Notes under the pieces: model-generated
What the model saw: the letters and a program-made list of their open reading frames with translations, nothing else
Told to the model about the DNA's origin: nothing
The model's database searches: none
DNA from: an uncultured Candidatus Altimarinota bacterium
GTDB lineage: Bacteria > Patescibacteriota > Gracilibacteria > BD1-5 > UBA6164
Direction: 5' to 3'
Assembly (NCBI GenBank): GCA_937944145.1
Contig: CALDZK010000008.1
Span: 1-34,810, forward strand
DNA: 34,810 bases
Position numbers and translations under genes: made by a program
Part shown: positions 1 through 34,810 of the stretch, one piece after another
Position numbering within the stretch: position 1 is the first letter of the stretch
Layout of the letters: the number at the start of each line of letters is the position of its first letter

Positions 1-1
1 G

Positions 2-133
2 AGTTGAAAGCAGGTGCAATCTATTGAAGACCAGAGACGAGATTGTGAGGCTGTGGTGGAGCGTTATGGCCTCAAGGTGATTGAGGTCGTCGAAGAAGAT
101 GAAATAAAAAAATACTCCTATTTAGGAGTATAA
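2..133 (+). pseudogene. Serine recombinase N-terminal fragment
   Basis: The open frame enters from the left edge and ends at TAA after 43 codons. It reads SGKQVQSIEDQRRDCEAV and then ERYGLKVIEVVEED, which matches the N-terminal resolvase domain of large serine recombinases (the SxEDQ motif followed by a GLKV strand). One UGA is read as Gly (SGK). After EED the family normally continues for hundreds of residues with a segment like ESKSAKxPG. Here it turns into KKYSYLGV and stops, inside a hairpin. I infer a truncated remnant of a mobile element, although the upstream part lies outside the window. The family call rests on about 30 residues. Confidence 0.5.
104..131 (-). terminator. Hairpin terminator of the coiled-coil gene
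   Basis: A perfect 9-bp inverted repeat (ATACTCCTA, two-base loop, TAGGAGTAT) spans 112-131. On the minus strand a run of T residues follows (106-111 read in reverse), giving an intrinsic terminator about 45 bases beyond the stop of the minus-strand gene at 176-544. It also overlaps the end of the recombinase fragment. Confidence 0.6.
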
Positions 134-175
134 AATAGGAGACTTCCATCGGTTATGTATACTTAAAATTAAGTA

Positions 176-544
176 TTAATCAGTATATGCAGCTCTACGA
201 GATTTCCACCTCCCACGTTTTCGAATTAATGAAGTTCCCCATTCCATTTTACGCTGCCCCATCGGAACCTTGCGTGGTGCATAGTGTGATGATCGGCTTC
301 CAGAATCAAAGTTATCTATTAAGCGCTTAACATCATATCTATTTTGATCTAGAGTTTCTTCAAGTTCTTGAGTTAGTTTTTTATTGTTCTTTTCAAGTTC
401 CTGAGCAAATTCTCTAGATAAAGAAGTTTTAAATTCACTAAATTTTTTAGTATTTTCGTCCTTAATGCTTTGTAATTGATCCATTAAAGTCGCCAAACTA
501 ACTTCATCATCTATGCTTTGCTGTTCTGCTGTATATTCGTTCAT
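176..544 (-). CDS. Hypothetical coiled-coil protein with basic tail
   Basis: This encodes 122 residues with no recognised family. Residues 1-75 are acidic and helical, with heptad-like Leu/Ile spacing (LATLMDQLQSIKDENTKKF, LEKNNKKLTQELEETL) typical of a coiled coil. From about residue 80 the composition switches to a basic, Arg/Lys-rich tail (RKVPMGQRKMEWG, IRKRGRWKSRRAA). The tail could bind nucleic acid, or could reflect an old frameshift. No UGA codon is used. A TATAAT hexamer lies directly before the ATG on the minus strand. The neighbours are a recombinase remnant and tRNA genes, so it may belong to an integrated element. Function unknown. Confidence 0.5.
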   Translation of the reverse strand: MNEYTAEQQSIDDEVSLATLMDQLQSIKDENTKKFSEFKTSLSREFAQELEKNNKKLTQELEETLDQNRYDVKRLIDNFDSGSRSSHYAPRKVPMGQRKMEWGTSLIRKRGRWKSRRAAYTD

Positions 545-806
545 ATTATAATTCTTACAAGTTATTTAAATCTTACTGATAGGTTTCGAAAAACAAAATG
601 TTTTTTAAAAAGTCAAGCGATGAGAAAAGAAGTATTTACTTGTGGTAATGAGTGCAATATAAAGAAATTGGTAAAATAAAATTCTTACATAAGGGTCAAA
701 TTACTTGAACCTAGATGTTATTGAATAAAAACACTACTTTTTGTACCACTATAGTTTTAAATATTCTCATATTTGGATAAAAATAATATATATTAAATAT
801 AAATAT
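545..806. other. AT-rich intergenic region
   Basis: This lies between the divergent coiled-coil gene and the small split gene. It is very AT-rich, with poly-A/T tracts and no open frame worth calling. It presumably carries promoters in both directions. I see no other structured element. Confidence 0.4.
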
Positions 807-935
807 ATGAGTGAAATATATCAAGATTCTAGGACGGACAATGCTAGTAACTCGGTTCTAAATTATATAAACGAATCTATTAATTGAATGTCAACACAGG
901 AAATTCAGGATTGGACTGATGCTGAATTAAAATAA
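807..935 (+). CDS. Small hypothetical protein, first half of a split ORF
   Basis: A 42-codon frame starts ATG AGT GAA and ends at TAA (933-935), with one UGA read as Gly (INGMST). The stop is followed at once and in the same frame by ATG and a second frame to 1178. The product is polar (SEIYQDSRTDNA, STQEIQDWTDAELK). No family is recognised. It is best read together with the next entry as one ancestral gene of about 123 codons with a UAA nonsense change, or as a two-cistron unit with a TAAATG junction. Confidence 0.4.
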
Positions 936-1178
936 ATGATAGATACATATCGTTTATCAGACGAGTTCTCCAGTGCGTTATTGCAGGCTTATTATTCGGA
1001 ACTCAATACTTATTTGTCAGATTGAAACATAACTGCTGACGAACTCAAAGTGCTTACAAAAAATGCTACTGATCGTTACAAGGAAAAATTAGAAAAGTAT
1101 AGAAATGAGAAAATTGGCATCAACAAAGACACAAAAGAATTTTTAGATTATCTTTTTGTTGAGGAGGAATATCCCTAG
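936..1178 (+). CDS. Small hypothetical helical protein, second half of a split ORF
   Basis: This encodes 80 residues starting MIDTYRLSDEFSSALLQAYY, with one UGA-Gly (LSDGNITADELKVL), ending DYLFVEEEYP at TAG. The predicted structure is mostly charged helix. The ATG directly follows the in-frame TAA of the preceding frame with no spacer and no ribosome binding site of its own. It therefore either depends on re-initiation or is the tail of a broken gene. A strong hairpin terminator follows at 1247. Function unknown. Confidence 0.45.
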
Positions 1179-1246
1179 AAAGTATTGCATATTCATAATT
1201 GAATATGATTTTATACTAAATGGATATTATTAGATAATTTCATATC

Positions 1247-1275
1247 AAAAAACTCCGATTTATTCGGAGTTTTTT
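1247..1275. terminator. Bidirectional intrinsic terminator
   Basis: A perfect 12-base inverted repeat (AAAAAACTCCGA, loop TTTAT, TCGGAGTTTTTT) has T-runs on both strands. It serves the small + strand gene and the - strand tRNA-Leu unit that converge on it. Confidence 0.8.
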
Positions 1276-1285
1276 ATCTTTATAT

Positions 1286-1375
1286 TGGTGCGGAGGGAGG
1301 GACTTGAACCCTCACGAGCGTAATTTGCTCACACGCCCCTCAAGCGTGCGTGTCTACCAATTTCACCACCACCGC
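1286..1375 (-). tRNA. tRNA-Leu (GAG)
   Basis: This is a class II tRNA with a long variable arm (TGAGC...GCTCG). The anticodon arm is CACGC-TTGAGGG-GCGTG, giving anticodon GAG. The T arm is GAGGG-TTCAAGT-CCCTC, and CCA is encoded. The acceptor GCGGTGG pairs with CCTCCGC except for one U-U mismatch. It reads CUC (and CUU), and CTC is one of the most used Leu codons in the housekeeping genes here. Confidence 0.93.
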
Positions 1376-1390
1376 AGATTTTTATATTCT

Positions 1391-1555
1391 TTAAGAAGAC
1401 TTTTTGGTAAGAATTCTTGTTACTTCTTCAATAGGTTTTCCTATATCTAAAGAAGATAGTCAATTCTCTTCTAGTTTTGTTTTGTAGTGAGATTTAATCT
1501 CTTCCTTTGTTCCATGTATTGCAGAACCCGGAAGTCTGTCACTATAATTTCACAT
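1391..1555 (-). CDS. 54-residue hypothetical protein between two tRNA genes
   Basis: With UGA as Gly this is an intact frame from ATG to TAA. It starts MGNYSDRLPGSAIHGTKEE and ends EEVTRILTKKSS. The second codon is UGA, so the frame disappears under the standard code. It fills nearly the whole gap between tRNA-Phe and tRNA-Leu and is probably on the same transcript. The composition is charged and soluble, with no family recognised. Its length is modest, so it could be fortuitous, but the sequence has natural-looking amino-acid composition and Gly codon use. Confidence 0.45.
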
Positions 1556-1570
1556 AAGTCGTATCTTAAA

Positions 1571-1645
<75 letters not shown>

Positions 1646-1771
1646 AAAAAATGAGCCTAGGTATTATATAAAAAAAACACTCAAAGCAAATATTTTTTGA
1701 AGTTTTTTGCACAAAACAAGGATATGGTTACAATGGCATAAAATAGTTCATATCGTCATAAAATAATTTCT

Positions 1772-2005
1772 ATGAAATCTCAAGTATGCACGGGAAGGTC
1801 CTGTAAGTCAAAATTTAGTAATTATATCATTGCCCGTCTGGAGAATGACAAGAAGAGACTTGGTCTAAAAAATCTCGAGATACAGCAAATACCGTGTACA
1901 GGAAACTGTAAAAAGTGACCAAATGTAATTTTTGATGGAGAGAGACAGGAGTATATGACTCCGATAAAAGCCTCAAAAAAAGTACTTGAATCTATAAAAA
2001 AATAA
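1772..2005 (+). CDS. Thioredoxin-like [2Fe-2S] ferredoxin
   Basis: This 77-residue protein has four cysteines in the pattern of the thioredoxin-fold 2Fe-2S ferredoxins: C6 and C11 (VCTGRSCKSK), and C42 and C46 (IPCTGNCKKGPNVIFDG). The Gly before Pro50 is UGA. In this family the cysteines hold a [2Fe-2S] cluster for electron transfer, and the NuoE C-terminal domain shares the fold. No other Nuo gene is visible, so the redox partner is unknown. It lies 6 bases before cysS and is probably co-transcribed. A TAAAAT hexamer sits 7 bases before the ATG. Confidence 0.8.
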
Positions 2006-2011
2006 AGAACT

Positions 2012-3475
2012 ATGAAAATTTTTGATACAAAGACCCGTAAACTCGAGCAATTCAAACCTCTGAAATCATCTGAAGTAAAGATATACTACTGTGGTCCGAC
2101 CGTCTATAACTACGCGCATCTAGGAAATCTCAAGACCTCTGTGGTCGAAGATATCGTCGTCAGGACTCTCAAGTTCCTCGGATACAACGTAAAAACAACG
2201 ATGAATATCACTGACATCGAAGACAAAACAATTCGTGATAGTATGCTTGTGTGAGAGACACTCGTAGAATTTACTGAAAAATACACAAAAGAATTTCTCT
2301 CAGATATAGAAAAACTCGGGATAGAACCAGCTGATAACATAGTCCCTATCAGTCAGCTTATCCCAGAGATGACGAGGATGATTCAGACATTACTCAATAG
2401 GTGATATGCCTATCATGCTGATGACGGGAGTGTGTATTATGATATCTCAAAGTTCAAAAAATACTGACAACTGGCACACCTCGATGTAGAGTGAATGAAA
2501 CAGGGAGTTCGTATCGATAATGATGAATATGACAAGGATAATGTGGCTGACTTTGTTCTTTGGAAAGCCTGGAAGTCAGAAGACGGAGAAAACTATTGGG
2601 AACAAGAGTTCGAGGTGGATAAAAAGAAAATTACTATAAAATGACGTCCAGGATGGCATATAGAGTGTAGTGCTTGCGCTATGAAATACTGTGGAAAACA
2701 GATAGATATTCATATGGGAGGAGAGGATCTCGTATTTCCTCATCACCAAAACGAGATAGCTCAGAGTGAGGCATGTACTGGGAAAGAGTTTTCCAAATAC
2801 TGGATCCACTCAGGACATCTGATGGTCGATGGGAAAAAGATGAGTAAATCTCTGGGGAATTTCTATAATCTCCGTGATATAGAGGAAAAATTTTCAGATA
2901 TTTCTCCGACAGTATTGTACCGTTCTATTCGTCTGAGTTTTATAAATGGGTACTATAGAGATCATGTGGATTTTAGTTTTGAAAAACTCAAACAACTCAT
3001 CCAAACTATACGAAATATAGATGCAACTTTGACCCGTCTTCAGGACTATGAGAGTGATATAGAGTGAGTCAGAAAGGATTTTAGTATGCAGCTGCAAGGG
3101 TATATTTCTGAGTATATTGCTGCTTTAGAAAATGATTTTTCTATCCCTGAGGCACTGAGTGTGTTTTTCTGATTTCAAAAATATCTATGATCACAGATGC
3201 ATGAGCAACTTCTCAGTGAAGAAGAAAAACAGAGTGGTATCGATATGTATAGGGCATTTCAAGAAGTGCTCGGTATTATTGACTTAGATATCGCTACGAA
3301 TACTGCATCAGAGGAGATCCCAACAGAAATCTCTGATCTGCTTGTAGCCAGAGATCAAGCGAAAAAAGACAAAGACTTTTTGGAAGCTGATAGACTCAGG
3401 GATGAAATACTAGAGCTCGGATATAAGATAAAGGATAGTAGAGAAGGGAGTAGTCTCGAAAAAAACGTCTGATAA
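2012..3475 (+). CDS. cysS: Cysteine--tRNA ligase
   Basis: This 487-residue class I aminoacyl-tRNA synthetase charges tRNA-Cys in the cytoplasm. Visible landmarks are the N-terminal zinc Cys27 in [15 protein letters not shown] with the HxGN signature at 36-39, G211[11 protein letters not shown] (the first Gly is UGA), [15 protein letters not shown], and K276MSKS. The C-terminal DALR-type helical region ends [22 protein letters not shown]. The length matches the family. Standard-code reading breaks it into at least three pieces, and several UGA codons sit at conserved glycines. The last sense codon is UGA, immediately followed by TAA. It follows the ferredoxin by 6 bases. Confidence 0.96.
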
Positions 3476-3536
3476 GTTGAGTTATTTTCTGATATCTGGT
3501 AGTATACTCTTATAGCGTAATTATAAGTATACTATT

Positions 3537-4841
3537 ATGGCATTTCAACCAGGTGAACAATCGTCTTCTTGGGATGGACTGAGAGAAGTTTCTGAGACTT
3601 CCCCAGAAATGAATTATGAGGATTCTATCGGAGTATTACTCCACGATATATCTACAGAGCAAGGGAGAGAAGATCCTACTCGAGATTTGATAGTTCAGGC
3701 GAGTTCTCTTCATCTCTCAGAAAACATTTCAGAAGTTTTGAGTGCTAAAAATATCGTATATATCTTTACAGAGTGACAATGAAAAAGATGATTTTCACAT
3801 CTCTCAGATATAGAGTTTATTCGTGAAGTAATGAATACTTATAGGGGATCAAGGGAATCAGAACTCATATCTATTCTCAATAATGAAAATCTCAGAAATA
3901 CGCAAGTGAGAAGACGTCTTGGATGGGACAATATAGTCTCTGGAGAACAAATACTTGCAAAAATAGAGCAGCTCTTATCTGGCAGACAAGTGCCTCGTCC
4001 GTCCGTACCAATACCTGAGGTCTCTGAAAAACCCCAGAGTCTTGATGCTCTGCTGCAAGATATAGAAACCACTCTTGCGTGAGGTTGGGTTTTTGATTTT
4101 CAGTCACAATACGGAGATCTCGATAATGATGGAAAACTCTGACCAAATACAGCAAATAGAATCATATCACTCTATGAGCGTGGTGGTGAACTGCATCTCC
4201 CAGAGAGTATCCCATTAGAAGTGCGTCATAGAGTCGAGATACATTATGATATGCAAAGATACTGAAGTTGGAATAGATGGCTAAATAAAGCAGGAGGGAA
4301 TGTAGATTTATATCCGAATCAGGTCAATAGAAATGCATTTGATAAAAATTTATACTTTTGAAGATCCCCTGGAAAACCGATAGAGTGAGGTCCATTTAAC
4401 TCGGATTTGTATAATAAAGTCAAACCTACTATCACGAGTAAAGAGCCTACGACCTATATTAAAGAAGTGAACGATATTCCAGCGATAATTACTTATATCT
4501 GAGGACAGCTTGCGTTTTGTTCTTATACCCACCTGGGTAAAGACGAAGATGGGAGTAGAAGTCCAGAAGAAACTACATTGGATGCACAATTTTGGAAGAA
4601 GGACTATATATCTGGTGCAGATAAAGCTGTAAAGTTCATAGATGGAAAATGGACCTCTGTCCCTATGCCGTATGCAGTATCTGTATGAGAGAGAAGAACA
4701 GGTATCTATGTTCATGGATGAAATCTATCGAACTCTCTTGGTTGTTTTCGTCTTCCACTTCATTACGCGAAGCATTTCTTTGATATATTTAACCAGTCGG
4801 GGAAACATATGAAATACATTATCGGAGATCTCTACGCATAA
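3537..4841 (+). CDS. L,D-transpeptidase-like (YkuD-type) protein
   Basis: This encodes 434 residues. The C-terminus resembles a YkuD catalytic domain: MPYAVSVGERRTGIYVHGG, then NLSNSLGCFRLPLHYAKHFF, with Cys403 as the probable nucleophile and the preceding HG as the other half of the motif. Such enzymes form 3-3 peptidoglycan cross-links or attach proteins to the wall. A central segment, DLDNDGKLGPNTANRI, looks like a peptidoglycan-binding or calcium-loop motif. Oddities: the usual SHGC is SLGC, and the N-terminus (MAFQPGEQSSSWDG) has no signal peptide or membrane helix. It may be exported another way, or the start may be wrong. The next gene is a membrane protease. Confidence 0.65.
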
Positions 4842-4910
4842 AGCAATAACACGTTTGATTTTTGGATACTCTTGTATACACTTACGAGAGTATTTTTTAA
4901 TAGATGTTGT

Positions 4911-6143
4911 ATGAGTGTAGAAGGACTATTTTTTATTATCATTGCTATAGTTATCTGCGAGTTTTGTCTGACGAAGTATCTAGGGTATCTCAATACAAAG
5001 AATTGGTCAGATACTCTTCCCGATGCAGCAAAAGACATCTATGATCAGGAGAAATACCAAAAATCTCAGAAATATGAAAAGGCAAAATATAGTTTTTGAC
5101 AGATACAGAGTATTTTTTCATTTGTGATTATGTTCGGAGTTCTCGTGTTTTGAGGTTTTGGTTTTCTTGATAGTTTTCTCAGAGGTTATATAGGCTCTCC
5201 TATATATCTCGCTCTGAGTTTCTTTGCAGTTATTTCACTACTGCAGATGATAGTAGGATTGCCATTTTCCTACTATAGTACTTTTGTAATCGAGCAAAAA
5301 TACGGATTCAACAAGATGACCAAAAAACTTTTTTTTCTCGATACACTCAAATGACTGGCCTTATCAGCGATATTGGGATGAGCTATATTGTCTCTTTTGG
5401 TCTGGATATACTCGATACTTGGATCAAGTTTTTGGCTGTATGGGTGGGGTATAATGGTGGGGTTTATGCTGTTTTTTATGATGTTTTATTCGAGTCTGAT
5501 TGTTCCTCTGTTCAACAAACAAACTCCTTTGGAGAAATGAGAACTCAAAACAGCTATCGAGAAATTTGCCCAAAAAGTTGGGTTTCAACTCGACAATATC
5601 TATGTAATAGATGGATCAAAACGTAGTTCCAAGGCAAATGCGTATTTTTCTGGTATTGGTCCCAAGAAGAGAATAGTGTTGTTTGATACGCTTATCGATG
5701 ATCTGACGACAGATGAACTCGTTGCTGTTCTGGCACATGAGATAGGGCACTATAAGAAAAAACATACATTCCAGATGCTTACTTTTAGTATACTTCAAAC
5801 AGGGCTTATGTTTTATATATTTTCTCTCGCACTGTGAGTGGAGAACATATCTCTGGCACTCTGAGCTACTGAGTCGAGTTTTCATATCGGGGCTGTTGCT
5901 TTTGGGATACTCTTTACTCCTCTATCTATGGTTTTGGGGATGTTTGGGAGTGTACTCTCTCGTAAAAATGAGTACGAAGCAGATGCCTACGCAAAAGAGT
6001 TTTCTCGTGCTTCTGATCTGATAGAATCACTCAAGAAACTCTCAAGAAACAATCTCTCAAATCTCCTTCCTCATCCAGCTTATGAGTTCTTTTACTATTC
6101 TCATCCAACGGTACTCAAGAGAGTAGCAGCGCTCCAGAAATAG
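4911..6143 (+). CDS. M48 family membrane metallopeptidase (Ste24/CAAX-protease-like)
   Basis: This encodes 410 residues with N-terminal membrane helices (VEGLFFIIIAIVICEFCL and others), the region typical of Ste24 N-terminal domains (KYLGYLNTKNWSDTLP, PFSYYSTFVIEQKYGFNKMT), then the zinc motif H276EIGH280 and the third ligand in NEYEADAYA (Glu356). Ste24-type enzymes are integral-membrane zinc proteases; the bacterial substrates are mostly unknown. I chose ATG 4911 because it starts just before the first membrane helix; an in-frame TTG at 4872 would add 13 residues. An apparent ORF at 5351 is a different-frame artefact of UGA codons. Confidence 0.9.
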
Positions 6144-6192
6144 CTATAACCAAAAAATCCTTCCAAGCAAGGATTGTATAGAGGCTATTTTT
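6138..6192 (+). terminator. Probable terminator after the M48 peptidase
   Basis: An outer stem AAATAGC/GCTATTT encloses an inner stem AATCCTT/AAGGATT. A short T-run follows at 6188-6192. It overlaps the last codons of the protease gene. Confidence 0.45.
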
Positions 6193-6246
6193 GTATATCT
6201 AGAAGTATATATGTTATAATAGCAATAATAGTTTGTTATTATATAC

Positions 6247-7164
6247 ATGTTTTCGAGACTCTATACACATCATTTTTTTCGCAATCATAATTATTATGAT
6301 AGAGAAGCGTATGAAAATATACTCAAAGATCCAAAGAGTAGACTATGAAGAAAACTCAATAGGTTTATTGAGTTTTGTGTGATACTTTGAGTTGCTGTAA
6401 TTGTATTTGAGACAGTGCAGGATTATTCTCAGAGATATGGAGTGTATTTTTTTATCATAGATGCGCTTGTGTCGCTGGTATTTGCTGGAGAGTATCTTTA
6501 TAGGTTTTTTCGTGCTAGGGACAAGATGTTTTTTGTAAAACGTCCTCTCAATATCATAGACTTCCTTTCATTTTGACCGTTTTTTCTTGGACTCCTTTTC
6601 CTACCTTTCGCGGGACTAGATATGCTCAAAGTACTGAGGTTATTTCGTGTACTGAGGCTATTTGAGGTTTCGGCTCATTCTCCGATTGCTCTTGGGTTTG
6701 GGAGGACACTCCGAGCGTATAGCAAAGAATACCAGGCCATACTGAGTATATTTATCAGTTTCTTGGTTGTGATATCGACACTAGTATATTATTTTGAGAC
6801 AGGGATCAATACTCAGTTTGCTTCGATACCACATACCCTCTGGTGGGGAATAGTTACTATGACCACGGTCGGGTATGGAGATATGACTCCGATAACTCTT
6901 TGAGGAAGGGTATTTTGAGTATTTCTCATACTGCTATGACCGGTGCTCCTTGCCGTGATATCATCTATCACGATACTCGTTTTTATGGATGTAGCTGAGG
7001 CAAACAAACAATCTCTCTACAAGACCTGTTCTAAGTGTCGTACAAAAAATAATGATGAGGCAATTTTTTGTATGCAGTGTGGAGAAAAACATTTTATCTC
7101 AGGTATTACTGATACAAAGAGGCCAAAACTCAAGATGATTACGAGACTTTTTTCAAAGAAATAA
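6247..7164 (+). CDS. Voltage-gated-type potassium channel with C-terminal zinc ribbon
   Basis: This 305-residue membrane protein has six predicted membrane segments: four N-terminal helices including an Arg-rich S4-like one (MLKVLRLFRVLRLFEV), then S5, a pore loop and S6. The selectivity filter is T206TVGYGD212, as in K+ channels. After S6 comes a cytosolic tail with C261xxC264 and C275xxC278 (CSKCRTKNNDEAIFCMQCGEK), a zinc-ribbon-like module, ending in a basic stretch. Several membrane glycines are UGA. A channel of this type would set membrane potential; the ribbon could be a metal or redox sensor or an assembly element (inference). Confidence 0.88.
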
Positions 7165-7180
7165 TTATCTTAGACATTGT

Positions 7181-7218
7181 AATATAGAGCTATTTCAGTA
7201 TAAATAGCTCTATATTTT
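7181..7218 (+). terminator. Strong hairpin terminator after the K+ channel gene
   Basis: A perfect 15-bp stem (AATATAGAGCTATTT / AAATAGCTCTATATT) with a 6-base loop is followed by a short T-rich stretch. It separates the channel gene from metG. Confidence 0.75.
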
Positions 7219-7237
7219 ATTATCTCGTTTTTGTCCT

Positions 7238-8968
7238 ATGTCAGATGCAAAAAGATTCTATGTTACGACTCCTATTTATTATGGAAATGGTGTACCTCAT
7301 GTGGGACATTTTTATACTTCAACTATTGCAAATGTTCTCTATCTCTACTACAAGATCCATGGAGCTGATGCTCGTTTTACGACAGGGATAGATGAAAATA
7401 GTCAAAAGTCCGTTATAGAAGCAGAAAAAGCAGGTATTTCTATCACGGAGTATCTCGATACAATGGCAGCAAAACACCAGGAAGTATGGGATTATTTTGA
7501 CTTCTGATACACAGATTTTATCCGTACAACTGAAGAGAGACATCATAGTGTTGTCCGTGATGTGCTCCAGCACTGTTTTGATAAGGGAGATATCTATGAA
7601 TGAGTATATGAGGGAAAGTATTGTGTTGGATGTGAAGCATTTAAAAAAGATGATGACCTCATACCTGATCCTTCAGAAAAATGAGATTCTTCTGTACTTG
7701 TCTGTCCTGATCATCTCAAGGAACCAGATCAAATTAAGGAGAAAAATTATTTTTTTCGTCTTTCAAAATACCAAAACTGGATAGAGTGATTTTATGCAGC
7801 ACATCCTGATTTTGTTATGCCTGACTTTAGATTCAACGAAGTCCGCGCTTTTGTAGAGAGATGACTCGAGGATTTTTCTATTAGCCGTGAGACCAATACT
7901 TTTGGTATTCCTCTACCATTTGATGAATCTCAGGTAACCTATGTATGGTTTGATGCTCTGTTTAACTATTATACGAGTTGTAAGTATAGTCCCCATCCCC
8001 TCACTTCCTCTTTACCTGAAAAGAAAGGGCTAGATGGATTTACAGATGAATCGAGTTTTTGGCCAGCTCAGGTGCACGTAGTAGGAAAGGATATTATTCG
8101 TTTTCATGCTATTTTTTGGCCAGCGATGCTCGCGAGTTATTTTGATCTCGGAGAAGAGCATGATGGGCAGATATGCTACAAAGCCTCCGATACGATGAAG
8201 CTCCCAAAACATATACTTACAGGATGATTTTTCACAGTTGATGGGCAAAAGATGAGTAAGTCACTATGAAATGTCATAGAACCAGTAGAATATTCTCAGG
8301 AGTATAGCAAAGATCTCCTTATACTCTATATGCTCAGCGCTTTCCCTATAGGAAATGATGGAAATTATGACAGAGAAGAAGCGATCAAAACCTACAATGC
8401 TAAGCTTGCGAATAATCTAGGGAATTTGGTGAATAGGGTAGTGGTACTGAGTCTCAAACTGGATACTATAAGTAGTGGACTCAGTGGAGTAGTCCACGAC
8501 AGAGTGTCGAGTCTACTAGCATATATAGATCATAGTCTCAACTATAGTCTGACCCAGGAACAAGTTTCTCAGCTCTCGCAGTCACTGATAGATGCGTGAG
8601 AGAATATAGATGTCCCAACGGTTGGAAAAATGAAGAGCTATGATCTCAAGTGAGTACTAGACGAGGTATTTATCATGCTCGATCACCTCAATAAATATGC
8701 AGATACTACAGAGCCTTGGAAAACCATTAAAGAAGACGAAGAATCTACAAGGGAAGTACTCTATACCCTCGCAGAGTGACTCAGACAAGTGTGACTTCAT
8801 CTCTATCCATTTTTTCCAGAAAAGATGAGTGAGATGTTTGAAAAACTCGGACTTGATGGATATACAGAAAAAATTAATCAGTGAGGATTTCAAGAATTAC
8901 TTGACAAAAAAGAAATTTTTAATATAAAAGAAAAAGGAAAACCTCTGTTTCAGAGGATAGAGATATAA
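7238..8968 (+). CDS. metG: Methionine--tRNA ligase
   Basis: This 576-residue class I synthetase charges tRNA-Met. Visible motifs are H21VGH24 in YVTTPIYYGNGVPHVGHFY, the zinc-knuckle region YCVGCEAF with a later VCPDH, the VTYVWFDALFNYYT strand, VVGKDIIRFHAIFWPAML, and K338MSKS in [12 protein letters not shown]. The C-terminal anticodon-binding helices read NLGNLVNR and LNKYADTTEPWK. There is no C-terminal tRNA-binding (OB-fold) extension. Standard-code reading cuts it into about six pieces. Many UGA codons lie at family glycines (SLGNV, TGGFF). It appears to be the first gene of a three-gene unit, with the next ATG 10 bases on. Confidence 0.96.
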
Positions 8969-8978
8969 TTCTTTTTAT

Positions 8979-9311
8979 ATGAAACACTCTTCTATACCAG
9001 AGCAAGTTCAAGAACTGAGTATGCAGTTTTGAGTCGAAGAAATGACAGCTACTCATCAATTCCTTCAGCAACTTATACATGAAGCACAAGAGTTTTCTGG
9101 AGAACTCGATGAAGAATTACTCGGAGTGTGCCTAGAGAAGCATGGCTTTCATCTTGATAAGATCTTTCCAGATGTTTTGGAGCTCAAAAACCATGTACGT
9201 AGAGAACAATTTGAACAAAGTCTGAAAAATATGCAGATGCTTATAGGCTATACGACTCAAGCTATAGTTTTAGTTCTGGAAACACCAGAGAATATTCCTA
9301 CTATTCATTAA
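8979..9311 (+). CDS. Hypothetical helical protein downstream of metG
   Basis: This encodes 110 residues starting MKHSSIPEQVQELSMQFGVE (Gly as UGA). The predicted structure is mainly helical and acidic (FLQQLIHEAQEFSGELDEELL, VLELKNHVRREQFEQSL), with a hydrophobic C-terminal strand (TQAIVLVLETPENIP). It starts 10 bases after metG and ends 3 bases before the next gene, so co-translation is likely. I do not recognise the family. Confidence 0.65.
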
Positions 9312-9314
9312 TAT

Positions 9315-9791
9315 ATGAAAAAACTTAATTTTGATGGTAACTATGCAGAGCAACGTATATCTCAAGTACAGGATAAACTCTGATATTTTTGAAATTTGCA
9401 TGAACACAAGAGGAAACAATTCTTTATTTATGATACAGTTACTTTGAACTCTTGAGAAATACAAGAAGCAATTATAGAGTTTCGTTCTAGTATCTATACT
9501 TTGTGAGGGATTATTTTTATACCTATATGAGTACCTGCTTCTTCAAGCAAAGATATATTTTTTGCTGTTGAACACAGTGTCCTTGCTGCGAATTATCAAT
9601 TTTGTAAGACTATAGATATAACACAACTAGATTTTTTAAAAGTACCATACTCTCATAGAGGTACCACACCTTGATATACACATAATGCTGTGAAACATGA
9701 TTATTTTTGACTAGATATCGAGAGAATTGTAATGGTCTTAGATGAATCTATCTGAGGGGTTGAGAAAGTCATAAGGCTTCATAACAAATAA
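9315..9791 (+). CDS. Hypothetical protein, intact only with UGA as Gly
   Basis: This encodes 158 residues starting MKKLNFDGNYAEQRISQVQD and ending GGVEKVIRLHNK. The frame carries about nine UGA codons (for example DKLGYFGN, YTLGGIIFIPIGVP), so no piece longer than about 50 codons survives under the standard code. The composition is a soluble alpha/beta mixture with a hydrophobic core strand (GGIIFIPIGV) and a His/Tyr-rich segment (PYSHRGTTPGYTHNAVKHDY). No family is recognised. It sits 3 bases after the preceding gene, and its stop overlaps the terminator. Confidence 0.7.
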
Positions 9792-9818
9792 GACCAAGTA
9801 TATAAGGTCTTATTTTTT
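9787..9818. terminator. Bidirectional terminator between converging units
   Basis: The stem AATAAGACC/GGTCTTATT has T-rich tails on both strands. It ends the + strand metG unit and the 16-kb - strand polysaccharide cluster. The stop codons of both flanking genes lie inside it. Confidence 0.75.
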
Positions 9819-10757
9819 ATTGTAATACATCTTCTTGTTGATATAGAGGTTGTCCTCTATGAGTTTACGGTTTTTTGCAATCAGATCACCGATGATACCC
9901 AGAGCGAAAAATACGGTTGCAATAGTCAGGAATGCTCCAGAGAGTATGAGGGACTGGATCTTTCCAGTGTCTCCATCTATGGTGAGATAGTAGTAGAGAA
10001 AACGTATCACTCAGATAGTCCCTAGCACAAAAAATACACTTGCGAGAGAGAAGAATAGTTTCATCGGATGATACATCGCGTATACTCTGAGAAGTATAGA
10101 GAGCGTCTGAGTCATATGCTGCCACATACTCGAAAAGAGTCTGGATGGACGAGTGGGTTTATTGGTGGTTATTGGAACATGGGAAACATGTATTTTTTTG
10201 CTTCCTGCTTGCACGAGCGTATCTACTGCGTAACTAAAATCACTGGTGATATTGAGCCTGAGAAGTGATTCTCTAGAGTAAGCACGAAATCAGCTCACAG
10301 AGTCAGGTACGGTTGTTCCTGAGAGTATTCTCACGAGTAGGCTTCCGAGCCATTGAAAGAATTTCTTGAGAACAGAAAAGTGCTCAATACTCGCAGTTTG
10401 CCTGTCTCACATTACGATATCAGATTCTCCCCTGAGTATTGGCTGCAGGAGAGTTTCTATGTATTTTCCTGGATACTGATTGTCTCCGTCGGTATTTACG
10501 AGTATATCTGCTCATTCACTGAGAGCCTTGCTGATTCCACTGCGAAAGGCATTTCCGAGTCATTTATTGCCACGATGTGCTACTATGTAGGTAACCTTGT
10601 GTTTTTTTGCTATGTCTATCGTCTTATCTGTTGAACCATCATCGATAATCATGGTCTCGATTTTTGAGATGCCCTCTATATTTTTTGGGAGCTCTTTTAA
10701 AACAGAGCCAAGTGTTGTCTCTTCGTTGTAGCAGGGGATTTGGATAATAAGTTTCAT
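9810..10757 (-). CDS. GT2 glycosyltransferase, polyprenyl-phosphate sugar transferase type
   Basis: This encodes 315 residues. The N-terminal GT-A domain begins MKLIIQIPCYNEETTLGSVL and has IDDGSTDKT and the metal-binding region DILVNTDGDNQYPG, then PDSVSGFRAYSRE. Two C-terminal membrane helices follow (MKLFFSLASVFFVLGTIG; LSGAFLTIATVFFALGIIG). This is the layout of dolichol/undecaprenyl-phosphate mannose- or glucose-transferases (DPM1/GtrB-like), which load a lipid carrier at the inner membrane face. It is the last gene of the cluster. Start ATG 10757 was preferred because the GT2 fold begins there; a further 26 upstream codons are open but unrelated to the family. Confidence 0.85.
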
Positions 10758-10794
10758 GAGAGTATTGTATAATATTTTTTTGAAAAAGAAAGGG

Positions 10795-11691
10795 CTAGAT
10801 GTTTCCTCATAATGCAATAAAACATATTCCAACAACCATTATGAGAGTGGCTATGAGTTTTGTACTTATATTTTTTTCTTTGAAAAAAAGAGCTCCCAGT
10901 AATACGCTAAATATACCACTGGATCTCTTGATCGATATCACATACACAACAAGAGTATATTTGATAGCGAGTACCTGTAGGAAACTTGCAGCTCCTGAGA
11001 GAAATCCTGTTATTGATATTCTTTTGAAGTTACTCAGAGAAGTTATTTCTGTCAGTTGTATATTTTTTTTGTAGAGTAGGATGTAGAGAAAGATACAGAG
11101 CGAAATAGCAATATTGAAATATAAGAGCCGTGGAATGACTCACATAGCCTGTATTCCGAGTTTGTCTATAGGAGCCGTAATACTCCAAATGATACTGGTG
11201 AGTATCATAAAACGTGCTCCAGTATCTGCTATGATATTTCTCAGAGGATCCAGCAGAGATTTTTTATTTCCAGATACTCAGAGAAAATATGTCCCAACAA
11301 ATATACAGAGGACTCCTATCATTCCGTAAGTATTTGGGAGTTCCCCATTGATAAAAAAACCTGTAAATATAAGAAAGGGAATAGTCAGACTCGAGAGTGG
11401 TCAGACTAGAGAGAGGTCTCCGTATTTGACTGCTTTGAGAGAGGTAACAGTGGTGATCGCGTTTCATACTGCTCAGATGAGTATGAGGGGAATATATGAA
11501 GCCTCGAAATGATAGACTCACTGATATAGAAATACTGCTATAAGTGGAATAACAGCAACAGCTCTAACTCAGAGAGCGAGAGAGTATTCGTCGATATTTT
11601 TGAGAGTTTTTGAGTCAACTGAGAGTTTTCCAGCGAGTTCTCAGAGTGCTTTAAAGAGTGCTACACTGAGAGATAAGAGTATTCAGACCAT
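10795..11691 (-). CDS. EamA/DMT-superfamily transporter
   Basis: This 298-residue membrane protein has about ten predicted helices in two related halves, starting MVGILLSLSVALFKALGEL and ending TKLIATLIMVVGICFIALGG. The repeat ends carry the familiar EamA feature of a helix after a short acidic loop (SSGIFSVLLGALFFKEKN). DMT transporters move small metabolites; some (UndP/ArnEF-like) flip lipid-linked sugars, which would fit this cluster (inference). About fourteen UGA codons fall in membrane glycines, so the standard code shows only scraps. The start is one base after the upstream ugd stop (TAG-T-ATG). Confidence 0.78.
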
Positions 11692-11692
11692 A

Positions 11693-12991
11693 CTATCTTC
11701 CTATAGAAATATATCTAAGTCCATGATCTTCAATTTTTTTATCCCAGATATTTCTTCCATCTATAATCACGTTTCCATTCATTAATTCTTTGATATCACC
11801 AAAATCTACTCCACGAAACTCATCCCACTCAGTCAGGAGTAAGAGTGCATCACTATTGTTGGTAGCTTCTAGAGCATTTGCATGAAATACTATTGTAGGA
11901 TTATTTTTATAGAGTTCTTGGACATGAGCTGTTGCAACTGGATCATAACAGTGCACTTCAGAGACTCATTTCTCGAGAAGACTCTCTATGATATCTAAGC
12001 TCGGAGCATCGCGTATATCATCTGTTTTGGGTTTGAAACTGAGCCCCCAGAGTGCGATGATCGAGCCTTGTATGTTTGTCTGCTCTTGAAGTTTTTCTAT
12101 CAGTTTTGTTTTCTGAGTGTTGTTTACTTTTTCTGTAGCTTTGATTATTTCAAACTCATAGTTATGTTCGTGACCTGTTTCTATGAGTGCTTGTACGTCT
12201 TTTGGGAAACAACTTCCTCCATATCATATTCCTGCGTGGAGAAATTTCGATCATATACGTGAGTCGCTCCCAAGTATCTTTGAGATATCGAGTATATTGG
12301 CTCCTACTTTTTCGCAGAAATTTGCTATCTCATTTATAAAGCTGAGTTTTGTTGCTAGGAAAGCATTGGCTGCATATTTGGATACTTCACTAGAGGCTAT
12401 ATCGGTAAAGATAATATTTGTATAGCTGCGAAGGAGAGGCTTGTAGAGAGTCTCCATGACTTCTCTGGATCTTTGTGATTCTATCCCACAGACGATTCTC
12501 TCAGGTACCATAAAGTCTTTTACAGCTGTTCCTTCACGGAGAAACTCGGGATTTGAAACTATATCAAAGTCAGTCTTTCACTCTCACTCTATTATCTCCC
12601 TACAGAGTTTCCCAGTTCCGACCGGAACAGTAGATTTGTTGATAAAAACTTGGTATCTGTTTGAGTATTTTCCAAATGTTTTTGCTACTTGTTGTACGTA
12701 TTGGAGATCAGCTTTGTGGTTTTTGTCGGGAGGAGTCCCGACAGCACTAAAAATAGCATCTCAAAAGATAATTCCTTGCTGTTGATCAGTGGAGAATTGT
12801 AGTCTTGTATTGACAGTATTTTTTATTACCAGTTCTTTGAGCCCTGGCTCATAGATAGGGATGATTCCGTTTTTTAGGTCCTGTATCTTTTTTTTATCTA
12901 CATCTATACATAGTACTTCATGCCCTACTTCTGCGAGGCAGGTTCCTGTGACGAGACCGACGTATCATGTTCAAAATATTGTTATTTTCAT
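11693..12991 (-). CDS. UDP-glucose 6-dehydrogenase family protein
   Basis: This 432-residue enzyme oxidises UDP-glucose (or a related UDP-sugar) to the uronic acid with two NAD+. The Rossmann loop is [18 protein letters not shown], with Gly7 and Gly9 encoded by UGA. The catalytic cysteine is Cys261 in [10 protein letters not shown]. The C-terminal UDP-binding part ends [28 protein letters not shown]-ManNAc dehydrogenase is a close alternative, but the overall motif set favours Ugd. With galE in the same operon it would supply UDP-hexuronate for the surface glycan. It begins 2 bases after the RelE-like gene. Confidence 0.9.
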
Positions 12992-12993
12992 GC

Positions 12994-13305
12994 TTATCGT
13001 ATTTCTATATCAGTAATAATTCTTGTATCCTGCGTAGTACTAAAAGAGACCAAAAGTATTTTTGATCTCCAGCGAATGATAGCTTGATTATTTGGATGTG
13101 AGATGACAGATTGCTCTAATTTGTGTTTTAGAGTGTCTTTTATTTCTTTATAGCGACTCTTAGATTCTTTTATGTATCATTCTATGATGACGTCTTCTCC
13201 ACATACTCATGAATCCTGATAGGTCTCTTCGAAAAAGCTCCTATAATTGTCTGTATATAGTTGGATTTTTTGTAGAGCTTTGAGAGATACTTTTATCTTA
13301 TACAT
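12994..13305 (-). CDS. RelE/ParE-like toxin candidate
   Basis: This 103-residue basic protein starts MYKIKVSLKALQKIQLYTDN and ends TTQDTRIITDIEIR. The layout resembles the RelE/ParE fold: an N-terminal strand, two helices around SLKALQKIQ and YRSFFEETYQ, then C-terminal strands (IIRWRSKILLVSFST, then RIITDIEIR). Such toxins cleave ribosome-bound mRNA or poison gyrase. It overlaps the 3' end of the 43-residue upstream frame by 8 bases, as toxin genes commonly overlap their antitoxin. Two UGA glycines are present. The family call is by pattern only, and it could instead be an unrelated small protein. It runs into ugd with a 2-base gap. Confidence 0.45.
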
Positions 13306-13429
13306 ATTCTATTTTTGATTTTTCTTTTGCATCTCTGAGGTTCTTTCTGAGAGTTTCAGCATTTTTCATAATGTGCTCTTCCATGATGACATCCACTTCC
13401 TCTAGAGTATAGGTTTTTTCTTGACTCAT
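13298..13429 (-). CDS. Small antitoxin-like protein paired with the RelE/ParE-like gene
   Basis: This encodes 43 residues starting MSQEKTYTLEEVDVIMEEHI and ending AKEKSKIEYV. It is highly charged and helical, typical of a short antitoxin tail or neutralising helix, but it has no clear DNA-binding domain. The 8-base overlap with the downstream toxin-like gene and the 62-base gap to galE upstream suggest these two genes form their own module inside the sugar operon. No UGA is used. Confidence 0.4.
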   Translation of the reverse strand: MSQEKTYTLEEVDVIMEEHIMKNAETLRKNLRDAKEKSKIEYV

Positions 13430-13491
13430 TTACAGATATCTTATGATATAAACACAAAAATTATAGGACTTTTTCTCTCGAAATCAATAGT

Positions 13492-14535
<1,044 letters not shown>

Positions 14536-14547
14536 AAGTTAATATTA

Positions 14548-16230
14548 TTATTGTATTTTATACAGTATAGCCATATCATTTTGTTTTTCCACAGTGATAT
14601 TTCCTTGTGTCTCTAATTCTGAAAGTACTTCTTCATACCAGACATAATCAGCTTCTTTGAGGAGTATGATATATTGTATTCCGAGATCTGTGACATCCTG
14701 TATAAATTGCGTTTGTATCTCTGGAGTATTTTCAGTTCTGAGCAGTCAGGTAGGAGCTATGTATTTTTCTATTATTTTACTCTCTGGACGAACACTCTGA
14801 GTGTAGATATCACGTATCTCGAGAGTATCTCCTATCAGCGCATTGGGAGAGAAGTATTTAGCTATTCCTGATAAAGTAATAGGAGTCTCAGTCCACCTGA
14901 TACCGATATATCCATGCCATGGAAATACGAGAGAGCTGTAGCATTTTTCCCTACTACAAGATTCCAGAGGAAGAGTATCGTAGGTAATATCTTGTATCTC
15001 TTGCCATTGTGGTGGATAGAGTTTTGGTCTGAGTTGTCACCAGTGTCACACGAGTGTGGCTGGAGTATAGATAATAGGGAGGAGTATGATGAGTATACTA
15101 CATCCTGATAGAAATATCTGCCTCTTTCCAGTAGAGAGAAACTCAGTGAGAGTCTTTATTCCATAACTTGTAAAAACGGTAAAAACAGTAGTATATACGA
15201 GAATCCGTTTCTGAGGTTCTCGAAAACCACTGTAGTAGGGGAGAGAGTTGAGTAAGAAGCTATTGAGTCACGCAAATAGATTGTTTTGAGATATTCCCAG
15301 AGCAAGAATATAGCAGACAAATCATAGTATTATGAGAGTGATAGCAAGACTACGAGTGTTTTTTTGTTTTGCCAATGTGTATGCTCCAGCTCACGTCAAA
15401 AAATACAGAATAACTACAAGAAAAATATAATAGGTATTTTCAAGTTCTGCTTGTATAAATCTCTTTTCTCCTTCCCCCCGGTATCCTCTGAGAGAGGCTA
15501 CACTGACATATACTCCGTAGCCTCATTTAGGAGACTGAAAGGCATTTTGGTGGTTTTCCTGAAAGCTGGATATCTGTGAAGTCAGATCATCTCTTTGTAT
15601 GGTCGGGATGATCCAGAGACTGTTGAGTATGATGATGCTTATAGCGAGTATAGCGAGTGATTTTGTGAGTGTTTTCTTGTCTACTTCGTATATCAGATAC
15701 ACTATAGCAAAAACACTGAGAGTCAGAGCTATAAAAAACACATTGTGAATACTCGTAAGACATAGGAGTAACGATAAAGGAGCAATTACTTTCCAGAGAG
15801 TATATTTCTGTTCCTGAAAGTATTGATATACATAATATAACAAGGGAATAAAGAGAGCATAGCTCAGGTAGATATTTACCTGTCACTCGACAAAACGTGC
15901 ATAAAAAAATGGATTGAGAAACAAAAAGAGTATTCCAAAAACTATAGCAAGTTGTGATCCTGTATTTTTTAGGAGTTTGTATCCATATATACTGATAGTA
16001 GAAAACATCAGAACATAGACCAGTTTTTCGAGTATCCAGGTCGGGATTCATACTGTCGAGAATCCAAGACCGATGATATGTACCCAGTAGTTATTTGCTC
16101 CGAAACTTGGTAGAGAAGAGTAGACGTAGGGAATTGCCTGATCTAGAGAAAATATATACCCAGGAAAGAGAAGTGGATAATAACAAATAAAAAGGATAAA
16201 TCCTATGATGTAGTAGTATTTTTTTTGCAT
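14548..16230 (-). CDS. Large polytopic membrane protein of the glycan cluster (GT-C/YfhO-like)
   Basis: This encodes 560 residues with about ten predicted N-terminal and central membrane helices (YYYIIGFILFICYYPLLFPG, PLSLLLCLTSIHNVFFIALT, LTKSLAILAISIIILNSLWI, IFLSGCSILIILLPIIYTP), then a soluble C-terminal domain of about 170 residues (FPWHGYIGIRWTE, FIQDVTDLGIQYIILLKEADYVWY). An early loop has LDQAIPYVYSSLPSFGANN, and FLNPFFYARFVEGQVNIYL resembles GT-C-type and YfhO-like lipid-linked-sugar transferases. The exact activity is not assignable. UGA glycines split it under the standard code. It lies 9 bases after the AbiEii-like gene and 12 before galE. Confidence 0.75.
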
Positions 16231-16239
16231 GGGTAGTGG

Positions 16240-17097
16240 TTAGGTTTTGAAAGCCATAATAAAATCATATATTTCTCTGAGAGAAAAGTTATAGTTTTGG
16301 TGCAATACAGGCTGTAAATCAGTTTTTATTTGTTTTTCGAGTATTCCATAGTCTCACTTACTACTATACTCATAGTCTACTTCTGCGAGTTTTATATCCA
16401 CGAGTTTTTTAAAATCAGGATTACTAAAATCAAAGTCAGAGTTGTTTTTTATATACCATACATCAAAAAAATCACGAATGGCTGGGAATTTTCTCGTCAG
16501 TGCCGCACGAATTTTTTCTGCCAATGCTTCTTGTAAATCTATGCAAGAGATAGTGTGAGTTCAAAAAATATCTTCTTCAAGTATTTTGTCTTTATATATA
16601 GACTGTATTTCTCAAGATATTGGAGCTAATTGTAATGTTCATTTGAGAGAAATATCTAGTTTTATGGTTTGTGACGACCCATCTATCACAGAGTTATACG
16701 TATAGTTCAGCATCATGAGTTTGTGTTCATCAAACTTTGTTCTTTTTTCTTCAGTGGTGAGTCACAGTTTTCAGAGTTCCCTGGAAAAATCTTGTTCATA
16801 CTTTCTCAGAAGTGTTTTTCTCGCAGTTCTCCCTATATTCTTAGATATAACAAAATCTAGGTCTTCGCTCAATCTAAAGTATGGAAAGTATATCTTGTTG
16901 AGGCAGGTTCCTCATTTAAAAGTTAGATCTGGGAACAATTCTCAGAATTTTATGAGTATGAGTGAGAGTAGGAAGTCTTTTTCGAGTTTGAATTCGTCAA
17001 ATTCTTTTATATTGGCCCATTCCAAGATTTTTATATATTTCTCACGAGAAATATTCTCATATTTTGGATAGAATTTTTTGATATTTTCTATATACAT
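16240..17097 (-). CDS. AbiEii/AbiGii-like nucleotidyltransferase toxin
   Basis: This encodes 285 residues. The nucleotidyltransferase core reads FPDLTFKGGTCLNKIYFPYF followed by RLSEDLDFVIS, the GGTxLNK and SED-D motifs of the AbiEii/MenT family. Later come DISLKG and CIDLQEALAEKIRAALTR with FPAIRDFFDVWYI, also family hallmarks. These enzymes act as toxins of type IV toxin-antitoxin systems, and some add nucleotides to tRNA. One of the two motif glycines (KGG) is UGA. It overlaps its AbiEi-like partner by 10 bases. No fragment is visible under the standard code on this strand because of UGA and AT-rich content. Confidence 0.8.
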
Positions 17098-17672
17098 ACG
17101 AGTTTTGTTATTTTTTTCGCTACTTTTCTTATCGGGTATTTTTTTGCATATTTTTTAAGTACTTTTATATCTAGGTTATCTAAAAGTGGTATAAAGAAAT
17201 CGTCATCATACTTCATATAGTCTCGAACATATTCTAAGAATAATCTTTCTCTTTCCATGTAAGAGATGTTGTTGTACTTTTTTGCTGCGTATATGAAATC
17301 GGGTTTTACTTTTTTAAAAACAAATGAAACTCATACTATTTGTATTTTTCGAGAGTATTTGGTGTTATATATAGTATATATATTTGATATTTGTGTCGTG
17401 AATCATTCTTTGTTGTATCTGTCTAGCCCTAAAAACATATAAGAAGTTTCTCACATGTATGCAGCTCACAGCATATATGGGTTTTTAAAATCTTTGATAA
17501 GCAGATTATAGTAACTCTCTCATTTTTTTACAACAGCTATATATTTAAATCTTACTAGTGTATCTATCTTGTATTTTTTTCATGAAACTTGTAAGATTTT
17601 CTCTAGATACTCTCTCGAAAGTATGAGCATGCCAGTTGAGAGTATTTTTTCTTTTATTGATATTTGATTCAT
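17088..17672 (-). CDS. AbiEi-like antitoxin/repressor
   Basis: This encodes 194 residues starting MNQISIKEKILSTGMLILSR and ending VAKKITKLVCI. The N-terminal region looks like a winged helix (LSREYLEKILQVSGKKYKIDTLVRF) ending in a wing-like VVKKGESYYNL, followed by an alpha/beta domain (MLGAAYMGETSYMFLGL) as in AbiEi antitoxins. AbiEi proteins repress their own operon and counteract AbiEii without direct binding (type IV). The position immediately upstream of, and overlapping, the AbiEii-like gene supports the call. It is AT-rich, and a 55-base gap separates it from the flippase. Confidence 0.65.
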
Positions 17673-17727
17673 CTTTTATTTTCAGAATACTAACAATATT
17701 GTATGAATTCTAAAAATAAAATCAATA

Positions 17728-18954
17728 TTATCTCCTCATCACCTGACTTATCCCCAGCAGTAGCCCCCCTACTCCAAACAGAGCAAATATCTGCGTCACC
17801 AGTAGGGGAGAGCTCTGAAAACTATAGAGAGCGATGATCAGTAGTACTATTAGTCCTCCAAGTAAATAGTTGATAGTATAGTGTTCAAATGCTATCAGTG
17901 TCTTTACTATAATACTCAGATACGCGAGAAGTCCACAGTAGATGAGAAGAGGGTAGATGAGTGGGAGATACTGTTGTAGTCCGTCTTTGAAAAGTCTGAG
18001 AACTATGTCTCCAAACAACCAGAAAAATACTAGAGATGAAAGAGTCAAAACTATATAGTACGCTGAGATTTTGAGTATCTGGAGTTTTGGAAATACTTTC
18101 TCTTTGACGAGTTGTGGGTAGTAGACGGTTTCTATAGAGAGTCCGAGAAATACAAGAAACTTAGCAAGTACTGACACAGCTGCGTAGTATCCTGCGGTTT
18201 CTCCGTCGAACATGTTCTTTACTATCAGGATGTCGATGTTCATGAACAGGGCAATAAGTACTGAAGTGAACAGATACTGGAGTATTTGTTTTTTTTGGGA
18301 GAGGAAGGAGGAGAGGATTTGTTGTTTTACTAATCTTTCATTTATTTGTATGGAATATTGCTTTAATTTATTTTCTACAATAAAATATCTAATTCATATA
18401 TACACTAAAATTCCAGCAATGACTCCTCCCAAAGCTCAATAGATATTTAATCAAAAATATACCATTAAAAATCATAGAACTACCTTAGCTATAGGATTTA
18501 TTGGATTAGTATATGAGATAAGAGTAAACTCTTTTTTTCATTGTAAAAAAGCTCATTGATATAATCAAACAAATGTTAGAGGTATTATTGTTCATGTTAG
18601 TATAATTAAATTTAATTCCTTAATCTGTAAAAAACTTCTAATGAATGGTGAAAACAAAAGAAAAAGTATAAATAACAATATTCCAAAAAAGTTTAGCCAT
18701 TTAATTGAAATTGAAATCATGGGCTTTGTTTTCCTACCATTTATATCTTTAGCAAGTTCTTTGACTAAAAATAAAGATATTGAAAGTGTTATAACAGTAA
18801 TTAAGTTCAATAAAGACAGTAAACTTTCAAAAATTCAAAATTCTTCTAAAGTTAAATATCCCATCATGATTGGATGGTATGCATAACTTAATACAGATAC
18901 TACTACTCCTGAAATAGATAATAATATAATATGTATTGTGTTATTATTTTTCAT
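17728..18954 (-). CDS. Polysaccharide flippase (Wzx/MOP-type), mosaic gene
   Basis: This 408-residue protein has about twelve membrane helices, starting MKNNNTIHIILLSISGVVVS and ending ALFGVGGLLLGISQVMRR. The paired helix layout and NIDILIVKNMFDGETAGYYAA (a D-rich loop followed by GxY) match MOP-superfamily polysaccharide exporters, which flip lipid-linked oligosaccharide across the membrane. Composition changes sharply inside the gene near 18320. Upstream codons are AT-rich (TTA, ATA, UGA-Gly), while the downstream 590 bases use CTC/CTG/ATC like the housekeeping genes. I infer a recombination join. The start overlaps the acetyltransferase stop (TAATG). Confidence 0.82.
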
Positions 18955-19475
18955 TATTTGAGTAACCTTCTAAATTTTCACTCTCTGTGTAATTGTTCAA
19001 AATTTTTTATATTTTTTCTTATAGATATTTTCTTTGCTGGATTTCAACCCCAAACTTCATAATCAGGAACATCTTTGGTTATGATTGCGCCTCAAGCTAA
19101 GACTGCTCATTTTCATATTGTGACTCATTTTAAAACCATTACTCTAGCTCATATCCAAACTCAGTCTTTAATTACTATATCTCATCAAACAAGCCTCTTG
19201 TCATAAGGTATTGATTTTAGATCTCCTGCATTAAAATCATGTGAATATGTCATAAATAATATATTCATTGCAAAATGACAACCATTTCAAATTATTATTT
19301 TATTGTTTCATGCAAGAAATACATTTCAATAATACATATAGTTATGATCTCAAATTGAGATGTTTTTTGGATTTTGAAACCAATTAAAGAATCAAATATC
19401 ATTATTTTTTCAGTAACTATTAAAGCATTTTTTAGGTTTAAATAGTTGGAATATTATCTTTTTGATAAGGCTCAT
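18954..19475 (-). CDS. Hexapeptide-repeat acetyltransferase (LbH family)
   Basis: This encodes 173 residues. Left-handed beta-helix hexapeptide turns run through NISIGDHNYMYYGNVFLAGN, DIVIKDGVWIGARVMVLKG, VTIGKGAVLAGGAIITKDVP and the family signature DYEVWGGNPAKKI. The catalytic His is probably in TYSHDFNAGD. These enzymes O- or N-acetylate sugars using acetyl-CoA. UGA supplies 16 of the 20 glycines, so nothing is visible with the standard code. It overlaps the upstream membrane protein by 22 bases and the flippase by 1 base. Confidence 0.88.
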
Positions 19476-21793
19476 TTTTCTTTTTTATGTATTAGAAATA
19501 TTTTTATTTCTTGATGTATACTAAGTAACATTAAGATTAAAAACGTTAATAAAGATATTATTAGTGTCCACATATAATACGTTTGTTTTTCATAGATGAT
19601 TACCGCATAGAGCTCATCCTTTCATATATCTTCTGTCCTAATATCATCACTTTCTATAAGCCAAGTATTTCCTACGAAGTTTCCTTCAAAGTGATTTTCT
19701 TCTTTGATAGATTTATAATTTAAGTATTTATAATCTCAAATTGAGTCGAGATATCAATGCTCAAAATGACAAAGGCTGTTATTGGTAATAGGAAAATACT
19801 CATAATTATCCAAGCAACTATATTCTCGATACTCTGCTTCGTCTATCCACTTGAGTTTCCAACTCATACCAAATGTTTGATTCAGTTGGACTAGGAAGTC
19901 TTCACTGGTGTCTATACCAGAGATCTTCATGAAGTACTTCGTATGATTTCGTGTTGATTGTTTATAATCTATTCGTATGTCTCTATTTGATTCAGGAATT
20001 TTAAACTTATTTATTTTCTCAGGTTTCTTAAATGACTCTGAATCAATTACTATAGGACGAGATTTTATATCAATTTCTGTATCAAAAAATGTATCTATTT
20101 CAGAGTTTATGATTGACTGAGGCGAGTAGAGGAAATATTCATAATTAGTATAATTTTTTATTTGAAAGTATGCAAAATCTGAATTTTCTTCTTTTAAAAA
20201 AATAGAATCATTTTTTTTCAGATCTGATATTAGCTGTTCTCATTTTTGTTCTAAATTTTTTCCAGAATAATAGTCTAATATACCGTTATTATCTTGGATT
20301 CATCTAAAAACAAAAATATTTTTTATGTTAAAAAGAGAAAAAATATCTATGTTACTTACTGAGTATAGTAGTTTTGAAACTTTTACTTGTTTCTCCCCTA
20401 CCACCCTTATGTCTTCACTAAATGGTTCAGAATAGTTTAGGTTATTTTCAATTCTTATATGATACGGATTTCCTTGTATATATAAGTTCCTTTGAGGATA
20501 AAAAAGAGAATTTGGGGTATCGTTATTTTTAGTAAAAAATGTATCTTTGTAAGATATAGGCATTTTCTCTATATCAATCAATTGAGATTTGATATTATTT
20601 TCAAAATTTAACAAAGGGAAAAGAGCACAAAAAATATATACTATAAGGCTAGAGATAAGGATTTTTTTTCTATAAAAATGAGTAAAGTTATAGGACAGTA
20701 TATATGTAAATAGAAGTAAATATATACAATAAAGCCAGTGAATATTATTAGTTATAAATGGAAAGTAATGAAGTATTGATATCATTACTTCATTACTTAA
20801 AAATTTAGGGGAACTATGAAAAAAAATAAAGAATAATAATGTATAAAGTATGAAATTGTCTAGACTTTTTCTATGTTTTGAAAACAAAAATAGAACTATA
20901 TTTCATTGAATAAATAATAATGAAATTATATGGAATATTTTTGTTTGATGCCAGTCATTAGCAAAATCATTAAGTATTTCTATAGGAAAAAGTGAATATA
21001 TCATAGGCAAATTTCTCATTCTTTCAATAAACCCAATTTGTCTTTGTGAAAATACGTCAGCAAAATTTGATACACCTGAAAAATAATCTTTATTACCATC
21101 TATATAGGGATAAATTAAGGAAAATAAAAAAGGTCACAATACAAGTAACGTACAAATAGTAATTAAAAGTATATTTTTTTTATCTTTTTTAAAGAGAACA
21201 AAAATATTTTTATGAAAATAAAATGATAGTATAATAAATAGTAAAAGATAAATTCCTATAAGTCTTGTATAAGAAACATAAAAACAAAATCATATAAGTA
21301 GTAGTAATAAATATTTGAATTTATGTGTTTTGAAAAAATAATATATTCAAAGAAGTATTAGAGGTACAGAAAAATAGATATATAGGTATCATACTAATTT
21401 CAAAAAATGTAAACTTATAGGATTGAAAGTATATAAGAGGGCTCAATAGCTACTAGCTTTTTTTTGGAAAAATATTTTAAGTAAACAGAACATTGAAAAA
21501 TAGCTTCCAATGAAAAATATAGCATAATATAATTCCATAGGAAGTATTTTAAAAGTAGTTTGTAGAAGTCTAGAGGATAAAATACCAGTCATGTCTACTC
21601 AAAAGTAAGTATACTGACTAAAGCTGCTTAACGAGTTATTCATAGCTTGATAATATTGCTGCCTATCTAGAATCCATCATCAGGTATCAACATAAAGCCA
21701 AAAACCATCTTGAAATATCAGAAAATATAAAGCCAAAAATAAAAATACAAAAAATAAAATATGAGCTTTAAAGAATGAGAATAAGGTTTTCAT
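19454..21793 (-). CDS. Large polytopic membrane protein, putative GT-C-type
   Basis: This encodes 779 residues with about twelve membrane helices in the first 430 residues and a soluble extracytoplasmic domain of about 300 residues before a final helix (YMWTLIISLLTFLILMLLS). The first loop contains DTGWWILDRQQYYQAMNN and YTYFGVDMTG, like other large lipid-linked-sugar transferases and YfhO-like proteins. The activity is not assignable. The sequence is very AT-rich (many 60-base stretches below 25% GC) and uses TTA and UGA heavily. Under the standard code it would stop in an ATGA overlap with the acetyltransferase. With UGA as Gly it runs six codons further (GALSKR) to TAA. Confidence 0.72.
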
Positions 21794-21795
21794 AT

Positions 21796-22983
21796 TTATA
21801 AGTTATTGATAAGTATACTTGTTCTTTCACAATTTTTTCAATCTATATTTTGAAAAAAATAATCAGTATTATTTTTATATTTTTCAATTTGTAGTTTATT
21901 ATTTTTGACTATTCAATTGAGGTTATAAATGAGGGCAGATATTGTGTTTATATGCTCTCAAAAAAAGTAATAATAAAAAGCTTTTTTATCATAATGGTCC
22001 TTTCATATATCATAATATATAATAGATTTTCATTGATATGCAAAATCAAAAACAATACTAGAATAATTTGTTATTAAAATTGTTGATTCCAAAATAAGTT
22101 GGGATATTCATACTTTATTTTTGTTCAAATCTTGTAATATAATAATATTACTATTCTTTATAGTAAATAAATGGATATATCTCGATATACCTTGATGAGG
22201 ATAATAATACATAAGATAATCATTATTATTTAGCCAATCTGATAATTTTTCAGAGTTCAAGATACTTGTAATTTCTTTGAAATAATCTGTATTCAAGAAA
22301 TCATAATCACTTAATCAATTTAATTTATTATCCCAAGTTGGAAAAAAGAAAATTTGTTTTTTTCTAATAGTGTTGTTATATAAATTATCAAATCTGGGCA
22401 ATCATGTAACTGCAGTTTCTCTATTATATCAAAAATTATCATCTAGAAATTTTTTTTCATGTTTAGAAGCAGTTATGAATAAATTAAAATTATTATTTTC
22501 TTTATTAAAAAAAGGTATATGTACTCTAGTTACTCAATGTCATAAAAAAATGAGTTTAGTTTTTGGTTTCAGTATTTTTTTTAATATTATTCAAATCTTT
22601 CAAAAAAAGTAAAACGGAGCAGTATCAAAACTATAAATTATTTTTTCGGAAAGTATAAAATACCAAAAATGTTTTAATGAGAAATTGTATACAATATTTT
22701 TATCTCCAGATAAGTCTTTATATTCAGCATCTTTTATGTTTTTTACTAAATATATTGATGTTATTTGAGGATGATTTTTTATATAGTATTTATATAAAAA
22801 ATATGCATTATCTATTCCAAAATCCCTATCTTGAAAAAAATAAATTTTCTTTTTTCTATATCTATAAAAAGAAATTGGTTTTATTATCAATATAAAAAAT
22901 CAAAGAATAAAATAATTCTTTACTACAAATATCTTACTTATGAGTTTCTTATTTCTAAAGATGTATAAAATATTCTTTATCAT
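21796..22983 (-). CDS. CDP-glycerol glycerophosphotransferase-like enzyme (TagB/TagF family)
   Basis: This encodes 395 residues. Family signs in order: an N-terminal helix with a basic patch (FYRYRKKKIYFFQDRDFGIDN), LIFLGHGVTRVHIPFF (the position of the catalytic-loop His), FGYNRETAVTGLPRFDNLY, QIFFFPTWDNKLNG, and the C-terminal motif ITNYSSIVFDFAYQWKSIIY followed by DHYDKKAFYY. These enzymes transfer glycerol phosphate (or ribitol phosphate) from CDP-linked donors in teichoic-acid and capsule synthesis. It is among the most AT-rich parts of the window. The stop lies 2 bases before the next start. No CDP-glycerol-forming enzyme is in the window. Confidence 0.85.
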
Positions 22984-23018
22984 AGATTAGTTTTAACAAA
23001 TGTTTTATTTTTAATTAT

Positions 23019-23828
23019 TTACGTAACTTTATTAAATAACCACAATACAAATCTTGGAGGCATATACTGCATAACCCATGTTCAAATGTAGTGTATTCTT
23101 CACTTTAATCAGATAATATATCATAATCTCATCGCATTTTTTCTTGCCCTAAGAGTATTTTTTATCATAAGTTTCTGTTTTCTTAAGATACTATTTTCTC
23201 AGTGAACTCTATATTTTACAAGGTTTTCTTGTATATTATAGAGCTTATATTTTGCTCACAAGCGTATCCGCAAATCTAGATCTTCAGTAACTTCATAACT
23301 AGGATCATATCATCATATATGTTCAATTCAAGTTGCCCTTATAAGTACTGTATTTTGCCCAAAGGGATTTCTATAAAAGAAAGATTCTCTAATATCTACA
23401 TCAAGTTCTGGAAAAAATTTGTTTATCGTACCTTTTCACTCATTATTAATAAATGTAAAATTTGTTCCGCACATTACATACTCTTTGTTTTCTTCAAGAA
23501 ACTTTACTTGAGTCTCTAGCCTTGTGGAGATGCTAATGTCATCACTATCAAATAGAGCGTAGAAGTTTCATTTTGCTTTTTTAAAAAGGAGGTTTCGGGT
23601 GTTTTGTACTCAGAGATTTTTGGGATTTTGGATTGCAACTATCCTCTTATCCTTTTTTGCATACTCTTGAATAACCTCCCAACTCTTATCACTACTCCCA
23701 TCATCGACGATAATAAACTCAAAGTCAGTAAAACTCTGATTTAAGATACTTTCAATAGCTTCTACCAGATACTTCTCACAGTTGTAGTTTGGCATCAGGA
23801 CAGAGACTTTTGGATTTTTGGTGTTCAT
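23019..23828 (-). CDS. GT2 family glycosyltransferase
   Basis: This 269-residue protein starts NPKVSVLMPNYNCEKYLVEA, with VDDGSSDKSWEVI, FYALFDSDDIS (the DxD metal motif), and a C-terminal GGYDPSYEVTEDLDLRIRLG (the ED base motif). It is a soluble, cytoplasmic inverting GT-A enzyme that adds a sugar to the growing glycan. Composition drifts from about 38% GC at the 5' end to below 30% at the 3' end, so it may mark the upstream border of the AT-rich cassette. About a dozen UGA-Gly codons are in the C-terminal half. The donor sugar cannot be told. Confidence 0.88.
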
Positions 23829-23941
23829 AGTTTATTTTAGGAGGAGTAATACGAGTCAGATCATCTTTTCTTTTTCTTTTGGGTGAATTTTAGCTTTTCT
23901 TACTCATATATTTCATCATATGGGTAAATTATAGAGTTTTT

Positions 23942-24008
23942 GTAACATACTGGCTGAGATATGTTACAGTTTTCGTATTTTTATAACATAATAGCTGAAA
24001 TATGTTAC
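23942..24008. repeat. Two tandem copies of an inverted repeat (operator-like)
   Basis: Copy 1 (23942-23967) has arms GTAACATA and TATGTTAC around a 10-base centre. Copy 2 (23983-24008) has ATAACATA and TATGTTAC around a 10-base centre. The centres share GCTGA, and the copies are 41 bases apart (four DNA turns). They lie between the Fic stop and the downstream GT2 start. I read them as paired protein-binding sites or paired RNA hairpins controlling the downstream genes. Each hairpin is followed by a T-rich tract on the + strand, so a terminator role for antisense transcripts is an alternative. Confidence 0.55.
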
Positions 24009-24053
24009 GTTTTTCCAATAACTCCGACAAAGCTTCATACCTATGTCGAAGAT

Positions 24054-25112
24054 TTATAATCATTTTTTTAAAAGATTAAATAAATCTATGTTTATAAAAT
24101 ACTTCTGTTGTTTTATTTGTATTACTAACATATATCATGTATCTACGAGCTCCTGTAAGTATCGAGAAGCTCTTTGTCGACTCATTCACATTTCATCTAC
24201 CAGAAACTCTATTTTCGTATAGGGATGAGAAAAAATTATTTCAACTAAGTCTTTGCTATATATCTTTGGAACTTTTATCTTCATAGATTCCTTTGTTGTT
24301 CACATGAGAGTCCAAATCGCTCATATCATTTGCATCGTGTCTTTGGATGTCTGCTCAACTGCTTCTAGCATATAGAGTATCCACTCATCCCAACTCCCAT
24401 GTACTCTTACATCCTGCAGGAGCCTATAATACTCAGATTTATTTTTGATAATATAGTTACTCAGATAGAGAATAGGCATATCTAGTAAATCGTTTTTTGC
24501 GAGATAGAGGATGTTGATGATTCTTCCTGTTCTCCCGTTTCAGTCATAAAATGGATGTATGGATTCAAACTGATGATGTATGATAGCCATTTTTATAAGA
24601 GGATCAATATCTTCTACTTCAGGAGTATTTATATAGTGTTCAAGATTTGCCATGAGCTGAGTAATTTCTCATATATCTTGAGGAGGAGTATAAATAGTCT
24701 CTCCTGTTTGATCATTTTTGAGTTTTGTTCAGGACTGTGTTCTGAAACTTGCATTGTTTCACTCAAGTATTTCTTGAATTTTGAGTATGTCTTTATTGAG
24801 TAAGAGATTTTCGGACTTTACTCTATCAAATCAGTAGAGAAGTGCGTCTTTGTAGTTTGTGACTTCCTTAGTTTGATGAGAGATAAAACTAGAATCAATT
24901 TGCGATTTATAAAGTTCATCATGGGTTGTGATAATATTCTCTATCTCACTACTATCTTTTGCCTCTTGGAGAGATAACGAGTTTATAAGAATATTTCTAT
25001 TAGGTATTTTTTGCGAAAATCAATTCAACTCAGCAAGAGCTTTGTGAGCCTCGATAAGTTTTTTAATTACCTCAGGTTTGAGAAAATTATGATGTAAGGG
25101 AAGGTGCTTCAT
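24054..25112 (-). CDS. Fic family protein (AMPylator) with inhibitory helix and winged helix
   Basis: This encodes 352 residues. The N-terminal Fic/DOC_N part carries the inhibitory motif S54xxxE58N59 (SSEIEN), which in class II Fic proteins blocks productive ATP binding. The catalytic loop is HPFYDGNGRTGR starting at His186, with the DG Gly as UGA. FIHPx-type support comes from TPPQDIGEITQLMANLE and YLSNYIIKNKSEYYRLL. The C-terminus (YTKIEFLVDEMGMSRQRASRYLQELVDTG) is a winged helix. Fic enzymes transfer AMP to protein hydroxyls. It sits between two glycosyltransferase genes in the same direction, just upstream of the paired inverted repeats. Confidence 0.93.
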
Positions 25113-25140
25113 GGTAAGTTGATATTATCTAGTAGTAGAG

Positions 25141-25200
25141 TGTGCAGGATATGCACATTACTTTTTAATTTTGAACTGTTGCATATTTTACAACAGTTCA
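25141..25200. other. Two hairpins between the GtrB-like and Fic genes
   Basis: TGTGCA-GGATA-TGCACA (25141-25157) and a longer one with a 10-bp stem, TGAACTGTTG/CAACAGTTCA (25172-25200), occupy the gap upstream of fic. Neither has a T-run in the direction of transcription (minus strand), so I prefer a regulatory or processing role over termination. Confidence 0.4.
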
Positions 25201-25213
25201 GCTTAGAGCAGGA

Positions 25214-26152
25214 TTATTTTATATTTTTAGTTTCAGAGACAATATATATAGGTCTATCTCTTGTCTCGTTATATATTCTCCCTACGTACTCTCATACTAT
25301 CCATATGAATATAAACTGTAGTCCCATAAAACCAAAACCAAAGACACTCAACCACTTAAAAAGAGGGTATGGAGTTCACAAAACAAAAGCATCATAGAAC
25401 ATGTATATGAAAAATAGAAATGATACAAATATCATGAGTGAACCTATGATAAAACCGATTCTGAGAGGGAACATAGAGAAATTTAGTATCCCATCCATAG
25501 CGAGTTGAATCATCTTTTTCCATGTATATCCTGTTTCTCAGTGTATTCTCTCAGGTCTATCAAAGTCTACATATCCTGTTTTAAAACCCATCCATGCGAA
25601 CATACCACGTATATATCTGTCTTTCTCACTGAGAGAGTGAAATGCCTGTAATACTTTTTTATCTATCAGACGGAAATCCCCGACATTTCTAGGGATTTGA
25701 GTATCAGATATGAGAGAGAGAAAATTATAGTACCAGATAGCAGTGTATTTTTTTATGAAGTTATCATTTCTATTCTTTCTACGAGCATATACTACCTCAT
25801 ATCAATTATTCCATTCGTTTATCATTTCTAGGCAGACTGATACAGGATCTTGCATATCAGCATCCATAGATATTACAGCGTCTCACTGAGCTTTTTCTAG
25901 TCAGGCAGTTAGGGCAGCTTGATGACCGAAATTCCTACTCAGGTTTATCCCTTTTACACTTTTATCTTTCTTACACAGTTTCTCTATCTCAATCCAAGTA
26001 GTGTCAGGACTTCCGTCATTTACAAATATGATTTCAAAATCATATTTCTTGATACTTACTAAAGTATTTTGAATTTCTGTGTATATCAGAGGAATATTTT
26101 TTTCCTCCTTGTACGCTGGTATGACCAGAGAAACGAGTTGCTTATTTCTCAT
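25214..26152 (-). CDS. GT2 glycosyltransferase, GtrB/bactoprenol glucosyltransferase type
   Basis: This encodes 312 residues. The GT-A domain reads LVSLVIPAYKEEKNIPLIY, VNDGSPDTTW, NLSRNFGHQAALTAGLEKA and SMDADMQDPVSV. The family run GDFRLIDKKVLQAFHSLSEK precedes two C-terminal membrane helices (FPLRIGFIIGSLMIFVSFLF; LSVFGFGFMGLQFIFIWIVG) and the GEYVGRIYNETRDRP tail typical of GtrB/YfdH. It loads a sugar on undecaprenyl phosphate. As the first gene of the minus-strand cluster it probably starts the transcript. The upstream 26160-26260 stretch is AT-rich and ends at a terminator. Confidence 0.9.
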
Positions 26153-26267
26153 ATATATTTATAGTATATATTTTATAATTATCAAGAGTATATAAAAAAA
26201 ACCTAAAAATACAAATAATTCACCTACGCATTCACCAAATAAACACATACTGGGAAAATATAAGACC

Positions 26268-26304
26268 ACAAAAAAACCTGGGTGTAACTCCCAGGTTTTT
26301 TTGT
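26268..26304. terminator. Bidirectional intrinsic terminator
   Basis: A perfect 15-base inverted repeat (ACA, seven A, CCTGGG; 7-base loop; CCCAGG, seven T, GT) lies 45 bases beyond the stop of the SLH gene. It insulates that gene from the glycan cluster. Confidence 0.88.
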
Positions 26305-26348
26305 ATTTTGTTTTTGTCGACGCGCGTCTCTATGTAAAAAGTGATTTT

Positions 26349-27467
26349 TTAGTAGAGAGTGTTCATAATGATTCTTGCAGCTTCACCTCTGAGGATTGCA
26401 TTATTTGGATTGAATCTTGCGTTTGGTGCAATGATTCCATATCAAACAGCAGCTTCAGTATATCTAGGCATCCAGCTATTTACTGGGATGTCTTGAAATG
26501 ATGAAGAACTTACATTTGGTAGTGGAGTAAGTACTCCAGCTTGCATTATAACTTTGAGTGCTTCGATTCTAGAGATAGGATCGTTCACTCTTACAGTAGA
26601 GTTATTTGTAGATAACCATCCGAGATCTACAGCCATATTTATTACTTTTGCTTGCCATGGGTCTACTGCTCCATCAGAGAAATCGTCAAGAGTAGAGTTC
26701 ATAGCTGAGTAATCTATACAGAGAGCTCTGAGTACCATTTTTACGTATTCTGACCTCGTAGTTGCTCTATTTGGTTGAAACGTTTTACTCTCTGGTGTAA
26801 AGATAGCAAAGTTAGAACCATTACCATTACCGTTTAGACCACTAATTCTTTCGAGATTTTTAATATGGTCTTCGAAAGGGTGTCCAAGTATATCTGAAAA
26901 GTTTACTATACTTGTACCACATGTAGCGATTTTTGGTATGTTATCATATGTTCTAAGTGTAAAAGGTTTTCCTTCATCTGTTGGAGTACTAGGAGTAGAT
27001 GGAGTACTAGGAGTAGTGTCTGTATCATCTACAGAAGGACTAGAGCTGCTTCCGTTAGAAGAGCTACCTCCAGATCCACCACTCGAAGAGCTAGAAGAAC
27101 TACCACCAGAACCACCTCCAGAACCACCTCCAGAAGAGCTACCTCCTCCAGAAGAACTAGAAGAACCTCCTCATCCTCAACCACCACCGAGTCCGGTAGT
27201 ACCAGTAGTACTTGGAGCTATTCCAGCGTTGATATCTCCGTATCCGTATCCGTATCCGTATCCGAATCCAAAGGTACCATTATCATCAGCACCAAATCCA
27301 AATAGGAATTGAGCTGGGTTTGGTACACCTGTTGCAGTGATACCATCGAATGTTCTCAAGAATCCTCAGAGTGCCCCAGTTACATTGAGTGCGAAAATGA
27401 GAGTTACAAGAGTCATTCCAGTAAAAGCTCTCGAAAGAGTCTTGTTACTTTTAATTGACTGAGTCAT
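26349..27467 (-). CDS. Secreted SLH-domain protein with Gly/Ser linker
   Basis: This encodes 372 residues. The N-terminus (SRAFTGMTLVTLIFALNVTG) is a signal peptide. A Gly-Tyr repeat (FGFGYGYGYGYGD) and a region of about 70 residues of almost only Gly and Ser, then Thr-Pro-Ser repeats, form a flexible linker. Three SLH-like domains follow: FSDILGHPFEDHIKNLERIS, FSDGAVDPWQAKVINMAVDL and FQDIPVNSWMPRYTEAAVGY, each with a TRSEYVK, SRIEALK or LRGEAAR partner helix. SLH domains bind cell-wall polysaccharide, so this may anchor to the glycan made by the neighbouring cluster. Only about four of roughly fifty glycines are UGA, unlike the neighbours. It probably forms or decorates the cell surface. 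Confidence 0.85.
27237..27268 (-). repeat. Hexamer microsatellite coding Gly-Tyr
   Basis: Near-perfect copies of a 6-base unit (GGATAC on the coding strand) encode four Gly-Tyr dipeptides after FGF. Unit length is a multiple of three, so copy-number change alters linker length without a frameshift. Confidence 0.75.
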
Positions 27468-27768
27468 AACCAGTGAAAAATAAACAAAATAAAATAAAGT
27501 AGCTACACTTGCACGACATAGTATATACATCTACAAGATCTGGTCTAATTTTTAACGTGTTTTTTCTGTGAAGAAACTGTTAAAAATGTCATGACATAGG
27601 TCATGTTTTGTTTTGCGTACGCTCTTTTTGTTGTAAGTAAGCTTACTTTGAGCCTCAGAAGCTTATAGAAATACCTAGAAAAATCAAATTTTTTTTGAAA
27701 AAGATAGCTATGTCAATATAACTAAGTATATTACAGTTTATGTTATATAGTATTTTAAAATAAATTCT
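27468..27768. other. Intergenic region between divergent SLH and membrane-protein genes
   Basis: No gene is visible. It holds two palindromes, TGTCATGACA (27587-27596, followed by another TCATG) and AAGTAAGCTTACTT (27635-27648), which could be regulator sites. A TAAAAT hexamer sits 7 bases before the ATG of the + strand gene. The long 5' region on the minus side would give the SLH mRNA an untranslated leader if its promoter lies upstream here. Confidence 0.4.
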
Positions 27769-28269
27769 ATGCTACAGGTTATAGCTCAGTACATATATTT
27801 TTTTCTTGTGAGTGTATTTATGGTCTTTCTCGCAGTGGGATATTTTTATAGTGATCAAGTGAATTTTGGTCCACAGATGATACTGCTTTTTACAGTTCTT
27901 TTGATTCCATTTTTTGATTATATTATCGAGTTTCTGAGACGTGAAAATATCGCAAGAGTATTTCTCCATGTTCCTCAAAAAAAACTCTATAAACTCTTGT
28001 TTTCTTGTGTGATACTGAGTCTGTTGTGGTATCTAGACTATAGTGTAGTTCATATAACTATGATGGCTTTTTTGTTTGTGAGTATTTCTCTTTCTCTGGA
28101 TTCTAGGATTTCATTTTTGGTTTCTCTGGTATTGTTTCTCTATATAGCTGTGTTTCTACTACTGGGCAATGAGATTGCATCTGAAAAACTCAGTATATAT
28201 GCGTATTATTTCTTGATTATAGGAGTAGTAGTACAGATTTGTGAAAGTGTATTTTCTAAACAAAAATAA
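27769..28269 (+). CDS. Hypothetical membrane protein
   Basis: This 166-residue protein has about five predicted membrane helices: VIAQYIYFFLVSVFMVFLAVG, MILLFTVLLIPFFDYIIEF, LLFSCVILSLLWYLDY, HITMMAFLFVSISLSL and ISFLVSLVLFLYIAVFLLLG, with a final one near the C-terminus. A basic cytoplasmic loop (RRENIARVFLHVPQKKLYKL) lies between helices 2 and 3. No family is recognised, and there are no UGA codons. The next gene starts 4 bases after its stop and is also a membrane protein, so the two are likely partners. Confidence 0.75.
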   Translation: MLQVIAQYIYFFLVSVFMVFLAVGYFYSDQVNFGPQMILLFTVLLIPFFDYIIEFLRRENIARVFLHVPQKKLYKLLFSCVILSLLWYLDYSVVHITMMAFLFVSISLSLDSRISFLVSLVLFLYIAVFLLLGNEIASEKLSIYAYYFLIIGVVVQICESVFSKQK

Positions 28270-28273
28270 ATAT

Positions 28274-29494
28274 ATGAAACACCGTATCTTGTCTCTCATC
28301 TCAAAAAAACCAAATTCTTTTTGGGAATACTTTGATCTTGTATATATAGGAATTATTGGATTTTTTATTCTCGCTCTTATATATGAGGGAGTATCTTTTC
28401 TTCTCAGTTATTATACTTTTTCTCGTATGCTTGGAGCTCTTGCTTTATGTAGTGTGTTGTATGTATTTTCTGTATTTCAGAGATCCCCGAGAGATATCAA
28501 GAAGATAACACAATCATATGTTTCTCATCCATATGTAGTTTTTGCTGTTTCTCGTAGAAAGGAGCTGCTGTATGGAAGTGTTATAGTATACTTGGGAGTA
28601 TTTCTCTCTGGATTTGTAGTAGGTTTTGGAAGCATATTTACCTACGCAACTTACGCAGTAATGGGAGTGTTTGTAGTTTACAAAATACTCGGAGGAAAAC
28701 TCGGGAGAACACTCAGAGACCCAGGAATCCAACAAAAAACTTTTTTCAAGATACTGGTTCTTTCTGTTTCGATTTTTATAACTTGTATCGGTGTGACACT
28801 CGACGCGTATGAGATAACAGATCATAAAACTCTTATACTTCTCGTAACATCTCTGGCTTATGTACTGGGATTTACGTATGTATTTTCTGATATCTTACAA
28901 AACGTCTGAGTGTATTTTCACTCCAAAAAGTTTCATACTCTTATGATAGGAAACACGTATAATTTTCTCAGTATTATTTTTATTGTAGCTACTCTTCTAT
29001 TATTACTCGGGAAGTTTGGTGTTCTCAGTGGTGTATGAGATAAGATACTCAGTGTATTTGTATCTGAGAAACAAGAAATACAGACACCAGTAGTAGTAGA
29101 ACGTCTGGCTCAGCCATCTTTTTCTGAGGTCGTAGAATCTAGGTCAGTTTTTGTGACTAAAAATATATCAGAGATATTTGAGTTTGACTGATTTAGCCAA
29201 CTCGGGAGTAGTGGCCCAGAGGTCAGTAAACTCCAAGAATCACTAGGTTTACTCGGATATTATGATGGTGAGCTTTCGGGAGATTATGACGAAGCTACAA
29301 GAGATGCTCTGACCAGAACTCTCATAGAGAGATGTGACTGGCCAGAGACGACCAGAGGGATATTTGGACCACTCGCTCAGGAGTGTCTCTATAGTCTCGA
29401 AGTACAGTTTGATGCTGTTGGTCTCGAGTGAGAAGTAGGGAATACAAGGTTACCAGCTATTGTATCAGATGAAGCAGAGCCACTATGAATTTAG
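28274..29494 (+). CDS. Membrane protein with C-terminal peptidoglycan-binding domain
   Basis: This encodes 406 residues. The N-terminal half has several membrane helices (YFDLVYIGIIGFFILALIY, GSVIVYLGVFLSGFVVGFG, KTFFKILVLSVSIFITCIGV), and another follows near residue 240 (FLSIIFIVATLLLLLGKFG). The C-terminus has a PG_binding_1-like fold: VSKLQESLGLLGYYDGELSG, DYDEATRDALTRTLIERC. This would tether the membrane to the wall (inference). The start at ATG 28274 is preferred to a GTG at 28241 inside the preceding gene. Under UGA-Gly coding it ends GI-TAG and overlaps the next ATG; under the standard code it would end in an ATGA overlap. Confidence 0.78.
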
Positions 29495-29607
29495 AAATAC
29501 TTCGTTTTCTCTCGATTTCACTTCTTCCAGCTATAGTTCTCTGAGGAGGACGGCTGATACTAAGATATATTCGTAAAAATACCAAAAAAACAACATGACC
29601 AAAGTAA
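29485..29607 (+). CDS. Small single-helix membrane protein
   Basis: This encodes 40 residues starting MNLEILRFLSISLLPAIVLG, with a glycine patch (GGGRL, the first Gly by UGA), then a basic tail (RYIRKNTKKTTGPK). One hydrophobic helix followed by positive charge suggests an inner-membrane microprotein. It overlaps the preceding gene by 10 bases and the ferredoxin by 13 bases, so translation is probably coupled. A single UGA read as stop would end it exactly at an ATGA overlap with the ferredoxin start. Confidence 0.55.
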
Positions 29608-29885
29608 CTATAAAAAACAAAGAGGGAACAGTCCTCAAGACTCTTGACCTCGACCCAACACAAAAGATCCTCAAACAACTCGAGGCAGCAGGAGTAGAGA
29701 TACCAAATGCCTGCCTGATGGGAGTATGCTCTGCCTGTATGTGCAACATAGAGTCAGGAGCAGAGCATGTGATAAAAGATTTTAAATGAGAGCCATCGTT
29801 TCCTCTAGGAGATGATGAAGTGATGACCTGTATAGGGGGAGTCAGCGATACAGATCAGGAGATTATTCTCAAAACTATATATTAA
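29595..29885 (+). CDS. Plant-type [2Fe-2S] ferredoxin
   Basis: This 96-residue protein has ligands C40, C45, C48 in NACLMGVCSACMCNIESG and C79 in MTCIGGVSD, the Cx4CxxC...C pattern of plant/vertebrate-type ferredoxins; Cys50 is an extra cysteine. The fold begins TKVTIKNKEGTVLKTLDLDP. It is a soluble one-electron carrier; the redox partner is not in the window. The glycine after FK (residue 65) is UGA. A glutaredoxin follows 17 bases downstream, so the pair may serve iron-sulfur or thiol redox work. Confidence 0.9.
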
Positions 29886-29902
29886 CCTAACTCCATAAAA
29901 AT

Positions 29903-30151
29903 ATGATTACTATCGTTACAACAAAATACTGTCCATACTGCAATGCAGCAAAATGATTTCTCGACTCACTGGGAAAAGAGTATACAAATATAGACGTTAC
30001 CAGTGATAGAGATACCAGAGCAAAATACTCAAAGATATCAGGAATGACCACGGTTCCTCAGATATTTGACGGAAATCCGAGTAAAGGAACTCTTATCGGA
30101 GGGTATGATGATATGATGAGTCAGTATGACTCTGGAAAGATATTTCAATAA
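29903..30151 (+). CDS. Glutaredoxin
   Basis: This 82-residue thioredoxin-fold protein has a dithiol active site C10PYC13 (TTKYCPYCNAAKGFLDSLGK). It also has the cis-proline loop MTTVPQIFDG and the glutathione-site GGYDDM. It reduces disulfides or glutathionylated proteins with glutathione or a thiol substitute. One UGA-Gly (AKGF) is present. It sits between the ferredoxin and an acidic unknown protein with short gaps of 17 and 12 bases. Confidence 0.92.
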
Positions 30152-30163
30152 CCACTACTCACT

Positions 30164-30559
30164 ATGAATATATTTGCTGGAAGTTTTAGTCTCAAAGATA
30201 CAACTACAGAAATAGAGAACTCAGATTTTGATCTCGTCTCAGCTGAAAATGGAACCTATTTTTGCATGGGAGAGATAGAGCTCGGGACTTCAAAAGAAGT
30301 GCTTGAGTACTTCACCAAAGAATTTGGAGAGATACTCTGCTATGATATATCTATATCGACTGAGGATGAGATAGAGATATGTAGTGAGGAGTATTTCACA
30401 GATGGAGTATATGAGTGTGTCAGTTTCGAGGGAGCATCTATCGATATAGAAACTCTCTCAGAGAGATTTGAGTGAGTCGACGAAGTCATCTCTATACGTC
30501 AGGCTGAGCAGTCCAAGAGACATAACAACAGAATTATCAAAGTAGATTTTTTGTATTAA
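30164..30559 (+). CDS. Acidic hypothetical protein following glutaredoxin
   Basis: This encodes 131 residues, strongly acidic (DTTTEIENSDFDLVSAENG, SISTEDEIEICSEEYFTDG) with four cysteines and a predicted alpha/beta mix, ending RIIKVDFLY. One UGA-Gly (FEGVDEV) joins the two parts. It starts 12 bases after the glutaredoxin gene and ends just before a long palindromic terminator, so it is probably the last member of the ferredoxin-glutaredoxin unit. No family is recognised; a role as partner or substrate of the redox pair is only a guess. Confidence 0.65.
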
Positions 30560-30561
30560 AA

Positions 30562-30599
30562 AACTAAAAAAGACTCGTAATTACGAGTCTTTTTTAGTT
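30562..30599. terminator. Perfect 38-base palindromic bidirectional terminator
   Basis: The two 19-base arms (AACTAAAAAAGACTCGTAA and its complement) have no loop and give T-runs on both strands. The gene on the minus strand has its stop codon inside the palindrome, and the + strand gene ends 3 bases before it. Confidence 0.88.
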
Positions 30600-31425
30600 A
30601 TCTCTGTGCCTTGAATTCTTCCTCTTCATAGAGAAGTTTGAACTGTTTGAGAAACTCATCACCAGAGTCTGGTACTACTATAAAACTCTGAGATATAATG
30701 GCTTCACGATTGTTTATCAGTGTATCGAGAAGACGTTTGTTATAATCATTGAGAAACTGATACTGAGCCAGAAACTGATTGATCAGTACAATGTCTGTGA
30801 AACTCCTGTTGTTTCTACTACGTAGATCGAGATAGATATCGACATCTGACAGGAGAGCATCGTCATCTCCTGTAGTAAAATCATTACTCATTTTTCCTTT
30901 TATTGATTCTATGTCAGTGTTGGTTTTTTCCATATCTTGGACGAGAAGTGTTTTCTGGTTTTCGAGATTGACGAGACTAATGCTTCCGTTTTTGAATCTT
31001 AGTTCGAGTTGAGATATGAGGGTATTGAGAGTAGATCTCCTATCCTCTGACCCATCTAGTAGCTCCAGTACATCCGTTCTTGCGAGAGAGAGATACTCGC
31101 GTATGATGAGCATGTTTTCAGCTAGGAGATCCCTACGCAGGGATCTCGATTGTTCTGCGTCTCTCCCGATCTCTGATTGTTCTGGATAAAACGTCACGTC
31201 ACTGATACCATCTCTGTTGAGTCTGATTCCGACCCCTGTTCCCAGAGCTACTGATACAGCGGATATGTCGTTATTGGACGCTGCGGGGTAGATGAGATCA
31301 TTACTGGGTTTTGTGGCTTGAGTACTTTCAGTTGAGAGGATATAGAGTCCGATATGAAATACTAAGAGAATCATCGCAGAGAGACTTGAGACTCTGGTTA
31401 GGATGTGTTTTGTATGCGCGTGCAT
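30598..31425 (-). CDS. Secreted or membrane-anchored coiled-coil protein
   Basis: This encodes 275 residues. An N-terminal hydrophobic helix (VSSLSAMILLVFHIGLYILS) preceded by MHAHTKHILTR is a signal anchor. The rest is extracytoplasmic: a short beta-like stretch (ALGTGVGIRLNRDGISDVTF), then a long helical part with coiled-coil character (TLNTLISQLELRFKNGSISL, LENQKTLLVQDMEKTNTDIE). All eleven glycines are GGN and none is UGA. A TATAAA hexamer lies 6 bases before the ATG. No family is recognised. Confidence 0.7.
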   Translation of the reverse strand: MHAHTKHILTRVSSLSAMILLVFHIGLYILSTESTQATKPSNDLIYPAASNNDISAVSVALGTGVGIRLNRDGISDVTFYPEQSEIGRDAEQSRSLRRDLLAENMLIIREYLSLARTDVLELLDGSEDRRSTLNTLISQLELRFKNGSISLVNLENQKTLLVQDMEKTNTDIESIKGKMSNDFTTGDDDALLSDVDIYLDLRSRNNRSFTDIVLINQFLAQYQFLNDYNKRLLDTLINNREAIISQSFIVVPDSGDEFLKQFKLLYEEEEFKAQR

Positions 31426-31779
31426 AGAGTATTTATAGCATGTATAGTGCTATTGTATCAGAAAAAATGATCTATGTGAAATATTTTAGTGATTTTTTTG
31501 TATCTGAGACATAAAAGAAGAAAAAAATCCCGTATAAGGGGATTTGTTTCTTCTTTCATGAGAATCACAAATAACTTTGATAGACTTTTATGTAGGGTTT
31601 TTGTATTATTTTTACCCTATATATATTGAGTGATATCCGAGTAACTTTTGTGATAGTAGGTCTTATTATATCACAATGTCTTAAAAAAAACTTAAAGAGT
31701 ATTTTTTGTAAAAACTTTATTTGTTTAAAGTATTTTGCTGGGTATTCTTTAGCGATAATATTTTTTATATGTAATTTCT
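31426..31779. other. Intergenic region with hairpin upstream of uvrB
   Basis: There is no open frame of note. A hairpin at 31517-31555 has a stem of about 15 bp with one mismatch (core AAATCCC...GGGATTT). A shorter GTGATA/TATCAC pair lies near 31651-31674. Both could be leader structures of uvrB or remnants of terminators. The uvrB promoter is not obvious, with GATAAT (31754) and TATGTA as candidate -10 boxes. Confidence 0.4.
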
Positions 31780-33924
31780 ATGTCAGACAAGAAGTTTGAA
31801 CTCAAGTCCAAATACACTCCCTCAGGGGATCAGTCAAAAGCGATCAAGGAACTCTCTGAGTATATACGAGCAGGGCACACCTGGCAGACGCTCTGGGGGG
31901 TTACGGGTTCTGGAAAGACGTTTACTATGGCAAATGTCATACAGGAACTCCAGAAACCTACTCTTATCGTTGCACATAACAAGACCCTTGCAGCACAGCT
32001 CGCAACAGAATTTAAAGAGTTTTTCCCTGATGCTGCTGTGCATTATTTTGTGAGTTATTATGACTATTATCAACCAGAGGCTTACGTCCAAAAAACAGAT
32101 ACTTATATCGAAAAAGAAGCAACTATCAACGAAGAAATAGATAGACTCAGACATGCAGCAACCCAGAGTCTGATGACGAGAGAGGATGTGATTATTGTAG
32201 CCTCGGTGAGTTGTATCTATGGTATTGGGGATATTAGTTCGTATACGGAGCAGGTGTTTGAGATAGAGGTAGGAAAAGAGTATGTCATGGAGGACTTACT
32301 GAAACAACTTATAAATATCCAATTCCGTAGGGCTGGAGCAGATTTTCATCCTGGGAATTTCCTCGTTACGGGAGATATACTCGAGATATGGCAAGCCAGT
32401 GAAGAGCATGTGTATACTATAGAGTTTTGGGGAGATGAGGTATCTCAGATCACGTATAGAAATAATCTTACTGGAGAGATATATGAGTATCTTCAGACTG
32501 TCGAGATATTTCCAGCAAAACATACGGTGACGACTGATGAGAGGATACAAAAAGTTATTCCACAAATACAGGCAGATCTCGAAGAGAGGCTTGCGTATTT
32601 TTCTGAAATGGGTGATGTCCTCAAGTATGAAAGACTCAAATCAAAAGTAGAATATGACATGGAAATGATGCAAGAAGTCGGTTATGTCAACGGGATAGAG
32701 AACTATTCACTTTATATAGATGGTCGTAAACAGTGAGAACCCCCAGCAACACTGCTGGATTATTTTGGGGATGATTTTTTGACCTTTATAGACGAGTCGC
32801 ACATGACTATCTCGCAGATCGGGGGAATGTACGCTGGGGATAGAAGTAGAAAAGAGAACCTAGTTAACAATGGTTTTCGTCTCCCTACTGCTATGGACAA
32901 TAGACCACTCCAGTTTTCAGAGTTTGAGGGGAAACTAAAAAATGTAGTTGCTGTCTCTGCGACTCCTGCCTTGTATGAAGTAGAACACAGTTGTCCTGAT
33001 CCACAGGTATTTCTGGATTTTGATCCAACCAGGGGTGATATATGGTCTTCAGATGATCAGACGAGGATCGTAGAGCAGATCATCCGTCCAACAGGACTCC
33101 TAGATCCAGAGATCACCCTAAAATCTATGGAATTCATGGTAGATGATATCATGTCTCTGATCTCTGAAATAGAAGAAAAATGAGAGAGAATGCTGATCAC
33201 GACTCTGACTAAAAAAAGTAGTGAAGAACTCACAGAATACCTGATCGATAATGGGATAAAAGTACAGTATCTCCATAGTGAGGTCGATACACTCGATAGG
33301 ATAGAAATACTCAAAGACCTCAGAACAGGGAAGATAGATGTCATCGTCGGGGTCAATCTTCTCAGAGAATGACTCGATCTCCCAGAAGTCTCAAAGATAG
33401 CTATACTCGACGCAGATAAACAGTGATTTCTCAGATCTACCTCAGCTCTGATACAGATCATAGGGAGAGCAGCGAGAAATAGTAGTGGGCATGTCAGTAT
33501 GTACACTCAGAAACTCTCAGAAAACAGAACCTCAGAAATATGTAGTGGTCCTGCAGAACTCGAACTTCTCGGGCAAAAACTGTGGAGAATGGATAAATGA
33601 AAACTCGTAAACCTCGAAGGATTTGTCATATCTGAATCTATGAGAAAAGCTATCGGATTGACCTACTATAGGAGAGGAATCCAAGCAGAATTTAACCAGA
33701 AACATGGTATCACGGCTACGACTATTTTCAGCTCTATAAAGGATATAGGAATCCCAAAAAAGAAGAACAAAACAGATATCACTGACAAAAAATCAGCAGA
33801 AAAAGAAATCAAACGTCTCGAACTTGAGATGGATGTTGCAGCTGCAAATATGCAGTATGAAGAGGCAGCAGAACTACGTGATATGATCATAGAACTCAAA
33901 AAAGGAAAAAGGAAACTTAGGTAG
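31780..33924 (+). CDS. uvrB: UvrABC excision nuclease subunit B
   Basis: This 714-residue DNA-damage verification helicase acts in nucleotide excision repair. Walker A is at 40-47 (GVTGSGKT), followed by [12 protein letters not shown], the beta-hairpin region [15 protein letters not shown] at 338-341, [24 protein letters not shown], and the helicase motifs GVNLLREGLDLPEVS (UGA-Gly after E) and [11 protein letters not shown]-terminal UVR motif ([19 protein letters not shown]) would bind UvrC. Relative to the typical YExEHxxxxVEQ spacing there is an insertion of about 22 residues at 404-429 (rich in Asp and Pro). Neither uvrA nor uvrC is in the window. Confidence 0.97.
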
Positions 33925-33941
33925 AGAATACGTGAACATCC

Positions 33942-33968
33942 TTGACTTCTCGGGTGTTTTGATATACT
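33942..33968 (+). promoter_or_regulatory. Candidate promoter of the tmRNA gene
   Basis: TTGACT (33942-33947) and TATACT (33963-33968) are sigma-70-like boxes with a 15-base spacer (16 if the -35 is shifted by one). The -10 lies about 41 bases upstream of the mature tmRNA 5' end, leaving a leader for RNase P to remove. Confidence 0.5.
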
Positions 33969-34009
33969 CTTGTCGCACCTGTATGAAAATACAGGGAGCA
34001 ATATACAAT

Positions 34010-34473
34010 GGGGTCATTTATGGTTTCTATTGGGAGAATCGTTGTTCATATATGCTATCTGGGAGGTGCTTGTAACTTCCACTAATCAAAACAAGCATCC
34101 TTAATCGGAAAAAACAGACTTGCTGGAGGACTCGCTTCTTTTAAGAACGCTTTCTCTGGTGCAGCAGTAGCTGCATAATTAGACTTCATTAAATTGAAAC
34201 TCTAAGCGACCTCCCCTAGGGGATGAGTGCAATTGCCTGTCGCAACTTCTTAGGAGACTTGTTCTCGAGAGATACTTCTAAGAATACTTTAATTCGAGAC
34301 GGAATTTCAGTTTTTTGTAGAGTTTTTAGCTGTCATGCCGTATAAGAAAAACTTTCTCACGTTCGTGTTTGTCGCTTTTCTCGTAGAACGTGAAGTACCT
34401 AAAAGAGACTATGATAGTAGATGTATTTGGGCAGCCTCCCAAGACGTGGGTTCAAATCCCACTGACTCCACCA
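34010..34473 (+). ncRNA. ssrA: Transfer-messenger RNA (tmRNA)
   Basis: The ends form the alanyl tRNA-like domain: 5' GGGGTCA and TATGGTTTCTATTGGG, 3' T arm GTGGG-TTCAAAT-CCCAC and TGACTCCACCA. Inside, TTAATC precedes the resume codon GGA (34107), opening a 23-residue degradation tag that begins GKNRLAGG and ends AAVAA, terminated by TAA (34176-34178). Tag glycines use GGA and GGT, never UGA, and its stop is UAA, as expected where UGA is sense. At about 464 bases it is longer than many one-piece tmRNAs. It rescues stalled ribosomes and marks the product for proteolysis. Confidence 0.93.
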
Positions 34474-34487
34474 GTAAAATTTCAAAT

Positions 34488-34515
34488 AATAAATCCCTTT
34501 AAGTAGGGATTTATT
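34488..34515 (+). terminator. Terminator after tmRNA
   Basis: The stem AATAAATCCC/GGGATTTATT with an 8-base loop is 14 bases after the CCA end of tmRNA. A T-rich stretch follows. Confidence 0.7.
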
Positions 34516-34601
34516 GTATTTAAATATCTTCTTAATAAATAGTAATTGACAATTATTTATATTTATTTAATATATATGATATATAATTGAAAATCTAGTA
34601 G

Positions 34602-34810
34602 ATGAAAAACTCTGTAGCAAATATATCCTCTATTAATTCACAGCTCCCGATACTGGCAAGACTGAGTTGATTGATTGATAATTTATGACTCAAAGTAAAT
34701 GAACTTACTCCTCAGGGGGATTTTGAAGTTGAGAGATTTGATCTAGAAATACCCCAGTTGTGAAAAATAAAAGGATTTTTTAGTAAACAAACTCAATTAA
34801 CAGTTGAGGA
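34602..34810 (+). CDS. Hypothetical protein, 3' end outside the window
   Basis: The open frame runs to the right edge (69 codons visible), starting MKNSVANISSINSQLPILAR and continuing LSGLIDNLGLKVNELTPQGD with three UGA-Gly. A TATAAT hexamer (34582-34587) lies 14 bases before the ATG. The composition is a mixed soluble protein; no family can be named from this part. Confidence 0.55.

What the first reader, a model, noticed from the sequence alone, without database searches (positions are those of the whole stretch)
16240..17672. AbiE-like type IV toxin-antitoxin pair wedged into a polysaccharide operon
An overlapping AbiEi/AbiEii-like pair lies between a flippase (55-base gap) and a large membrane protein (9-base gap), all in one direction. 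Both frames are invisible under the standard code. AbiE systems give phage abortive infection and stabilise DNA; here the pair could stabilise an exchangeable surface locus or couple phage defence to surface variation in a reduced genome.
Basis: partly seen in the sequence, partly recalled or inferred. Interest (0 to 1): 0.62.

Follow-up and report, generated by a model that had tools for sequence, protein, structure and literature searches.

The report
AbiE toxin-antitoxin cassette in sugar operon
A genuine two-gene toxin-antitoxin module of the well-known AbiE kind, with its own predicted self-controlled promoter, has been inserted into the surface-sugar gene cluster of a tiny bacterium that reads UGA as glycine; the module is of a known kind, but its relatives show that it moves between defence and surface loci and exchanges its antitoxin half.

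Summary
In detail: on the minus strand, a flippase, a 194-aa AbiEi-like gene, a 285-aa AbiEii gene (10-base overlap) and a membrane protein follow one another, with 55- and 9-base outer gaps. Both genes are open only if UGA is read as glycine. AbiEii matches Pfam AbiEii (1e-30), folds like MenT4/MenT3 (Z about 15) and keeps all four catalytic residues. AbiEi folds like Streptococcus AbiEi.

The pair is an inserted cassette. Its UGA/glycine usage differs from both neighbours, and relatives carry the operon without it. Its closest relatives sit mostly in type I restriction operons and near other defence genes. A gapped inverted repeat bracketing a -10 box lies upstream; one operator type recovered a third, truncated polysaccharide locus and an AbiE scar. 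Window and G045 toxins are sisters, but their antitoxins and operators belong to different clades, suggesting that the antitoxin half was exchanged. The only toxin without an antitoxin has a destroyed active site.

Most likely: an autonomous AbiE module whose toxin blocks translation by modifying tRNA ends, giving abortive infection and incidentally stabilising the locus. Coupling to surface variation is not shown. New member of a known kind; recurrent AbiEii insertion at surface loci is the interesting part.

The parts
17088..17672 (-). abiEi-like antitoxin gene (194 aa; predicted winged helix N-terminal, AbiEi-type C-terminal domain); 6 in-frame UGA read as Gly
   Evidence: AlphaFold model pLDDT 68.6; Foldseek best hit AbiEi 6y8q prob 0.99
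16240..17097 (-). abiEii nucleotidyltransferase toxin gene (285 aa); catalytic residues S77, D79 (and D81), K195, D212; 8 in-frame UGA
   Evidence: AlphaFold pLDDT 83; MenT4 Z 15.5, MenT3 Z about 15
17674..17721 (-). predicted operator: gapped inverted repeat, arms TTTTATTTTTAGAAT (17707-17721) and ATTCTGAAAATAAAA (17674-17688), 14/15 complementary, 18-base spacer; core found once in the genome
   Evidence: (p=0.0015); the same core stands in G016 L039
17698..17725 (-). predicted promoter: TTGATT-16-TACAAT, with the -10 inside the operator
   Evidence: (consensus match, weak alone)
17728..18954 (-). flippase (Polysacc_synt, PF01943), upstream neighbour, not part of the module
14548..16230 (-). 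large membrane protein (PTPS_related, PF10131), downstream neighbour, not part of the module

Best explanation
An autonomous AbiE toxin-antitoxin cassette of about 1.45 kb (operator, abiEi, abiEii) was inserted between the flippase and membrane-protein genes of a modular surface-polysaccharide operon in a UGA=Gly (code 25) patescibacterium. Shown by sequence: both genes intact, toxin active site intact, overlapping genes, own promoter-like sequence under a dyad, homologous operons without the insert, relatives in defence loci. Inferred from characterised relatives: AbiEi represses its own promoter through the dyad and neutralises AbiEii, perhaps by inducing phosphorylation of S77 as MenA3 does to MenT3 S78. 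When AbiEi falls, for example on phage takeover of expression or loss of the locus, AbiEii adds nucleotides to tRNA 3' CCA ends, stops translation and aborts infection. Its selected role is most likely phage defence, with addiction of the surrounding polysaccharide locus as a by-product.
For: Toxin: PF08843 1.2e-30; fold MenT4 Z 15.5, MenT3 Z about 15, JHP933; the residues matching MenT3 S78/D80/K189/D211 (PMC10435456) are S77/D79/K195/D212, kept in 10 of 11 sequences. Antitoxin: 9 of 10 members match PADLOC AbiEi, best 3e-11; Foldseek top hits are AbiEi 6y8q (prob 0.99, E 1.5e-3) and Rv2827c/MenA4 1zel. Operator: inverted repeats upstream of 11 AbiEi genes, combined p 1e-7; the type II operator TTGTAGT-N30-ACTACAA occurs in only 7 of 147 genomes and marks AbiE loci in most. 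Insertion: UGA/Gly 14/20 in the pair against 18/62 in its two neighbours, p=0.0016; homologous operons without it in G020, G032, G056. Toxicity by natural experiment: the only toxin without an antitoxin (G015) has RLSEDLD changed to RLAENLS; a solo antitoxin (G072) is tolerated. Defence contexts: hsdS-abiEi-abiEii-hsdM, DRT, RT.
Against: No experiment: toxicity, neutralisation, tRNA modification and phage defence are all untested. P0002 alone matches AbiEi profiles weakly (2e-5) and no Pfam family, and its model is only moderately confident (region 61-98 under pLDDT 50). The promoter match is weak on its own, and another inverted repeat in the window (upstream of metG) scores higher. One dead solo toxin is a small sample.
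Confidence: 0.78

Rival explanations
1. Locus stabilisation is the main selected role: the pair is an addiction module that keeps an exchangeable surface-polysaccharide locus from being lost, and phage defence is secondary.
For: The polysaccharide locus is modular and patchy (flippase homologues in 12 of 147 genomes, not in the one same-genus genome, which is 77% complete). Different PF08843 toxins lie within 6 kb of 5 of 12 homologous flippases, expected about 0.08.
Against: Most members of this subfamily lie in restriction or other defence contexts rather than surface loci. The operon persists without the pair in G020, G032 and G056.
Confidence: 0.25
2. Functional coupling: AbiE is co-regulated with polysaccharide synthesis so that surface change and phage defence respond together.
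For: Tight co-directional packing (55- and 9-base gaps); the same flippase-AbiE-membrane order in G045, and the operator at the same place in G024.
Against: The module carries its own promoter-operator; its antitoxin and operator differ between the window and G045; homologous operons lack it; relatives work in unrelated operons.
Confidence: 0.08
3. A decayed or domesticated remnant without toxin activity.
For: Decayed relatives exist: an in-frame TAA in the G019 toxin, a dead active site in G015, a scar in G021.
Against: In the window both frames are full length and all catalytic motifs, the overlap and the operator are intact.
Confidence: 0.06
4. The nucleotidyltransferase is a sugar-nucleotide or polysaccharide-modifying enzyme of the operon rather than a toxin.
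For: Location only.
Against: Best structural matches are MenT toxins, not sugar nucleotidyltransferases; an AbiEi partner is present whenever the active site is intact; close relatives lie in restriction operons.
Confidence: 0.02

Closest known systems
AbiE (AbiEi/AbiEii) of Streptococcus agalactiae and Serratia
   Same: Gene order antitoxin-toxin, PF08843 NTase with the four motifs, antitoxin of AbiEi fold with N-terminal winged helix, inverted-repeat operator upstream
   Different: UGA=Gly coding; very divergent antitoxin (no Pfam AbiEi hit); placed in a polysaccharide operon; function untested
MenAT3 and MenAT4 of Mycobacterium tuberculosis (Rv1045, Rv2826c, Rv2827c)
   Same: Toxin fold (Z about 15), catalytic Ser/Asp/Lys/Asp, AbiEi-type antitoxin fold (1zel, Rv2827c = MenA4)
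   Different: About 10-17% identity; phosphorylation-based neutralisation not tested here
AbiEii-AbiEi of Vampirococcus lugosii and other CPR bacteria (PMC8080830)
   Same: An AbiE pair in a UGA=Gly patescibacterium has already been reported
   Different: The passage read only notes its presence; it does not describe operator, insertion, antitoxin exchange or context

Membership tests
AbiE (AbiEi/AbiEii) toxin-antitoxin | Toxin of the DUF1814/PF08843 nucleotidyltransferase family with motifs I-IV | tested here: met
   PF08843 1.2e-30; GGT, RLSEDLD, AEK, RDFFD present; fold MenT4/MenT3
AbiE (AbiEi/AbiEii) toxin-antitoxin | Upstream COG5340/AbiEi-type antitoxin with winged helix and C-terminal antitoxin domain | tested here: met
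   Foldseek 6y8q prob 0.99; PADLOC AbiEi in 9 of 10 members; match moderate, no Pfam hit
AbiE (AbiEi/AbiEii) toxin-antitoxin | Two-gene operon, antitoxin first, overlapping or adjacent | tested here: met
   10-base overlap, same in ten genomes counting the window
AbiE (AbiEi/AbiEii) toxin-antitoxin | Inverted-repeat operator for autoregulation | tested here: inconclusive
   Dyad found, and its sequence class follows the antitoxin clade in part; binding not testable here
AbiE (AbiEi/AbiEii) toxin-antitoxin | Toxicity neutralised by the antitoxin | not testable with these tools
   Only indirect: the solo toxin in G015 is predicted catalytically dead
AbiE (AbiEi/AbiEii) toxin-antitoxin | Abortive infection against phage | not testable with these tools
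MenAT3-like type VII toxin-antitoxin | Conserved active-site Ser/Thr as phosphoacceptor (MenT3 S78) | tested here: met
   S77 kept in all 10 sequences with an intact active site, Ala in dead G015
MenAT3-like type VII toxin-antitoxin | Antitoxin-dependent phosphorylation of the toxin | not testable with these tools
   Needs mass spectrometry

The most novel reading that the evidence does not exclude
In code-25 patescibacteria, surface-polysaccharide loci are recurrent landing sites for unrelated AbiEii-type (and SoFic) modules that act as addiction locks and phage barriers on an exchangeable surface, while the operator-plus-antitoxin half of the module is exchanged under a resident toxin.
Probability: 0.3. 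Interest if true: 0.6.

Novelty: new member of a known kind. Interest (0 to 1): 0.42.

Why it matters
AbiE is among the commonest defence systems, yet little is known of how its modules move in streamlined, probably host-dependent genomes. Here one subfamily can be followed between restriction operons, reverse-transcriptase islands and surface-sugar operons, with readable operators, operons without the insert, a dead solo toxin and an apparent antitoxin-plus-operator exchange. This makes antitoxin specificity and the stabilise-or-defend question directly testable with a handful of natural pairs.

Tried and rejected
Viral contigs: no relative of the subfamily. Phage records: one hit at 25% identity; plasmids: at most 35%, so no mobile carrier was identified. 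NCBIfam gave nothing relevant. Direct sequence search of the PDB gave no significant hit for either protein; the toxin profile only grazes MenT4 6y56 (E 0.11). Origin from a standard-code donor: rejected, because UGA use is higher than in the backbone. Recombination inside the window's own toxin: not supported (p 0.07-0.30), although G010's toxin is a mosaic of G013-like and G028-like parts (p 2e-4). Papers linking AbiE with hsdS/hsdM operons: none on point among the titles found. Two scripts failed on a coding error and were rerun; one script was an empty test.

Full report
WHAT IS THERE. The finding lies on the minus strand. In transcription order: flippase 18954-17728 (PF01943), 55 bases, AbiEi 17672-17088, a 10-base overlap, AbiEii 17097-16240, 9 bases, a 560-aa membrane protein 16230-14548 (PF10131), then galE and a UDP-sugar dehydrogenase. 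Read with the standard code, the two genes fall into fragments of at most 56 aa. Read with code 25 (UGA=Gly) they are 194 and 285 aa, with 6 and 8 UGA codons. Nearest relatives with names are Candidatus Gracilibacteria and Absconditabacteria, which use that code (PMC8080830).

IDENTITY. The larger protein matches Pfam AbiEii at 1.2e-30 and PADLOC AbiEii at 9e-35. Its AlphaFold model (pLDDT 83) aligns best with the M. tuberculosis toxins MenT4 (Z 15.5, 232 residues, 3.8 A) and MenT3 (Z about 15), and with JHP933. MenT3 needs S78, D80, K189 and D211 (PMC10435456); by motif these correspond to S77, D79, K195 and D212 here. The smaller protein alone matches AbiEi profiles weakly (2e-5), but nine of ten family members match, best 3e-11. 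Its model (pLDDT 69) has an N-terminal winged helix, and its top Foldseek hits are Streptococcus agalactiae AbiEi (prob 0.99) and Rv2827c (MenA4). The pair is therefore an AbiE module by sequence, order and fold.

DISTRIBUTION. Toxins of this subfamily (45-63% identical to the window's) occur in the window's genome and 9 others of 147 searched; all but one of the ten are in the same family. One further named Absconditabacteria genome has it. None of 379 other genomes drawn from the phylum has it at E 1e-20. All those with an intact active site have the AbiEi gene upstream with the same 10-base overlap. PF08843 in general is present in 49 of the 147 genomes. AbiE in CPR bacteria was already reported.

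CONTEXT. Five relatives lie in type I restriction-modification loci: hsdS-abiEi-abiEii-hsdM in G010; hsdS-abiEi-hsdM without a toxin in G072; hsdS upstream in G028 and G070; one gene away in G013. G028 also has a defence reverse transcriptase (UG13b) upstream. In L035 a SoFic gene lies upstream and a reverse-transcriptase gene downstream. Only the window and G045 are seen whole in the polysaccharide context, with the same order flippase-AbiEi-AbiEii-membrane protein.

INSERTION. The flippase and membrane-protein genes overlap in G020 and are 27 bases apart in G032, without AbiE. G056 has a largely syntenic polysaccharide operon without AbiE and without the Fic gene. These are homologous operons (about 35-68% protein identity), not recent empty sites. 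In the window, UGA makes up 14 of 20 glycine codons in the pair but 18 of 62 in its two immediate neighbours (p 0.0016). The pair resembles the low-GC block at 19-25 kb (68 of 98). This points to acquisition from another, more UGA-rich code-25 genome, not from a standard-code donor.

OPERATOR. The 11 AbiEi genes examined have gapped inverted repeats around or next to a -10-like box (Fisher p 1e-7 over 11 loci; single-locus p-values range from 0.002 to 0.33). The window's is TTTTATTTTTAGAAT-N18-ATTCTGAAAATAAAA at 17721-17674 (p 0.0015). Its core occurs once in the genome and recurs in G016. A second type, TTGTAGT-N30-ACTACAA, exists in only 7 of 147 genomes. Three of those are known AbiE loci (G019, G028, G070). 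One is G024, where it stands directly after the flippase at the very end of the contig, predicting a third polysaccharide AbiE. One is G021, where the operator and the first codons (MEIIKI) remain in front of an AbiD gene, apparently a scar of a replaced AbiE. The other two genomes look like chance. The fixed spacing and the out-of-sample hits make an operator the likely reading, as known for AbiEi and MenA4.

ANTITOXIN EXCHANGE. In the toxin tree the window and G045 are sisters (98/93). In the antitoxin tree they are in two clades, each with 100/100 support; placing them together is rejected (AU 8e-58), and the toxin data reject the antitoxin grouping weakly (p 0.039). Their operators differ in the same way. 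The simplest reading is that operator plus abiEi were exchanged under a resident toxin at one site. Independent insertion of related toxins with different antitoxins is the alternative. G010's toxin is itself a mosaic (p 2e-4).

NATURAL TEST OF TOXICITY. The only toxin without an antitoxin, in G015, has RLSEDLD changed to RLAENLS, which removes both the serine and the metal-binding aspartates. A solo antitoxin (G072) exists. One toxin with an antitoxin has a stop codon (G019). This is what a real toxin-antitoxin pair predicts, though the numbers are small.

RECURRENCE AT SURFACE LOCI. Of 12 homologues of the window flippase, 5 have a PF08843 gene within 6 kb; the rough expectation from the density of such genes is 0.08. 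The toxins of G053, G026 and G038 differ from the window's. The window itself was preselected, genomes are related, and the density is approximate, so I treat this as suggestive; at least three different toxin types are involved (P of 3 or more about 8e-5).

MECHANISM. Shown: intact genes, active site, overlap, dyad, insertion. Inferred from MenT3/MenT4, Serratia AbiE and S. agalactiae AbiEi: autorepression, neutralisation, nucleotide addition to tRNA ends, translation arrest and abortive infection. Whether AbiEi acts without contact (type IV) or drives phosphorylation of S77 (type VII) is open.

VERDICT. Its placement is best read as a mobile defence module in a modular locus; a dedicated coupling of defence to surface variation is unsupported.

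Noticed in passing
window 24054-25112 (-): A SoFic-type Fic gene (PADLOC SoFic 1e-114) lies between two glycosyltransferases and is absent from the syntenic operon L074; a 53% identical SoFic stands directly upstream of AbiEi in L035.
   Followed up: partly
window 18954-25112: UGA share of glycine codons is 0.5-0.8 in the low-GC island genes against 0.2-0.4 in the backbone: a possible marker of gene exchange among code-25 genomes.
   Followed up: partly
L085 (G021) about 1750-2000 (-): AbiE type II operator plus an abiEi start remnant in front of an AbiD (Abi_2) gene: a scar, and possibly promoter capture.
   Followed up: partly
L038 114-2722: A UG13b defence reverse transcriptase directly upstream of hsdS and the AbiE pair.
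   Followed up: no
L076 8051-8668, L095 10438-11100, L096 4801-5430: Other, different PF08843 toxins close to polysaccharide flippase or membrane-protein genes.
   Followed up: partly
window about 7165-7237: A 15/15 perfect inverted repeat between the ion-channel gene and metG, probably a terminator.
   Followed up: no
L043 12681-14873: A 731-aa protein in the G010 restriction operon matches the candidate defence family PDC-S60 (3e-48), next to a KAP-type NTPase.
   Followed up: no
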